64,000 nucleotides of DNA from Gordonia westfalica (GTDB taxonomy: Bacteria > Actinomycetota > Actinomycetes > Mycobacteriales > Mycobacteriaceae). This document shows, one piece after another, positions 1 to 64,000 of this stretch. Both the position numbers and the translations under genes were made by a program. Each line of letters begins with the position of its first letter. The first letter of the stretch is position 1. The notes under the pieces were generated by a model. It ran no database searches. It was not told the DNA's origin and was given only the letters and a program-made list of their open reading frames with translations. The stretch covers positions 372,001 to 436,000 of the forward strand of contig NZ_FNLM01000036.1 of the NCBI RefSeq assembly GCF_900105725.1, written 5' to 3'.

Positions 1-924
1 CACGTTCATCACCGCCGAGAACGCCAGGATGCGCACGACCGCCACGCCGCGGGTGATCTTGAGCCGCTCGATACCGGCGTCGGTGATCAGCTGGTCGCCG
101 TTGCGGCGGAAGAGGTAGAAGCACATCGAGGCCACCATCACGACGGAGCCGAAGAAGACGCCCTCATACAGCGGGAACTGGTTGAGGGTGCCGGTGAAGA
201 TCGACCAGGTGTCGTTGACCCGCAGGTACGACCACAGTCCTTGGCGCTGCAGGAACTGCTCGGAGGCGGTGTCGAGGATGAGGAAGATCAGCAACAGGGC
301 CACGATGATGCCGGCCTTGTTGAGCCGCGGCCATCGCGCCCGGGCAGACTTCACCAGCTTGTCGATGCCGACGACGGCCAGCGGGAGAAACAGCATGTAG
401 TCGGCGAGCTCGTACAGGATCGGTGCCGGGGTCTCGGGGCCCTTGGCCACCCACCCCGGTACGAACTCACCCCAGGTGCCCATGTTGAGGAACGCCGAGT
501 TGTACGAGAACACCGGCACCACGGCGTTGACGCCCACGTCCTGCCAGCAGGTGAGCAGCCAGCCCATCATGAAGACGCCCAGGGTGGGGAACTTCCCGTC
601 CTTGCGGGTGCGATGCACCAGCCAGATGATCGACGCGATCACGCCGACGATGCAGATGACCTCCGACGCCCGGATGATGACCAGGGTGTGAGTCGGCACC
701 TCGTCGGGGCCGGTCGGGATCGGGGAGAACGAGTCGGAGAAGATCCAGCGGATGTAGACGTAGGCCTGAATGGCGACGAACACCGCTCCCAGGCGGGCGA
801 GCCAGACGATCGGCGGCGACTCCCTGGCCACGGTGACCGTCCCGGTGTCATCCGGTGAGGTCTGCCCGATCGACCCCGAATCGGGTTTCTCCCCAAGTGA
901 ACTCGACCCAAATGAACTTGACAT
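1..924 (-). CDS. AveC-family (spirocyclase-like) integral membrane protein, 3' end outside window
   Basis: The frame is open from an ATG at 924 to the window edge (308 codons, no stop), so the C terminus is missing. A GGGAGGA ribosome site lies about 10 nt upstream of the ATG. After a polar N terminus of about 35 residues come several hydrophobic helices. The sequence includes a TCWQDVGVN motif and a conserved-looking FLNMGTWGEFVPGW stretch, which I recognise as features of the AveC family, named after the avermectin spirocyclase. Mycobacterial and Gordonia members usually sit beside P450, ferredoxin and dehydrogenase genes and their substrate is unknown. The neighbours here (ferredoxin and aldehyde dehydrogenase remnant) fit that context. 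Family call by eye; the reaction is not known. Confidence 0.7.
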   Translation of the reverse strand, partial: MSSSFGSSSLGEKPDSGSIGQTSPDDTGTVTVARESPPIVWLARLGAVFVAIQAYVYIRWIFSDSFSPIPTGPDEVPTHTLVIIRASEVICIVGVIASIIWLVHRTRKDGKFPTLGVFMMGWLLTCWQDVGVNAVVPVFSYNSAFLNMGTWGEFVPGWVAKGPETPAPILYELADYMLFLPLAVVGIDKLVKSARARWPRLNKAGIIVALLLIFLILDTASEQFLQRQGLWSYLRVNDTWSIFTGTLNQFPLYEGVFFGSVVMVASMCFYLFRRNGDQLITDAGIERLKITRGVAVVRILAFSAVMNV

Positions 925-961
925 TGGAACTCTCAGTCCTCCCGACGACCGGTTACCGGTC

Positions 962-1150
962 TCATTCGATTCTGATCGCGCTCTGCGGACAGTTGGCGAT
1001 CGCCTCTTTGGCGGCGGCCTCCCGGTCGATCCCGATGTCTTCGATGAGCGGAAAGCTCACCCCGTCGTCGTCGAGATCGAAGAGGTCGGGCGCGACGGCG
1101 ATGCAGCGACCGTGACCGCCGCACTTGTCCTGATCGACGACGAGCCTCAT
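962..1150 (-). CDS. Small 3Fe-4S/4Fe-4S ferredoxin with a histidine in the cluster motif
   Basis: 62 residues. The motif CGGHGRC (Cys10, His13, Cys16) and a distal CP pair (Cys54) give a Cys-x2-His-x2-Cys...Cys-Pro pattern, where His replaces the usual second cysteine. This pattern is typical of actinobacterial ferredoxins that feed electrons to cytochromes P450 (FdxE type). It starts 4 nt inside the end of the aldehyde dehydrogenase remnant (ATG at 1150, upstream stop at 1147), so it was translationally coupled to that gene. No P450 lies next to it in this window; the partner may be left of the window or the P450 at 42.7-44.0 kb. Cytoplasmic electron carrier; partner inferred. Confidence 0.85.
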   Translation of the reverse strand: MRLVVDQDKCGGHGRCIAVAPDLFDLDDDGVSFPLIEDIGIDREAAAKEAIANCPQSAIRIE

Positions 1151-2316
1151 CGGGCCGCCGCCCACTGGATCGTCTTGTGCTGCAGGTACTCGGACAGGCC
1201 GTGCGCGCCGAACTCGCGTCCTATGCCGCTCTGCTTGTACCCGCCGAACGGTCCGTCGGGCATCAATCCGCCGCCGCCTCCGTTGACGACGACCATCCCG
1301 GTGCGGAGCTTTCGCGCAATGCCATGTGCGCGTACGGGGTCGGCCGACCAGACGCCACCGGAGAGTCCGTACGGACTGTCGTTGGCGATCTGGACGGCCT
1401 CGGCATCGTCGGTGAAGGGGATGATCACACCGACGGGGCCGAAGATCTCGCTCTGGGCGATCTTCATGCGATTGTCCACGCCCACGAAGATCGGTGTCCT
1501 CGAGGAGGATGTCCGCCGATTTGCCGCCGAGTTCGAGGACCACCTTCTTCAGCGACTGTGCGCCCTGCCCATACACTTTCGTGCCGACCGTGTCGCTGCC
1601 GGTGAAGCTGATGATGTCTACGCCGGGGTGGGTGGTCAGCGCCTCGCCGGCCTCGACGTCGCCGGTGATGATGTTCAGCACGCCCGGCGGCAGGCCCGCG
1701 GCGTCGGCGATCTCGCCGACCACGAGGGCCTCGAACGGGAGGTAAGGCGGGCACTTGAGTACCACCGTGCACCCGGCCGCCAGTGCCGGCGCGACCTTGC
1801 AGACGTTGGGGAAAGCGGGAAGTTGAAGGGTGTGATCAGGGCGGCGACACCGAACGGCTCGCGGACCACCACGCCCTGACCGATGCCGTTGCCGATGACC
1901 GGCGGGAGCGCGGTCTCGAACTCGAAGGCGGGCAGAATCCGGTCGACGAGGTCGAAGAAGTGATCGATCGGGGTGCCGACCTGTAGGAACTCCGCCAGCG
2001 GTCGGGTCGATCCGGCCTCGGCGATGGAGAGGTCGACCAGTTCGGCGCGCCGGTCGGCGAACCCTTCGGCCATCCGCCGCAACACCGCGGCACGCTCGCG
2101 CACCGACATCTGCGGCCACGGTCCCTCGTCGAAGGCGCTGCGTGCGGCGCTCACCGCGTCCTCGACATCGGCGACGGTCGCCTGCGGCACGGTGCCGATC
2201 ACCGCCTCGGTCGCGGGATTGATCACGGTGATCGTCTCGTCGCCCCGGCCGTCGACCCACTTGCCGTTGATGAAGAGCTGACCGGTACGTGTGCTCTGAC
2301 CTGATACATCCGACAT
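1147..2316 (-). pseudogene. Aldehyde dehydrogenase remnant: one frameshift plus internal deletion of the catalytic region
   Basis: An ATG at 2316 with a GGAGG site opens a normal NAD(P)-dependent aldehyde dehydrogenase N terminus (FINGKWVDG, later ITPFNFP). Around 1816 one base is missing in a CCCGCTTTCCCC run, and the protein continues in another frame (NVCKVAPALAAGCTVVLKC to VLELGGKSADILLEDTDL). At about 1490 it jumps again, straight to FVGVDNRMKIAQSEIFGPV and the usual C terminus. The family normally has about 95-100 residues between these blocks, including the active-site Cys of the GQxC motif; these are absent. The three pieces total about 390 residues against about 490 normally. The enzyme should be inactive even if the single-base shift were a sequencing error. 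Confidence 0.85.
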
Positions 2317-2350
2317 GATGCCGGTACCTCCCTCGTGCCGACCGTTGAGC

Positions 2351-2380
2351 TATATGAGTTATATGATTGAACCGTATATG
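2351..2380. promoter_or_regulatory. Three TATATG direct repeats between divergent genes, candidate GntR operator
   Basis: In the 166-bp gap between the aldehyde dehydrogenase remnant (leftward) and the GntR gene (rightward) the hexamer TATATG occurs at 2351-2356, 2360-2365 and 2375-2380. This is an AT-rich island in otherwise GC-rich DNA and the only obvious control sequence in the gap. Binding by the adjacent regulator is an inference from position. Confidence 0.4.
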
Positions 2381-2482
2381 GGTGTGTGTCCCACTCGGGT
2401 CGTTTCGCGAAAACGGTGTCGGGGGTTGGCCTGGTGCTACGCTTGGTCGGCTCGCTGCCTGGGCATTCGGAAGGTGTAGGAA

Positions 2483-3280
2483 TTGACCAGCAACTTGTTC
2501 GACGAGAACGGCCTGTCCCAGCGAATTCAGGTGCCGAAGACCGCGGAGCTGATCGCACAGCAACTTCGTGGACAGATCGTGCGCGGCATTCTGAAGCCCG
2601 GTGACACTCTTCCGCCGGAAACCGTGTTGGGTAAGCGATTCGACGTCTCGAGGCCCACGCTTCGGGAGGCGTTCCGCATCCTGGAGAACGAGTCGCTCAT
2701 CGTCGTTCGGCGCGGTTCGCGGGGTGGGGTACAGGTGGTCTCGCCCGACGTGTCCGTCGCCGCCAGGCACATCGGGCTCCTGCTGCAGATCCAGCACACG
2801 ACCCTGGCCGACCTATACGAGGCTCGCATGATCATCGAGCCCGCCGCGGTGCGGATGCTGGCAACGCGGCGTTCGGCCGAGGATGTCAAGGAGCTCGTCG
2901 CGGTGATCGACGAGTTGGCCGAACTGGTCGACGCGGGGGCGGAGTCCGCCGATCTGGACCAGTGGTCGCGGACGGCGTTCCGTTTCCACGACTTGATCCT
3001 GGAGCGTGCGGGCAATCAGGCGATCGGGCTCATCGGCCAGGTTCTCGCCGACGTCGTCGCCACCCATATGTCGCGCGTCGTATCCCGGTCGACGGACACC
3101 GTCGAGGTGGCAGCCCAGTTCAGGAAGTCGATTCGGGCATTCCGCAAGCTCATCACGTTGATCGAGGCCCGCGATGCCAATGCGGCGGAGGCGCACTGGC
3201 GTCGACATATGAAGACAGCTGCCAAGAAGATGCTGTGGGGGCGGTTCGCGACGGAGTCCGTGGTCGACCTTTTCAACTGA
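2483..3280 (+). CDS. GntR-family (FadR subfamily, FCD domain) transcriptional regulator
   Basis: 265 residues from a TTG at 2483 with a GAAGG site about 9 nt upstream. The N-terminal winged helix spans about residues 20-90: an I/A-rich helix, GDTLPPETVLGKRFDVSRPTLREAF, then the wing RRGSRGGVQV. The C-terminal all-helical FCD domain (about 105-250) has the expected metal/ligand pattern: the EARMIIEPAAVR helix, then FHDLILERAGN, and a late His in EAHWRRHM. FadR-type GntR proteins bind organic or acyl acids and control nearby catabolic genes. Divergent orientation to the aldehyde dehydrogenase remnant suggests that was the original target, so the regulator may now be an orphan. Confidence 0.9.
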   Translation: MTSNLFDENGLSQRIQVPKTAELIAQQLRGQIVRGILKPGDTLPPETVLGKRFDVSRPTLREAFRILENESLIVVRRGSRGGVQVVSPDVSVAARHIGLLLQIQHTTLADLYEARMIIEPAAVRMLATRRSAEDVKELVAVIDELAELVDAGAESADLDQWSRTAFRFHDLILERAGNQAIGLIGQVLADVVATHMSRVVSRSTDTVEVAAQFRKSIRAFRKLITLIEARDANAAEAHWRRHMKTAAKKMLWGRFATESVVDLFN

Positions 3281-3391
3281 TCGTTGATTCCAAAACGGTG
3301 AACTGATTTCACTCAATCATCTACGATGGGCGGTGTGCGGCTCGATGCTGCACACGAATGTCCTCGACCTCACGTGGATTGGCGGGAAATC

Positions 3392-3598
3392 ATGGGTGTC
3401 GGCCTTCTCCTGGACATGGTGGAATCCGGGCTCGGTGATCGCGTCGCGCTCGGTGACCGTGCCTCGGGCCTCACCCACGCCGAGGTGGTCGCCACCGCGC
3501 GGGGCGGTGCGACGAGGTCGATGGCCGGTGGCTGGCGAGCAAGGTGGATCTGCCGAAGCGGTGTGACACTCGCTGCACCACTCGACCGAGCGTTGTAA
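3392..3598 (+). pseudogene. N-terminal stub of an AMP-dependent acyl-CoA synthetase/ligase
   Basis: From the ATG at 3392 the frame reads MGVGLLLDMVESGLGDRVAL, then GDRASGLTHAEVVATARGGA. This resembles the first about 40 residues of ANL-superfamily fatty-acyl or aryl-acid CoA ligases. After that the homology stops, and 28 unrelated residues follow to a stop at 3596-3598. No ligase core (TSGTTG motif) follows; the MFS promoter begins at once. It is best read as a deletion stub left from the catabolic cluster to its left. The rest of the 348-bp gap between 3280 and 3629 contains only this stub and the MFS promoter. Confidence 0.55.
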
Positions 3599-3621
3599 CA
3601 ACTCGATCGAGCGGTTATTGT
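3581..3621 (+). promoter_or_regulatory. Promoter and palindromic operator of the MFS-TetR operon
   Basis: Two copies of the self-complementary decamer CTCGAYCGAG (3581-3590 and 3602-3611) flank the perfect palindrome GTTGTAACAAC (3592-3602). A -35-like TTGTAA (3593-3598) lies inside that palindrome, 17 bp from a -10-like TATTGT (3616-3621). The predicted transcript start falls on or next to the GTG start codon at 3629, so the mRNA is probably leaderless. A TetR dimer bound here would cover the -35 element. The regulator at 5139 is the obvious candidate. Confidence 0.6.
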
Positions 3622-3628
3622 CGTTCGG

Positions 3629-5152
3629 GTGATCGCCGACATCTCCGAACCCACCGCTCGCGCCGGCCGCCGTGAGTGGTCCGCCCTGGCTGTGCTGGTC
3701 CTCGTCGTGACCCTGCTCGCCGTGGACGGCACCGTCCTGTATCTCGCAGTGCCGTCCCTGACCGCGGACATCGAACCCAGCGGGACCGAGCTCCTGTGGA
3801 TCGGCGACATCTATTCGTTCGTCCTGGCGGGTCTTCTCATCACGATGGGCAATGTCGCCGATCGGATCGGGCGCAAACGCCTTCTGCTCATCGGCGCTGC
3901 GGCGTTCGGCTTCGCGTCGGCGATCGCGGCCTTCGCGCCGAACGCCGAAACCCTGATCGCCGCCCGGGCGCTCCTCGGCATCGCCGGGGCGACGCTGATG
4001 CCCTCGACGTTGTCGATCGTTCGCGCGATGTTCGCCGACGCGAGACAACGCACGACGGCGATCGCGATCTGGTCGACGGGCGCCATGGCCGGCGCAGCGG
4101 TCGGCCCGCTCGTCGGAGGTGTGCTGTTGGAGAGCTTCTGGTGGGGATCGGTGTTCCTGATCAACCTGCCCATCATGGCGCTGGTTCTGATCGCCGGGCC
4201 GATCCTGATTCCCGAGTCCCGCGGCGACGCCTCCACCACGATCGACCTGTGGTCCTCGCTGTTGTCGATCCTCGCGATCGTGCCGCTGGTGTACGCGGTC
4301 AAGCACTGGGTCGGGAGCGGCTGGGATGCGACGATCCCGGCCTTCGCGGCAATCGGTCTGGTCGCCGGCTGGATCTTCGTCCGGCGTCAGCTTCGGCTGA
4401 CCCATCCGCTGCTCGACGTCAAACTGTTCCGCGTGCCGGCCTTCGCCGGTTCGGTCGCCGCCAACGCCCTGGCCATCTTCGCTTTCGTCGGCCTGCTGTA
4501 CTTCTTCTCCCAGTATCTGCAGCTCGTTCGGGAGTACGGGCCGCTGCGGGCCGGGATGGCGGAGTTGCCCACCACCTTGGCGTCGATGGTCGTCATCGTC
4601 TTCGTGGGTGCGCTGGGCCGCCGGCTGGGAGCCGGACGCGCGATCGGGGTGGGTCTGGCGTTGGGGGCGGCCGGGCTGGTCGGTATCGGCCTGACCACCT
4701 TCCAGTCCTACTGGGGTCTGGGTCCCGCTCTCGTGGTGATCGGATTGGGTATCGGCGTGGCGATGACGCTGTCGACCGACGCGGTGGTCTCGGCGGTGCC
4801 GAAGGAACGTGCCGGCGCCGCCTCGGCGATTGCCGAGACCGCGTACGAGCTCGGAGTCGCGCTGGGTATTGCCGTTCTCGGATCGATTCATCTCGCGATG
4901 TATCGATCGCACCTCGACCTGCCGTCCGGGACCGACCCGTCCGATGCCGCCGCCGCCGAGGCCTCGCTGGCCGGCACCGTCCAGAACGTCACCGATCCGG
5001 TGGTCGTCGAGGTGGCCCAGAACGCCTTCGCCACCGCCGTGCAGACCACCTCGTACATCGCGGCCGCGATCCTGGCGGTCTCGGCTATCGTGGCGTGGCG
5101 CGTGATCCCGTCTCCGCGAGGTGTCATGGTGGACAGTCATGGAGCGCACTGA
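3629..5152 (+). CDS. DHA2-type (14-helix) MFS drug efflux transporter
   Basis: 507 residues starting with GTG at 3629. It shows the 14-helix drug:H+ antiporter layout: an Asp in helix 1 (LLAVDGTVLYLAVPSL), motif A after helix 2 (GNVADRIGRKRLL), and motif C-like GAMAGAAVGPLVGGVLLE in helix 5. Its relatives include QacA, SmvA and the mycobacterial LfrA, which export lipophilic cations and biocides; the substrate here cannot be read from sequence. The stop overlaps the start of the TetR gene, so the two form an operon with a shared promoter and presumed operator at 3581-3621. Inner-membrane protein. Confidence 0.9.
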   Translation: MIADISEPTARAGRREWSALAVLVLVVTLLAVDGTVLYLAVPSLTADIEPSGTELLWIGDIYSFVLAGLLITMGNVADRIGRKRLLLIGAAAFGFASAIAAFAPNAETLIAARALLGIAGATLMPSTLSIVRAMFADARQRTTAIAIWSTGAMAGAAVGPLVGGVLLESFWWGSVFLINLPIMALVLIAGPILIPESRGDASTTIDLWSSLLSILAIVPLVYAVKHWVGSGWDATIPAFAAIGLVAGWIFVRRQLRLTHPLLDVKLFRVPAFAGSVAANALAIFAFVGLLYFFSQYLQLVREYGPLRAGMAELPTTLASMVVIVFVGALGRRLGAGRAIGVGLALGAAGLVGIGLTTFQSYWGLGPALVVIGLGIGVAMTLSTDAVVSAVPKERAGAASAIAETAYELGVALGIAVLGSIHLAMYRSHLDLPSGTDPSDAAAAEASLAGTVQNVTDPVVVEVAQNAFATAVQTTSYIAAAILAVSAIVAWRVIPSPRGVMVDSHGAH

Positions 5153-5711
5153 GCCGACGGCGACGCGGGACAAGGAACGCACTCGGCAGGCAATCCTGGA
5201 GGCAGCCGAGCGGACGTTCTCCGAACGGGGGTCCAAGGCCAGTCTGACCGATGTCGCCAAGGCGGCAGGGGTGACGCAGAGCGGTCTGCGGCATCACTTT
5301 CCGAGTCGCGACGCGCTCCTCTGCGGCGTCATCGAACACAGCATGGAGCGTTTCTGGGCCGAGATCCACGCACACGTGGATCTGTCGGAGAATCGGCCGG
5401 GAAAACTCCTCCGCGGCTACATCCGGGCCCTGACCGGGGACAGCGACGTCTTCGCCAAGGTCCTCGACCCGTCTGGACTCAGCGCAACGCTGGGGCACCC
5501 GACCGGAGCGGACGAACTCTATGTCCGTGACGCCGAGCGCTGGAGTGCCGCGATGGAGGCGGACGGATTGCCCAGGGCGCGTGCGCTGGTCATCGCGCAC
5601 GCCGCGGAAGGGCTGGCGATGTCCCGGTCGAGTCCCTTCCTCACCGAAGGTGATCTGCAGTTGGCGCGGGCGGAGTTGCTGGCGATGACCGAACAACCCA
5701 TGTCTCCGTGA
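5139..5711 (+). CDS. TetR-family repressor of the upstream MFS transporter
   Basis: 190 residues from ATG 5139; the gene overlaps the transporter's 3' end by 14 bp. An in-frame GTG at 5121 is possible but less likely. The N-terminal helix-turn-helix is clear: RQAILEAAERTFSERG, then LTDVAKAAGVTQSGLRHHFPSRDALL (about residues 14-60). The C-terminal helical ligand domain has no recognised signature. Transporter-TetR pairs in one operon usually act as substrate-induced autoregulated efflux systems, and the double palindrome at 3581-3611 would suit such a repressor. Confidence 0.9.
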   Translation: MERTEPTATRDKERTRQAILEAAERTFSERGSKASLTDVAKAAGVTQSGLRHHFPSRDALLCGVIEHSMERFWAEIHAHVDLSENRPGKLLRGYIRALTGDSDVFAKVLDPSGLSATLGHPTGADELYVRDAERWSAAMEADGLPRARALVIAHAAEGLAMSRSSPFLTEGDLQLARAELLAMTEQPMSP

Positions 5712-5733
5712 CGGCTGTTGTGATCGGTGTGCG

Positions 5734-6057
5734 TCAGCGTCGGGAGATCGGCGGGCCCCCGGCTGGTCGTAGGGCCCAGGACGGCACCCAGTGCGTCACC
5801 TTCTCCTGCCGGTCCTTCGCGGTGATCGTGTAGGTCACCTTGCCGTACCAGGCACCCCATTCGTCGCGACCCCATTCGGTGAGTACGCCCAGGTGGACGG
5901 AGCGGATCTGCAGGCCTTCCGGGTTGTACTCGCCGGTGAAGTGGGGTGCTGTCGGGTACAGGGCGCCCAGGTCGATGAGCACCGCCTTGTGGCCGACCCG
6001 CACGAACGCCGGCCGGTGTGGTTGGCCGTTGTCCCCGCCAATCCACTTCATGCCCAC
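5734..6057 (-). CDS. Conserved hypothetical protein, 107 residues
   Basis: The start is either GTG 6057 or ATG 6051 (MKWIGGDNGQ); no strong ribosome site favours either. It is a soluble protein rich in Trp, Gly and charged residues (WGRDEWGAWYGKVTYTITAKDRQ), with a beta-rich look and no signal peptide or membrane segment. I do not recognise a family. It is convergent with the TetR gene and 22 bp from its stop. Confidence 0.6.
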   Translation of the reverse strand: MGMKWIGGDNGQPHRPAFVRVGHKAVLIDLGALYPTAPHFTGEYNPEGLQIRSVHLGVLTEWGRDEWGAWYGKVTYTITAKDRQEKVTHWVPSWALRPAGGPPISRR

Positions 6058-6135
6058 GGAGGAATTATCGCACGTATGTTCGAGTCGCGGCAGTGGGGTG
6101 GGTGGCCGTCTCGTCGGCGGAGCGCCGGGTCCCGC

Positions 6136-6476
6136 TCACCCATTCCGTTCCCGCTCACGTTGCAACGGTGAGTGGGAACGGAACTGGTGCGCGGTGGTGC
6201 GGGTGGCGGCTGCGGGCGGGAATCCCATCTCGATCAGCAGTTTCTTGGTGGTCGACCCGGCTTTCTCCGCAACGCCCAGCGAGTCGAGAGTCGCTGCGTG
6301 GGTGGCGATCTGGTGGTCGGCGACGTTGCCGATCAGCCGCCAGGACTTCAACTGTGCGTACGTCGTGCGGCCGGTGTGGGGTCGTCGGAGGGCGGGGTGA
6401 TCTCGACGAGTTGGTCGAGGAGTGCGTCGAGTGACGTGGTGTCGGTGTCGATCATGACGGCAGCCGTCCCTCTCAT
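6136..6476 (-). pseudogene. DUF222 (13E12 / HNH-endonuclease family) N-terminal fragment with frameshift
   Basis: Reading left from ATG 6476 (or 6455) the frame gives MIDTDTTSLDALLDQLVEI, then TPPSDDPTPAA. It shifts frame at about 6370-6385 and continues YAQLKSWRLIGNVADHQ, ATLDSLGVAEKAGSTTKKLL and MGFPPAAATR. The latter blocks look like the start of DUF222 proteins, the 13E12-repeat family of actinobacteria that usually carries a C-terminal HNH nuclease. Homology ends soon after, and a stop follows at 6136. Full-length members have several hundred residues, so this is a frameshifted and truncated remnant. Confidence 0.6.
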
Positions 6477-6718
6477 GGAGGTGATGCGGTTGGTTGGGGC
6501 CGTCGTCGACTACTGCTGCGTCATCGATTTCTGTGTCTTCAGTTCTACCCCGGGGGTCTGACAAACCTGCGGGCCGGCTCCGCCGACCGATCTGACCGGC
6601 GAAGGGGTCACACTCAACTTCACGACGAGACGTAGGCCTCAATCGAACCTCCGGCCTGCGAACGTCGCCGACCCGTGTGAACATGGTTGGAAGATTCTGG
6701 AAAGCGCAGGTGACGCCG

Positions 6719-7792
6719 ATGAAAGAACGTTTTGTTGGTTGCATCGTGGGGGGTGCGGTCGGTGACGCACTCGGGGGATCGGTCGAGTTCATGTCGCGAT
6801 CGGCGATCATCGAGCGGTTCGGCCCGACGGGCATCACCTCCTACGCGCCGGCCTACGGCGGCTCCGGCACCATCACCGACGACACCCAGATGACCCTCTT
6901 CACGGCCGAGGGACTGCTGCGCGCGTGGCTGCGGGATTGCGACGGCGGAATCTCGTGTTTCGCGGCGGCAACTGCGCGCGCCTACCTCCGATGGTTCATC
7001 ACGCAGGGCGAACATCCCCGGCACGGTGTGCTGCCGATGGGGGAGCGCACCAGCTGGCTGACGGGACAGCGAGAACTCCACAGCCAGCGCGCTCCGGGAA
7101 ACACCTGCCTGAGTGCCCTGCGTTCCACGACGCGGCCGGGCTCACCGGCGGCCAATGACAGCAAGGGCTGCGGCGGGGTCATGCGCGCTGCGCCGGTCGG
7201 GTTGTTCGCCGCGCGCGCCGAGTGGTCGGCGATGGGAACCTTCGATCTCGGAACCGCGATCGCCGCGTTGACCCACGGCCACCCGTCGGGGTCGCTGACC
7301 GGCGGTGTCGTCGCGCTGATGGTTCGTGAGCTCGTCGAAGGCGCCACGCTCGACGAGGCGCTGAGCGCGGCGAAGGCCATTCTGCACACCAAGCCGCAGC
7401 ACGAGGAAATCTTGACCGCCGTCGAACTCGCCGAACGACTCGCCGGCGAAGACGTCGCGCCGGAAGAAGCGATCTGCCGACTCGGCGAGGGTTGGGTGGC
7501 CGAGGAAGCGCTCGCGATCTCGATCTACTGTGCACTCGTCGCAGGCGACTTCGAGCAGGGCGTCGTGCTCGCGGTGAACCACGATGGTGATTCGGACTCG
7601 ACCGGAGCGATCACCGGCAACCTGCTCGGCGCGCGTGACGGTGCCGGCGTCATCCCCGAACGCTGGCTCGAGCAGCTCGAACTACGCGACGTCATCACCG
7701 AGGTGGCGACCGACCTGTACGAGTTCACCGACTGGGAGCTCGACGCCCCGGGCGTCGCCGACAAGTACGTGGGACTTCAGCCGACGGGCTGA
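6719..7792 (+). CDS. ADP-ribosylglycohydrolase (DraG/ARH family)
   Basis: 357 residues from ATG 6719; the frame is open upstream to a GTG at 6677, but family members begin close to the GGAVGDALGG motif, which argues for 6719. Metal-binding motifs are present: the N-terminal GGAVGDALG, TDDTQMTLF near residue 58, and the C-terminal NHDGDSDSTGAITGNLLGA (two Asp for the Mg pair). The family hydrolyses ADP-ribose from modified proteins, nucleic acids or small molecules through a di-magnesium centre. Which bond is cut here cannot be told. It stands alone: the DUF222 remnant and the amidotransferase either side are on the other strand. Cytoplasmic. Confidence 0.9.
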   Translation: MKERFVGCIVGGAVGDALGGSVEFMSRSAIIERFGPTGITSYAPAYGGSGTITDDTQMTLFTAEGLLRAWLRDCDGGISCFAAATARAYLRWFITQGEHPRHGVLPMGERTSWLTGQRELHSQRAPGNTCLSALRSTTRPGSPAANDSKGCGGVMRAAPVGLFAARAEWSAMGTFDLGTAIAALTHGHPSGSLTGGVVALMVRELVEGATLDEALSAAKAILHTKPQHEEILTAVELAERLAGEDVAPEEAICRLGEGWVAEEALAISIYCALVAGDFEQGVVLAVNHDGDSDSTGAITGNLLGARDGAGVIPERWLEQLELRDVITEVATDLYEFTDWELDAPGVADKYVGLQPTG

Positions 7793-7848
7793 TTCGAGAG
7801 TCTGAGGCCGCCGGGCCTTCGTGGCTCGTCGCCAACGCTCCTCGCATC

Positions 7849-8556
7849 TCAGGCAGCAGTGATGCCGATCCCGGCGTGCTCGAGGAATCGTTCGACGAGT
7901 CGGTCGCAGCGGGCCGCGGCCTCGGCTGCGGCAGAATCGATCTCGACGGCGAGGGCCCGGGTGTCGACCCTGCCGTCGTCGCTGCCCGACCGGACGCTCG
8001 TGAATCCCTTGCGCCACCCGGTGAAACAGTCCGGCGTGATCTCCGGATGGAACTGCACGCCCAGATGCGGTCCGGAGACGTAGGCTTGGACGCCCGCGTC
8101 GTTGACCGCGATCACCTCGGCGACGTCGGACACCGTGATGGTGTCGTGGTGGAACTCCATCCACGGGCCCGCCTCGACCAGATCGGGCCGGGTGGTTCTG
8201 ACAGTGACGAAGCCGTGCTCGGGACGCGTGCTCGGTGCCACCGCACCGCCGAGGGCACACGCGAGGATCTGGGCGCCGAAGCAGACACCGAAGATCGGGA
8301 CCTGCTGGGCGATCGTGTCGGACAGGTACCGCAGCTCGGATTCGACCCACGGCAACGAGGTGTCGAAGGCCGAGTCCGGGGACCCGGTGACACAGGCGGC
8401 GTCGAATCCGTTTGCGTCGGGGAGAGATCCGTATTCGACGTCACGGATGACGACGTCGAATCCGCGGCCGGTGAAGGCGGGGAGCAACGAACCGAGTACC
8501 GCTTCGCGCCACTCCGGCCGCACGCCGTGAACCAGTGCGAGAACGCTGCCGCTCAC
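7849..8556 (-). CDS. Type 1 glutamine amidotransferase-like protein
   Basis: 235 residues from GTG 8556, with a GAGAGGAG ribosome site upstream. The class I triad is visible: nucleophile Cys in IFGVCFGAQILA (about residue 93), and His and Glu in LGVQFHPEI (about residue 170). It stands alone with no synthetase domain or partner gene. Such lone amidotransferases include GMP-synthase-like proteins and gamma-glutamyl hydrolases of amine breakdown. The sequence does not decide the substrate. Confidence 0.85.
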   Translation of the reverse strand: MSGSVLALVHGVRPEWREAVLGSLLPAFTGRGFDVVIRDVEYGSLPDANGFDAACVTGSPDSAFDTSLPWVESELRYLSDTIAQQVPIFGVCFGAQILACALGGAVAPSTRPEHGFVTVRTTRPDLVEAGPWMEFHHDTITVSDVAEVIAVNDAGVQAYVSGPHLGVQFHPEITPDCFTGWRKGFTSVRSGSDDGRVDTRALAVEIDSAAAEAAARCDRLVERFLEHAGIGITAA

Positions 8557-8840
8557 TCGAACTCCTCTCGATCCTGTGGGGCCAGCCAGATTAGTCGTTC
8601 GCGTGGCTCACAAGTCGATCGGGGCAACCGGGATCGACAGTGACATCCGGCGTGGTTCGCGAGGCGATCGGCATCCGGGCAGGTCAGCGTGTCGACGTTC
8701 GATGACCGAGGTGCGCAATACGCGCGCCACGGTCAGGTTGCCGATCGGTTACAGCTCTCGGATTGAGTACTCCTGCACGGTGATGCCGCGGTGCCGTCCG
8801 GCGCCTCCACGGCCACCGGTGGCATGAGGAGGCAGGACAC

Positions 8841-10138
8841 ATGACAGTGAAGGTCGCGGCGGGCACAGGAGGCGCCGGAACCCGTTTGCTCGCAGGGGCA
8901 TCGGGTGTGGGCTTCATCCTCGCGATCTGCGGGTCCAACGCGATGACGCCGCTGCTGCCCGGATACATGGATCGCCATGGATTCGGGCCGGCCGCGGCGG
9001 CGGTACTGTTCGCGACCTACTTCGTCGCCCTCATCGTCATCCTGCTGATCTCCGCCCGCGGCCCGCTCATCCGTCACACGCGCAAGGTGCTGCCCATCGC
9101 GTTCAGCACGGCGATCGTCGGCGACCTCGTGGAGATCGTCGGCGCCTGGTATCCACTCGTACTGTTCCCCGGGCGTCTGATGACCGGTGCGTCGGTCGCC
9201 CTGAGTACCGGTGCGGCGGCGGCGATGATGGTGGCCGCGAAAGGCGAGAAGGGCCGCGCGTTCATGGCGACCGGGTCCCTCATCGGTGCCGGTACCGGTC
9301 TCATCGCCGCGATCCTCATCGCGGTGTACCTGCCCTGGCAGCTGGTGACCGTCTACGCGATCCACGCGGTCGTGATGACGATCTGCCTCGGTTTCCTGTT
9401 CGCCGGACTCCGGGCGGCTCCGGATCTCCTCGCGCTGGGCAGAGATCCGGTGCCCACCGTCGGACAGGAGATCGCGGACGTGCCCTCGGCCCACACCGGT
9501 GATCTCGACGTGGTGGTCGAGGAGTCCCGATCCCGTGATCCCGGCGCGTTCCTCGTCGGCGGTCTCGCATGGGCCATCGGCGCGCTCGCGGTGGGTGCCA
9601 TGCCGAATGCGATTCTCGCGACGGGCATCAGCGACTCGTTGCTCGTCGCGCAGTGCGTGGGCGGCGCATGCTTGATCGTCTCGATGCTCGCGAACTTCGC
9701 CGGCGTGGGGCTCCGCGTGATCACCTCACTGCCGTCCGTGGCGATCCTGCTGGCGGTCGGCTGGTCGATCGCCATCGCCGGTCTCGCGGGGGCCTTCTCG
9801 AGGTGATGCTGCTGGGGACCGTCATCGGCGGCATCGGCCAGGCCGGCGGGTACCGGGTCGCGTTGGCGTACATCACCGTCGGGCTCACGCCCATCCAGCA
9901 GGGACGCGTGGCGGCCACGTTCTCGGCCTTCGCCTACAGCGGGGCGGGGGTGATGGTGGTTCTCGACGGCATCGCCGGACAGCTGGCCGGAACCATCGGC
10001 GGGGCCGTGGTGATAGGTGTGGTCTACGCGGTCATGTCGGCGATCGCGATCGCGTTGGTGCTCCGTCGTGCGCGGTCGACGGCCATGCCGGCAGTGGCCC
10101 GTCCCGCGGATCGCGAGACGGCGGACACGACCTCCTGA
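8841..10138 (+). pseudogene. MFS-type transporter interrupted by one frameshift in a G run
   Basis: ATG 8841 follows a strong AGGAGG site. The first 321 residues carry about ten hydrophobic helices and end at a premature stop (9804-9806). One frame back, the protein continues without loss (EVMLLGTVIGGIGQAGGYRV and so on) to 10138, where two to three further helices complete an MFS of about 432 residues. The change is explained by one missing G in the GGGGG run at about 9787-9792. It is either a real inactivating mutation, a phase-variable tract or a sequencing error. The interrupted gene faces away from the amidotransferase. Confidence 0.75.
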
Positions 10139-10217
10139 CCGTCGTCGACCGTCGGTGACATCGCAGGTCAGGCGGTTTTCTCCGGTCCGTGTCGAGCGTG
10201 TGCCTACGGTGGGAGTC

Positions 10218-11003
10218 ATGGCACCCGTCGCACGCGTCTCCGGTCCGATCACCTGGCTCGCCGTGATTCTCGCAGTGGCGCAGGTGGTGGCGCCGGTTGT
10301 GCCGTTCTCCGGGATCGGTGCATCGCCCAATGAGTCGACGACCGATCTGCTGATCACGCCGGCCGGGTGGACGTTCTCCATCTGGAGCCTGATCTACCTG
10401 CTGTCGCTCGTCTTCGCGCTCGCCGTGGTGTGGAAGGGATCGACGGGAACCGCCGACCAGCGGCGTCTTCTCATCGATCTCGAGATCGCCTTCGCCGGCG
10501 CGGCCATCTGGATTCTGGTGTCCGCCGCGGAATGGACATGGGTCACCCCGATCGTGCTGACCGTCATGACGGTGGTGTTGCTCGACGCCGCACGGATCGC
10601 GGCGCGTCCCGCCGACGACGCGGCGCCGGGGTGGCTGCGGGTGCTCGCCCGCATCCTGGTCGGCGTCTACGCAGCATGGGCGACGGCCGCGGTCTTCCAG
10701 AACTGGGCGGCCGCCATCGGCGCCGACCTCGCCGACCCGCAGTCCCTCGGCTGGCAGCTCACGATCCTGATCCTGTGCGCCCTGTTCGGCCTCGCGGTGA
10801 CCGCCGCGGTCGGGTCCGTGCTGGTCGCCTATCCATTGACGCTGATCTGGGCGTTCCTCGGCATCCTGGCCACAGCGCAGGGCGAGACGACTGCCGTCGT
10901 GGGCGTCTCCATCGCGACGATCGTGGCGCTGGTGGTCACGACGGGCGTCCTGTTCGTGCTGCGGCGTCGAGGCGGGGCGCGTGACGCGGTCGGAGTGTCC
11001 TAA
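10218..11003 (+). CDS. TspO/MBR-like integral membrane protein
   Basis: 261 residues from ATG 10218 (GGGAG site about 4 nt away; an alternative GTG at 10200 is in frame). There are seven to eight hydrophobic segments. The block TPAGWTFSIWSLIYLLSL resembles the PxxxFxxxWxxLY signature of tryptophan-rich sensory TspO/MBR proteins, and Trp residues are frequent. The size is larger than classical five-helix TspO (about 160 residues), so it belongs to the longer related group whose role is not known. Confidence 0.6.
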   Translation: MAPVARVSGPITWLAVILAVAQVVAPVVPFSGIGASPNESTTDLLITPAGWTFSIWSLIYLLSLVFALAVVWKGSTGTADQRRLLIDLEIAFAGAAIWILVSAAEWTWVTPIVLTVMTVVLLDAARIAARPADDAAPGWLRVLARILVGVYAAWATAAVFQNWAAAIGADLADPQSLGWQLTILILCALFGLAVTAAVGSVLVAYPLTLIWAFLGILATAQGETTAVVGVSIATIVALVVTTGVLFVLRRRGGARDAVGVS

Positions 11004-11038
11004 GGCGTTCTGCCGCGGGCCACATCGTCGTCGGCTCC

Positions 11039-11044
11039 TAGAAT
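11039..11044 (+). promoter_or_regulatory. -10 element (TAGAAT) for leaderless lacI-type gene
   Basis: TAGAAT ends 7 nt before the GTG start codon at 11052, so transcription should begin at the codon itself. There is no ribosome site between them, as is common for leaderless actinobacterial genes. Confidence 0.5.
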
Positions 11045-11051
11045 CTCCCTC

Positions 11052-12086
11052 GTGCGCAACAAACCCGTCACGGGGTACGACGTCGCCCGCCGGGCCGGGG
11101 TGTCACAGTCGACGGTGTCGCGTGCGTTGCGCGACGACCCGCGGGTGATCAAGGAGACCCGCGACCAGATCCAGGCTCTGGCCAAGGAGATGGGGTACGT
11201 CCCGCACGTCACCGCGCGGAGTCTCATCACGCGTCGGTCGTCGACGATCGGGGTGGTGACCGGTGACCTGCGGAACCCGTCTTTTCCGGTTCTCGCCAAC
11301 ACACTTCAGGACCGGTTCGCCCGCGACGACTATCGCGTGTTGCTGCTGAGTGACCGCGAGGGCTCGACGGACACCCTGGACAAGGACCTCGAGGCGCTGC
11401 GCGGGGGACTCGTCGACGGCGTCGTCTACATCTCGGCCCGTCTCGATTCGCCGGTGGTGTCGCAGATGCTGGACTGGCGGATGCCGCTGGTCATCCTCAG
11501 CCGCGACGTCGACGGTGCGCAGGCGGGACGCGTCGACCGCGTCACCTCCGACAACATCGGTGGCGGCCGGCTCGTCGCGCAGCACCTCGTGGAGCTGGGG
11601 CATCGTCGTGTCGGACTGATCTCCGGGCCGGTCGACAACCCGAGCATCAAACTCCGCGAGACCGGGTTCCGGGATGAACTGGCAAGGCTCGGAGTAGGTC
11701 TCGAGGAGGAGCTGGTGTACCGCGGCGACGTCGACGCCAAGACCGGCCTCGACGGCGGCTTGCGGTTGCTCGGCCGTGCCGATCGGCCCACGGCGCTGTT
11801 CTGCGCCACCGACTACGTCGCATTCGGAACGCTCGACGCGGCCAAACGGCTGGGACTTTCTGTGCCCGAAAATGTTTCGGTCGTGGGCTACAACGATCTC
11901 GACCTGGCGGGCTGGTCGATCTTCGACCTCGCCACCGTCCGTCAGCCACTCGAGGACATGGCACTCGCCGCAGCCGAGTTGCTGCTGGCGCGCATCGACG
12001 GCGCTGCGGGCGGCCCCGTGCACCGCCAGTTCGGCGTCGAATGGGTCCGGCGCGGCAGCGTCGGCCCGCGCGCCGAGCAGGTGTGA
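11052..12086 (+). CDS. LacI-family transcriptional regulator of the rut-like operon
   Basis: 344 residues. The LacI helix-turn-helix opens the protein ([21 protein letters not shown], residues 6-26) with a hinge helix ([16 protein letters not shown]). A periplasmic-binding-protein-like sensor domain follows ([46 protein letters not shown]). It sits 218 bp upstream of rutA on the same strand. A TTCGAA-centred dyad of LacI type overlaps the predicted rutA promoter. The E. coli Rut system is instead controlled by the TetR protein RutR, so the effector here may differ. Confidence 0.92.
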
Positions 12087-12130
12087 ACGACGTCTCCGAG
12101 CCCGGCAACACTTCCGTAACCGTCGGATCA

Positions 12131-12167
12131 TCGACACGCAAAAACCCCTGCATACATTCGAATGCAT
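12131..12167 (+). promoter_or_regulatory. rutA promoter with overlapping LacI-type operator
   Basis: A -35-like TCGACA (12131-12136) is 16 bp from a -10-like TACATT (12153-12158). Across the -10 lies the dyad ATACATTCGAATGCAT (12152-12167), with a perfect CATTCGAATG core and a central CG, which is the usual symmetry of LacI-family operators. Repression by the adjacent regulator is inferred. The remaining about 135 nt to the ATG would be a leader. Confidence 0.55.
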
Positions 12168-12304
12168 CCAGTTCGGGGCGACCCGGCCGACACGGCCGGA
12201 GGGCGGCATCGAGGCCACCACTGGACCGCAATCCATCGGCGGAGACCAGGCGCGGCATCGCGGCGCGCGCGGGGTTTCACACGACAACGCAGCGTAGGAG
12301 TGAC

Positions 12305-13387
12305 ATGGAAATCGGCGTCTTCATCCCCATCGGCAACAACGGCTGGCTCATCTCCAAGAGCGCGCCCCAGTACATGCCGTCGTTCGAGCTGAACAAGACC
12401 ATCGTGCAGAAGGCCGAGGAGCACGGCCTCGACTTCGCCCTGTCGATGATCAAGCTCCGCGGGTTCGGTGGTGACACCGAGTTCTGGGACCACAACCTCG
12501 AATCCTTCACGCTCATGGCGGGTCTCGCGGCGGTCACCGACAGGATCAAACTGTTCGCCTCGACCGCGATCCTCACCCTGCCGCCGGCAATCGTCGCGCG
12601 GATGACGAGCACCATCGACTCGATCGCCCCGGGACGGTTCGGTGTGAACATCGTGACCGGTTGGGCGCCCGGCGAATACACGCAGATGGGGCTGTGGCCG
12701 GGCGAGGAGTACTTCGGCTACCGGTACGAGCAGGCCGGAGAGTACGTGAAGGTCCTGCGTGAGCTGTGGGCCGACGGCTCCAGCGATTTCAAGGGCAAGC
12801 ATTACACGATGGACGACTGCGTCCTGTCCCCGCCGCCGGCAGCCAAGACGGCACCGATCGTCGCAGCGGGACAGTCGAACACCGGCATGAAGTTCGCCGC
12901 GGAGAACGCCGACTTCAACTTCGTCCTCGGTTCGGGGGTGAACACACCTCTGGCCGTGCAGGAGTCGACCGCGACCCTCGTCGCCGCCGCCAGGGAAACG
13001 GGCCGTGAGGTCGGGGCCATGGTCCTGTTCATGATCATCGCCGACGAGACCGATGAAGCGGCACAGGCGAAGTGGCAGGATTATCACGACAACGCCGACC
13101 TCGCCGCGCTCGGCTACATGGCCGACGAGTCGGCCGCCGACGCGACCGCCGACGACAGCTCGACCGCCAAGACGATCTCGCTGCCCGAGGGCGCGGTGAA
13201 CTTCAACATGGGCACCCTCGTCGGTTCGTACGAGACCATCGCGAAGATGCTCGACCAGGTCGCCGAGCTCGAAGGGGTGAAGGGCATCATGCTGACCTTC
13301 GACGACTTCGTGCAGGGGGTGGACACGTTCGGAACGAAGATCCAGCCGTTGATGAGGTGCCGCCAGGAGGACGTCGTCGCGGCGTGA
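12305..13387 (+). CDS. rutA: RutA-type FMN-dependent pyrimidine monooxygenase
   Basis: 360 residues from ATG 12305 with a TAGGAG site. It closely matches the RutA flavin-monooxygenase pattern (luciferase-like fold): [78 protein letters not shown] and [12 protein letters not shown]. In E. coli RutA opens the uracil or thymine ring between N3 and C4, using reduced FMN and O2, to give ureidoacrylate (peracid). The reductase encoded at 16958 could supply the reduced flavin. An inverted-repeat terminator follows directly, so read-through to the nitrilase gene may be partial. Orthology is strong; the exact pyrimidine is not proven. Confidence 0.88.
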
Positions 13388-13392
13388 GACGA

Positions 13393-13430
13393 CACCTGGT
13401 GGGCGGGCCGGATGGTCTGCTCACCAGGTG
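13393..13430 (+). terminator. Stem-loop after rutA
   Basis: A perfect 9-bp inverted repeat, CACCTGGTG (13393-13401) and CACCAGGTG (13422-13430), starts 6 nt after the rutA stop and is followed by GTTTCG. It has no long T run, as is usual for actinobacterial terminators. Confidence 0.5.
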
Positions 13431-13615
13431 GTTTCGATACGGCTCGTCGCAAGCTCCTCGCCTACTCAACCGGCGGGGAAGCAGCTCGCCGCAAGCTCGG
13501 CCATGGTGGCCGAGTAGGCCCGAGGCGCCGGCCGAGGGGCGTATCGAGGTCAACCGGCGGGGAAGCGGCTCGTCGCAAGCTCGGCCCTGCCGGCCGAGGG
13601 GCGTATCGAGGTCGA
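13429..13615. repeat. Intergenic GC-rich repeat array with direct and inverted copies
   Basis: Between rutA and the nitrilase gene the module CAACCGGCGGGGAAGC, followed by RGCTCGYCGCAAGCTCGGCC, occurs twice (13468-13502 and 13551-13586). The module CCGGCCGAGGGGCGTATCGA, with GGTC next, also occurs twice (13528-13551 and 13590-13613). The left end (GGTTTCGATACGGCTCGTCG ... CCTACTCAACC) is the approximate inverted counterpart of GGCCGAGTAGGC ... GCGTATCGAGGTC. Such GTTTCGATACG...TACTCAACC modules look like the dispersed intergenic repeats of Gordonia genomes. No coding potential is evident. Confidence 0.65.
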
Positions 13616-13642
13616 CCAGGCGGGGATTCGAGAAGGGTGAAG

Positions 13643-14626
13643 ATGGTGCAGGCGTTGGATATTGCTGTCGTGCAGATCGGTGAGCTCACCGAGGATGTCG
13701 ACCACAATCTGGATCGACTCGTCGATGCGGTCGAGGCCGCGACGGAAGGGGATGTGCCCGACCTCGTCGTCTTGCCCGAGCTGATCACCGCGCCGTACTT
13801 CTGCACCAGCCACGACACCGACCGGACGGGATGGACGCAGACCATCCCCGGGGCGGCGACCGCACGGTTCGCCACCATCTCACGAAAGCGCGGATGTGCC
13901 ATCGCATTCGGTACCTACGAGCGGACGACGGACGGAACGTTCCACAACTCGGTCGTCATCGTCGACGGGTCGGGGGAGATCGTCGAGTGGCGAACCCCGC
14001 ATGGTGGCCTGATGCCCGCGTATCGGAAGCTGTCGCTGCCGGCGAGCAAGGTCAGCGGTATCGACATCGACGAGAAGTACCACTTCGCTCCGGGGCCGGC
14101 GCCTGCCACCGCCGATCTGCTCGGCACCCGCTTCGGGTGCGTCATCTGCTACGACCGGACCTTCCCCGAGTACTGGGCGGTCGCCCGCGCGCTCGGCGCC
14201 GAGGTGATGCTGGCCGTCGTCTCGTCGCTCGGCTCCCGCGAGGACCTCTTCCTCGCCGAATTGCAGACGCGTGCACTGGAATCCCAGACCTGGGTCATCG
14301 CGGCCAACCGGGCCGGGCCCGAGACGCTCAACGGGGTCACCGTCGACTACTTCGGGTTGTCCTGCGTCATCGCCCCCAATGGCGAGATCGTCGCGCTGGC
14401 GCCTGCACATCGATCGGGCGAGACACTGCGATTCACCATAGACCTGGACCGGGTCACCGAGGCGCGACGCGCGCTGCCGCTGCGACGCGATCGCCGTGCC
14501 GATGTGATATCGCTGCTGGACGATCTGACCTCCGGTGTTCTACAACCACTTCCGGTTGATCGACGGTCGGGCCGCGACGACGACGCGCTTCCGACGACCG
14601 TCACCCCGATCGGGACGCGAGGGTGA
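13643..14626 (+). CDS. Nitrilase-superfamily carbon-nitrogen hydrolase
   Basis: 327 residues from ATG 13643, with a GAAGG site 6 nt upstream; a GTG two codons earlier is also possible. The Glu-Lys-Cys triad of the superfamily can be placed: Glu in VVLPELITAPYF, Lys in MPAYRKLSLP and Cys in FGCVICYDRTFPEYW. Homologous branches include beta-ureidopropionases, N-carbamoyl-amino-acid amidohydrolases and omega-amidases. In this operon a role in removing carbamate or ammonia from the RutA ring-opening product is plausible but inferred. The stop overlaps the GTG of the next small ORF (GTGA), showing tight coupling. Confidence 0.85.
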   Translation: MVQALDIAVVQIGELTEDVDHNLDRLVDAVEAATEGDVPDLVVLPELITAPYFCTSHDTDRTGWTQTIPGAATARFATISRKRGCAIAFGTYERTTDGTFHNSVVIVDGSGEIVEWRTPHGGLMPAYRKLSLPASKVSGIDIDEKYHFAPGPAPATADLLGTRFGCVICYDRTFPEYWAVARALGAEVMLAVVSSLGSREDLFLAELQTRALESQTWVIAANRAGPETLNGVTVDYFGLSCVIAPNGEIVALAPAHRSGETLRFTIDLDRVTEARRALPLRRDRRADVISLLDDLTSGVLQPLPVDRRSGRDDDALPTTVTPIGTRG

Positions 14627-14760
14627 CCGCAACCCACTGCCCGGAACTCGGCACCCAGGTGCGGATCGCGCGAGGCCGTGCGCCCGCCGCGATCGACTAC
14701 ATCAGAGCGCTGAGCCAACGGGCGCCTGCGCTCACCGACCATCACCGGCGTCGTCCATGA
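14623..14760 (+). CDS. 45-residue ORF coupled between nitrilase and MFS genes
   Basis: GTG 14623 overlaps the nitrilase stop (GTGA), and the ORF's stop overlaps the MFS start (ATGA at 14757). The predicted protein begins VTATHCPELGTQVRIARGRA and ends in a His/Arg-rich tail (DHHRRRP). Third codon positions are mostly G or C, like real genes here. It has no membrane segment and I know no family. It is either a microprotein or a ribosome-relay ORF that keeps translation coupled between its neighbours. Confidence 0.45.
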   Translation: MTATHCPELGTQVRIARGRAPAAIDYIRALSQRAPALTDHHRRRP

Positions 14761-16256
14761 GTGAGGTGTCCACGTGCGGTGCGATGCTGCACCCACACCC
14801 GTGGCGGGTGTTCGCCGCCACGAGCATCGGTGTGATCGCGGTCTTCGTCGCGATGAGCGGGCTGACGGTCGCCCTGCCGACGCTCAGTCGCGAACTCGAC
14901 GCGACGCCCACCCAGACGACGTGGATCCTGTTGGGCTACATGGTGGTCACCACCGCGCTGATCCTGGTGTTCGGCAGACTCGCCGACATCGTCGGACGCC
15001 GGCCGCTCTATCTGTCGGGCCTGATCGTGTTCACGCTCGCCTCCGCGTTGTGCATCGTGAGCCAGTCCGCCGAATTCCTCATCGTGGCGAGGATTCTGCA
15101 AGGTGTCGGAGCGGCGGCGGTGGTCACCAACAACACGGCGCTGCTGACCGACACCTTTCCGCCCCATCTGCTCAGCCAGGCGCTCGGCTGGAACGCGACG
15201 GTCGCCGCGCTCGGACAGATCATCGGACCCGTCGTCGGCGGTGCGGCGACCGCGCTGATCGGGTGGCGAGGACTGTTCGTCGCGGTGCTCGGGATCGCGC
15301 TGATCGCCACCGTGTCGTCGTTGCTCGTGATCCCGCGCAGCGTGGGCCGCATCCGCTCCCGCGAACCGTTCGACCTCGGCGGTGCGTTACTGGCGACCAC
15401 ACTGCTGACGGTCGTCGTGCTGGCCCTGACCCCGGGTCCGGGTTCAGCCGCCTGGCTGCCCTGGTCGTACGCGGCGGTCGGCGTCATCGTCGCCGTGGTG
15501 CTGGTGGTCGTCCAACGCCGGCGTGCCCACCCGCTCATCGACCTGACGCTGTTCGCCGACCGTGGCATCTCGCTGGTGCTCCTCGCCGGTCTGCTCACCG
15601 CGACGGCGACCTACGCGGTGGCCCTGATCATCTCGCTGTATGTGCAGGCCGTGGACGGGACATCCCCGTTCGTCGCCGGTCTGCTCGTCACGCCGGTCGC
15701 GGCCGGTACCGTCATCGCGGCGTCGGCCGCGGGGTGGCTGGTCACCAGAATCGCGCCTCGAACCCTTGCCGCGTCGGGAATGGTGCTGAACACCGCCGGC
15801 GTCCTGGGGGTGGCCCTCGTGCTGTCGGCCGACGGTTCGCTGCCGGTGACCGCACTGTTCCTGTTCCTGATCGGCACCGGCATCGGGTTGTTCATGACGC
15901 CGAGCACGAGCGTGCTGATGCTGACCGTGCCGGCGCAGCGGCGCGGCATCGCGAACGGGATGCGCTCGACGCTGCAGAACGTCGGAAATCTGCTCAGCAC
16001 CGCGATAGTCGTCGCGATCGTCCCGATCGGGCTCGGTGCGGCTGCACAACAGGCGGCGTACGGCGGGTCCCCGGCCGCCTTCGACGCCGCCGAATTCAAC
16101 CGGTTCGTGGACAACCTCCAACTCGCCGGCGTCGTGCTCGGAGCGCTGTCCGCGGTGGGGATCGTTGTGTGTCTATGCTTTCCGCGACATCAGATGCCCA
16201 GGACCCAGGATACGGCGCCCGTCCCCGAATACGCCACGACGAAGGAGTCAGCATGA
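14757..16256 (+). CDS. DHA2-type MFS transporter of the rut-like operon
   Basis: 499 residues from ATG 14757 (overlapping the upstream small ORF). It has 14 predicted helices. Helix 1 ends VALPTLSRELD, motif A is FGRLADIVGRRPLY, and motif C-like ALGQIIGPVVGGAATALIG lies in helix 5. Canonical Rut operons carry the NCS2 uracil permease RutG instead, so this may import an unusual pyrimidine or export a toxic intermediate. Its stop overlaps the next gene (ATGA at 16253). Inner membrane; substrate unknown. Confidence 0.88.
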   Translation: MSEVSTCGAMLHPHPWRVFAATSIGVIAVFVAMSGLTVALPTLSRELDATPTQTTWILLGYMVVTTALILVFGRLADIVGRRPLYLSGLIVFTLASALCIVSQSAEFLIVARILQGVGAAAVVTNNTALLTDTFPPHLLSQALGWNATVAALGQIIGPVVGGAATALIGWRGLFVAVLGIALIATVSSLLVIPRSVGRIRSREPFDLGGALLATTLLTVVVLALTPGPGSAAWLPWSYAAVGVIVAVVLVVVQRRRAHPLIDLTLFADRGISLVLLAGLLTATATYAVALIISLYVQAVDGTSPFVAGLLVTPVAAGTVIAASAAGWLVTRIAPRTLAASGMVLNTAGVLGVALVLSADGSLPVTALFLFLIGTGIGLFMTPSTSVLMLTVPAQRRGIANGMRSTLQNVGNLLSTAIVVAIVPIGLGAAAQQAAYGGSPAAFDAAEFNRFVDNLQLAGVVLGALSAVGIVVCLCFPRHQMPRTQDTAPVPEYATTKESA

Positions 16257-16936
16257 GCGAAACCTCAGCGCCCGCATCGCCACGACTCGGACGGGCCGAG
16301 CAGGCAACCGATTACGCGCAGGCCGGTTTCGGGCAGGAACTGTTGCCGGGGGAGCGTCCCGCGCTGGTGCTCGTCGACCCGGCCCGCGCCTACATCGACC
16401 CCGACTGCGCGCTCTATGCGGGAGTGGAGGAGAACGTCGAGGCGATGCGGGCCCTGCTGGCGTCGGCCCGGGCGGCCGGCATCCCGGTGATCGTCACCGA
16501 GGTGCGACTACGGCGCGACGGTGCCGACGCCGGGATCTTCTTCCGAAAGGCGGGGACCCTCAAGGCATTCTGTGAGGGCAGTCCGTTCGGCGAGTTCATC
16601 GACGGTCTCGCGCCGCTGCCCGACGAGCTGCTGGTGACCAAGAAGTACGCGAGCGCCTTCTTCGGTACGAGCCTGAACTCCTACCTGACCTCGCTGCGGA
16701 TCGACACCGTGTTCCTGGCCGGTCTCTCGACCAGCGGGTGCGTCCGGGCCACCGCACTCGATACCATGCAGCACGGCTTCATCCCGATCGTCGTCGAAGA
16801 GGCTGTGGGAGATCGTGATCCGGCGATTCACCATGCCAATCTCTTCGACATGCAACAGAAGATGGCCGAGGTCTGGTCGCTGGCGCGCACCCAGGAGTTC
16901 CTCGGCCGGCTGACCGCACCGTCGACCGACGGCTGA
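16253..16936 (+). CDS. Isochorismatase-family cysteine hydrolase (N-carbamoylsarcosine amidase-like, RutB superfamily)
   Basis: 227 residues. The catalytic triad of the family is clear: Asp in LVLVDPARAYID, Lys in VTKKYASAFFGTSL and Cys in AGLSTSGCVRATALD. The spacing and the GFGQELLPGERPALVLVD opening look closer to N-carbamoylsarcosine amidohydrolases than to RutB itself. RutB of E. coli, which hydrolyses (peroxy)ureidoacrylate to release carbamate, belongs to the same fold family, so this enzyme could fill the RutB step. ATG 16253 overlaps the MFS stop and GAAGGAG precedes it. Cytoplasmic; substrate inferred. Confidence 0.85.
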   Translation: MSETSAPASPRLGRAEQATDYAQAGFGQELLPGERPALVLVDPARAYIDPDCALYAGVEENVEAMRALLASARAAGIPVIVTEVRLRRDGADAGIFFRKAGTLKAFCEGSPFGEFIDGLAPLPDELLVTKKYASAFFGTSLNSYLTSLRIDTVFLAGLSTSGCVRATALDTMQHGFIPIVVEEAVGDRDPAIHHANLFDMQQKMAEVWSLARTQEFLGRLTAPSTDG

Positions 16937-16957
16937 ACATCCACGAGAGGCACCGCC

Positions 16958-17455
16958 ATGACCACCACCGTCGTCGCAGGTAATCCCAAACCCGGTTCCC
17001 GCACGCTCGACGCCGCCAATCGGCTCGCCGAGTCGCTGACCGGGTCCGCACCCGACCACGTCGTCGACGTCATCGAACTCGGCCCGGGTCTCCTCGGCTG
17101 GGGCGACGAGAAGGTGAAGGCGGCCGTCGAAACCGTCGCGTCCTCGGACCTGGTCGCCTTCGCGAGCCCGACGTTCAAGGCGACCTACACCGGTGTCCTG
17201 AAGCTGTTCCTCGACCAGTTCGCCACCGGCGACGGTCTGCGCGGCGTCACCGCGGTGCCGCTGATGCTGGGTGCGGGTCCGGCGCACGCCATGGCGCCCG
17301 ACCTGCTGCTGAAGCCGGTGCTCGTCGAACTCGGCGCCGTGTGCCCGGTGCCCGGTCTGTACCTGATCGACTCGACCTACACGGAGGACACCCGGCTCGC
17401 CGACTACACCGAGCGGTGGGCGTCGGCGCTGCAGGTGCAGGCCTCCGAGGCCTGA
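16958..17455 (+). CDS. NADPH-dependent FMN reductase (flavodoxin fold)
   Basis: 165 residues. The N-terminal VVAGNPKPGSRTLDAA is the phosphate-binding loop of the SsuE/NADPH-FMN-reductase family, and ASPTFKATYTGVLKLFLDQF is the second flavin-binding block. Reduced FMN from this enzyme is the probable co-substrate of RutA. The usual RutF belongs to an unrelated split-barrel reductase family, so this is a functional substitution. It is last in the operon, 21 nt after the hydrolase; its stop TGA abuts the stop of the convergent gene (TGATCA at 17453-17458). Confidence 0.9.
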   Translation: MTTTVVAGNPKPGSRTLDAANRLAESLTGSAPDHVVDVIELGPGLLGWGDEKVKAAVETVASSDLVAFASPTFKATYTGVLKLFLDQFATGDGLRGVTAVPLMLGAGPAHAMAPDLLLKPVLVELGAVCPVPGLYLIDSTYTEDTRLADYTERWASALQVQASEA

Positions 17456-18187
17456 TCAGCCCTTCTGGGTCCGGCGGCTGCCGGCGTGCCAGTCCTCCTG
17501 CTCGGGCGCCTCGTCGTCGGTCACTCCGAACGCCCGCAGTTGCGGCTTCTCCCGGAGACTCCGCTTGAGTTCGGCGAATCCCGGGAAGCTCGCCAGCCCG
17601 ATCACGTGGTCCCACAACGTGACTGCGTCCTCGTCGCTCGGCAGGCGGCTGATGACCGGCCCGAAGAAGGCGACGCCCTCCGGCGGCCGGAAGTGGATGA
17701 TCGGTGTGCCGACGTCACGGCCGGTCAGTGCGAGCGCCTCCTCGGTCTCGGCTCGGATCTCCGCGTCGAAGTCGGTGTTCTCCAGTGCGTCGAGGTGGTG
17801 GGCGGGTAGTCCGAGGTCGTCCAGAACCGGCGTGAGGAACCCGACCGTACCTCGATGGTCGGTGTTGTCGACCGTGTACGTGCCGGTGTGTTCCTCGAAG
17901 AACTGCGTGCCCAGGGCGGTGTAGAACGGGCCGATGGGGGCTCGGCCGTGTTCACGACGGATACTCGCGGCGACGCGGAGCAGTCGGAGTCCGGCCGTGT
18001 GTCCGGCCTCGTACTCGGGCGGGAAGTGTTTGTCGTAGTCGATGTGCGCGTTCAGCAGTCGCAGCGAGATGAACCGCCAGTCGACGGTGTAGTCGCGCTG
18101 TGCCTGGACTTTCCGGACCCATTTGCTCGTCATCCAGGCGAACGGACAGACGGGATCGAAGTAGAAGTTGATGTCGGCGTCGGTCAT
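17456..18187 (-). CDS. DsbA-fold protein of the Rv2466c (mycothiol-dependent nitroreductase) family
   Basis: 243 residues, ATG 18187. The N-terminal thioredoxin-fold motif is FDPVCPFAWMTSKWV, with an inserted helical domain and a cis-Pro region near GTPIIHFRPPEGVAFFGPV. M. tuberculosis Rv2466c has a CPWC redox motif in the same place. Here the second Cys is Ala (CPFA), so only one redox thiol remains, which would favour mycothiol mixed-disulfide chemistry over disulfide exchange. The C-terminal tail (about 30 charged residues) is longer than in the paralogue at 42083. Convergent with the FMN reductase with no gap. Confidence 0.85.
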   Translation of the reverse strand: MTDADINFYFDPVCPFAWMTSKWVRKVQAQRDYTVDWRFISLRLLNAHIDYDKHFPPEYEAGHTAGLRLLRVAASIRREHGRAPIGPFYTALGTQFFEEHTGTYTVDNTDHRGTVGFLTPVLDDLGLPAHHLDALENTDFDAEIRAETEEALALTGRDVGTPIIHFRPPEGVAFFGPVISRLPSDEDAVTLWDHVIGLASFPGFAELKRSLREKPQLRAFGVTDDEAPEQEDWHAGSRRTQKG

Positions 18188-18217
18188 GCTTCGACGGTAG
18201 CGTCCGAAACGACGAAA

Positions 18218-18246
18218 CGCCCCGGGTGATCAGATCACCCGGGGCG
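18218..18246 (-). terminator. Strong stem-loop terminator of icd
   Basis: A 13-bp perfect inverted repeat, CGCCCCGGGTGAT (18218-18230) and ATCACCCGGGGCG (18234-18246), has a 3-nt loop. In the leftward direction it is followed by TTTCG. It lies 22 nt beyond the icd stop. Confidence 0.85.
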
Positions 18247-18267
18247 CTTTCGAATCGTGCGTCGACG

Positions 18268-20508
<2,241 letters not shown>

Positions 20509-20728
20509 GCCTAATGTTCTCGATTCTGTCTGTATTAACCGGTGTCGCCGGCGACCTTGTGAGTCAGGCTTCACCGATACCACGCTTGCGGTGTGCTCGT
20601 GTGACAACTACTCCCCGATTCTGCCCCCTGTGATCAGCCTCGCGTTCAGGGGCCTCGGGTCTTGTGGTTTGATGCCGCCCGAGCCGGGGCGCCGCGGTGC
20701 ATTGGTGACCCGCGTCGGTGCAGGTAGT

Positions 20729-22393
20729 TCATATTGTCTCGCGTTCGACGTGACTCCGCGCGTGGGCGATGGCCTCGTCGAGGGTGTCGACGAGATGATT
20801 GTCGTGGCGCAGCTCCTCGAAGACCCCGACCCCTTCGAGGAGGTCGAGGTGTTCGGGCTGCACGCCCTTGATGATGACGGTGATCCCGCGCTTCTCGAGT
20901 TCGGTGACGATCTCGGCCATCGAGTGGGCGCCCGTCGCGTCGAGCATGCCGAGGCGGGACATCCGGATGATGACGACCGAAACCGACTCGTTGCGGTCGG
21001 CACCCTCGGCGATGGTCGTCGAGATCCTCTCGGCGGCGCCGAAGAACATCGCGCCGTCGAGCCGGAGCAACGCGATCCGCTCGTCGCCGGGTCGAGGTTC
21101 GCCGGGCAGGGGCTCGCGGGTCACGCTCGCCCGCTGCGCCACCTGGCGGAGGGCGAAGAACGCGGCCACGACGATGCCGATCTGGACGGCCTCGATGAGG
21201 TCGAGGGTGACGGTGATGATCGCGGTGACGACGAAGATCAGGGCGTCCGAGCGGGTCGACCGCAGGATCGCGCGGACGGTACCGACCGACACCATGCGGA
21301 ACGAGGTCACCATGAGCACCCCGGCGAGCGCGGCGAGGGGGATCGTCGAGACCGGCCCGGTCGCCAGATAGACGACGGCGAGGAGCAGCAGTGAATGCAC
21401 GATCGCGGCCACTCGGGTCCGTGCGCCGGACCGCACGTTGACCGCGGTGCGGGCGATGGCTCCGGTGGCCGGCATGCCGCCGAACATCCCCGACGCGATC
21501 GAGGCCAGACCCTGACCGGAGAGTTCGCGGTCGGGGTCGTAGGGGCCCGTGGGAGACATGGTGGCCGCGACCCGTGCCGACAGCAGCGACTCGATCGCGG
21601 CGAGTGCTGCGATGGCGACCGCGGCGCCGAGGATCGTCTGCAGCATGGCCGGGTCGACGTGCGGGATCGACGGCGCGGGCAGCGACGACGGCAGCTCGCC
21701 GATGCTGGCGACGTCGAAGACATCGGTGAAGTGGACGACCAGCGTGACGACGATGACGGCGGTGAGGGACTCGGGGATACCGCGGTGGAGGCGCGGCAGC
21801 ACGATCATGATCGCGGCGACCATCGCGACGACGGCCAGCGCGGGCCAGGCGGCCGACCAGTCGGCGTGGACGACGACGTCGACGGCCGCGTTGAGGGTGC
21901 GTTCGCCGGACGGGGCGACGGTGCCGAATGCGGCCGGAACCTGCTGCAGGAAGATGATGGCGGCGATGCCGAGGGTGAACCCCTCGATGACCGGCCAGGG
22001 GATGAAGGTGACGGCGCGGCCGAGACCGAGGATGCCGGCGATCAGCACCAGGACGCCGGCCAGGATGGTGACGATCGCGATGCTGCCCAGTCCGTGTTCG
22101 GCGACGATCGGCGCGAGAATGACGGCCATCGCGCCGGTGGGGCCGGAGACCTGCACGTGTGAGCCGCCGAAGATCGCGGCGACGAGCCCGGCGACGACGG
22201 CGGTGATCAGGCCGGCGGCGGCGCCGACGCCCGAACTGATGCCGAAGGCCAGGGCCAGCGGGAGGGCCACGACACCGACAGTGATGCCCGCGACGACGTC
22301 GGCGCGCCAGCTGCGTCGAAGTCCCGCGTAGTCGCTGCGGCGGGGGATGAATCCGGCGACCCGGGAGAGGGTGGCGGTGATCGCGGCACTCAC
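20729..22393 (-). CDS. SulP-family anion (sulfate/bicarbonate) permease with STAS domain
   Basis: 554 residues. SulP signatures are present: LRRSWRADVVAGITVGVVALPLALAFG, FGGSHVQVSGPTGAMAVI and the transmembrane core up to about residue 400. A cytoplasmic STAS domain follows (RIALLRLDGAMFFGAAERI ... MLDATGAHSMAEIVTELEKRG). Members move sulfate, bicarbonate or other anions with Na+ or H+. The ATG at 22393 overlaps the end of the ArsR gene by 4 nt, so transport is controlled with the regulator, but the inducing signal is unknown. Confidence 0.92.
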   Translation of the reverse strand: MSAAITATLSRVAGFIPRRSDYAGLRRSWRADVVAGITVGVVALPLALAFGISSGVGAAAGLITAVVAGLVAAIFGGSHVQVSGPTGAMAVILAPIVAEHGLGSIAIVTILAGVLVLIAGILGLGRAVTFIPWPVIEGFTLGIAAIIFLQQVPAAFGTVAPSGERTLNAAVDVVVHADWSAAWPALAVVAMVAAIMIVLPRLHRGIPESLTAVIVVTLVVHFTDVFDVASIGELPSSLPAPSIPHVDPAMLQTILGAAVAIAALAAIESLLSARVAATMSPTGPYDPDRELSGQGLASIASGMFGGMPATGAIARTAVNVRSGARTRVAAIVHSLLLLAVVYLATGPVSTIPLAALAGVLMVTSFRMVSVGTVRAILRSTRSDALIFVVTAIITVTLDLIEAVQIGIVVAAFFALRQVAQRASVTREPLPGEPRPGDERIALLRLDGAMFFGAAERISTTIAEGADRNESVSVVIIRMSRLGMLDATGAHSMAEIVTELEKRGITVIIKGVQPEHLDLLEGVGVFEELRHDNHLVDTLDEAIAHARSHVERETI

Positions 22394-22755
22394 TTGCGGG
22401 TCACCGGTGGGAGCGAGGAGATGGCGTCGAACTGGTCACGCTGCGCGTCCAGGGTGTCGACCAGGAAGGTGCGGGCGATGACGAGGAGGTCGGAGATCTT
22501 CGGGTGGGCGAGCTCGTAGAAGACGGCGTTGCCGACGCGGTTGGCGGTGACCACCCGGTGGCGTTTCAGGACGCCCAGGTGTTGCGACAGCAGCGTCGGC
22601 TCGAGGTCGGTGGCCGCCAGGAGTTCGCTGACCGGTGTCGGCTCACCGTTGGCGCTGAGCACCTCGAGAACGCGGATGCGCGCGGGGTGGGCAAGGGCCT
22701 TGAAGAGGTTGGCCTTGATCTCGTAGAGCGGTTGGTCGGGGCCGGTATCGGGCAC
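22390..22755 (-). CDS. ArsR-family winged-helix repressor
   Basis: 121 residues, ATG 22755. The ArsR fold is complete: LFKALAHPARIRVLEVLSANG, the recognition helix in LEPTLLSQHLGVLKRHRVV and the wing ANRVGNAVFYELAHP. There is no CxC metal motif in the recognition helix; a metal site is not evident, so sensing is probably not arsenic. It is the first gene of an ArsR-SulP operon with a perfect palindromic operator upstream. Confidence 0.92.
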   Translation of the reverse strand: MPDTGPDQPLYEIKANLFKALAHPARIRVLEVLSANGEPTPVSELLAATDLEPTLLSQHLGVLKRHRVVTANRVGNAVFYELAHPKISDLLVIARTFLVDTLDAQRDQFDAISSLPPVTRK

Positions 22756-22798
22756 GGGTCACTCCGGGACGGTCTGATCAGCGACATGACGGATTGAT

Positions 22799-22828
22799 GG
22801 ATTGAGAATTTACTCAATCCATACTATA
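22799..22828 (-). promoter_or_regulatory. ArsR operator and promoter of arsR-sulP
   Basis: A perfect inverted repeat, GGATTGAG (22799-22806) and CTCAATCC (22813-22820), with a 6-nt AT spacer, sits immediately downstream of a leftward -10 element TATAGT (22823-22828). A further half-site GGATTGA lies at 22791-22797. Bound repressor would cover the transcription start. The palindrome fits an ArsR dimer. Confidence 0.7.
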
Positions 22829-22847
22829 ACCGGTCCCGGACACGGAA

Positions 22848-22876
22848 GCACCCCGCGGCCCTGGTCCGCGGGGTGC
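22848..22876 (-). terminator. Stem-loop terminator after katG
   Basis: Arms GCACCCCGCGG (22848-22858) and CCGCGGGGTGC (22866-22876) form a perfect 11-bp stem with a 7-nt loop, 22 nt beyond the katG stop. There is no T run. Confidence 0.75.
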
Positions 22877-22898
22877 CCCCGATCGATCCGGCCCTGGA

Positions 22899-25620
<2,722 letters not shown>

Positions 25621-25690
25621 ACCGCCTACGTGTTCACGTCGTTTTTCTGGATCTGATCAAAACTTCATGGGAACAGCCGGTTTCCGCGGG

Positions 25691-26752
25691 TCAGTTCAGA
25701 GTGAGTGTGATGCGGTCCGGGCGCAGGTAGTCCTGCGGGTCGCGGAGATAGCGGACCTCGGGTCGCGCGTCGATCGTCGCCAGCGCGTCGAAGAAGGCTC
25801 GTTCGCGATTGACGGCGGGGGTCGCGATCACCGGGAACCAGTCGTCGTGATGATTGGGCACAAAGACTTTCGGTCGCAACGCGTCGATGTAACGCAGCGG
25901 ATCGCCCAGACCGTTGGTGATCTCGTTGAAGCCCTGGATGGAGCCGACGTGCAGGTCGACCGGGCCGAAGGCGCGGAGGCCGGCCACGATCGCCGGTCCG
26001 CCGGGATCCTGGCCGACCGGACCGACCGAGTCGTTCCAGACGATCCGCCGGCCGCCGACCTCGAACGCGTAGAGGACCGCGCCGCCCTCCGGGTCGTCGA
26101 GATGCCCCGCGAGCCGTCCGAGTTCGTCGGCGTGCGGCGGGTCGGTGAGGAGGCGGTCGCTCGGCGGGATGGGCAGGAGCGGGGGATGCTGGCCGGTGGG
26201 TGCCTTCAGGGTCGAATGGATGTTGGTCATCGCGGTGATCGCGATCCCGGGAATCCCGCGGTAGGGCCGGGTGCTGCCGGGGCGTGCGCCGGTGGCGGCC
26301 ACCACGTCGCAGGCGACGCCGGGCGCGGACCGGCGGAAGAAGGCGCAGTGACCGGCCGAACCGACCAGTCGGGCGCCGGATGCCCGGGCGATGTCGGCGG
26401 CATCCGCGGCGTGGTCGAAGTGGCCGTGCCCGATCAGGATGTGCGATGGCTTGACGGCAGCGATCTGTTCACGCGTCGTCGGGACGTGGCGGCTGTACAC
26501 ATTGGGCACCCAAGCATCGGTGAGGAACACCTTGCCCGCCATGGCGGCCGCGAAGCTCGAGACGCCGAACCAGGAGAAGATGACGCGATCGTCGCGCACC
26601 GCGCCCGTTGTCTGGTCGACGTTGTGGGCGCCGAACACCGCCGAGCGGGCCGAGACCAGCGCGGTGTCGGCATGAGCCGCACCCGGAGCGGGCAGGGCGA
26701 CGCCCGCGACGGCCAGGAGCACGGACAGGACCAGGACGACGCCACGGTGCAT
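25691..26752 (-). CDS. Secreted metallo-beta-lactamase-fold hydrolase
   Basis: 353 residues from ATG 26752. A signal peptide is clear (MHRG, hydrophobic VVLVLSVLLAVAGVAL, then PGAAHA-DT). The metal motif is HILIGHGHFDHAADAADIA (HxHxDH, about residue 105-115); further His are at GSAGHCAFF and VPNHHDDWFP. It resembles UlaG/RomA-like exported MBL proteins rather than true beta-lactamases. It faces the alpha/beta hydrolase gene with 69 bp between their starts. The reaction is unknown; zinc or iron dependence is a family expectation. Confidence 0.8.
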   Translation of the reverse strand: MHRGVVLVLSVLLAVAGVALPAPGAAHADTALVSARSAVFGAHNVDQTTGAVRDDRVIFSWFGVSSFAAAMAGKVFLTDAWVPNVYSRHVPTTREQIAAVKPSHILIGHGHFDHAADAADIARASGARLVGSAGHCAFFRRSAPGVACDVVAATGARPGSTRPYRGIPGIAITAMTNIHSTLKAPTGQHPPLLPIPPSDRLLTDPPHADELGRLAGHLDDPEGGAVLYAFEVGGRRIVWNDSVGPVGQDPGGPAIVAGLRAFGPVDLHVGSIQGFNEITNGLGDPLRYIDALRPKVFVPNHHDDWFPVIATPAVNRERAFFDALATIDARPEVRYLRDPQDYLRPDRITLTLN

Positions 26753-26821
26753 GAACCGGCAGTCTACGGCCGTCCGGGAATGGTGACAGGAGTTGTCCTG
26801 AAAGCTTGGGAGCATCGTGCT

Positions 26822-27565
26822 GTGACGACGAATGAGAGCAACCCACCCATCATCCTGATCGCCGGGCACTGGCTGGGGGCATGGGCATGGGACGAGGTAC
26901 TGCAACACCTGACCGCGGACGGTCGGCGAGCCACTCCGATGACGCTTCCCGGCCTCGACGAGCGTGACTCCGCGCGGGCCTCCAGGACGCTCGACGACCA
27001 GGCGAAGGCGATCAGGGAGACGCTCATCCGAGCGGGGGCTTCCGATACCGAGCCGGCGGTCGTCGTGGTCCACAGCGGGGCCAACGCGCCGGTGAGTCTG
27101 GTGCTCGATCAGCGGCCCGACCTCATACGACGCGTGGTGTGGGTCGACAGCGGACCCGTCGCGTCGGGGAGTGTCTTCGCCCCGGATGCGCCGGAGGATC
27201 TGGACGAGTTCCCCCTGCCGCCCTTCGACGTACTGGGAGAGCAGGCGAGCCTCGAGGGGCTGAGCGCCGAGGCGCTCCGGCGATTCCGGACCAGGGCCGT
27301 GCCGGAACCCGGGCCCGTGCTCCGGCAGCGGGTGGAGCTCACCAACGATGCGCGGCCGGCCGTCCCGGCCACTCTGGTGTGCTGCTCGATCCCGCAGGTG
27401 CGGATAAGGGAACTGGCCGACGCTGGCCACCCGATGTTCGCCGAGGTCTCGCGGCTCGACCGGGCCGACTTCGTCGACCTCCCGACCGGGCACTGGCCCA
27501 TGTGGAGCCGCCCCGGCGACCTCGCGCACATCATCGTCGAAGCGGCCGCTCGCCCGGCCGGTTGA
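26822..27565 (+). CDS. Alpha/beta-hydrolase fold esterase-like protein
   Basis: 247 residues from GTG 26822. Motifs of the short esterase type are present: oxyanion HG-type loop ILIAGHWLGAWAWDEVL, nucleophile Ser in VVVVHSGANAPVSLVL, and the C-terminal His in DLPTGHWPMWSRPGDLA. The nucleophile elbow HSGAN departs from GxSxG. This pattern is found in small actinobacterial hydrolases such as salicylate-esterase-like proteins. No partner genes; substrate unknown. Confidence 0.8.
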   Translation: MTTNESNPPIILIAGHWLGAWAWDEVLQHLTADGRRATPMTLPGLDERDSARASRTLDDQAKAIRETLIRAGASDTEPAVVVVHSGANAPVSLVLDQRPDLIRRVVWVDSGPVASGSVFAPDAPEDLDEFPLPPFDVLGEQASLEGLSAEALRRFRTRAVPEPGPVLRQRVELTNDARPAVPATLVCCSIPQVRIRELADAGHPMFAEVSRLDRADFVDLPTGHWPMWSRPGDLAHIIVEAAARPAG

Positions 27566-27583
27566 ACACGGCGCATCGGGACT

Positions 27584-28054
27584 CTACGGCTGCGCGCACG
27601 CCGGTGCGTCGGCGTCCTCCGACAGCGGCTTGCCGGGTGGCATCAGGTACAGGACGTCGAGGATCACCGGAACGGTGCCGAGGTTGGTGCCCTCGTGGGT
27701 GTTCACCTTGCCCGCGGGTTCTTCGATGATCTCGCCGGCCCGGTAGACGACGGGTTTGCAGTCCGCACCCGGGTGGGTGAGCGTGCCCTGCCGGACGAGG
27801 GCGTAGATCTGGGCGTCGTGGTAGTGCCAGCCGGTGGTGCCCTCGGGGGCGATGGTGATCTCGCGGACCTCGACGTGCACGCCCTGCGGGACGAACGGCA
27901 GGAGTCCGGCGGGGATGTCGGCCTCGGCAAGGGTGGTCGCCGAGACGCCCGATGAGGGAGTCGCGGTCGCGGTGGCCGGACTCAGCAGCGCTGGTGTGAG
28001 GAGTATGGCGGCGGCAAGGGTGCCGACGGCCGTGGTGCGGAAGCGGAGGGTCAT
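27584..28054 (-). CDS. Exported cupin-domain protein
   Basis: 156 residues. A Sec signal peptide covers the start (RFRTTAVGTLAAAILLTPAL, then ATATATP). The mature part is one cupin barrel: GTTGWHYHDAQIYALVRQG (the HxH...Q/E metal motif) and NTHEGTNLGTVPVILDVLYL (second-motif His). Such secreted cupins usually bind a metal and a small ligand; no enzymatic role can be assigned. It converges with the hydrolase gene to its left across 18 bp. Confidence 0.8.
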   Translation of the reverse strand: MTLRFRTTAVGTLAAAILLTPALLSPATATATPSSGVSATTLAEADIPAGLLPFVPQGVHVEVREITIAPEGTTGWHYHDAQIYALVRQGTLTHPGADCKPVVYRAGEIIEEPAGKVNTHEGTNLGTVPVILDVLYLMPPGKPLSEDADAPACAQP

Positions 28055-28126
28055 CGGGTGACCGTACGTTGCCGCGACGTCGTTGACCTGCGGTTTGGCG
28101 GATCTTCGCTGACCGGATCCGTGGAC

Positions 28127-28981
28127 TCAGACGAGCGGACGGCCGAGCCGGCAACGCAGGCGGACGTCGCGCAGCAGGATGTGAAAACCGATCTGCGACA
28201 ACCAGAGTGGTTTGCGGCGCTCGGCCTCGACCAGTTCGGCGACGTATCCGTCGAACCACTTCTGGTCCTCGTCGGTCCATTCGACGCGCAGTGCCTTGCG
28301 GAACGGTTCGGGGAGGTAGCCGATCGTCCGTCGGAGCTTGACCGGACCGTAGCGATCCTGGATCGACCGGGGTGCGTAGCCGAAATTGGCGATGTCGAGG
28401 AGGAAGTCCCGGATCTCGTCGCTGATGTCGATGCGGGCGACCTGGGAGTCCCAGTACTCGTCGAAGGCCTCGCGGTTCTCCGGCCACGCCTCGGCGGGCA
28501 TCTGCAGCGTCGTGCCGCACACCTTGCCCTGCTGGTAGAACTCCTCGCGCTCGGCGCCCTGCAGCGGACCGTGCACGCGCTCGTAGATGTCCTCCCACCC
28601 GAAGTACAGGCAGGCGGCGACCCACAGCTGGAGGTCCGGGTTCATCGCGTTGTATTCGACCGGGCTGTCGGAGTCCGACCGCACCTGGGCGTGCTGGCCG
28701 TTGACGGCCTGGCGATAGCGTCGTCTGTCATCGGCATTGCCCATCGCGGCGACCGCGAGGTACGACGCGGTGGTGCGGGCCCGCTTCACGGGATGCTTGT
28801 CGAGGCGTCCGTTCTCGACCTTGCTCCGAGCGACGCCATAGCCGACGGCCGGGTTGGCGAGCTGCATGATCACGTTGGTCGTGCTCATCGTCTGCCCCAT
28901 CGACAGCAGGGATCTCGCGAAGAAGCTGCTGTCGATGTTGTCCATCTCGACTCGCGTCATCTTGCGTTTCTGCTGAGACAT
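28127..28981 (-). CDS. Oxygenase MpaB-family protein (DUF2236)
   Basis: 284 residues from ATG 28981 after a G-rich ribosome site; an in-frame TTG at 29023 would add 14 residues. The family pattern is visible: SLLSMGQTMSTTNVIMQLANPAVG, KRARTTASYLAVAAMGN, NPDLQLWVAACLYFGWEDIYE (the W..A conserved helix) and DFLLDIANFGYAPRS. Members include the latex-clearing protein Lcp and the fungal MpaB oxygenase, which bind haem b through a distal His; that residue cannot be assigned confidently here. A cytoplasmic haem oxygenase-like role is the family expectation. Confidence 0.8.
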   Translation of the reverse strand: MSQQKRKMTRVEMDNIDSSFFARSLLSMGQTMSTTNVIMQLANPAVGYGVARSKVENGRLDKHPVKRARTTASYLAVAAMGNADDRRRYRQAVNGQHAQVRSDSDSPVEYNAMNPDLQLWVAACLYFGWEDIYERVHGPLQGAEREEFYQQGKVCGTTLQMPAEAWPENREAFDEYWDSQVARIDISDEIRDFLLDIANFGYAPRSIQDRYGPVKLRRTIGYLPEPFRKALRVEWTDEDQKWFDGYVAELVEAERRKPLWLSQIGFHILLRDVRLRCRLGRPLV

Positions 28982-29101
28982 CGGCCCCCCGGTCGGCTCT
29001 GCGCGTGCCACACAATGTGACAACGGCTGTGATCAATTTGTCAGACCGGCGGGTCCGGTGTCAACGGTCTGTCGGGCCGGATCAGGGTGACGGCGCACGA
29101 C

Positions 29102-29134
29102 GACGGCCGTCATCCGGGTGGGATGGCGGCCGTC
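29102..29134 (-). terminator. Stem-loop after the 29156 gene
   Basis: GACGGCCGTCATCC (29102-29115) pairs with GGATGGCGGCCGTC (29121-29134), 13 of 14 positions, with a 5-nt loop. It starts 22 nt past the stop. Confidence 0.65.
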
Positions 29135-29155
29135 GGTGGTGGCCGGTACTCCAGA

Positions 29156-30172
29156 TCAGCTGTCGGTGCCGACCAGTTCCTTGGCGAGTTCGGCGAATCG
29201 GATCTCGATGGCCGAGACGACCCGCTGCCGGTTCTTGTGGGTCTCCTCATAGGCGAGGGTCACGCGCAGGTCGGCCGGCGTCGTCAGTTCCTTGACCGCG
29301 GCGACGGCATCGCCGACGTTGAGATCGACGTAGCCGTCGATCGGCAGGTCCTCGGCGTCGACGGTTCCGGTGATCTCACGGAGCTGGTGGAGCGCATCCG
29401 CGGCACGCTTCGCACCGTTGTCGCGGGCGCTGTCCTCGACTGCTTCGAGAGCGGCGTCGCGACCGGCGGCCACGGTCTTCGAGACGGCGGTGCCGGCGTG
29501 CTCGATCGCGTCACCGGCACGCGAGGCGGCGTCGGCCGCATCGTCGACAGCGCTCGCAAACCGGCTGCGTACCAACGTGATCGGGTCGGGGATCTGCCGA
29601 GCGAGGTCGGCGGTCCGGTCGATGGCCCACGACGCGCCGATCGCCGGTGCGGTGAGGGCACGTGCCGCGAGGCCGCCGGCCCACTGGGTCGGGCCCCGGC
29701 GTAGCGCCGTCGGTCCGCCGAGCGCTTCCTCGGCCAGAACCGTGGTCAGCCAGTCGACCGTCGCGGTGTGGGCGACGATCAGCCGGTCGGCGAGGTCGAC
29801 GAGCGCCTTGTCCTCCTGGCCGGTCGCCAGGGCCTTGAGATAGGTCGAGCGGGCGAGTAGCCGCTGCTCGAGGGCGAGGTCGTCGAGCAGTGCCTCGTCG
29901 AGTGGCTGGGTCTGTTCGGCGACGGTCTTGGCGAACGCGCCGACACGGCCCAGCGCGGGGCGGATCACGTCGACGAGCCCGCCGCGTTCGCGGAGTGCGG
30001 CCTCGATCGCCTCGGCGCGCTTCCGGGCGTTGTCGGCGTTCTGGGAGAGCTCCTTGCGGATCGCGTCGGTCCGGGCCTGGGCCTGACGCGTCTCGGCGAT
30101 CTGGATCTCGGTGTGGGTCATCGCGAGGATTGCACGAAGTTGCTGATGGACGGTGGTGGTCGAAACGGTCAT
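29156..30172 (-). CDS. Hypothetical helical protein, ferritin-like N-terminal half possible
   Basis: 338 residues from ATG 30172 with a GGGAGCGAG ribosome site. Almost entirely predicted helical and rich in Ala, Arg and Asp. The first about 130 residues (RAILAMTHTEIQIAETRQAQ ... LLARSTYLKALATGQEDKAL, then LVDLADRLIVAHTATVDWL) resemble the four-helix ferritin-like domain annotated in similar actinobacterial proteins, though a full EXXH pair set is not obvious. Residues about 215-275 form a coiled-coil-like DAADAASRAGDAIEHAGTAV segment. No signal peptide or clear membrane helix. Function unknown; monocistronic with its own terminator. Confidence 0.75.
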   Translation of the reverse strand: MTVSTTTVHQQLRAILAMTHTEIQIAETRQAQARTDAIRKELSQNADNARKRAEAIEAALRERGGLVDVIRPALGRVGAFAKTVAEQTQPLDEALLDDLALEQRLLARSTYLKALATGQEDKALVDLADRLIVAHTATVDWLTTVLAEEALGGPTALRRGPTQWAGGLAARALTAPAIGASWAIDRTADLARQIPDPITLVRSRFASAVDDAADAASRAGDAIEHAGTAVSKTVAAGRDAALEAVEDSARDNGAKRAADALHQLREITGTVDAEDLPIDGYVDLNVGDAVAAVKELTTPADLRVTLAYEETHKNRQRVVSAIEIRFAELAKELVGTDS

Positions 30173-30361
30173 GGGTCTCGCTCCCTTCTCTGGGGATGGC
30201 GTACAACCCGAGTGTTGCCACGACGGTCTGGTGTGTAACCCGCCTCTCGATATCGGCGGTGTTTCAGTGTCCAGAGTTGTTGCACCCCAGATGTTTACAG
30301 CCTTAGTGAAGTGGATCACACCGAATGGGGGCCCTTGGGGTGAACTACTCCAAGGCGGCAA

Positions 30362-30405
30362 AACGCCCTCGATCCGACGCGGATGTGCGTCGTGCCGAGG
30401 GCGTT
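30362..30405 (-). terminator. Extended stem-loop after fadB2
   Basis: Outer arms AACGCCCTCG (30362-30371) and CGAGGGCGTT (30396-30405) enclose inner arms CGACGC (30375-30380) and GCGTCG (30387-30392). It lies 42 nt past the fadB2 stop. Confidence 0.65.
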
Positions 30406-30446
30406 CTGCCCGGGTTATCCCGAAGCGACCGGTTTATTCGAAGCGG

Positions 30447-31292
30447 TCAGTAGGTGTAGAAACCGCGTCCGGACTTGCGGCCGAGATGACCCGCGTCGAC
30501 CATGCGGCGCAGCAGGGCCGGCGGCGCGAAATGCGGCTCGGCGAACTCGTCGTACAGGGACTCGGCTGCTGCCAGGGTGATGTCGAGGCCGATGGTGTCG
30601 ACCAGCGTCAGCGGGCCCATGGGGTAGCCGCAGCCGCCCTTCATCGCGGTGTCGATGTCCTCGGCCGAGGCGTAGCCGGAGTCGTACATCCGGATGGCCT
30701 GGCACAGGTAGGGAATGAGCAGGGCGTTGACGATGAAGCCCGAACGGTCGCCGGCGTTGACCGGGTTCTTGCCGAGGACGTCCCTGACGTACGCGCTGAC
30801 GGCGTCGGCGGTCTCCGGCGCGGTGACCAGCGTCGAGATGATCTCGACCAGCGGCATCACCGGGACCGGGTTGAAGAAGTGGACACCCACGACGCGCTCG
30901 GGACGCTTGGTGGCGGTCGCGACCTTGATGATCGGGATCGACGACGTGTTGGTCGCCAGGATCGTGTTCTCGCCGACGGCCTCGTCGAGGCGGGCGAAGA
31001 TATCGCGCTTGAGCTGCTCGTTCTCGGGTGCGGCCTCGATGACCAGGTCGCGATCGGCGAGGTCGGCGTAGTCGAGGCTGACGCGCAGGCGGCCGAGGGC
31101 GGCGTCGGCGTCGTCCTGGCTGAGCTTGTTCTTGCTGACGGCGCGGGCCAGGGACTTCTCGACGCGCCCACGTGCGGCGTCGGCGAACTCCTGCTTGACC
31201 TCGATGATGACGACATCGCTGCCGGACTTCGCGCACACCTCCGCGATGCCCGCTCCCATGGTGCCGCCGCCGATGACGCCGATGTTCTGCAC
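30447..31292 (-). CDS. fadB2: 3-hydroxybutyryl-CoA dehydrogenase
   Basis: 281 residues from GTG 31292 with a perfect GGAGG site 7 nt upstream. The Rossmann motif is IGVIGGGTMGAGIAEVCA. The catalytic His lies in VVGVHFFNPVPVMPLVEII, Ser/Asn in NTSSIPI, and a C-terminal dimer domain ends GHLGRKSGRGFYTY. It interconverts 3-hydroxyacyl-CoA and acetoacyl-CoA with NAD(P)H, in butyrate metabolism, beta-oxidation or polyhydroxybutyrate-linked routes. It stands alone, divergent from the mycolyltransferase gene. Cytoplasmic. Confidence 0.95.
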   Translation of the reverse strand: MQNIGVIGGGTMGAGIAEVCAKSGSDVVIIEVKQEFADAARGRVEKSLARAVSKNKLSQDDADAALGRLRVSLDYADLADRDLVIEAAPENEQLKRDIFARLDEAVGENTILATNTSSIPIIKVATATKRPERVVGVHFFNPVPVMPLVEIISTLVTAPETADAVSAYVRDVLGKNPVNAGDRSGFIVNALLIPYLCQAIRMYDSGYASAEDIDTAMKGGCGYPMGPLTLVDTIGLDITLAAAESLYDEFAEPHFAPPALLRRMVDAGHLGRKSGRGFYTY

Positions 31293-31507
31293 AGTAAAAC
31301 CTCCGAGTCGAGTTACCCGACAAACGGTAGTACGTCGGCTCGGCCCGGCGGAGTCGAGGCCATCGGTGACGGGCTGTCGCCGTCCGCTCCGTGAGCAGGG
31401 CGTACTTGGACGGATGACCAATGTGTCCCCGGCCCGGGCTTCGGCGTGGCTACGCTGACGGAGCGTCGAGCTCTTGCTTCGACGCACGTCGACCCGGGAG
31501 TGTTCGC

Positions 31508-32596
31508 ATGAATCGCAGGTCACCGGCCGGAATTGCCGGCATCGTCTCGATCTCCGCGGTGGTGGCCCTGGTCGTCGGGCTGCTCGTCGGCGGTGCCGGT
31601 TCCGCGGAGGCCCGCACCCTGGACGGGGTCCGGTACGCCCAGGCGAGCCCGGGGACTCCTTATCGTCAGACCTGGACGTCGCCGCGCAATTTCGTGGCCT
31701 CGGTGTGGTCTCCCTCGATGCAGACGCAGGTCCCGTTGCTGGTGCAGACGCCGGCGAACGGCAACCAGGCGGCGCCGGTGATGTACATGCTGAACGGATC
31801 GTCGGGCGGCGAGGAGGACGACGACTGGACGCACGCCACCGATGCGAACGCCTTCTATGCGAACAAGAACGTCTGGACCGTCACCCCGATCGGCGGCGCC
31901 GCCAGCTACTACGCGAACTGGCGGCGCGTGGACCCGGCGGCCAATTTCCGTTACCAGGTGAAGACGTCCCGGCCGTTGCGCTGGGAGACGTTCCTGACCT
32001 CGGAACTGCCGTCGACCTTCGAAGGGAGGCACGGCGGATACAGCTTCGGGCGGTCCCGTGCGATCTCCGGTATCTCGATGTCCGGCAACTCGGTGATCCG
32101 TCTCGCGGAGAACCACCCCGGTCTCTACCGCGCGGTCGGCGCCTATTCGGGGTGCGCCGAGACCGCGACGCCGGCCGGACAACTCCTGGTGCGGAACGTG
32201 GCACTGGTTCCCTACGGGGCCGATGCGTCCAACATGTACGGACTTCCCGGCGATCCGGAATGGGCTGCTCAGGACCCGGTCATCAACGCGTACAAGCTCG
32301 CTCGCCGTACCCCTGCGTTGTGGATCAGCGCAGCCACCGGGCTGCCCGGCGGTCACGACAACCCGGGCGACCGCAGCGTCCGCGGCGACATCGGCAAGCT
32401 TGCCGCCCAGGTGACCGTCGGCGGCATCGACGAGGCCGTTGCGCGGAACTGCACGGTCACACTGGCGCAGCGACTTGCTGCTCTCCGAATCCCCGCCGTC
32501 GTGCGCTACCCGGCGGTCGGGACACATTCGTGGGGTTACTGGCAGGACCAGATGCACGAGTCGTGGCCCATGTTCGCCCGGGCCCTCGGGGCGTGA
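31508..32596 (+). CDS. Antigen 85-type mycolyltransferase / esterase D-family secreted protein
   Basis: 362 residues from ATG 31508. A Sec signal (hydrophobic IAGIVSISAVVALVVGLLVG, cleavage near SAEA-RT) leads to an alpha/beta hydrolase. The nucleophile Ser is in SGISMSGNSVIRLA, the catalytic His in VGTHSWGYW and the loop YMLNGSSGGEEDDDW; these match the antigen 85/trehalose mycolyltransferase family (Cmt in Corynebacterium). These enzymes transfer mycolic acids between trehalose and arabinogalactan in the envelope. Its presence supports a mycolic-acid-containing host. Single gene. Confidence 0.9.
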   Translation: MNRRSPAGIAGIVSISAVVALVVGLLVGGAGSAEARTLDGVRYAQASPGTPYRQTWTSPRNFVASVWSPSMQTQVPLLVQTPANGNQAAPVMYMLNGSSGGEEDDDWTHATDANAFYANKNVWTVTPIGGAASYYANWRRVDPAANFRYQVKTSRPLRWETFLTSELPSTFEGRHGGYSFGRSRAISGISMSGNSVIRLAENHPGLYRAVGAYSGCAETATPAGQLLVRNVALVPYGADASNMYGLPGDPEWAAQDPVINAYKLARRTPALWISAATGLPGGHDNPGDRSVRGDIGKLAAQVTVGGIDEAVARNCTVTLAQRLAALRIPAVVRYPAVGTHSWGYWQDQMHESWPMFARALGA

Positions 32597-32744
32597 TCCG
32601 GCCTTCTCCGCGTCGCCCGGGAAGTCCGCCCACCTTGTCCTTCAGCCGCCTTTCAACTTCGCGGGGCTACGTTCGGAATGTGGACCCGGCTGAGAAGTAC
32701 CGCCGACGATCGCCTGTCGAGAAAGAACTCGGGGACGACCGGCG

Positions 32745-35700
32745 ATGACGGCGATGCGACGTGCGCTGTGGATGTCCCAGGTGTTGCAACCGGACGTCTC
32801 TCATGTCGTCGCATTCGGGCTCACGCTTCGCGGTCCCCTCGACGTTCCGCGCCTCGTCGAAATTACTCGCGCGATACTCGAACACGTCGGGTGGAATGAC
32901 GTACACATCCCGGCCGGATACTCTCCGGCCGAGTCGAGCCCGTCGGATGGCATTGCCCCCGAACCACTCCGGCGTGCCCATTCGTCGATCGACGCCGTCG
33001 TGCCTGTCGATCTCTCCCGATCCGCCGATCCGGACGCGGAAAGTGAGTGCCGCGCCCAGCATTTCATCGATGCCGCGGACGGCGCAGACCTCACGATGCC
33101 GTTGTTCCGCAGCGAGTTGCACCGCCTGGCCACCGACCGGCACCGGTGGGTGGTACGTGTCCACCACGTGCTGACCGACGGCGCCGGGGTGTTGCGGGTC
33201 ATGAGTCATGTCGCTGATGTCTACGGCGGTTTGGTCGCTGCGGCCGATCTGCCCGTGGCGGACCCCGATCGGCTGGCGGACGACGAGAACCGGTACGCGG
33301 ACTCGCGGCGCCGGGAATCCGATGCGCGACACTGGCAAGACGTTCTCGACGGATATGAACCGTCGCTCCTGTCGGCTTCGTCCGCGCGGATGACGTCGGA
33401 GATCACCCGCGTGACACGGCGACTGACCAGCCCCCGAGCCGCGGCGTCGGAGGAACTCGTCGCCGCGTTGGCGGGTCTGTGCGCTCGACTTCTCGACACC
33501 CCCGACGTGGGGTTCGCACTCCCGGTCGCGGCGCGCACGTCGGCGGTGCGTCGATGCGCTGTGCAGCCGTTGTCCAACGTCGTGCCACTGGCGCTGAACG
33601 GGATCGGCGACCTCCCGGCGGCGGAGGCGGTCCGGTCGGTGGCGTCGGCGGTGATCGACGCGTTGCGACACCAGCTCTACCCGCGGGAGGACATGCTGCG
33701 TGATCGCCGGCGAGCCGCGGCCTTCGGCGTGGTGGTCAACCTCTTGCCTGCCTTCTCGCCGCCCGTCGTCGACGGCCTCCACTGGTGCCTCGAGGTGATG
33801 CGCACCGGTCCTGTCGCCGATGTCGCGGTCACGATGCACCCCGCCGATCAGTCCGGTCATCGCGCGGTCACCTGGGAGGCTCCGGCCGCGACCTTCGACG
33901 TCGAGGCGCTGGACACGCTGGCCGCGCGATACGACACCTACCTGACGGCGTTGACACGCGAGATCGATGACGGGGTGACGATTCCCGACGAGGCCGTCTT
34001 CGTGGAAGGGGAGTGGGATCGCTTCCGACGCCGGCGCGGGCCGGCAGCGCCGCCGTTCATCCCGACGGCCAGGATGTTCGCCGAGTACTGCGCGGCCGAC
34101 CCGTCGGCTGTTGCGCTCGTCGACGGCGAGATCGAGTGGTCGCGCGCGGAACTCGCCGAGCGGGTGCGTCGTGGTGCGGGTCAGCTCGCGGCTGCGGACG
34201 TGCGCGCCGGGGACCCGGTGGCGGTGGCCGTCGAGAGGTCGGCCGCGTCGGTGGTGGCGTTCTGGTCCGTGCTGATGGCCGGCGGTGTCTGGGTTCCCCT
34301 CGGCGATCCGGCTGCCCCCGAGGCGAGAACTCAAGCGCTCCTTGCCCGTTGCGGAGCGCGAGTCGGACTGTGCGGTCCGGGGGTCACCGTGGAGGGCAGC
34401 ATTCGATGGTTGGTGATCGATGGCGGAGGAGATTGCGCCGCACCGACTTTCGGCGGCGCCGATCAGTGGCGCCCACCGGGATTCGACTCGGGTCCCGACG
34501 ACACGGCATACCTTCTGTTCACCTCTGGCTCCACCGGGCATCCGAAGGGTGTGGTCATGCCGCACCGCGGAATCCCCGCCCTCGTCGCCGAGATCCGGGA
34601 AACGTATGCGCTGACCTCGCGGTCGCGTCTGCTGCACGTCTCGTCACCGACCTTCGACACCGGCATCGTCGAGATGCTGTCGGCCGTGGTGACCGGGGCA
34701 GCGCTGGTCATCGCGCCCGCATCGACCCAGGGTGGCGACCCTCTCGCCGAGCTGATCCGGCGAGAGGGCGTCACCCACCTCATCATGACTCCGTCAGTGC
34801 TCGACACCTTGCCGGTCGATCTCGCGGACGGGCTCACCCAGGTGATCGTCGGCGGTGAGGCACTGCCTCGCCGACTCGCGGACATGTGGAGTGCACGTGT
34901 CCCCCTGCGTAATGCCTATGGCCCCACCGAGACCCGATGCAGCATCAACATCTCCCGACCGCTGTCGCCGCACGGTGAGATCACCGTGGGTCCGCCGATG
35001 GTCGGGGTGACCGAAGCCGTCCTGGATCGGCGCGGCCGGCCTCAGCCGCCCGGCGCGCTCGGCACGTTACATTGTGCGGGAACGCAATTGGCGGACGGCT
35101 ATCTCGACGACCCGGCGCAGACGGACGAGGCCTTCGTCGATTGCACGATCTCCGACGATCCGGTGATGTACCGGACCGGCGACGTCGCCACCTGGACCGA
35201 CGCCGGGGACCTGCGGATACTCGGACGCCGAGACGGACAGGTCAAGTTGCGCGGCCTGCGGATCGAGCTCGGCGAGATCGACGCCGCGCTCATCCGCTGC
35301 GCCGGAGTCCGCCGCTGTGTGACGACATTCCGTGAACTGCCGTCGGGACGGCCCGGGATCGTGTCCTTCGTGGTTCCCGCCGACATGTCCCGTCCACCCC
35401 GCCGAAGTGCGATCCGCCGGGAACTGGCGCGAATGCTGCCGTCGTACATGGTGCCGGCCGTGGTCGTCATCCTCGACGAGATGCCGCGCGCCGCCACCGG
35501 GAAGCTGAGCCTTGCTTCTCTGCGGGACCTCCCACTGCCGGTGAACGGTCCGTCGAGGGATGCGGTCGGCCCACACGAAGCGCTGTTGCTCGAAGTGGTC
35601 GGCGAAGTCCTGGGCGTCGAATCGGTCGATCCCGTACTGGGTTTCGTGGAGCAGGGCGGCGACTCGCTGGCCGTCGTGCGAGTGGCTCGGAGACTCGCGG

Positions 35701-37055
35701 AGGCGGGACACCCGGAGATCAAGCCGAACGACGTGTTGACCGCGCCCGACCTCGCATCGCTCGCCGAGCAGATGACGGGGCCGTCGCAGCAGGTGCGCGA
35801 AGGGCGAGACGAGCCCGCCGGCGACGACGATGCCGTCGAACGTCCGCTGACACCTGCCGAGCGAACCGTGATGCGCGAACCGGACCACCCGCTCGCGCAG
35901 CTGATCTGCGTCGCCTGGGTCCCCGCATCGTGGGCGCGACCCGGCGCGGGGGAGACCTCGGCGCTGATCGGGGCTCTCCTCGAACGGCATCCGGCCCTGC
36001 GTTCGGTGTATCCGGACACCCCGACGGGACCGGTTCGGCGGACGTCGGGTGACGTTCCGGTCGACTCGGTCGTGACCCGGATCGACGTTGCCGAAGTGCC
36101 CGACCGGGAGCGTCTGCGGGCAGAGGCGAAAGCGATGGCGGCCGACCTCGATGTGCGGGTCGCCCCGCCGCTCGCGGTGCGGCTCCTCGTGGGACCGGAC
36201 GGTGTCGTCATGGGTGCCGTCGCGGTGTTGCATCACATCGCGGTGGACGGGCGCTCGCTCGGCGTGCTCGCTCAAGACGCCGAGACGCTGATGACGGGCG
36301 GAGCCCTGGCAACGGAACACGCATCTTCCGGGCCCACTCATACGAAGACGCCGAATGCAGACGACGAGGGAGAAGACCTCGAGCTGCACAATTTCTGGAA
36401 GGAACTGCTTGTACAGCAGAGCGATTCGGCTTTCGGATGGGACGGCGTCGAACCGGCGTCGTGGACGAACGATGTCGCGATCCGTCGTCGGGGGTTGATC
36501 GACGCCGACACCTACGGTCGTTTCCGGAGCCGCGCGGCAGCAGAGAACATGACGCCGTTCGAGGCGTTCGGAGACGTGGTGGCCACCGCGCTGGCGAAGA
36601 TCACCGGACAGTCCCGCGTCCTGGCCGCCACGACGGTGTCCAAGCGTCCGGCGGGCGCCGAGGACGTCGTGGGGAACCACGTGCTCGCCGTCATCACCCC
36701 GCTGTCGGCGGGCGACGATCGGGAGACCTCGGTCACGCTGCGACGCAATTGCATTCGTGCGGCAACGACACCGATGGAAGACGTACTCGATCTCGCCGGC
36801 CGGACCGTCGACGATGACCGTCTGTTCCCGGTGCCGGTCTTGCTCGGTTGGTCTCCGGTGATCGCACCTCCGTCATCGGGCGGAACCCTCTACGCGTTCC
36901 CGCCGCGCCGCACGCGTTGGCTGCTGCAGGTGGAGGGGTGCCCGGCGTCGACCGGCGAACTCGAGATCGGCGTCACCGGTGCGACTCTGGCGCTGGGGGC
37001 CGAGCGGACCGAGCAGGTGCTCGCGGAGGTGAGCAGATGCCTTCGTCGATGGTGA
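32745..37055 (+). CDS. Single-module non-ribosomal peptide synthetase, C-A-T-C, no thioesterase
   Basis: 1436 residues from ATG 32745. The first condensation domain (about 1-430) has the active-site VHHVLTDGAG. The adenylation domain (about 440-920) has LLFTSGSTGHPKGVV, SPTFDTGIVEML, NAYGPTETRCS, YRTGDVATWT, GRRDGQVKLRGLRIELGEID and the Lys of RAATGKLSLAS. The carrier domain follows (LGFVEQGGDSLAVVRVA, phosphopantetheine Ser about 970). A second condensation-type domain (about 1020-1436) has LHHIAVDGRS. There is no thioesterase or reductase domain, and no MbtH gene is seen in the window. By-eye specificity residues read about D-T-V-M-I-G-A-C-S-K, not matched to an amino acid. The terminal C domain may join the bound residue to an outside amine or alcohol. 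The histidine kinase starts 1 nt after the stop. Product unknown. Confidence 0.92.
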   Translation: MTAMRRALWMSQVLQPDVSHVVAFGLTLRGPLDVPRLVEITRAILEHVGWNDVHIPAGYSPAESSPSDGIAPEPLRRAHSSIDAVVPVDLSRSADPDAESECRAQHFIDAADGADLTMPLFRSELHRLATDRHRWVVRVHHVLTDGAGVLRVMSHVADVYGGLVAAADLPVADPDRLADDENRYADSRRRESDARHWQDVLDGYEPSLLSASSARMTSEITRVTRRLTSPRAAASEELVAALAGLCARLLDTPDVGFALPVAARTSAVRRCAVQPLSNVVPLALNGIGDLPAAEAVRSVASAVIDALRHQLYPREDMLRDRRRAAAFGVVVNLLPAFSPPVVDGLHWCLEVMRTGPVADVAVTMHPADQSGHRAVTWEAPAATFDVEALDTLAARYDTYLTALTREIDDGVTIPDEAVFVEGEWDRFRRRRGPAAPPFIPTARMFAEYCAADPSAVALVDGEIEWSRAELAERVRRGAGQLAAADVRAGDPVAVAVERSAASVVAFWSVLMAGGVWVPLGDPAAPEARTQALLARCGARVGLCGPGVTVEGSIRWLVIDGGGDCAAPTFGGADQWRPPGFDSGPDDTAYLLFTSGSTGHPKGVVMPHRGIPALVAEIRETYALTSRSRLLHVSSPTFDTGIVEMLSAVVTGAALVIAPASTQGGDPLAELIRREGVTHLIMTPSVLDTLPVDLADGLTQVIVGGEALPRRLADMWSARVPLRNAYGPTETRCSINISRPLSPHGEITVGPPMVGVTEAVLDRRGRPQPPGALGTLHCAGTQLADGYLDDPAQTDEAFVDCTISDDPVMYRTGDVATWTDAGDLRILGRRDGQVKLRGLRIELGEIDAALIRCAGVRRCVTTFRELPSGRPGIVSFVVPADMSRPPRRSAIRRELARMLPSYMVPAVVVILDEMPRAATGKLSLASLRDLPLPVNGPSRDAVGPHEALLLEVVGEVLGVESVDPVLGFVEQGGDSLAVVRVARRLAEAGHPEIKPNDVLTAPDLASLAEQMTGPSQQVREGRDEPAGDDDAVERPLTPAERTVMREPDHPLAQLICVAWVPASWARPGAGETSALIGALLERHPALRSVYPDTPTGPVRRTSGDVPVDSVVTRIDVAEVPDRERLRAEAKAMAADLDVRVAPPLAVRLLVGPDGVVMGAVAVLHHIAVDGRSLGVLAQDAETLMTGGALATEHASSGPTHTKTPNADDEGEDLELHNFWKELLVQQSDSAFGWDGVEPASWTNDVAIRRRGLIDADTYGRFRSRAAAENMTPFEAFGDVVATALAKITGQSRVLAATTVSKRPAGAEDVVGNHVLAVITPLSAGDDRETSVTLRRNCIRAATTPMEDVLDLAGRTVDDDRLFPVPVLLGWSPVIAPPSSGGTLYAFPPRRTRWLLQVEGCPASTGELEIGVTGATLALGAERTEQVLAEVSRCLRRW

Positions 37056-37056
37056 G

Positions 37057-38487
37057 ATGAATCCGACGGTGCGACAACATCCCTGGTCGGAGCGGTTCAG
37101 GTGGCGGAGCGTCCGCCTGCGGCTGACGGTCGTCGGCGTCGCAACGCTGTTCGTGGCCTTGGCGATAGCCGGTGGGCTGGTGCTGATCGTCGTCTACCGC
37201 TCTCTCACCGATGCCGTCGATGAGGCGACGTCGACGCGCAGTGAGGACATCGCCGATGCGCTGGCTGAGGGCGGGCTCGCGGCGGTAAAGCCGACCGAGT
37301 TGGAGCCGACCGACTCGATCGGCGTCGTGCAGATAATCGGCCCGGATGGGGCCGTGCTCGCGGCGAGCCATGAGCGACAGCGCGTCCGGCCGCTCGTGGC
37401 CCCGGTCGAAGCCGGGGCGCGGCTCACCGCGGTCGACGCGGCATTCCCCGGCGACGACACGGAGTTCCGCGTCACGGTTCGGGGTGTGGCGACACCGGAC
37501 GGGGAGGTGCTCAGCGTTGTCGTCGGAGCGGGTGAGGGCCACATCCACGCGACGGTGTGGACGGTCTTCGGGGTGCTGGGCGTGGTGTTCCCGATCATTC
37601 TCGCCGTGGCCGCAGCGACGACCTACCAACTCGTCGGCCGCACACTGCGACCGGTCGAGGCGATTCGCACCGAGGTCGCCGAGATCTCGAGAACAGGTGT
37701 GGCGCGCCGGGTTCCGGTGGCCGACACCGACGACGAGATCGCCACCCTGGCAGTGACGATGAACGAAATGCTGGATGCGCTGGCATTCGCTCGCGAGCAG
37801 CAGATCCGGTTCGTCGGTGACTCCTCGCACGAACTCCGGAGCCCGCTGGTCACGATCCTGGGATTGCTCGAACTCGCGGTCCGGACAGGTGATCCGATCG
37901 ATTCCGAGACGGTGTCCACCCTTCTCCTGCCCGAGGCCCAACGGTTGCGCGACCTCGTCGACGACCTTCTTCTCCTGGCCCGCGCCGACGAGTCGGGGCT
38001 GCGACCGTCGCTCGAGGAGGTCGACCTCGACGACATCGTGAACGACGAGGTCACCCGGCTCGATCTGACCACCGATCTGGAGATTTCGGCGACCGTGCTG
38101 CCGGTGCGCGTGGCGGGCGACCGCGATCAGCTCGGTCGCGTCGTGCGGAACCTGTGCGACAACGCCGTCCGGCATGCCGATTCCGCCGTGTCGGTGACCA
38201 TGGTCGTCGACCCGGAGAGCGTGACGGTGCGGGTCGCCGACGACGGTCCGGGTATCCCCGTGGACGATCGTGCACGCGTCTTCGACCGCTTCGTGCGTCT
38301 CGACGATTCACGGGATCGCCGCGGCGGCACCGGACTCGGCCTCTCGATCGTGGACGAGATCGTGCGTGCACATCATGGGACCGTGACGGTGTTCGACACC
38401 GACGGCGGTGGTTGCACCATCGGGGTGTCGTTACCGCACCGGGCCGATCATGCCGACGGGTCACCGCCGTTGTCGGCGAGGCGGTAG
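37057..38487 (+). CDS. Sensor histidine kinase (EnvZ/OmpR class)
   Basis: 476 residues, ATG 37057, one base after the NRPS stop, so probably co-transcribed. TM1 is at about 22-45, then an extracytoplasmic sensor of about 115 residues, TM2 at about 165-190 (VFGVLGVVFPIILAVAAATT), HAMP to about 243, HisKA with phospho-accepting His in FVGDSSHELRSPLVTILG, and HATPase with NLCDNAVRHA (N box), ADDGPGIP (G1) and RGGTGLGLSI (G2). It overlaps the convergent response-regulator gene at the 3' end by 40 bp. The signal is unknown; the sensor has no recognised ligand domain. Confidence 0.95.
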   Translation: MNPTVRQHPWSERFRWRSVRLRLTVVGVATLFVALAIAGGLVLIVVYRSLTDAVDEATSTRSEDIADALAEGGLAAVKPTELEPTDSIGVVQIIGPDGAVLAASHERQRVRPLVAPVEAGARLTAVDAAFPGDDTEFRVTVRGVATPDGEVLSVVVGAGEGHIHATVWTVFGVLGVVFPIILAVAAATTYQLVGRTLRPVEAIRTEVAEISRTGVARRVPVADTDDEIATLAVTMNEMLDALAFAREQQIRFVGDSSHELRSPLVTILGLLELAVRTGDPIDSETVSTLLLPEAQRLRDLVDDLLLLARADESGLRPSLEEVDLDDIVNDEVTRLDLTTDLEISATVLPVRVAGDRDQLGRVVRNLCDNAVRHADSAVSVTMVVDPESVTVRVADDGPGIPVDDRARVFDRFVRLDDSRDRRGGTGLGLSIVDEIVRAHHGTVTVFDTDGGGCTIGVSLPHRADHADGSPPLSARR

Positions 38488-39137
38488 CCGGCGCCGCGGA
38501 CGGTCTCGATCGTGCGGCACCCGAAAGGTGTGTCGATGTGCCGGCGTAGATAGCCCACGTACACCTCGACGATGTTGTCGTCGCCGCGGTAGTGCTCGTC
38601 CCACACCGCCCGCAGGATGTCGGTCTTGCTGACGACGTTTCCCTTGTGGCGCATCAGATACTCGAGAACCGCGAATTCTCGGGCGGTCAGGCGGATGGGT
38701 GTCTCGCCACGTCGGACCTCGCGTCGCGCCGGATCGAGTGAGAGTGACCCGGCCCGGAGGACGGTGGGTCGTTCCGGAGCGCCCCGGCGCGCGAGGGCGC
38801 GCAATCGGGCGGACAGGACGACGAAGGAGAACGGTTTGACCAGGTAGTCGTCGGCGCCGAGGTCGAAGGCGTCCGCCTCGTCGTACTCACCGTCCTTGGC
38901 GGTCAGCATGAGAACGGGGGTCCACACACCGCGATGTCGCAGTTCGCGAACGAGTTCGTAGCCGTTGAGTCGCGGCATCATGATGTCGCTGACGATGACG
39001 TCGTAGGTTCGGGCGCAGGCGGATTCGACACCCTCGGCGCCGTCGGCGGCGGTGTCGACGGTCCAGCCCTCGGCTTGCAGGGTCCGACGCAGGGTCTCGG
39101 TCGCCCGCGGATCGTCCTCGACGACCAGTACACGCAT
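38448..39137 (-). CDS. OmpR/PhoB-type response regulator
   Basis: 229 residues from ATG 39137. The receiver domain has VLVVEDDPRATE (acidic pocket), phospho-acceptor Asp in DVIVSDIMMPRLNGYE, Thr in LMLTAKDG and Lys in DDYLVKPFS. The C-terminal winged helix has LTAREFAVLEYLMRHKGNVV and NIVEVYVGYLRRHID ... RTIETVRGAGYRLA. It is on the opposite strand to its presumed kinase, tail to tail, with 40 bp of shared coding DNA; most pairs are in tandem. DNA targets are unknown; the NRPS promoter is a candidate. Confidence 0.95.
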   Translation of the reverse strand: MRVLVVEDDPRATETLRRTLQAEGWTVDTAADGAEGVESACARTYDVIVSDIMMPRLNGYELVRELRHRGVWTPVLMLTAKDGEYDEADAFDLGADDYLVKPFSFVVLSARLRALARRGAPERPTVLRAGSLSLDPARREVRRGETPIRLTAREFAVLEYLMRHKGNVVSKTDILRAVWDEHYRGDDNIVEVYVGYLRRHIDTPFGCRTIETVRGAGYRLADNGGDPSA

Positions 39138-39195
39138 GTGTTCCAGTATCTGCCCGGAATAGCCCGGCTCGACGTGATTCACGTGTTCGTGCGTG

Positions 39196-39675
39196 TCAGG
39201 ACCAGACCGCCTTGGCGCCGGTGTCCCCGGCCAAGAACACGATGTACACCGAACCGAGTGCCACCACGACCGTTGCGATCCCCAGCGCAACTGCCACTGC
39301 ACGCTGCGAGAGCTTTTCTGAGGCGGGGATTTTCGCATGAAGGGCAGTCATGAACCGCTCGTCGTGCAGTGCCCACCAGAGGACGGCGAGCGCGAACAGC
39401 GGACCCACCCAATAGATCACCTGCTCGCCGAATCCGGCGTGGCGTTCGATCGCGGGGCTGGGGCCCACCTGCTCTTCCAGTGATTCCCCGGCACTGGTGG
39501 TGAGCGGAAGTGCGATGAGCGCGACGAGAGTCACCAGGGGAGTGAGGATCCCCAGGCGGGCACGAGCGGCGGGCCAGCACACCGCGGCGATCGCCATGAG
39601 GGCGCTGAGCGGAACCAGCACCACGACGAGGTGCACCAGTAGCGGGTGAAGAGGCAGTCCGTTGATCGTGCTCAC
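39196..39675 (-). CDS. DUF2231 integral membrane protein
   Basis: 159 residues from GTG 39675. The start STINGLPLHPLLVHLVVVLVPL is the DUF2231 signature, with the conserved HP..VH pair, followed by four hydrophobic helices in total. Family members are inner-membrane proteins sometimes linked to cytochromes or copper. Nothing around it defines a role. Confidence 0.85.
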   Translation of the reverse strand: MSTINGLPLHPLLVHLVVVLVPLSALMAIAAVCWPAARARLGILTPLVTLVALIALPLTTSAGESLEEQVGPSPAIERHAGFGEQVIYWVGPLFALAVLWWALHDERFMTALHAKIPASEKLSQRAVAVALGIATVVVALGSVYIVFLAGDTGAKAVWS

Positions 39676-39727
39676 GCAGCGACGGTAGCCCCGTGGTGTT
39701 GAAGGGGAGCTGAATCCGTCGGGCAGG

Positions 39728-40624
39728 TCACGTCCGATGGAACGAACCGTCGTCGGTGCGTGTGACCTGGCCGTGGCGCGTGAGTCGTTCGAGATGGAGC
39801 TGCGCGGTACGGCGTTCGACGGCGTCGACGAACGGCATCTGTACGTGCGGCCGGTAGACGAGTCGGTGCTCGACGATCTCGTGGAGTTGTCGGGGCCGGT
39901 CCAGGAATTCCAGCAAACGTTCCTCGCGGCGGTGGATGACGCCCTCATAGGCAGTCAAGCGTTCGCGGAAGTCCTTGGAGCCCTCCACGACTCCCTTCTG
40001 ATGAAACGTTCCGTACCACCGGGCGTCGACCTCGCGCACACGCGCGATGGAGGCGAGATAGTCGTCGACGCTGCTGCCGACGTCGCCGTACATGGGGCCG
40101 AACGATGTGAGATCGATGTCGGCGATGTAGAAGAAGCCGGTCGGTTCGACGAGAACGCCGCAGTGTCCGCGGGTGTGGCCGGGGAGGTGGACGACGGTCG
40201 CGGTGACGTCACCGAGGTCGAAGACGTGCCCGTCGCCGATGCCTTGAGCCTCCGGGAAGCCGGGCGTGAGCGCGAAGGTGTCGCCGATCTGGGCGTCGAC
40301 TGCGGCGCGTTCCTCCGGCGTCAGCCCGTACCCGTCGAGTAGGACCTGGAGTGAGCGAACCCCACCGACCTCGTCGTGATGCGCGAACTTCGCGGTGTCG
40401 AAGTGTCGCAATCCGGCGATGTGGTCCTCGTGCGCGTGGCTGATCATGACCGCGTCCGCATCGACCGGGTCGTGGTCGACGTCGAGGGACGGGTCGAGGA
40501 CCAGCGTCGCCTCGGAGCCGTGTGCCACCACCGTGTTGCCGCGGGGGAAGGCTCCGCCGCCGGCGGGCTCCAGCACCGTGACTTCGTCGAAGCGGGTTTC
40601 GGTGAAGCTCGGCGCAGTGGTCAC
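39728..40624 (-). CDS. MBL-fold metallo-hydrolase
   Basis: 298 residues. The zinc motif is VMISHAHEDHIAGLRHF (HxHxDH with Glu in the third place) and the later ligands are in VVHLPGHTRGHCGVL and YIADIDLTSFGPMYGD. The C-terminal about 80 residues form a helical, winged-helix-like tail (LLEFLDRPRQLHEIVEHRLV, LHLERLTRHGQVTRTDDG), as in LACTB2-like and other glyoxalase-II-related MBL proteins. No signal peptide, so cytoplasmic. Substrate unknown. Confidence 0.88.
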   Translation of the reverse strand: MTTAPSFTETRFDEVTVLEPAGGGAFPRGNTVVAHGSEATLVLDPSLDVDHDPVDADAVMISHAHEDHIAGLRHFDTAKFAHHDEVGGVRSLQVLLDGYGLTPEERAAVDAQIGDTFALTPGFPEAQGIGDGHVFDLGDVTATVVHLPGHTRGHCGVLVEPTGFFYIADIDLTSFGPMYGDVGSSVDDYLASIARVREVDARWYGTFHQKGVVEGSKDFRERLTAYEGVIHRREERLLEFLDRPRQLHEIVEHRLVYRPHVQMPFVDAVERRTAQLHLERLTRHGQVTRTDDGSFHRT

Positions 40625-40656
40625 CTCGTCTGCCTACCTGCGTGGTGCCTGGACTG

Positions 40657-41199
40657 TCAACGGCGGTCGTCGCCGGGAGAGGGGGTCGTCGCCCGGGCGG
40701 TCAGCGGCAGGACGATCCAGGCCATCGAGAACAGGACGAGCGTGCAGACGCCGGCGACGACCGGGGGCACGGGCCCGGCGGTGGCTCCGAACACGACGGT
40801 GATCGCACCCGACAGCGCCAGGCCGAGGAGAGTCAGGCCGGCGAAAGACAGATAGTGCGCGCGGTTGACCACCAGTGCGAGTTGATGCTGACGGAACAAT
40901 GCGCGATGCAACGCGACCGGAGCGGCGAGCAGGATCGCCGCCCCGACAGCGAACGAGACGGTGACCAGGTAGACGACGCGTAAGGCACCGCCGAGTTCTT
41001 CGAAGCCGTCATGGAACGGCAACGTGAGGAGAAACCCGGTCAGGACCTGCACTCCGATCTGCACCACGCGCAGCTCCTGGAGCAGGGAGTTCCAGTTGCG
41101 GTCCAGGCGTTGTGTCTCGGTCTCGTCGCGTTCTGCCCTGTTCCAGTCGGCATCGCCCGATCGCCGTTCGGGAGGTTCGCGGTGCGGTGGGTCGGCCAC
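40657..41199 (-). CDS. DUF6328-type four-helix membrane protein
   Basis: 180 residues. A charged N terminus (ETETQRLDRNWNSLLQELRVVQ) leads into four membrane helices (VGVQVLTGFLLTLPF-like first helix, AAILLAAPVALHRALF, YLSFAGLTLLGLALSGAITV, GVCTLVLFSMAWIVLPL). The pattern RxLxELLxELRVxQxGxQxLxGFLLxxPF is characteristic of DUF6328. Function unknown. Confidence 0.8.
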   Translation of the reverse strand: MADPPHREPPERRSGDADWNRAERDETETQRLDRNWNSLLQELRVVQIGVQVLTGFLLTLPFHDGFEELGGALRVVYLVTVSFAVGAAILLAAPVALHRALFRQHQLALVVNRAHYLSFAGLTLLGLALSGAITVVFGATAGPVPPVVAGVCTLVLFSMAWIVLPLTARATTPSPGDDRR

Positions 41200-41308
41200 C
41201 CTCTCATCGTGGCACCTGTCGGAGCCGATATCCGCGTCCGCCGTATTGCAGAGCGGTCACCGATGACGACCCCTGGCGGATCACCGGGAGCCGGAGGACC
41301 ATCGGTCC

Positions 41309-42082
41309 ATGGCCACGTCACTGGATGAAGTCACGAAGTCTCAGTTGGGTCTGCTGCGGTGGACGGACATGCGCCGGCGTGTCCGCGCCTTCGTCGACGG
41401 CCAGGTGGTAGTCGATTCCGCTGCGCCTATTCAGGTGTGGGAACCACATCGGGTGGTCGGGTGTTACGCGGTGCCGTCCGCAGACATCGTCGGGCCGCTC
41501 GAACACCACACGCCGACGCTGCCGCCCGCCGAGCACCCGCCGATCCTGACCCCGGCGCACCCGTTCGCGCTGCACACTGCATCGGGCGCGACGTACGACA
41601 TCGTTGCCGACGGGCGGACGCTCGCCGGAGCGGGCTTCCGGCTCGACGACCCCGATCTCGCCGGGTACGTACTGCTCGACTGGGACGCGTTCGACGAATG
41701 GCGTGAGGAGGAGCAGACCGTGATGGGCCATGCGCACGACCCTTACCAACGCATCGACTGCCTGCCCACCAGCAGACACGTCGTCGTGCGGATCGGCGAC
41801 ACCGTGCTGGCCGAGAGCCGGCGCCCGACGCTGCTTCTCGAGACCCACCTACCGGTCCGGCACTACATTCCGCGGGAAGACGTCCGGATGGACGTCCTCC
41901 AGCGTTCCGACACCGTCACGGTCTGCGCGTACAAGGGGCAGGCGACGTACTGGTCGGCGATCGTCGGCGACGAGGTGATCCCCGACGTCGCATGGACCTA
42001 CACCGATCCGCTGCACGACGCGGAGCCGGTACGGGACCTCATCTGCTTCTACGACGAGCGCGTCGACCTGGAGATCCGCTGA
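41309..42082 (+). CDS. Double DUF427-domain protein
   Basis: 257 residues, ATG 41309. Two DUF427 beta-folds: residues about 25-125 with RRVRAFVDGQVVVDSAAPIQ, and about 150-250 with HVVVRIGDTVLAESRRPTLLLE, LPVRHYIPREDVRMD, the signature YKGQATYWS and AWTYTDPLHDAEPVRDLICFYDERVD. The second domain has the full YIP/YCPYKG-type signature and the first is degenerate. DUF427 proteins are common in actinobacteria and their chemistry is not established. Its stop TGA abuts the stop of the convergent gene (TGATCA at 42080-42085). Confidence 0.9.
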   Translation: MATSLDEVTKSQLGLLRWTDMRRRVRAFVDGQVVVDSAAPIQVWEPHRVVGCYAVPSADIVGPLEHHTPTLPPAEHPPILTPAHPFALHTASGATYDIVADGRTLAGAGFRLDDPDLAGYVLLDWDAFDEWREEEQTVMGHAHDPYQRIDCLPTSRHVVVRIGDTVLAESRRPTLLLETHLPVRHYIPREDVRMDVLQRSDTVTVCAYKGQATYWSAIVGDEVIPDVAWTYTDPLHDAEPVRDLICFYDERVDLEIR

Positions 42083-42682
42083 TCACGAGAACGTCGGCGG
42101 GTCCGCAGGCCGCTTCAACTGGGCGAAGCTCGAGGTGCCCGCCAGGGCGACGAGCGAGGTGTAGAGGGTCTCCGCCTCGTCGCCGGTCGGGATGCCGGCG
42201 AGCACCGGACCGAAGAAGTACGTGCCGTCGATGCCGACGATCGGACTGCCGCCGTCCTCGCCGAGTGCTTCCTGGCTGCGCTCGTGGGACTCACGCACCG
42301 CGTCGTCGAAGGAGGCATCGTCCATGCTGTCGGCCAGTTCCGCCGGGAGTCCCGCCTCGGCCAGGACCTCGGCGACCACACTCGGCGTCATCTCGTCACC
42401 CGCGTGATGGATTCGCCTGCCGAGGGCCGAGTACAGCGGCTCGATCACGTCCGGACCCGCCTTCTCGGTGGAGGCCGCGACCACTCGCCCGAGGCGGCGA
42501 GCCGTGTCGAGTCGGCGACGCTGCTCGTCGGAGTCCGGTTCCTCGTCCTCGTTGAGGATGGCCAGGCTCATGAGATGCCAGTCGACGTCTGCATCATGGG
42601 CGGTCGCGCGGTCGAGCAGCCATCGCGACGCGGCCCACGCGAAGGGACACACCGGATCGAAGTAGAAGTCGAAGTGGGTCAT
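42083..42682 (-). CDS. Second DsbA-fold Rv2466c-family protein
   Basis: 199 residues from ATG 42682, the usual family length. Motifs are FDFYFDPVCPFAWAASRWL, VDWHLMSLAILNEDEEPD, GRRIHHAGDEMT and GGSPIVGIDGTYFFGPVLAGIP. As in the copy at 17456, the motif is CPFA where Rv2466c has CPWC, so the resolving Cys is absent. The two copies are clearly diverged paralogues. It converges with the DUF427 gene at abutting stops and lies 44 bp after the P450 stop on the same strand. It could be co-transcribed with the P450. Confidence 0.88.
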   Translation of the reverse strand: MTHFDFYFDPVCPFAWAASRWLLDRATAHDADVDWHLMSLAILNEDEEPDSDEQRRRLDTARRLGRVVAASTEKAGPDVIEPLYSALGRRIHHAGDEMTPSVVAEVLAEAGLPAELADSMDDASFDDAVRESHERSQEALGEDGGSPIVGIDGTYFFGPVLAGIPTGDEAETLYTSLVALAGTSSFAQLKRPADPPTFS

Positions 42683-42726
42683 GGACGTACGTGTACCCAG
42701 TGCGGCCGAGTTCGATGCGTGCGGTG

Positions 42727-43977
42727 TCAGCGCAGCGAATACCGGATCGGCAGGTGCTTGAGCCCGCCGACGAAGACCGTTGCGGCCAGTTCGGGTTCGC
42801 CGGCCAGTTCGATCGAATCCAACCGCGGAATCAGTTCGCTGAAAAGGCTCTTCATCTCCATCCGCGCCAGCGCGGCGCCCAGACAGAAGTGCACGCCGTA
42901 TCCGAACGCAAGGTGCTTGTTGGGGAATCGCCCGACGTCGAAGGTGAACGGGTCGTCGAAGACCTCCTCGTCGCGGTTCCCGGAAGTGTAAGCGAGATAG
43001 ACGGATTCGCCCTTGGCGATGGGTACGCCGCGGACCGAGGTGTCGGCGGCGGCGGTGCGCATGAATTCCTTGACCGGGGTGGTCCAGCGGATCATCTCCT
43101 CGACCGCGGTGCCGATGAGTTCGGGGTCGCGGCGAAGGCGGTCGAGCTCGCCGGGGTTGTCGATGAGTGCGCGCAGACCACCGGAGATCGCATCCTTGGT
43201 GGTGTCGTGGCCGGCGCTGGCGACAATCACGTAGTAGGAGGCGGTGTCGACGTCGGACAGGGGCTCGCCGTCGATGCGGCCGTTGGCGATTGCCGACGCG
43301 AGGTCGCCGGTGGGACTCGCGCGCCGGGAGGCGGTCAGTGTGCTGAAGTAGTTGAAGAAGTCGAGCAGGGTCGCCATCCGCTCTTCGAGCGTGGTGCCGC
43401 GCTGGTACTCCTTGTCGTCGGCGCCGAACATCTCCTGGGTGAGCTGGTGCATCCGGGGAAAGTCCTCTTCGGGCAACCCCAGCAACGACAGGATCACGTA
43501 CAGCGGGAAGTGGATGGCGATGTCCTCGACGAAGTCGCATTCCGGACCGATCTCGACCATCTTGTCGACGTAGCGTTTCGCCAGCGCATCGACCTGGACC
43601 TGCAGCTCGCGCAACGCTTTTGGCCGGAACCAATCCTGGCCGATCGCGCGCACCTTCTTGTGGTGCGGGTCGTCCATGTGGATCAGGGTGCGCAATCCGG
43701 CGCCGGACTCGAGCTGCGACCGGGCGAAGTCGTCGGCCACGGCGGTCACCAGCACCGGGCGTGGTTCGCTGAGCCACAGGTTGTTGTCGCGCTCGATGTC
43801 CATGATGTCGGCATGTTTGGTGATCGCGTAGAACGGCCGGTAAGGAGCCTTGTCGACGTAGGCGACCGGGTTGTGTGCCCGGAGGTAGGTCATCGCCGCG
43901 TGTAGTCGAGGCTCGTCGGCATAGGCCGTCGGATCGGCGAATACGTTGGCGGCCTCGTCGGTCATGCTCGTGCTCAC
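42727..43977 (-). CDS. Cytochrome P450
   Basis: 416 residues from GTG 43977 with a GGAAGGA site. The I-helix oxygen motif is VIVASAGHDTTKDA, the K-helix ExxR is EEMIRWTTPV, and the haem thiolate loop is FGYGVHFCLGAALARME. The sequence style (HMDDPHHKKVRAIGQDWFRP) is like actinobacterial soluble P450s acting on steroids, terpenes or fatty acids. It needs a ferredoxin and reductase; the His-ligand ferredoxin at 962 is the only ferredoxin seen here. Substrate unassigned. Cytoplasmic. Confidence 0.95.
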   Translation of the reverse strand: MSTSMTDEAANVFADPTAYADEPRLHAAMTYLRAHNPVAYVDKAPYRPFYAITKHADIMDIERDNNLWLSEPRPVLVTAVADDFARSQLESGAGLRTLIHMDDPHHKKVRAIGQDWFRPKALRELQVQVDALAKRYVDKMVEIGPECDFVEDIAIHFPLYVILSLLGLPEEDFPRMHQLTQEMFGADDKEYQRGTTLEERMATLLDFFNYFSTLTASRRASPTGDLASAIANGRIDGEPLSDVDTASYYVIVASAGHDTTKDAISGGLRALIDNPGELDRLRRDPELIGTAVEEMIRWTTPVKEFMRTAAADTSVRGVPIAKGESVYLAYTSGNRDEEVFDDPFTFDVGRFPNKHLAFGYGVHFCLGAALARMEMKSLFSELIPRLDSIELAGEPELAATVFVGGLKHLPIRYSLR

Positions 43978-44080
43978 CGGTGGTGTCCTTCCGTCCACGG
44001 GGTGCGGTTGCTTCGAGTGTCCGATATCAGCGTGTTCCAGATCGGCGGATTGGTGAACCTGATCGATCTACGCTGGACAC

Positions 44081-44467
44081 ATGCCTTATCGGGTCCTCGC
44101 CGACGGCATCGCGGTAACGCACCTGCTGTTCCTGCTGTACGTCACATGCGGCGGGTTCGTGGCGTGGCGATGGCCGCGCACCATTGTGCTGCATCTCGTC
44201 GCGGTGGGGTGGGGGGTCGCATCGGTGGGTCTACGGGTGAAGTGTCCGCTCACCGACGCCGAGAACTGGGCGCGGCATCGCGCCGGCGAGGCGGGGCTGC
44301 CGTCGACAGGGTTCATCGACCACTACCTCACCGGGGTGATCTATCCGGAATCGGCCGTGGGGCTGGTTCGCGGGTTGGTCGCTGTGCTGGTCATCGTCTC
44401 GTGGGTGGGGTTGTGGCGGCGGGTGCGGACCGGCTCGCGCCACCGCAGAATCGCGAGTTCGGGGTAG
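44081..44467 (+). CDS. DUF2784 membrane protein
   Basis: 128 residues. Starts MPYRVLADGIAVTHLLFLLY, the DUF2784 opening with the conserved H in helix 1, followed by KCPLTDAENWARHRAG (the family's CPLT.WE-like motif) and a final helix. Three to four membrane helices. Function unknown. Divergent from the P450 gene, with 103 bp between starts. Confidence 0.85.
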   Translation: MPYRVLADGIAVTHLLFLLYVTCGGFVAWRWPRTIVLHLVAVGWGVASVGLRVKCPLTDAENWARHRAGEAGLPSTGFIDHYLTGVIYPESAVGLVRGLVAVLVIVSWVGLWRRVRTGSRHRRIASSG

Positions 44468-44530
44468 ACGCGCTACCTGGGGCCAGCGCTTGTGGAGCGA
44501 GGTCGCGATCGTGATGGCCGGCGGGCGGGT

Positions 44531-45778
44531 TCAGCGGGTGCCCCGCGGCAGCGCGCGCCGGGGTCTCAGCAGCGGGAGCATCCAGTCGTACACGGCGTCG
44601 TCGTTGAGCAACGTGAAGTGGTGGGCGCCGCCGATGTGGAATCCGTCGTCGACCTCGAATCCGAGGTGATGCTTGCGATCCCGACCACCGCCACTATTGG
44701 TCAGCACCAGTCCGTCGCCGACGATGCGGCCGAACGGGTGGTCTGGACGTTGGGTCACCGTGGCCGTCACGTAGAGGTGTCGCGCCCCCTCCATCAGGGG
44801 CGGATAGTCGACGGCGGGCTGGGAGAAGGCTTCCGGATCGGCGTCCCGCCAGTGTTCCTCGGTGACGGCCCCGCGGAACAGGTCGCGAACCCCGGCGCTG
44901 CGACGACCGAGCAAGGTGCCGAACGGTCGGCTCGTCGGCCACAGGCGCAACGCTGCCGTTGCGCGGTGGACTCCTCGAGCCAGCGGTGCCCCGAGGTGGG
45001 GAGTGCCGAGGCATACGGTGTGTCGAATGAGCTTGGGCCAGTAGGCATCACGCGCGGCGCCTTGATGGCATGCGCTGCGGATGACCAGACCGCCCATGGA
45101 GTGGCCGATGAGGGTGAGGCCCGTGATCGGAACCGGCCACAGCAAGACCAGGTCGTCGAGCAGTCGCGTGAGATCGCGGCCGTTTTCGCTGATATGGCGT
45201 CCCGTGTTGTACCGGATCTGAACCTCGGTGCTGCCGAGATCGTGGGCGAGGCGAGTGCCGTAAGTGGGCCGGTTGCCTCGTTCCCACGCGAACTCGGTCT
45301 CCATCAGGCCGTGCAGGAAAATCGTCAGGTGTCCGGTTGCCTCGGGGAAGGCGGTCGCGAGTCCATCCGGGGTGATGGGAACGGCCGCGCCATCGACGCG
45401 GATTGCGATGTCGGGGGCCAGGGGCGAATGCTCGGCGGTCAGCTGATCGCCGATCAGTCCGTCGAGGATGCCGAGGGCCACGGCGCCTCGTTTGGTCTCG
45501 GAGGGAACGCCGCTGTTGTGCACCGCCAGCGACTCGGCCAGGTCACCGGCCACGTCGACGGTCGACGTGATCGCCGAGTAGATGGACGTGCTGATCGCGT
45601 CGTGCACCATCTGGGCGGGGCCGACCCTCGGACCCCACACGACCCGCAGGCCGGTGAAGACGGTATCGGCCACGGATGAATGGACGGTCGCGATCCCCGC
45701 GACCGCTTTGTTCAGCTCATCGCGGCCCAAAGCTGCCAGCGCCGGCAGTTCGCGAGTGCGTGCAGGTTCGGCAGACAT
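44531..45778 (-). CDS. PGAP1/lipase-like alpha/beta hydrolase
   Basis: 415 residues from ATG 45778; the frame continues upstream to an ATG at 45868 (30 extra residues), but MSAEPARTRELPALAALG looks like the natural start. The hydrolase core has TIFLHGLMETEFAW, nucleophile Ser in LTLIGHSMGGLVIRSA, CLGTPHLGAPLARG, and a C-terminal His in IGGAHHFTLLN. The pattern HG...GHSMGG...GTPHxG is that of PGAP1-like and triacylglycerol-lipase-related esterases. No clear signal peptide. It lies beside the first IS element, whose left end is 105 bp upstream of the chosen start. Confidence 0.85.
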   Translation of the reverse strand: MSAEPARTRELPALAALGRDELNKAVAGIATVHSSVADTVFTGLRVVWGPRVGPAQMVHDAISTSIYSAITSTVDVAGDLAESLAVHNSGVPSETKRGAVALGILDGLIGDQLTAEHSPLAPDIAIRVDGAAVPITPDGLATAFPEATGHLTIFLHGLMETEFAWERGNRPTYGTRLAHDLGSTEVQIRYNTGRHISENGRDLTRLLDDLVLLWPVPITGLTLIGHSMGGLVIRSACHQGAARDAYWPKLIRHTVCLGTPHLGAPLARGVHRATAALRLWPTSRPFGTLLGRRSAGVRDLFRGAVTEEHWRDADPEAFSQPAVDYPPLMEGARHLYVTATVTQRPDHPFGRIVGDGLVLTNSGGGRDRKHHLGFEVDDGFHIGGAHHFTLLNDDAVYDWMLPLLRPRRALPRGTR

Positions 45779-45883
45779 GATTTCAGTGTACGTCTGTCCA
45801 CTGAAGCCCTGTTCGCCATTCGAGATTGTGACGGTGGACAGGCTGGTCGGCGGTCGCGGTGTCTTCATGGTCGGCCGGGGTGT

Positions 45884-47501
45884 GACCTGACTTGGCTCAT
45901 TATTCCGGGTTTGGCGGTTCGGATGCCCGTTGATCTGGGGTGATGGGTTGCGGGGTGGACCCTAAATCGGGGCCTCGTAGGCTGCTGTGGTGGCATTTGT
46001 GCGGACGGTGAAGACGGCGTCGGGAGCGACGGCGGTCCAGATCGTGCACTCCAACCGGCGTGGCGCCCGCGATATCGAGCACATCGGGTCGGCCCATAAC
46101 GAGCAGGAGCTCGCCGCGTTGAAAGCGGCCGCGGCCGAACGGCTCGCGGCCGGGCAACAGCAACTGGATCTGGGTGTGTTGGCCGGGCCGGGCACACTAC
46201 CGATCACCTCATCGCGGATGGCGGTGTTGTGGGACTGCCTCGACGGGGTGTTCACCGAACTCGGATTTACCCAAGCCACCAAGGGTGACAACGTGTTTGG
46301 CGATCTGGTGGCGGCGCGGATCGTGGAACCAACCAGCAAACTCGACTCCCTGCGCGTGCTGGCCGAGATCGGTGTCGACACCGTCTCCTACGCCACCCTC
46401 AAGCGCAGACTGCCCATCTACGCCGAACCGGAATGGCGGCGGGGGCTGGCCGCGGCGTGCGCAGCGCATGCCGGCCTGGGACCGGCAAGCCTTGTGCTCT
46501 ATGACGTTACGACGCTGTACTTCGAGACCGACAAGGCCGACGGATTCCGAGAGCCCGGCTTCTCCAAGGAACGCAGGCTTGAACCCCAGATCACCGTCGG
46601 CCTTCTCACCGATGCGACCGGGTTTCCGCTGATGGTGGAAGCGTTCGAGGGCAACCGCGGCGAGACCGCCACGATGATGCCCACCCTCAAGCGGTTCATG
46701 GCCGCCCACCAGTTACGTGACATCACCGTCGTCGCCGATGCCGGGATGATCTCCGAGGCCAACAAGAGGGCTATCGAAGCCGCCGGTCTGTCGTTCATCC
46801 TCGGGGAACGCATCCCCACCGTGCCGTATGTGATTGACAAGTGGCACAACGACAATCCCGATTCCACGCCGCCGGACGGGTTGATCCTGACCCAGCCGTG
46901 GCCGGCGGGCAACAAGAACAAACACCGCCGCGATCAGGTGGTGTACTACCAGTTCAAAGCCGATCGGGCGCGTCGCTCACTGCGCGGGATCGCTGAACAG
47001 GTCGCCAAAGCGCAGAACGCGATCGCCGGCAAAGGGTCGATCAAACGCAACCGGTTCGTCAAGCTCACCGGCGGTGACCGCAGCATCAACCGCGAGTTGG
47101 AAGCCAAAGCGCGACTGCTGGCCGGATGGAAGGCGTACGCCACCAACATCACTGCTCCCACACCGGAATTCGTGATCGGCTCCTACCATCAGTTGTGGCG
47201 GATCGAGAAGAGTTTCCGCATGTCGAAATCCGACCTCGCCGCCCGACCGATCTTCCACCACACCCGCGACTCGATCGACGCGCACCTCACGATCGTGTTC
47301 GCCGCCCTGGCCATCACCCGCATCATCGAGGCCCGCTCCGGCTGGTCGATCAAGAAATTCGTCTCCACCGCCCGCCGCTACCGCGCCATCACCATCAAAG
47401 CCGGCGAGCACACCATCAACGCCGCAGACCCACTACCCGACGACCTGCAACAAGCCCTCACCGCAATCCGTGGTGGACACTAAATTGAGCCAAGTCAGGT
47501 C
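45884..47501 (+). mobile_element. Complete IS1634-family insertion sequence
   Basis: 1618 bp bounded by perfect 16-bp inverted repeats GACCTGACTTGGCTCA (45884-45899) and TGAGCCAAGTCAGGTC (47486-47501). It contains one intact transposase gene. Flanking bases (GGGTGT left, TTAGTT right) show no target duplication. Intact ends and ORF suggest it may still be mobile. Confidence 0.88.
45987..47483 (+). CDS. IS1634-family (IS4 superfamily-like) DDE transposase
   Basis: 498 residues from GTG 45987 (a second GTG follows at once). The middle part has LVLYDVTTLYFETDKADG (first catalytic Asp), ITVVADAGMISEANKRAIE (second Asp) and YHQLWRIEKSFRMSKSDL (the YREK-like E motif) near the end. This layout is that of IS1634 transposases. 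Complete from start to stop, with no frameshift, unlike the related copy at 49.9-51.1 kb. Confidence 0.92.
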   Translation: MVAFVRTVKTASGATAVQIVHSNRRGARDIEHIGSAHNEQELAALKAAAAERLAAGQQQLDLGVLAGPGTLPITSSRMAVLWDCLDGVFTELGFTQATKGDNVFGDLVAARIVEPTSKLDSLRVLAEIGVDTVSYATLKRRLPIYAEPEWRRGLAAACAAHAGLGPASLVLYDVTTLYFETDKADGFREPGFSKERRLEPQITVGLLTDATGFPLMVEAFEGNRGETATMMPTLKRFMAAHQLRDITVVADAGMISEANKRAIEAAGLSFILGERIPTVPYVIDKWHNDNPDSTPPDGLILTQPWPAGNKNKHRRDQVVYYQFKADRARRSLRGIAEQVAKAQNAIAGKGSIKRNRFVKLTGGDRSINRELEAKARLLAGWKAYATNITAPTPEFVIGSYHQLWRIEKSFRMSKSDLAARPIFHHTRDSIDAHLTIVFAALAITRIIEARSGWSIKKFVSTARRYRAITIKAGEHTINAADPLPDDLQQALTAIRGGH

Positions 47502-47529
47502 TTAGTTTGCGCCTCGTTTCGGTGGTGCA

Positions 47530-47795
47530 ATGCAATCTGACAGAGTGGAGACCCAGTTCGTGACAGGGCCGACGGACATACCGATTCGATTGGGCCGAAG
47601 CGGGATTGTCCGCGAAGGCGACGCGCAGGTCGATCCGATCTTCGTGCCAAATGCGACCGACCAACTCTTCAAGCGGCCTTCGGTAAGGCGTTGACGGCGT
47701 TGCATGAGAACCGCAATACCGCGCGCTACGTCGAGGGAAGACTGCGACTCACCCTCCAGGAAGCCCACCGCCACGCAGCACCGTCGGTCTCATGA
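47530..47795 (+). pseudogene. Unidentified gene remnant with frameshift
   Basis: ATG 47530 opens a 54-residue frame (MQSDRVETQFVTGPTDIPIR ... VDPIFVPNATDQLFK, then RPSVRR) that stops at 47694. Shifting frame at about 47673 gives AAFGKALTALHENRNTARYV and EGRLRLTLQEAHRHAAPSVS to a stop at 47795. The two pieces look like one broken gene; I do not recognise it. The about 448 bp between the IS and the next gene hold only this and, overlapping its stop, a 31-codon frame (47792-47887) without support. Confidence 0.35.
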
Positions 47796-47949
47796 TCGAC
47801 TACGCACGCGCGCTTCGGCCCCACACGTCCCTGCAAGGACTTGAAAGAGCTGTATCGTCGAAGCGGCCACAACGCGAACTTTCGTGAGGCGACCGGACAA
47901 CAACCGGAGGGCGCCGCCTCACGAGACTTTAACGCGGGGTGGTGGAGGC

Positions 47950-48318
47950 GTGACGTATTATCGGCTGGTGTTGGTGCTGGGAATCCTATTGCAGGCGGTC
48001 GGTGCGATAGCCATCGGCTTCGCTGCAATCACGCCCCCTTCGTTCCTATCGATGCCTGAGTTCAAAGCAGGACACCGGCGTCGAATCGAGATAGTTGATG
48101 AAGCTAGGCGGAAGGGCTATCACCACCTCCCGATCGAGCAGCGCGACACCTACCTTGATCAGGCCGATGCCGACCTGCGGGCTGATCTTCAACGCCTGGA
48201 GGACGGCATTGCGAGTGCCTATTGGGCAGATAGGGCCACTACATCCAGATGGACCCTGATTGGACTTGCACTGACCATCGTGGGATCGGCATGCCTCCTA
48301 TGGGACACTGCGGCATGA
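47950..48318 (+). CDS. Small two-helix membrane protein, unknown
   Basis: 122 residues from GTG 47950, preceded by GGTGGAGG with very short spacing. There is a hydrophobic helix at residues 4-28 (YYRLVLVLGILLQAVGAIAI), a charged middle of about 60 residues with a coiled-coil look (RRIEIVDEARRKGYHHLP, YLDQADADLRADLQRLEDGI), and a second helix (WTLIGLALTIVGSACLL). Composition is lower in G+C than its chromosomal neighbours. It is trapped between two IS elements. No family recognised. Confidence 0.5.
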   Translation: MTYYRLVLVLGILLQAVGAIAIGFAAITPPSFLSMPEFKAGHRRRIEIVDEARRKGYHHLPIEQRDTYLDQADADLRADLQRLEDGIASAYWADRATTSRWTLIGLALTIVGSACLLWDTAA

Positions 48319-48606
48319 CCATCAGAGGCAACTATGACGTGGTCGGGTCGGGTTTGCGTCGATGTTGAGGTTCGAACTTCCGCGACCCGGCGAATGACGT
48401 CTCGACTAAAGATGCCCTCGCCTTGTCGCTCCGCAGGCTTTCTTCTCGATTTCGACGCAAACGATCCTCCGTTGGAATTCCCTTGATGGGTGACTACGCG
48501 TTGCGAAACCCGATTGATGGATGGCGGGTCATGTCCGAAACCTGCACCGTTAGTGAATCACCCCAGGTTTGATACCGCTTCCTTCTGAGTCAGGAAGGAT
48601 GAGCAC

Positions 48607-48918
48607 ATGCCTAAGAGAATCGACCCGGAGGTCCGTTCGAGGGCCTTGCGGTTGCTGGAGGCCCACGGCGGCGAGTACACGTCGTTGACTGCCGCGGCCG
48701 AAGCGGTCGCCAAGCAGGTCGGTGTCGGCGGGGAGACGGTACGTCGATGGGCCGTACAAGCCCAGATCGATGCCGGCGCCCGCTCCGGGACCACTACGAA
48801 GGAGTCCGCCGAGATCAAGCGCCTCAAGGCCGAGAACAAGCAGTTACGAGAAGACGTTGCCATTCTGAAAGCAGCGACAACTTTCTTCGCGGGGGAACTC
48901 GACCCCCGCAACCGATGA
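48607..48918 (+). CDS. IS3-family transposase OrfA
   Basis: 103 residues. A helix-turn-helix (VRSRALRLLEAHGGEYTSLT ... VGVGGETVRRWAVQ) is followed by a leucine-zipper segment (ESAEIKRLKAENKQLREDVA, then ILKAATTFF). The end reads AGELDPRNR, and its stop overlaps the orfB ATG at 48915. OrfAB is normally made by a -1 ribosomal frameshift in this overlap; the GGGGGA run at about 48890 is a candidate slippery site. Confidence 0.9.
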   Translation: MPKRIDPEVRSRALRLLEAHGGEYTSLTAAAEAVAKQVGVGGETVRRWAVQAQIDAGARSGTTTKESAEIKRLKAENKQLREDVAILKAATTFFAGELDPRNR

Positions 48919-49907
48919 TCGTGGCGTTCATAGATCAGATGCGCGCCAACGGGTTTGCGGTCGAGTCGATCTGCCGGGTCCTGCGTGGGCAGGGCTGCCA
49001 GATTGCCGCACGAACCTACCGGGCATGGCGATCACGCACGCCTGCCGCACGGACGGTCTCTGATGCCCACGTCGTCGATGCGGTGCGCAATGTGGTTTGG
49101 CGCACCGGTGACGACGGCCGGCGGAAGATGACTCCTGAGGGCCTCTACGGGCGGGTGAAGATGCGCGCCCATCTGCATCGGACAACTCTGCCGGGGGTGT
49201 CCTATGGCGCCGTTGATCGAGCGATGAAAGTGTTAGGCCACAACGGTATTCGAAGGTCCAAGGGAGTCCGCACGACCGTCAGATCCGCTGATGGTGTCCG
49301 CGCGGAGGATCTGTTGAACCGACAGTTCAGTGCTGCCGAACCGAACCGGGTTTGGGTGACCGATTTCACCTACTGCCGGACCTGGGCTGGGTGGGTGTAT
49401 GTGGTGTTCATCCTCGACGTGTTCTCCCGTCGAATCGTGGCATGGCATGCCTCGACATCGAAGTCGGTGGAGTTGGTGACAGTCCCGCTTCGGATGGCAC
49501 TGTGGCAGCGCAATCGGGAAGGGCATCCGGTGAAAGCTGCTGAGCTTATTCATCATTCGGATGCCGGAAGTCAGTACACATCGGTTACACTGACTGAGCG
49601 TCTGCGACTCGAAGACCTCGCAGCGTCGATCGGATCGGTCGGGGACGCCTACGACAACGCGCTGGCCGAGTCGGTGAACGGCTTGTACAAGACCGAGTGC
49701 ATCCGGACCACGATCTTCCACTCCGGCCCGTACCGGACGATCTCCGACGTCGAGTTCGCGACCGCTGGTTGGGTCGACTGGTACAACAACAGCAGGTTGC
49801 ACTCGAGTATTGGCCAGATTCCCCCGACCGAGTTCGAAACGCTCCACTACGCTGGCCTCGGCCCCGAGGACCAGCCCACATTGGAGGCGGCACAAAACCT
49901 GGGGTGA
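48915..49907 (+). CDS. IS3-family transposase OrfB (DDE integrase core)
   Basis: 330 residues from ATG 48915. An HTH_21 segment (NGFAVESICRVLRGQGCQIA) is followed by the rve core with the three acidic residues: Asp in RVWVTDFTYCRTW, Asp in LIHHSDAGSQYTS and Glu in NALAESVNGLYKTE. Ends within the right inverted repeat. Complete, no frameshift. Confidence 0.92.
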   Translation: MIVAFIDQMRANGFAVESICRVLRGQGCQIAARTYRAWRSRTPAARTVSDAHVVDAVRNVVWRTGDDGRRKMTPEGLYGRVKMRAHLHRTTLPGVSYGAVDRAMKVLGHNGIRRSKGVRTTVRSADGVRAEDLLNRQFSAAEPNRVWVTDFTYCRTWAGWVYVVFILDVFSRRIVAWHASTSKSVELVTVPLRMALWQRNREGHPVKAAELIHHSDAGSQYTSVTLTERLRLEDLAASIGSVGDAYDNALAESVNGLYKTECIRTTIFHSGPYRTISDVEFATAGWVDWYNNSRLHSSIGQIPPTEFETLHYAGLGPEDQPTLEAAQNLG

Positions 49908-49911
49908 TTCA

Positions 49912-51110
49912 TCTTGTCCTAGCCCGCATTATCGAACCCACCAGCAAGCTGGATTCACTGCGCGTGCTGGAGGAAGTTGGCGTGGACACCATGTCCTATC
50001 GCAGCCTGACCCGCCGCCTACCGCGGTACGCGACCGTGGAGTTCCGTCGCGGGCTGGCCGCAGCGTGCGCAGCGCGCGCCGGACTGGGGCCGGCGAGCCT
50101 CATCTTGTACGACGTCACCACGCTGTACTTCGAAACTGACAAGGCCGATGGGTTCCGTGAGCCCGGATTCTCCAAGGAACGTCACCTTGAGCCGCAGATC
50201 ACCGTCGGCCTGCTCACCGACGCAACCGGGTTTCCGCTGATGATCGAGGCATTCGAGGGCAACCGGGCCGAGACCGCCACCATGCTGCCTACTCTGCGGG
50301 CGTTCATGGCCGCCCACCAGCTCTGCGACATCACCGTGGTCGTTGATGCCGGGATGATCTCCGATGCCAACAAGAAGGCCATCGAGGCCGCCGGACTGTC
50401 GTTCATTCTGGGCGAGAGAATTCCGTCGATTCCGTACCTGATTACGCAGTGGCACAGGAACAATCCCGACTCCACGCCACCGGACGGACTGGTGCTGACT
50501 CAGCCGTTTCCGGCGGGGTCGAAGAACAGCGCCGTGACCAGGTCGTCTACTACAAGTACAGCGCCGATCGGGCACGCCGCAGTGTGCGCGGCATCAACGA
50601 GCAAGTCGCCAAGGCTGAGAATGCGGTCGCTGGCAAGGCAAAGCGCCGGTCAAGCGCAACCGGTTCGTCACGCTCAAAGGCGCCGACAAAAGCGTCAACC
50701 GTGACCTCGAAACCAAGGCTCGCACGTTGGCCGGTTGGAAGGCTTACGCCACCAACATCGATTCTCCGACACCGGAATTCGTGATCGGCTCCTACCACCA
50801 GCTGTGGCGGATCGAGAAGAGCTTCCGCATGTCCAAGAGCGACTTGGCCGCCCGGCCGATCTTCCATCACACCCGCGACTCGATCGAAGCCCACCTGAGC
50901 ATCGTGTTCGCCGCACTCGCGATCACCCGCGCCATCGAGGAACGCTCCGGCTGGTCGATCAAGAAGTTCGTCACCACTACCCGCCGCTACCGCACCGTGC
51001 AGATCAAAGCCGGCGCCCACACCATCACCGCCGCTGACCCGCTACCCGACGACCTGCAAGAACTCATCGCCGCAATCCGCGGTGCGCACTAATCTGACCG
51101 AAGTCAGGAC
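49912..51110 (+). pseudogene. Truncated and frameshifted second IS1634-type transposase copy
   Basis: Right at the IS3 end the sequence continues as an IS1634 transposase from its position of about residue 106 (VLARIIEPTSKLDSLRVLEE), with no start codon or left inverted repeat. It is a diverged relative of the copy at 45987. Two single-base-type frameshifts break it (about 50527, after PFPAGSKN, and about 50640, after AVAGKA), and the last part runs to a stop at 51092. The imperfect right end TGACCGAAGTCAGGAC (51095-51110) matches the complete element's end with a few changes. Inactive remnant. Confidence 0.85.
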
Positions 51111-51249
51111 CGACCACGAGGTCGCGGCCTGGTTCACGCTCTTCAACCCCGACCTCGGGTGCAAAGCGGCTCTGCAAGTCCTCGACGAAGAACCGTTCGA
51201 GGAATCAGGTGGCCTGGTCCTCACAAGCTGCGTTGGATTTCACCGCTAG
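51103..51249 (+). pseudogene. C-terminal gene fragment next to the IS remnant
   Basis: An open frame running out of the IS1634 end reads VRTDHEVAAWFTLFNPDLGC, KAALQVLDEEPFEESGG and LVLTSCVGFHR to a stop at 51247-51249. The W...NPDLG...VL pattern is somewhat like the C-terminal domain of Xre/MbcA/ParS antitoxins (DUF2384), but the match is weak. It is probably the tail of a chromosomal gene cut by the IS. Nothing further is seen between 51250 and 51417. Confidence 0.35.
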
Positions 51250-51417
51250 CCGCAGGGAGCGAAAGCAGCCCGCGTGAGGGAGTCGATGGCCGAGGGTGAG
51301 CTTCGAATACCTGGGCTCAGGATAGCCATCGGAGGGTCATCGTCGATGTCACCTCCTCGTCGCTTCAGATCAATCTCGTTCAGACAGCCGCTCACTTTGG
51401 CGACGTCGCCATCGAAC

Positions 51418-52263
51418 CTATCGGGAGTGCTCAGCACTCGCGGTACAGGACTGAGACTCGAGCACCCTCTTGTAGAGGTGCTTCACGCTGGTATTCCGGT
51501 AGGTCGCATTGAAGTCATCGTCGATCTGGCCGGTGAAACGCCAGCGACGCTTGGCAGTGCGATGGGGTGTCAGAGTCCATTCGTCGTCGACGAGCCAGCC
51601 GGGTTCCCAGGATGCGGGGTTAATGCGGTACACCGCGCGGATAACGCCTCGGTGCACAGCGAAGGCATACTTTGCCTTCTCGCGGCGCGCGGAGAGCCGC
51701 CACCATTGGCGCGTGGCGTCGTACAAGTCGTCGGCGCTGATGGTCGGGGTCCAGAGGACAGGGATCTTGATGAGAAGCGAGGGGACCGTGATGTCGGGGG
51801 CTTTCGGTGCATCGTAGAGGCTGGAGACAACGTCGACACCGGCGAGTCCGTGGGTGGATGTGTGGTGGCCGGTGAAGAGGTTGGTCAGAGCGAATCGATC
51901 GTTGGCCATTGTCGGGTCCAGGAGCTGGCACAGATCGATCAGGCTCGCTTCGACTGCATAGGCCAGCTTTTCCGATGCTAACCCATGGCGAATGATGAAG
52001 GCGTCGACGTGCAGACCCGCTTGATGGATCTTGTTGATGACATCGATCTTTTGGCTGACCTCATCTTCGTCAGCAGCGAGGTGCGCATCGTTCGCGTTGG
52101 CGAAGACTCGGTTGCCTTTACCTTTGCCGATATAGAAGACGCGGCTATCGATCGGGTTTCGCAGCGCGTACACGTACCAGCCCAATCTCTCGGCGACGTA
52201 CGGGCTGAATGCAGATGTCGGCGTCATCGGGGTATCTGGCTGGCTGACGGGTGTTGCATTCAT
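51418..52263 (-). CDS. GIY-YIG nuclease-domain protein (LEM-3/ANKLE1-like)
   Basis: 281 residues from ATG 52263. The N-terminal nuclease domain has LGWYVYALRNP (GIY-like), FYIGKGKGNRVFAN (YIG-like with the conserved Arg), then HVDAFIIRHGL and the Glu in AYAVEASLIDL; this arrangement matches the LEM-3/ANKLE1-type GIY-YIG subgroup. The C-terminal half (SADDLYDATRQWWRLSARRE ... WRFTGQIDDDF) is of unknown fold. GIY-YIG enzymes cut DNA with one metal ion. Located in a cluster of restriction-type genes, so a defence role is plausible. Same strand as the pentapeptide gene upstream, 107 bp apart. Confidence 0.75.
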   Translation of the reverse strand: MNATPVSQPDTPMTPTSAFSPYVAERLGWYVYALRNPIDSRVFYIGKGKGNRVFANANDAHLAADEDEVSQKIDVINKIHQAGLHVDAFIIRHGLASEKLAYAVEASLIDLCQLLDPTMANDRFALTNLFTGHHTSTHGLAGVDVVSSLYDAPKAPDITVPSLLIKIPVLWTPTISADDLYDATRQWWRLSARREKAKYAFAVHRGVIRAVYRINPASWEPGWLVDDEWTLTPHRTAKRRWRFTGQIDDDFNATYRNTSVKHLYKRVLESQSCTASAEHSR

Positions 52264-52370
52264 CGATCGATCCTGCGGTTCGGCATGCGGTCCACTTTAT
52301 CCGCGCCTATCGGATGCTTTGTCCGCGTGTACCTTCCGAGGCGACATCAACGCGCGTCTTTGTCGATCCA

Positions 52371-54695
52371 TCAACGTTTGGTGCGGTTGCGGGTCGCCAA
52401 CACCGCCAACGCGAGCAGAACGGGCCCGAGGATGCGGACGGCGATGTCGATGAGGTGGCCCCAGCTGGTGAGGGTGACCCCGGACAGTCCGGCGGGCCGG
52501 AACAGGGCGACGGTTTCCTGGGCGGCGAATAACCAGGATCGCATCAGCGATAACCCGTCCGCAGCCGGTGCGGTCGAGGTAATGGCCCCGGTGTCGAGGT
52601 TCACCGACGTCGGCGCCTTGGTCACAGTCTTGGCCGCCCACGCGTCGTTGGTGAAACACCAGCCCGCGACCGCGATAACGATGAGGAGTGTGGCCAGAGA
52701 CCGCCACGCCCGCAGCCCGTACCCGGCGATCAGCCAGTACGCGGTGAGTAGGCAGCGTTCCACCGAGATCGGTCTGGACGCGAGGCGCCGCATTTCCATT
52801 TCGCCGTAGTAGAAGTCGGCGGCGCCGGGCTCATCTTTGCTGTCCTCAAGCGCTTTACGCAGCGACCGGTAGGTGGCGGACACGTTGCGATGCGACAAAG
52901 GTGCGGTGGGAGTCGCGCTAGATTCATCTGTTGTGGTGGTCGGCGTATCGGCGACCTCAGTGGTGGTGGGGTGGGGGTCGCGGAGCCTGAGTTCGTCGTG
53001 CAGGACTCGTCGGCTGGTCCGCCACCACTTGCGTCCGCGAGCGGGCCACGCCCGCATTATGTCTTTGTCTCCGCGATGGTTGGTGAGGATGTCGTCGCCG
53101 GTGATGACGAGTTTGTCGAGACCGTCGGCGCCAGTGAAGGTGCAGGCTCGCAAATCCATTCCGGACAGCGTGGTGCCCGCGATATGCGCGCGTTGCAGAG
53201 AGGTCACCAATGCGCTGGGCGCGTGGCTAAGCGCTGCACTGAGGTCGCGGTCGAGACGGTCCAGGTCGTCACGCAGGCTGTCAGGTATGGACATGTCTTG
53301 CACGTTGCGTAGCGGGATCGCTACCCAGCTCCCGCCGCCGGATCCTCCGCGCCGCCTTCTCGGTGTCGCCGGCACTGTAACCGGGACGGCTTCGATGAGT
53401 GACCCCTCGGCGAGATCGGCGTCCTCGAGGCTTACCGTCGCGCCGGCAACCACCAGATGCAAGCGCTCGGCGCGGGTGCGTTTCAGGGTGATGCGCGACG
53501 CCGCCACCTCGAGCTGCACCGGCTGCTTGAAGATTGTCCGATCGAGTCGGATGTCAACTGCAGCGAGTCCTGTCGTGACTATCGAGGACGTCTCCCAAAT
53601 CGTGTCGGACCAGTCAAGTGTGCGCCACAGAGAGCCCTCAAACCGGGCGTCCGCAGAGAACGTCGCCCCGGCGAACCGGGCGTCCCCGGTGAACGTCGTC
53701 CCGGCGAACCGGGCGTCCGCAGTGAACGTCGCCCCGGCGAACTGGGCGTCCCCGGTGAAGGTCGTCCCGGCGAACCAGGCGTCCGCAGCGAACGTCGCCT
53801 TGTCGAACCGGGCGTCCGCAGTGAACGTCGCCTTGTCGAACCGGGCGTCCCCGGTGAAGGTCGCCCGGCCGAACCAGGCGGCCTCGGTGAACGTCGCCCC
53901 GCCAAACCGGGCGTCTGCAATGAACGTCGCCCCACCGAACTCGGCGTAGCCGGGGAACGTCGCGCCACCGAACCGGGCGTCTCCGGTGAAGGTCGTCCCG
54001 GCGAACCGGGCGGTCTTAGTGAACGTCGCCTTGTCGAACCGGGCGTCCCCGGTGAAGGCCGCCCGGCCGAACCAGGCGGCCCCGGTGAACGTCGCCTTGT
54101 CGAATCGGGCGGCCCCGGTGAACGTCGCCTTGTCGAATCGGGCGGCCTCGGGGAACGTTGCCTCGGCGAACCAGGTGGTCCCGGTGAAGGTCGCCCAGGG
54201 GAACTCGGCGGTCTCGGTGAACGTCGCCTTGTCGAAGCGGGTGATCCCGGTGAAGGTCGCCCCGCCGAACGAGGCGGCTCCGGTGAACGTCGCCCCGCCG
54301 AAGCGGGCGGCCTCGGTGAACGTCGCCTCGCCGTAGCGGGCGGCCCCAGTGAAGGTCGCCCCGGCGAACTCGGCGGTCCCGGTGAACGTCGCCCTGACGA
54401 ACAGGGCGTTCCCGGTGAGGACACAGTTGGGAAGGCTGAGGTTGATGGTGGCGCCGCGGAGGTCGAGTCCGCCGTCGATGCGGGTTCCGACCAGGTGAAC
54501 AGGGCGTTGCTGATCGAGTAGAAGGTGGCGGAGGTAAACGGCGCGCACGACGCGGTCGTCGGTCCAGCCAGCGGCCACGTCGGCCGACGGCGCCCAATGC
54601 GCGTCGGCCCGTTCTTCAGGGCTTCTCAGATCGCACCGCTTGCCGGCTTGGGCGGCGGCGAGCAGCAGGCGTTCGGCGGGGGTGGTCGGTTCCAC
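52371..54695 (-). CDS. Pentapeptide-type 11-residue repeat protein with C-terminal membrane domain
   Basis: 774 residues from GTG 54695 (GAGGAG about 9 nt upstream); the frame stays open further but this start has the ribosome site. An N-terminal helical segment is followed by a pentapeptide-like stretch (GLDLRGATINLSLPNCVLTG) and 23 tandem 11-residue units of the type ATFTGDARFDK, predicted to form a right-handed beta-helix. Then come a second pentapeptide-like patch (GTTLSGMDLRACTFTGADGL), a region of about 100 residues with a TTTTD-rich linker, and a C-terminal part with three hydrophobic segments (SLATLLIVIAVAGWCFTN; a possible pore-like WLFAAQETVALFRPAG; ILGPVLLALAVLATRN). This resembles channel-type pentapeptide proteins. 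The location in a defence cluster suggests an effector or sensor, but that is inferred. Confidence 0.8.
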   Translation of the reverse strand: MEPTTPAERLLLAAAQAGKRCDLRSPEERADAHWAPSADVAAGWTDDRVVRAVYLRHLLLDQQRPVHLVGTRIDGGLDLRGATINLSLPNCVLTGNALFVRATFTGTAEFAGATFTGAARYGEATFTEAARFGGATFTGAASFGGATFTGITRFDKATFTETAEFPWATFTGTTWFAEATFPEAARFDKATFTGAARFDKATFTGAAWFGRAAFTGDARFDKATFTKTARFAGTTFTGDARFGGATFPGYAEFGGATFIADARFGGATFTEAAWFGRATFTGDARFDKATFTADARFDKATFAADAWFAGTTFTGDAQFAGATFTADARFAGTTFTGDARFAGATFSADARFEGSLWRTLDWSDTIWETSSIVTTGLAAVDIRLDRTIFKQPVQLEVAASRITLKRTRAERLHLVVAGATVSLEDADLAEGSLIEAVPVTVPATPRRRRGGSGGGSWVAIPLRNVQDMSIPDSLRDDLDRLDRDLSAALSHAPSALVTSLQRAHIAGTTLSGMDLRACTFTGADGLDKLVITGDDILTNHRGDKDIMRAWPARGRKWWRTSRRVLHDELRLRDPHPTTTEVADTPTTTTDESSATPTAPLSHRNVSATYRSLRKALEDSKDEPGAADFYYGEMEMRRLASRPISVERCLLTAYWLIAGYGLRAWRSLATLLIVIAVAGWCFTNDAWAAKTVTKAPTSVNLDTGAITSTAPAADGLSLMRSWLFAAQETVALFRPAGLSGVTLTSWGHLIDIAVRILGPVLLALAVLATRNRTKR
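53645..54404 (-). repeat. 23 tandem 33-bp coding repeats
   Basis: Within the preceding gene the DNA repeats with a 33-bp period (on the + strand GAACGTCGCCCCGGCGAACC, then GGGCGTCCCCGGT). Each unit encodes 11 residues, [A/T]TF-x-x-x-x-x-F-x-x, that is 6+5 instead of strict fives. Near-identical neighbouring units suggest recent expansion by slippage or recombination. Confidence 0.85.
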
Positions 54696-54829
54696 GGGCG
54701 CTCGCTCCTCGAGTCCTGGGACCGAGGCGGCCCGGGTGCGGCCGCGTGGCCGCGCATCCGGTTGATCGTAGCGGCGTGTCCGGGTTCCGGTGCTGTGCGA
54801 CACCGCAACACACCCGACCGCGGGATTAC

Positions 54830-54859
54830 GTGTGGAAATGTGTGGAAGATTCTCCACAC
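54830..54859. promoter_or_regulatory. Dyad and direct repeat in the divergent pentapeptide-hsdM control region
   Basis: GTGTGGAAGATTCTCCACAC (54840-54859) is an inverted repeat with 7-bp perfect arms. A second GTGTGGAA lies at 54830-54837, 10 bp away, on the same face of the helix. The 425-bp gap between the leftward gene (start 54695) and hsdM (start 55121) contains no convincing gene; this is its one conspicuous control-like element. The bound protein is unknown. The TGTGGAA core resembles part of a DnaA box, but the symmetry suggests a dimeric regulator. Confidence 0.4.
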
Positions 54860-55120
54860 AACGGGGCGCTCGCCAGGTCGGCGAAACGCTCCCCGGGGCT
54901 CTTCGAACGCAACGAAACTCCTCGGCACCCTTCTTTGATCAGCAGCAGGCGGTTATCCGATCTCACCACGGACGACATCCCGCCCCGCACTGGTGCCGGG
55001 TCCCGACGCCCAAGAAGGGTACGGAGTGCAGCTTGTTGATTCACCCGGAAGTCCGCTACTAGCGACGGTCCTGACCCACTAGATTTTGAGGCAGCCTAGT
55101 CAAGGGAGAGCCGCATACGT

Positions 55121-57100
55121 ATGAGTACGACCAACGCCAACCTGATCTGGAAGATCGCTGAACTGTTGCGAGGCCCGTTCCAGCCGAACCAGTACGGGGA
55201 CGTGATCCTGCCGTTCACCATCCTCCGCAGGTTGGACTGCATCCTGGAGCCGACCAAGGATGACGTCCTGGTTGAGTACAAGAAGCTGTCGAAGTCGAAG
55301 GTTGACCCCGATATCGTCCTAAAATCCAAGTTCAAGGTCCCGTTCTACAACACCTCCCGCTGGGACTTCCGAGCGCTGACCTCCGACGCCGAAGGTATCG
55401 CCGACAACCTGGCCGACTACATCAATCACTTCTCCCCGAACATCCGCGACGTGTTCGACGGCTTCGGCATGGAAGACCTCATCGAACGCCTCAGCAAGTC
55501 CGATCGCCTGTACCTGATCGTCAAAGAGTTTGCGGCCGTCGATCTGCACCCCAAGGCGGTCAACGGTTACGAGATGGGCTTGATCTTCGAAGAGCTCATC
55601 CGCAAGTTCGCCGAATCCAACAACGCCGCCGCCGGTGACCACTTCACCCCACGCGAAGTCATCGCCCTCATGGTCGACCTACTGTTCGCAACCGCCGACG
55701 ACGCCCTCACCAAACCGGGCACGGTGCGCACCATCTACGACCCCGCCGCGGGCACCGGCGGCATGCTCTCAACGGCGTTCGACCACCTGTTGGAGATGAA
55801 CCATAAGGCGCGGCCGGTGCTGTATGGGCAGGAGATCAACCCACGCTCGTACTCAATGTGCAAGTCCGACATGATCATCAAGGGTCAGGATGTCGGCAAC
55901 ATCTACCTCGGCGATACCCTCACCGACGACAACTTCCGCGGCCGGCACTTCGACTACCTTCTCTCCAACCCGCCCTTCGGCGTCGACTGGAAAACCCAGC
56001 AGCGCGCCGTTGACGAGGAGTACCGCGTCCGCGGCTTCGCCGGCCGCTTCGGACCGGGCCTTCCGCGCGTCTCCGACGGATCACTGCTGTTCCTGCTGCA
56101 TCTGATCTCCAAGATGGAACCGGTCAAACAGAACGGAGACGGCGGATCACGCCTGGCGATCGTCCTCAACGGTTCACCCCTGTTCACCGGCGGCGCCGGA
56201 TCAGGTGAGTCGAACATTCGGCAATGGATCATCGAGAACGACATCCTCGACACGATCATCGCCCTGCCGACCGACATGTTCTACAACACCGGCATCTCCA
56301 CGTATATCTGGATCCTCGACAACAACAAACCCGCCGAACGTCGAGGAACTGTCCAACTCATCAACGCCGTCGACATGTTCGGCAAGATGCGGAAATCGCT
56401 GGGTTCCAAACGCAAGTTCCTGCACGACAACGACATCGCACGGATCGTCCAGCTCTACTCCGATCATGTCGACGACCAGGGTTCCGACGACGCTGCGTCA
56501 CTGTCGAAGATCTTCGCCAACGACGACTTCGGCTACCGCACCATCACCGTCGAACGACCGTTGCAGCTCGCCTTCCGCATCGATGACGCGAAGATCGACG
56601 CAGTCCTCGCGGTCAAAGCGATCACGAAACTCGGCACCGACGGCCAGGAAGCGATCCGAAAAGCCCTCGTCTATCTGTCGGAGTGGGAATGGGCCAACCG
56701 TGACGCCTTCACCAGCGAACTAAAAGAAGCGCTGCGCGACAACGGCTTCGTCAAGCCCGGCGCACCAGTTCTCAAGGCGATCTGGTTGACGATCGGCGAA
56801 CACTCCGACGCCGCCGACGTCATCACCGACCGCCACGGTAACCCCGAACCCGACCCCTCCCTCCGCGACACCGAGAACGTCCCACTCTCTGAGGACGTCA
56901 ACGACTATTTTGAACGCGAAGTCCTGCCACACGTCCCCGACGCCTGGATCGACCACGACAAGACCAAAGTTGGCTACGAGATCCCCTTCACCCGCCACTT
57001 CTACCGCTACGTCCCACCCCGACCCCTTGAAGAAATCCAGAAAGACCTACGCCAACTCGTCGGGGAGATCCAGGAGATGTTGAAGGAGGTTGGCGCATGA
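55121..57100 (+). CDS. hsdM: Type I restriction-modification DNA methyltransferase subunit
   Basis: 659 residues from ATG 55121 with an AAGGGAGAG site. An N-terminal HsdM helical domain (IWKIAELLRGPFQPNQYGDV ... FTILRRLD) precedes the N6-adenine methylase core: AdoMet motif I YDPAAGTGGML (about 206) and motif IV LLSNPPFGVDW (NPPF, about 282). The C-terminal about 200 residues are an extension typical of the longer HsdM subgroup. It methylates adenine in the target defined by HsdS and forms M2S and R2M2S complexes. The hsdS start overlaps its stop (ATGA). Confidence 0.95.
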   Translation: MSTTNANLIWKIAELLRGPFQPNQYGDVILPFTILRRLDCILEPTKDDVLVEYKKLSKSKVDPDIVLKSKFKVPFYNTSRWDFRALTSDAEGIADNLADYINHFSPNIRDVFDGFGMEDLIERLSKSDRLYLIVKEFAAVDLHPKAVNGYEMGLIFEELIRKFAESNNAAAGDHFTPREVIALMVDLLFATADDALTKPGTVRTIYDPAAGTGGMLSTAFDHLLEMNHKARPVLYGQEINPRSYSMCKSDMIIKGQDVGNIYLGDTLTDDNFRGRHFDYLLSNPPFGVDWKTQQRAVDEEYRVRGFAGRFGPGLPRVSDGSLLFLLHLISKMEPVKQNGDGGSRLAIVLNGSPLFTGGAGSGESNIRQWIIENDILDTIIALPTDMFYNTGISTYIWILDNNKPAERRGTVQLINAVDMFGKMRKSLGSKRKFLHDNDIARIVQLYSDHVDDQGSDDAASLSKIFANDDFGYRTITVERPLQLAFRIDDAKIDAVLAVKAITKLGTDGQEAIRKALVYLSEWEWANRDAFTSELKEALRDNGFVKPGAPVLKAIWLTIGEHSDAADVITDRHGNPEPDPSLRDTENVPLSEDVNDYFEREVLPHVPDAWIDHDKTKVGYEIPFTRHFYRYVPPRPLEEIQKDLRQLVGEIQEMLKEVGA

Positions 57101-58299
57101 GCGCCCACCCAACAACGCAGCTTCGCCGACTCGCGCGGATTAGGAACGGCGCGGATTACAAGGAAGTTGAAGATCCAGAAGGTGAGTACCCGGTCTACGG
57201 TTCGGGCGGGATATTTAGCAGGGCGTCGCGCTATCTGTACGAGGGTCCTTCTGTGCTCCTGGGTCGCAAAGGAACAATCGACAAGCCACTCTTGGTTGAC
57301 GGAGAATACTGGACCGTCGATACGATGTTCTGTGCGCAGCCAGCGGTCGGCGTCGATCCGCGATTCCTCTACTATGTCTGCACTACAATCCCTTTCGGGA
57401 TGCTCTCTACGAACACCGCGTTGCCCAGCATGTCGCAGGGCGACCTCAACGCCGTGATGCTTCCGCGTCCGCAGGAATCCGAACAGGTACGGATTGCTGA
57501 CTTCCTTGACCGCGAGACGGCGAAGATCGATGCGTTGATCGCCAAGCAGGAGCAGTTGATCGCGACCCTGCAGGAAGACCGCATCGCCACCATCACCCAC
57601 GCGGTGACACGGGGCCTTGATTCGGAGCAAACGGTCCCAGCGGAAAGTGCTTGGGTCGGCAGGCGGCCGCGGACATGGACCGAGACGAAGATGAAGTACT
57701 TGATTGACTCTGTTGAGAGCGGCACCAGCGTGAATGGAGCAGACACATCTCCGGCCGCAGATGAACTCGGCGTCCTGAAGACGAGCGCTGTGTCGACCGG
57801 GAGCTTTGTCCCAACTGCCAGCAAGACGGTTGTGGGCGAAGACGTTCAGAGGTTATCCTGCCCCGTCCGTGCAGGAACTCTTCTGGTGAATCGTGCAAAT
57901 TCACCGCGGTTCGTGGGATCTGCGGCCTATGTGGACTATGCACCCGAAAATCTGTACTTGTCAGACAAGATCTGGCAGTTCGATCTGCGAGGGGCTGCGG
58001 CTGAGTTCGTTCACCTCTGGACTCTCACGCCGGGGTATCGATCTCAGATACAGAGTGGAATTGTTGGAACGAGCTCGAGTATGCAGAACGTGTCGATGGC
58101 GGACTATCGCGAACTTGCCCTCGCGGTTCCAGACTTGGTGGAGCAGCGTTCGATCGTGAATGCAGTACGGGCAAGGGTCGGTGTCATCATCAATTTGGTG
58201 AACAAGAGTACGGAGAGCATCGCCACACTCCGCGAGTACCGGTCTGCGCTGATCACCGATGCGGTGACCGGCAAGATCGATGTGCGAGAGATGGTTTGA
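57097..58299 (+). CDS. hsdS: Type I restriction-modification specificity subunit
   Basis: 400 residues, ATG 57097. Two target-recognition halves are visible. TRD1 is about 5-140 (GEYPVYGSGGIFSRASRYLY, VLLGRKGTIDKPLL), followed by conserved helix CR1 (EQVRIADFLDRETAKIDALI, AKQEQLIATLQEDRIATI). TRD2 is about 195-345 (GVLKTSAVSTGSFVP, GTLLVNRANSP), followed by CR2 (EQRSIVNAVRARVGVIINLV, ATLREYRSALITDAVTGKID). This defines a bipartite recognition site that cannot be read from sequence. Codon use is less GC-biased than in hsdM, as is common for exchanged specificity genes. It is complete and in frame. Confidence 0.92.
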   Translation: MSAHPTTQLRRLARIRNGADYKEVEDPEGEYPVYGSGGIFSRASRYLYEGPSVLLGRKGTIDKPLLVDGEYWTVDTMFCAQPAVGVDPRFLYYVCTTIPFGMLSTNTALPSMSQGDLNAVMLPRPQESEQVRIADFLDRETAKIDALIAKQEQLIATLQEDRIATITHAVTRGLDSEQTVPAESAWVGRRPRTWTETKMKYLIDSVESGTSVNGADTSPAADELGVLKTSAVSTGSFVPTASKTVVGEDVQRLSCPVRAGTLLVNRANSPRFVGSAAYVDYAPENLYLSDKIWQFDLRGAAAEFVHLWTLTPGYRSQIQSGIVGTSSSMQNVSMADYRELALAVPDLVEQRSIVNAVRARVGVIINLVNKSTESIATLREYRSALITDAVTGKIDVREMV

Positions 58300-58300
58300 C

Positions 58301-61300
58301 ATGCCGCAGCATCACGAGGTAATCCTGGAAACAGAGATCTGCGAGTACCTCGCGGATCACGGTTGGCTGTACTCGCCGAACGATGCTGGCTACGACAAAG
58401 CATTGGCGTTGTTCCCCGAGGATGTGTTCGCGTGGCTGGCCGATACCCAGCCCGAGGAGTTGGCGAAGCGGGTCAAGCCGGAACTGACGGGCAAGGAACG
58501 CTCGGAGGCCGAATCCAAGGTGCTGGCTACCCTGGCCAAACGACTTGATGCGGATCTGAAGGCCGGTGGCGGCACATTGAACGTGTTGCGCAGTGGGTTC
58601 AAGGATCTCAACGCCAAATTCCTGATGTGTCAGTTCAAGCCGAATACGACCCTGAATGAGACGACCGCGAAACGCTATGACGCGGTGCGGCTTCGGGTGA
58701 TGCGGCAGGTGCACTACTCGTCGCGCAACGCCAATGCGATTGATCTGGTGTTGTTCGTGAACGGGATTCCGGTTGCGACTGTCGAGTTGAAGACCGACTT
58801 CACGCAGAACATCACCGATGCGGTGCGGCAGTTCAAGAAGGATCGGCTGCCGAAGGGGGAGCCGCTGCTGGAGTTCGGGCGGCGGGCGGTGGTGCATTTC
58901 GCGGTGTCCAACAGTGAGGTGCAGATGACCACGAAGTTGGCCGGTGACGAGACGTTCTTCCTGCCGTTCAATCGCGGCGATGACGGGAATGCCGGTAACC
59001 CCCTCAACCCGGATGGGTCTCCGTCGTCGTACTTGTGGGAGCAGATCTGGGATCGGGACACCTGGCTCGACATCCTGGGCCGGTTCATGCATCTGCACAT
59101 TGAGGAGAAGGTCGACCCGGCGACCAATCGGAAGCGTCGTAAGGAGACGATGCTGTTTCCTCGCTTCCACCAGTGGGATGCGGTCACCAAGCTGATCGCG
59201 GCCGCCAAGGAGGAGGGGCCGGGCAACAAGTATCTGATTCAACATTCCGCGGGGTCGGGGAAGACGAACTCGATCTCGTGGTTGACACATCGGTTGTCGG
59301 TGCTGCACAACGATGCGAACAAGCCGGTGTTCGATGCGGTGCTGGTGATCACCGATCGGACGGTGCTTGATTCCCAGTTGCAGGAAGCGATCCGGCAGAT
59401 CGATGACACCCCGGGGATGGTGGCGCACATCGATGCGTTGAGTGGCTCGAAGTCGGGCAAGCTTGCACAGGCGTTGGAGTCGGGGACGAAGATCATCATC
59501 GTCACCATCCAGACCTTCCCGTACGCACTCGACATCATTCGGACCGGCAAAGGGTTGGAGGGGCGTTCGTTTGCGGTGATCGCCGATGAGGCGCACTCCT
59601 CACAGGCCGGTGATGCGTCGAAGCAGTTGAAGAAGGTGCTGACTGCGACCGAGTTTCAGGACGTCGAAGACGGTGGCAGCGTCGACGCTGAAGATGTGCT
59701 GGCTGCGGAGATGACTGCGCGTGCGGCGGCGTCGAATATCTCGTTCTTCGCGTTCACGGCCACGCCGAAGGCCAAGACGCTGGAACTGTTCGGGCGGCGA
59801 CCGGCCGAGGATGTTCCGCCGGAGCCGTTTCACTTGTACTCGATGCAGCAGGCCATTGAAGAGGGCTTCATCCTGGATGTGCTGCGCAACTACACCCCGT
59901 ACAAGACGGCGTTCCGGTTGTCGCACAACGGGCACAGTTACTCCACCGAGGACACCGATGCCGGCGGGACCGTCGTCGTCGACGCCGACCCGGGCGCGGA
60001 TTCGCACCTGGTGGACAAGCGGGAAGCCATCAAGTCAGTGATGAATTGGGTGCGGCTGCATCCGACGAACATCGCGCAGAAGGTGCAGATCATCGTCGAG
60101 CACTTCCGCTCCAATGTTGCCTGGCGCCTCAATGGCAAGGCCAAGGCGATGGTGGTGACGAGCTCACGCATGGCGGCGGTGCGCTACAAGTTGGCCTTCG
60201 ACGCCTATGTTGCCGACCAGGGATACACCGATGTGGCGGCGTTGGTGGCATTCTCCGGTGACATCACCGATGACGACAACGGCCTGGACAAGGTCACCGA
60301 AACCAGCATGAACCCGGGGCTGAAGGGACGCGACCTGCGAGTCGCTTTCGCGACTGACGAATATCAGGTCATGTTGGTGGCCAACAAGTTCCAGACCGGT
60401 TTCGATCAGCCACTGCTAGTAGCGATGTACGTCGACAAGCGGCTCTCCGGGGTCCAGGCGGTACAAACGCTGTCGCGGCTGAACCGTACCGCGCCCGGCA
60501 AAGATCAGACCTTTGTCATCGACTTCGCGAATGCCGCCGAGGACGTCGTCGACGCATTCGAGCCGTACTACGAGGCGACGACGCTGTCGGATGTCACCGA
60601 CCTCAACATCGTGCACGCCACCATGGCCAAACTCGACGCCGCCGATATCTATCAGTGGAGCGAGGTCAACAGCCTTGCCGCTGACTTTGTCGCGAACAAG
60701 GGCAACAACGCCCTGACCAAGTGGGTCACGCCCGCGCAGCACCGATTCCGAGATCGTGAACGAGACGCAACGACCGCTGGCGACACGGCTGCGCTCGATG
60801 AACTGGACATGTTCCGCAAGGACGTCGGGACGTTCATCCGCCAGTACGACTTCCTCTCCCAACTGTTCGACTACCAGGATGTCGACCTGGAGAAGCTGTC
60901 GATCTACCTGCGTTACCTCGCGCCGGTGATCCGGCGCGAGAACGTGCAGCACGCGATCGACCTGTCGGCAGTCGATTTCGACTACCTTCGCCAGAACAAG
61001 CAGTCAACAACTAGCGGCACGCTCGAAGGTGGTGCGCAGCTGCCGCCGGCCGGTGAAGGTGGAGGAAGTGGCTCCGTACGCGATCCGGAAATGGTTGAGC
61101 TCGACGACGTGATTGCCACGATTAATGACCTGTTCGAGGGTGTTCACTCCGACGCTGACGTTCGCAGTGTTGTCACCCACCTGCGGGACAAGTTGGAAGA
61201 GAGCGAGAATCTGAAGACTCAGGCTCGCAACAATTCTCAAGCGCAGTTCGAGGCCAGCCCGGACATCGATATCGAGTTCAACGGTGCCGTGATTGAGGCG

Positions 61301-61420
61301 ATGGATGCGCACTCGGATCTCTCCGGGCAGATACTCAACAACGCTGTGATCCGAGACAAGCTGGTATCGGAGCTGGTCCCGGCGATCTACCGTCGGTTGC
61401 GAGTGGAGCACGGACCGTGA
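58301..61420 (+). CDS. hsdR: Type I restriction endonuclease/translocase subunit
   Basis: 1039 residues from ATG 58301, 1 nt after the hsdS stop. The N-terminal PD-(D/E)xK nuclease has NAIDLVLFVNGIPVATVELK (Asp, then Glu-x-Lys). The SF2 translocase follows with Walker A HSAGSGKTNS (about 316), DEAH-type VIADEAHSSQ (about 428), FFAFTATPK, and motif VI VQTLSRLNRTAPGKDQ. The C-terminal helical part (about 800-1039) contacts the methylase. It translocates and cuts DNA lacking HsdM methylation at remote sites. All three genes look intact, so a working restriction system is likely. Confidence 0.95.
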   Translation: MPQHHEVILETEICEYLADHGWLYSPNDAGYDKALALFPEDVFAWLADTQPEELAKRVKPELTGKERSEAESKVLATLAKRLDADLKAGGGTLNVLRSGFKDLNAKFLMCQFKPNTTLNETTAKRYDAVRLRVMRQVHYSSRNANAIDLVLFVNGIPVATVELKTDFTQNITDAVRQFKKDRLPKGEPLLEFGRRAVVHFAVSNSEVQMTTKLAGDETFFLPFNRGDDGNAGNPLNPDGSPSSYLWEQIWDRDTWLDILGRFMHLHIEEKVDPATNRKRRKETMLFPRFHQWDAVTKLIAAAKEEGPGNKYLIQHSAGSGKTNSISWLTHRLSVLHNDANKPVFDAVLVITDRTVLDSQLQEAIRQIDDTPGMVAHIDALSGSKSGKLAQALESGTKIIIVTIQTFPYALDIIRTGKGLEGRSFAVIADEAHSSQAGDASKQLKKVLTATEFQDVEDGGSVDAEDVLAAEMTARAAASNISFFAFTATPKAKTLELFGRRPAEDVPPEPFHLYSMQQAIEEGFILDVLRNYTPYKTAFRLSHNGHSYSTEDTDAGGTVVVDADPGADSHLVDKREAIKSVMNWVRLHPTNIAQKVQIIVEHFRSNVAWRLNGKAKAMVVTSSRMAAVRYKLAFDAYVADQGYTDVAALVAFSGDITDDDNGLDKVTETSMNPGLKGRDLRVAFATDEYQVMLVANKFQTGFDQPLLVAMYVDKRLSGVQAVQTLSRLNRTAPGKDQTFVIDFANAAEDVVDAFEPYYEATTLSDVTDLNIVHATMAKLDAADIYQWSEVNSLAADFVANKGNNALTKWVTPAQHRFRDRERDATTAGDTAALDELDMFRKDVGTFIRQYDFLSQLFDYQDVDLEKLSIYLRYLAPVIRRENVQHAIDLSAVDFDYLRQNKQSTTSGTLEGGAQLPPAGEGGGSGSVRDPEMVELDDVIATINDLFEGVHSDADVRSVVTHLRDKLEESENLKTQARNNSQAQFEASPDIDIEFNGAVIEAMDAHSDLSGQILNNAVIRDKLVSELVPAIYRRLRVEHGP

Positions 61421-61463
61421 GTTCGGCACAACAACGTCCGACGTCAACGAGAAGGAGTTCCTG

Positions 61464-63101
61464 ATGGGGTTTCAGACGCCGCTGTACGAGCTCAGCGAGT
61501 ATCTGAAGTGGGCGGAGCTGGGGAAGATTCAGCTGCCCGATTTCCAACGCGGGTATAAGTGGGAGGACGAACGAATTCGGCAACTGCTCGTGACCGTCCT
61601 TCGTGGTCACCCGCTGGGTGTGGTGATGCTTCTCAACACGGGCAACGATCAAATTCGCTTCAAGCCTCGCCCGATTGAAGGCACCAACGTACCCACCGGA
61701 ACACACGCAGAGTCGCTGTTGTTGGACGGGCAGCAGCGGTTGACGTCCCTGACCCAAGCATTGACCGCCGATGGCGTTGTACACACCATGGACAGCCGCG
61801 GCAAACGCATGGATCGCCGCTACTTCATCGACATGCACCTCGCTGTTCAGGGTGAGGACCGCATCGACGAAGCAGTTCTGTCCCTGCCTGGTGACGGAAT
61901 CGAACGCATCAACTTTGGCAAAAACGTTGTCCGCGACGTTTCTACACCTGAAAAGCAGCGGGCCGTGGGTCTGTTTCCGGTGAACCTGATCTTCGGCGAC
62001 GCCATGTCTTGGCTGTTTGATCTTGAGGACCGCGACCTCGCTAAAGAATTCAACAACGATGTCATCAAACCGACTGGCACCTACAATATCCCGGCAATCG
62101 AGCTCGACAAGGACACCAGCAAAGGTGCAGTGGCGACGGTATTCGAGAAGGTCAACGTCGGTGGGCTCCCACTCAATGTGTTCGAACTGTTGACCGCAAC
62201 CTTCGCCGGCGACCCCGACTACTACGAATCGCATGGCACAGATTTTCGCCTCAACGACGACTGGAAGGAAACGCAGGCGAAGTTCGTCGCGTATCCCGTG
62301 CTCGCTGGCTTGGAGAACACAGACTTCCTGCAGGCCGTCACGCTACTCACCACCCGCAAACGTAATCTCGCCTATATTGGCCCGAGGCCTCCCGCCGTGT
62401 CCGCGAAGCGTGAAGACGTCCTGAAGCTCACGCTCGACGACTATCTGGAATGGGTTGGGCCGCTTCGCGAAGCGTTCATCTGGGCGTCGGACTTCTTGGC
62501 CGACCGTCACGTCTTCGACACCAAGTTCCTGCCCTATCCCAAGCAATTGGTTCCGCTCGCTGCCATTCGAGTGGCGATGGGCCACGACGCCGACCTTCTC
62601 GGTCCCCGCGAGAAGTTGGTCCGTTGGTTCTGGTGTGGGATTCTCGGTGAGTTGTACGGTGGCGCAATCGAAACGCGGTTCGTGCGTGATCTCGAGCAGG
62701 TGCCGGAATGGGCCCGTGGCCATGCCGGTGCCGCAACCCCCAACACCGTCAACGACGCAACGTTTGTGGAATCCCGACTCCATTCGCTGCGGACGCGAAA
62801 TGCCGCTGCGTACAAAGGGATCTACGCTCTGCTGCTCGGCAACGAGGCCCGCGACTGGATGGAAGACAAGGCGCTCGACAAGGTTCAGTACGTCAGCCTC
62901 GCCGTTGACATCCACCACATCTTCCCGAAGAAGTGGTGTGAAAGTCACAAGATCGATGATGAACGTCGCGAGAGCATCGTGAACAAAACCGCGATCTCTG
63001 CAGTCACCAATCGCACTATCGGCGGCAGCGCGCCCTCGGTGTATCTCGCGCAGATCGAGAAGAAGGCGCAGATCGACGACGTGATGGCAGGTCCCCGATA
63101 A
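61464..63101 (+). CDS. DUF262-HNH protein (GmrSD/type IV restriction-like), C terminus truncated by an IS
   Basis: 545 residues from ATG 61464 (GGAG site). The N-terminal DUF262 domain has LPDFQRGYKWEDERIRQLLV (23-42) and the nucleotide-associated LLLDGQQRLTSL (about 88-99). The C-terminal HNH-like part has VDIHHIFPKKWCE (about 481) and ISAVTNRTIGGSAPSVYLAQ. This is the single-chain form of GmrS plus GmrD, type IV enzymes that cut modified phage DNA, powered by NTP. The reading frame ends MAGPR, whose bases appear to belong to the IS3 end; relatives continue about 50 residues further. It lies 43 bp after hsdR, likely in the same operon. Whether the shortened protein works is uncertain. Confidence 0.85.
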   Translation: MGFQTPLYELSEYLKWAELGKIQLPDFQRGYKWEDERIRQLLVTVLRGHPLGVVMLLNTGNDQIRFKPRPIEGTNVPTGTHAESLLLDGQQRLTSLTQALTADGVVHTMDSRGKRMDRRYFIDMHLAVQGEDRIDEAVLSLPGDGIERINFGKNVVRDVSTPEKQRAVGLFPVNLIFGDAMSWLFDLEDRDLAKEFNNDVIKPTGTYNIPAIELDKDTSKGAVATVFEKVNVGGLPLNVFELLTATFAGDPDYYESHGTDFRLNDDWKETQAKFVAYPVLAGLENTDFLQAVTLLTTRKRNLAYIGPRPPAVSAKREDVLKLTLDDYLEWVGPLREAFIWASDFLADRHVFDTKFLPYPKQLVPLAAIRVAMGHDADLLGPREKLVRWFWCGILGELYGGAIETRFVRDLEQVPEWARGHAGAATPNTVNDATFVESRLHSLRTRNAAAYKGIYALLLGNEARDWMEDKALDKVQYVSLAVDIHHIFPKKWCESHKIDDERRESIVNKTAISAVTNRTIGGSAPSVYLAQIEKKAQIDDVMAGPR

Positions 63102-64000
63102 CCGGTCCAGTCGGTCCTAGAGCCAGTTCTTTCTTGCGGTCGGTCAGTCGATCTCGCAGCCCACGGGGTGGTGCTGGTGGGTGCATCGGGCAGCGTACTC
63201 GGCCGGGGTCTTGTAGCCCAGCGCTGAGTGGCGGTGTCGGTGGTTGTGGTCGTCTTTGAAGTCTTCGATGACCACGCGGGCCTCCAACAGGGTGGGCCAG
63301 CAGTTGCGGTTCAAACACTCGTCGCGCAACCGGTTGTTGAACGACTCGATGAACCCGTTGTTCCACGGCGTGCCAGGCGGAATGTAGGAGATCCCCACCG
63401 ACCCTGCACAGAACGTCTGGAGGGCCTCAGAGATGAACTCAGGGCCGTTGTCCATGCGCAGCACCTTCGGTGGGCCACCCCAGATCGCGAAGGTCTTCTT
63501 CAACTCCTCGATCAACCGGTCGGCGGCGATCGAGCGATCCACAATGTTGAGCAGCGACATCCGGGTGTGTTCATCGACCATGGACGCGATCTTGATCTTG
63601 TGTCCGTCGACAGTGGAGTCGAACTGAAAGTCCAATGCCCACACCACTTTCGGTGCGTCCGCGGTGACAATCGGCACCGACGACTGGCCGGCCCGTTTAC
63701 GCCGCGGCGCCCGGCGCACCTGCAATCCTTCTTCCTTCCACAGCCGGTGGACCTTCTTCTTGTTCACGGTGTCGCCTTCGTCGAAACGTAGCCAGGCCCA
63801 CGCCCGACGGAACCCGTGGCGTGGGTTCTGACGGGCGTAGGTTCGTAGCTGCTGGCGCAGGCCAGCATCCGGGTCAGCCGGGGTGTGCGCTTGCGGCAGT
63901 TGACGATACGCTGAACGAGCAAGCCCAACAACCTTGCACGCCTTGCGTTCTGACATGTTCATCACGTCTTTGAGCATGTCGATGGCGGCGCGTTTGGCGG
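63085..64000 (-). mobile_element. IS3-family element, left-hand end inside window, rest beyond it
   Basis: A leftward IS3 transposase gene enters from the right edge. The likely end is TGGCAGGTCCCC at about 63085-63096, inside the DUF262 gene; the other end is not in the window so the inverted repeat cannot be confirmed. The insertion truncates that gene. It is not the same IS as the one at 48.6-49.9 kb. Confidence 0.7.
63144..63977 (-). CDS. IS3-family transposase OrfB (DDE integrase core)
   Basis: 277 residues if started at ATG 63977; the frame is open to the window edge (AKRAAID precedes), so the real start may be outside or produced by frameshift from orfA. It has an HTH_21-like start (MSERKACKVVGLARSAYRQL), the DDE residues in VVWALDFQFDST (Asp), VLRMDNGPEFIS (Asp) and NGFIESFNNRLRDE (Glu), and the usual C-terminal YKTPAEYAARC. 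The core looks intact. Confidence 0.9.
   Translation of the reverse strand: MLKDVMNMSERKACKVVGLARSAYRQLPQAHTPADPDAGLRQQLRTYARQNPRHGFRRAWAWLRFDEGDTVNKKKVHRLWKEEGLQVRRAPRRKRAGQSSVPIVTADAPKVVWALDFQFDSTVDGHKIKIASMVDEHTRMSLLNIVDRSIAADRLIEELKKTFAIWGGPPKVLRMDNGPEFISEALQTFCAGSVGISYIPPGTPWNNGFIESFNNRLRDECLNRNCWPTLLEARVVIEDFKDDHNHRHRHSALGYKTPAEYAARCTHQHHPVGCEID

What the first reader, a model, noticed from the sequence alone, without database searches (positions are those of the whole stretch)
11052..17455. Variant Rut-like operon with replaced regulator, transporter, hydrolases and flavin reductase
RutA is clear, but RutC, RutD, RutE, RutF, RutG and RutR equivalents are absent. In their place are a LacI regulator, a nitrilase-type hydrolase, an MFS exporter-type carrier, a carbamoylsarcosine-amidase-like isochorismatase and an SsuE-type FMN reductase. 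The overlapping start and stop codons from 14623 to 16256 show this is one functional unit. The substrate may be an unusual pyrimidine, hydantoin-like or ureide compound and not plain uracil. This is the best candidate here for an undescribed metabolic system.
Basis: partly seen in the sequence, partly recalled or inferred. Interest (0 to 1): 0.7.

Follow-up and report, generated by a model that had tools for sequence, protein, structure and literature searches.

The report
Trimmed relative of uracil-breakdown operon
This stretch of an apparently Gordonia genome carries a cut-down copy of a conserved gene set, not described in the papers we could search, in which a uracil-opening type of oxygenase is paired with different hydrolases, transporters and a switch from those of the E. 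coli uracil pathway, so not every gene labelled RutA need serve simple uracil breakdown.

Summary
Window 11052-17455 encodes LacI, RutA (627 bits, cut-off 498), a nitrilase-type hydrolase, a DHA2 MFS, a carbamoylsarcosine-amidase/NicF-type isochorismatase (CSH) and an SsuE-type FMN reductase; no RutB-E match lies beside them. But the window's exact set is not the conserved unit. Relatives carry LacI-RutA-Nit-amidase-MFS-CSH plus SBP-ABC-permease-FMN reductase-second flavin reductase, often RibBA. Here the amidase is a 45-aa in-frame relic (14623-14760) and importer, second reductase and RibBA are missing. A 15-base candidate LacI operator precedes RutA and the importer, exactly twice in each of three whole genomes; the window form overlaps the only promoter-like site in the operon. 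RutAs with rutBCD neighbours form one 100/100 clade; the window's and other amidohydrolase-associated RutAs lie outside it. Most likely: inducible oxidative opening of a pyrimidine-2,4-dione, then C-N hydrolyses. Plain uracil/thymine or a derivative is unresolved: several hydrolases and a sugar-type importer favour a derivative; malonic semialdehyde reductase in one relative favours a uracil core. Eight answered paper searches (listings, some capped) showed no description of the set.

The parts
11052..12086 (+). LacI-family regulator, 344 aa, GTG start
   Evidence: orthologue directly upstream of RutA in most close relatives
12131..12158 (+). promoter-like site, -10 hexamer TACATT inside the candidate operator; only such site in 11000-17600
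   Evidence: 1 found, shuffles mean 0.3
12152..12167 (+). candidate LacI operator ATACATTCGAATGCAT (core CATTCGAATG palindromic); counterpart of ATACATTCGAAGTCA in relatives
12305..13387 (+). RutA-type flavin-dependent monooxygenase, 360 aa
   Evidence: TIGR03612 627.5 bits vs 498.3; 62% identical to E. coli RutA over the aligned part; L65, N134, V136, W139, F224 kept, T105 is Ser, E292 is Asp
13400..13640 (+). intergenic repeat, pieces found genome-wide
   Evidence: 37 matches in own genome incl. itself
13643..14626 (+). nitrilase-superfamily C-N hydrolase, 327 aa; Glu/Lys/Cys positions invariant in 12 relatives (catalytic role recalled)
   Evidence: beside RutA in relatives
14623..14760 (+). 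45-aa in-frame relic of an AtzE-like amidase gene (about 550 aa in close relatives); keeps both start/stop overlaps
14757..16256 (+). DHA2-type MFS transporter, 499 aa
16253..16936 (+). isochorismatase-superfamily amidohydrolase of the N-carbamoylsarcosine amidase/NicF type (CSH), 227 aa
16958..17455 (+). SsuE-type NAD(P)H:FMN reductase, 165 aa

Best explanation
A LacI-controlled nitrogen-scavenging operon: a reduced copy of a conserved, RutA-centred catabolic regulon whose gene content differs from the E. coli rut operon. Proposed working: the LacI protein holds down one promoter through the site at 12152 until the substrate or a product binds it. The MFS brings in a pyrimidine-2,4-dione (uracil core). 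The FMN reductase feeds FMNH2 to RutA, which opens the ring between the N3 and C4 positions with O2, giving a ureido acid. CSH removes the carbamoyl group (the role of RutB), and the nitrilase, in complete copies also the AtzE-like amidase, cuts further C-N bonds of a substituted substrate. Shown by sequence: gene content, conservation, the conserved site, the relic, kept catalytic positions. Inferred: all reactions, the substrate, binding by LacI and its ligand. The window copy has lost the amidase, the ABC importer and flavin-supply genes, but its six remaining genes show purifying selection.
For: RutA family score over cut-off; L65, N134, V136, W139 and F224 identical to E. coli in 38 of 38 other RutA rows. 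Co-location counts and canonical control. Much of the set recurs in Gordonia, Rhodococcus, Nocardia, Amycolatopsis, Curtobacterium, Glaciihabitans, Rathayibacter, Goekera, Zafaria and Ilumatobacter and in Rhizobium rhododendri and Palleronia; Allorhizobium ampelinum has RutA, nitrilase, isochorismatase, amidase and flavin reductase. Candidate operator: exact 15-mer in 16 of 18 LacI-RutA gaps (L085 and L161 are one genome), the other two (window, G. namibiensis) with a close form; a second copy before SBP in 8 of 8 loci that have both the site and SBP (6 genomes); 2 sites per whole genome in G166, G196 and G277, 3 in G675 (one with a mismatch), reversed pattern 0 in six genomes. CSH has the Asp/Lys/Cys positions and a GDR motif as in CSHase and NicF; the two RutBs aligned lack GDR (roles recalled). 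Malonic semialdehyde reductase in the Palleronia set. dN/dS 0.07-0.16 for the six genes against G. namibiensis. RutC and RutD are dispensable in E. coli (PMC8113886, passages), so their absence is no obstacle.
Against: Uracil would need one amidohydrolase after RutA, so nitrilase and amidase are unexplained; the importer is of the sugar type. 22 RutA positions separate the canonical clade from the others, 9 of them in 290-318, without a test of how many would separate any two clades. E292, which borders the substrate cavity, varies, though in canonical RutA too. Small-genome class relatives place RutA near CaiB-like and HMG-CoA-lyase-like genes (scores for one locus) and Ilumatobacter has a PrpB-like lyase, hinting at another carbon skeleton there. 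G493 and the second G068 copy have RutA with none of the partners. Loss of the amidase here, and of 57 aa of CSH in G. namibiensis, could mean decay.
Confidence: 0.6

Rival explanations
1. Plain uracil/thymine catabolism: the unit is a non-orthologous re-assembly of the Rut pathway, CSH replacing RutB, FMN reductase replacing RutF, MFS or ABC replacing RutG, LacI replacing RutR; the other hydrolases are accessory.
For: RutA equivalog score; RutA-CSH pairs without nitrilase or amidase in G018, G119 and G576; malonic semialdehyde reductase beside the Palleronia set; RutC/RutD dispensable in E. coli.
Against: RutA with two or more further hydrolase types in both Actinobacteria and Alphaproteobacteria; 4 of 10 tested genomes with RutA also have a D-hydantoinase-family protein over cut-off and might degrade uracil reductively (the window genome has none over cut-off).
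Confidence: 0.35
2. A different cyclic amide or N-heterocycle (not a pyrimidinedione) is opened by this RutA, giving a longer acid that enters CoA-dependent breakdown.
For: In five small-genome class loci read by a crude longest-ORF listing, CaiB-like genes in 4, HMG-CoA-lyase-like in 4 and acyl-CoA dehydrogenase in 2; CaiB- and acyl-CoA-dehydrogenase-like genes directly upstream of LacI in R. triatomae and about 6 kb upstream of RutA in G119; NicF-like CSH; RutA-like genes (43-46%) on Rhodococcus PD04 and Arthrobacter AK-1 plasmids near amidase, formamidase or C-N hydrolase genes.
Against: Malonic semialdehyde reductase in Palleronia; window RutA 62% identical to E. coli RutA with the same flavin/O2 residues; CaiB and dehydrogenase genes are very common in these genera (recalled), and in the proteins scored only HMG-CoA lyase and WrbA passed a curated cut-off.
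Confidence: 0.12
3. Flavin or lumichrome breakdown, suggested by RibBA/RibB and two flavin reductases in the regulon.
For: RibBA at the end of the unit in Rhodococcus, Gordonia rhizosphera and Nocardia higoensis; RibB in Thioclava.
Against: The published lumichrome pathway uses a P450, hydrolytic pyrimidine opening, Rieske and catechol dioxygenases and names no Rut protein (PMC12746152, start of abstract and passages); none of these was seen in the operon; RibBA is a synthesis gene and fits flavin supply.
Confidence: 0.03
4. In this strain the operon is a decaying remnant without function.
For: Amidase reduced to 45 aa; importer, second reductase and RibBA missing; RutA at E <= 1e-110 in only 4 of 59 genomes of the genus; CSH shortened in G. 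namibiensis.
Against: No internal stop in the six genes, dN/dS 0.07-0.16; both amidase deletions keep frame and overlaps; candidate operator kept and unique in the genome.
Confidence: 0.2

Closest known systems
E. coli Rut pathway (rutABCDEFG, RutR)
   Same: RutA orthologue, a separate flavin reductase, an isochorismatase-fold amidohydrolase, a dedicated regulator and transporter
   Different: No RutB, C, D or E match beside RutA; LacI, MFS, CSH, nitrilase and SsuE-type reductase instead; relatives add AtzE-like amidase, ribose-type ABC importer and often RibBA
N-carbamoylsarcosine amidohydrolase / maleamate amidohydrolase NicF
   Same: CSH is 35-40% identical, with Asp/Lys/Cys positions and GDR kept
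   Different: Sits with RutA; no creatinine or nicotinate pathway gene was noticed beside it (not searched for specifically)
Cyanuric acid pathway amidase AtzE and biuret hydrolases
   Same: The relatives' amidase scores best against the AtzE family among NCBI models (279 bits); among solved structures GatA comes first and a biuret hydrolase second
   Different: Below the AtzE cut-off of 461; only a relic in the window
Lumichrome (riboflavin) catabolic cluster of Nocardioides simplex
   Same: Degrades a uracil-type ring; several hydrolases
   Different: Hydrolytic opening, no Rut protein named (PMC12746152, passages)

Membership tests
Rut (uracil) pathway | RutA over family cut-off | tested here: met
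   627.5 vs 498.3 bits
Rut (uracil) pathway | RutB orthologue beside RutA | tested here: not met
   CSH 46 bits vs RutB cut-off 378; no RutB match near RutA
Rut (uracil) pathway | RutC, RutD, RutE near RutA | tested here: not met
   none near the window RutA and 0 of 28 RutA places; RutC and RutD in 9 of 9, RutE in 4 of 9 canonical controls
Rut (uracil) pathway | flavin reductase of the RutF (Flavin_Reduct) type | tested here: not met
   SsuE/FMN_red family instead; second, Flavin_Reduct-like gene only in relatives
Rut (uracil) pathway | RutG permease and RutR regulator | not tested
   operon transporter and regulator are of other families; RutG and RutR were not searched for by sequence
Rut (uracil) pathway | RutA inside the clade that has rutBCD neighbours | tested here: not met
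   10 rows with RutB/C/D neighbours or E. coli form one clade at 100/100, window outside
Rut (uracil) pathway | uracil opened to ureidoacrylate and used as nitrogen source | not testable with these tools
   needs assay and growth test
RutA-amidohydrolase set (proposed here) | RutA with CSH, nitrilase and AtzE-like amidase, LacI with its site | tested here: inconclusive
   RutA, CSH, nitrilase, LacI and site present; amidase only a 45-aa relic
N-carbamoylsarcosine amidase/NicF subfamily | Asp-Lys-Cys positions and GDR motif | tested here: met
   alignment; roles recalled from the literature
N-carbamoylsarcosine amidase/NicF subfamily | activity on N-carbamoylsarcosine or maleamate | not testable with these tools
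   needs assay

The most novel reading that the evidence does not exclude
RutA proteins outside the rutBCD clade belong to a separate, phylum-crossing catabolic system, possibly the older one, that imports an N-substituted or nucleoside-like pyrimidinedione through a ribose-type transporter, opens it oxidatively and strips it with several different amidohydrolases under a two-site LacI (elsewhere GntR-type) regulon that also boosts flavin supply; the current 'pyrimidine utilization protein A' annotation merges it with the uracil pathway.
Probability: 0.4. Interest if true: 0.75.

Novelty: new variant of a known kind. Interest (0 to 1): 0.55.

Why it matters
RutA is one of few enzymes reported to break an amide bond with a flavin-N5 oxygen species (PMC7662398, passages). 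The automatic family model gives all these proteins one name, yet their neighbours differ wholly. If the substrate differs, a pathway found in two phyla is unassigned; if it is uracil, it shows a non-orthologous rebuild of the pathway around one conserved oxygenase. The conserved site and gene set give a direct experimental handle.

Tried and rejected
Riboflavin/lumichrome catabolism: considered because of RibBA and two flavin reductases; disfavoured on gene content. Known RNA element such as an FMN riboswitch: no Rfam match at gathering score in six loci of relatives (the window was not scanned). Creatinine/hydantoin pathway: no hydantoinase or creatininase was noticed beside the operon, without a specific search there. 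AtzG-like partner of the amidase: no such Pfam match in two amidases with their N-terminal extensions or in the small proteins of Palleronia and Thioclava, and no convincing alignment. The importer's binding protein as a pointer to the ligand: model m0640da39d7a3 (mean pLDDT 81) matches ribose- and other sugar-binding proteins in the 50 rows listed, at 16-23% identity; no ligand follows. An amidase elsewhere in the genome standing in for the relic: the best other amidase is 37% identical over residues 82-538. A catalytic-site difference that would name the substrate: the published O2/flavin positions are unchanged and E292 varies in both clades. Literature: listings of searches (15 of 307, 20 of 80, 12 of 31 and 12 of 13 shown in the four capped ones) showed no paper on this set; some searches failed.
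Full report
What is there. RutA scores 627.5 bits against the RutA model with cut-off 498.3; the nitrilase is nearest N-carbamoylputrescine amidase (112 bits, cut-off 410), CSH matches RutB (46 bits, cut-off 378) and biuret hydrolase below cut-off, and the reductase matches SsuE below cut-off (72 bits, cut-off 164). In solved structures CSH is nearest N-carbamoylsarcosine amidohydrolases and 3ot4/3uao, which I recall as maleamate amidohydrolase NicF. Three start/stop overlaps join nitrilase, a 45-aa ORF, MFS and CSH. The organism is inferred: a same-genus genome (G117) has a contig of 38,525 bases like the Gordonia namibiensis NBRC 108229 record of L079.

The conserved unit is larger. RutA-anchored searches covered 301 genomes of the family (24 with a match at E <= 1e-60), 394 of the class (9 at <= 1e-110, own included) and 59 of the genus (4 at <= 1e-110, own included). 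I read the neighbourhoods of the 19 family places at 55% identity or more, all 8 further class places and one further genus place; of the 9 weaker family places (32-43%) I read 4 and left 5 (G204, G015, G135, G017, G213) unread. In the 28 strong places: nitrilase 20, CSH 15, an amidase gene 14 (one cut by a contig end, two of other amidase types), SBP 17, permease 17, RutB/C/D/E 0. Two of the 28 (G. namibiensis, R. triatomae) end 65 and 46 bases after RutA; in both, the nitrilase lies at the end of another contig, followed by amidase, MFS and CSH. Misses: G018, G119 and G576 have RutA-CSH only; G252 RutA plus another amidase; G493 and the second G068 copy none. The four weaker places read have none of the hydrolases; two of them have flavin reductases.

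Named relatives. A scan with the nitrilase alignment gave 60 loci; 35 of them (L079-L113) plus three others were examined for partners. RutA is in 27 of the 35; three more are cut by the contig end on the RutA side; five (L102, L108, L111-L113) have nitrilase without RutA. This search starts from the nitrilase and so cannot count how often nitrilase accompanies RutA. The order LacI-RutA-Nit-Amid-MFS-CSH-SBP-ABC-Perm-FMNr-FlvR-RibBA is complete in Rhodococcus ruber, R. zopfii and Gordonia rhizosphera; Amycolatopsis and Nocardia higoensis lack the ABC importer. Most Microbacteriaceae loci have SBP-ABC-Perm-RutA-Nit-Amid-MFS-CSH with TetR- and GntR-like regulators (read by eye) instead of LacI; Glaciihabitans has a LacI.

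Other phyla. Of 70 plasmid records with RutA-like proteins, 19 were opened. Palleronia and Rhizobium rhododendri carry RutA, amidases, the CSH-type isochorismatase, a related ribose-type importer, MFS and GntR, but no nitrilase match; Palleronia adds malonic semialdehyde reductase. Allorhizobium ampelinum S4 has RutA, nitrilase, isochorismatase, amidase, flavin reductase and MFS with an unrelated importer. Two near-identical Thioclava records have RutA, two amidases, flavin reductase and RibB. Novosphingobium has RutA with two amidases; Terrarubrum an amidase 7 kb away and an asparaginase; Roseomonas none of the partners. Two have distant RutA-like proteins. The other nine are canonical, with RutB, RutC and RutD in 9 of 9; seven of those were labelled rut in the records, two (L166, L167) were not annotated.

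Tree. With 44 RutA rows, the ten rows with rutBCD neighbours (E. coli by knowledge) form one clade at 100/100 that includes Rhodobacterales and Rhizobium, while Palleronia, Thioclava and R. rhododendri RutAs fall outside it with the Actinobacterial ones; that larger grouping is weak (80/86) and the variant label is not one clade (6 changes, 4 forced by well-supported branches). Gene content thus follows the RutA lineage rather than the organism in these cases. That the amidohydrolase context is older is suggested by its spread but rests on a midpoint root. RutA keeps published positions (given in PMC7662398 and PMC10005588, passages): L65, N134, V136, W139, F224; T105 is Ser in the window, allowed by the motif in PMC8234197 (passage). 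22 positions separate 10 canonical from 24 other rows, 9 of them in residues 290-318; how many would separate any two clades was not tested.

Regulation. All 18 LacI-RutA stretches have ATACATTCGAA or TTACATTCGAA; 16 have ATACATTCGAAGTCA exactly (L085 and L161 are one genome), the window and G. namibiensis end in TGCA instead. The 15-mer recurs before SBP in 8 of 8 loci that have both (6 genomes). In whole genomes (up to one mismatch) it occurs twice in G166, G196 and G277, three times in G675, not in G000 or G117; the reversed pattern never. The window form occurs once in its genome; in G117 once exactly and once elsewhere with two mismatches. Of the loci without a close LacI gene, only L062 has the exact site, and its genome has the LacI at its second RutA copy; Glaciihabitans has a window-like form, and the Rhodococcus MAG G287 (L065/L089) an extra window-like form between nitrilase and amidase. 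In the window the site covers the -10 hexamer of the only promoter-like match in the region. Binding is inferred. The two sites tie importer and following genes to the same switch.

The window copy is trimmed. Against G. namibiensis the amidase has lost 1215 and 288 bases, both in frame (worked out from the coordinates); the relic ORF keeps the overlaps with both neighbours. Importer, second flavin reductase and RibBA are missing beside the operon in both strains; G. namibiensis has an intact amidase but a CSH of 170 aa instead of 227. dN/dS between the two strains is 0.069 (RutA), 0.109 (CSH, retained part), 0.110 (LacI), 0.111 (nitrilase), 0.150 (reductase), 0.158 (MFS); three neighbouring genes 0.070-0.113. 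No other amidase in the genome is closer than 37%. Assembly error cannot be excluded without reads.

Mechanism. Shown: gene set, conservation, site, relic. Inferred: import, FMNH2 supply, RutA opening of an N-C(=O) ring bond, CSH removal of the carbamoyl group, nitrilase acting on a remaining amide or ureide, handling of the C3 product elsewhere. E. coli does without RutC and RutD (PMC8113886, passages). Uracil would need one hydrolase, so nitrilase and amidase point to a substituted substrate or a wider range; malonic semialdehyde reductase in Palleronia points to an unsubstituted C5-C6 part. Four of ten genomes with RutA also have a D-hydantoinase-family protein over cut-off, the window genome not, which does not decide the matter. 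The confidences given overlap: they are not exclusive alternatives.

Verdict. A real, conserved variant of the RutA theme, seen here in a reduced copy. 'Undescribed' rests on the listings of paper searches in an open-licence library, four of them capped; two further searches failed.

Noticed in passing
13400-13640: Intergenic stretch between RutA and nitrilase is a repeat with 37 matches genome-wide (itself included); the contig break of G. namibiensis falls at the same place.
   Followed up: partly
8841-10138: An MFS gene reads as two ORFs (321 and 110 aa in different frames), whereas G. namibiensis has one ORF of 431 aa; natural frameshift or sequencing error.
   Followed up: no
L163 (own genome C36:331667-332716): A second RutA-like protein (41% identical) in the same genome, with none of the partner genes within about 7 kb.
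   Followed up: partly
L143, L144, L146, L147, L148: Small-genome class relatives: RutA with nitrilase and ribose-type importer in all five; WrbA-, FMN-reductase-, RutD-like, CaiB-like, HMG-CoA-lyase-like and acyl-CoA dehydrogenase genes in some.
   Followed up: partly
L102, L108, L113: Puerhibacterium/Cellulosimicrobium loci: nitrilase and MFS relatives with genes that look like PuuE-type polysaccharide deacetylases and SsuBC-type permeases (read by eye), no RutA.
   Followed up: no
L057:8303-9355, L083:7653-8705: LacI gene of Rhodococcus ruber reads as two ORFs (154 and 192 aa), possible frameshift.
   Followed up: no
L052:5199-6035: An SDR-like gene between the FMN reductase and the DsbA-like gene of G. 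namibiensis is absent from the window.
   Followed up: no
L175, L176: RutA-like proteins (43-46%) on Rhodococcus PD04 and Arthrobacter AK-1 plasmids sit near amidase/formamidase or C-N hydrolase genes and flavin reductases.
   Followed up: no
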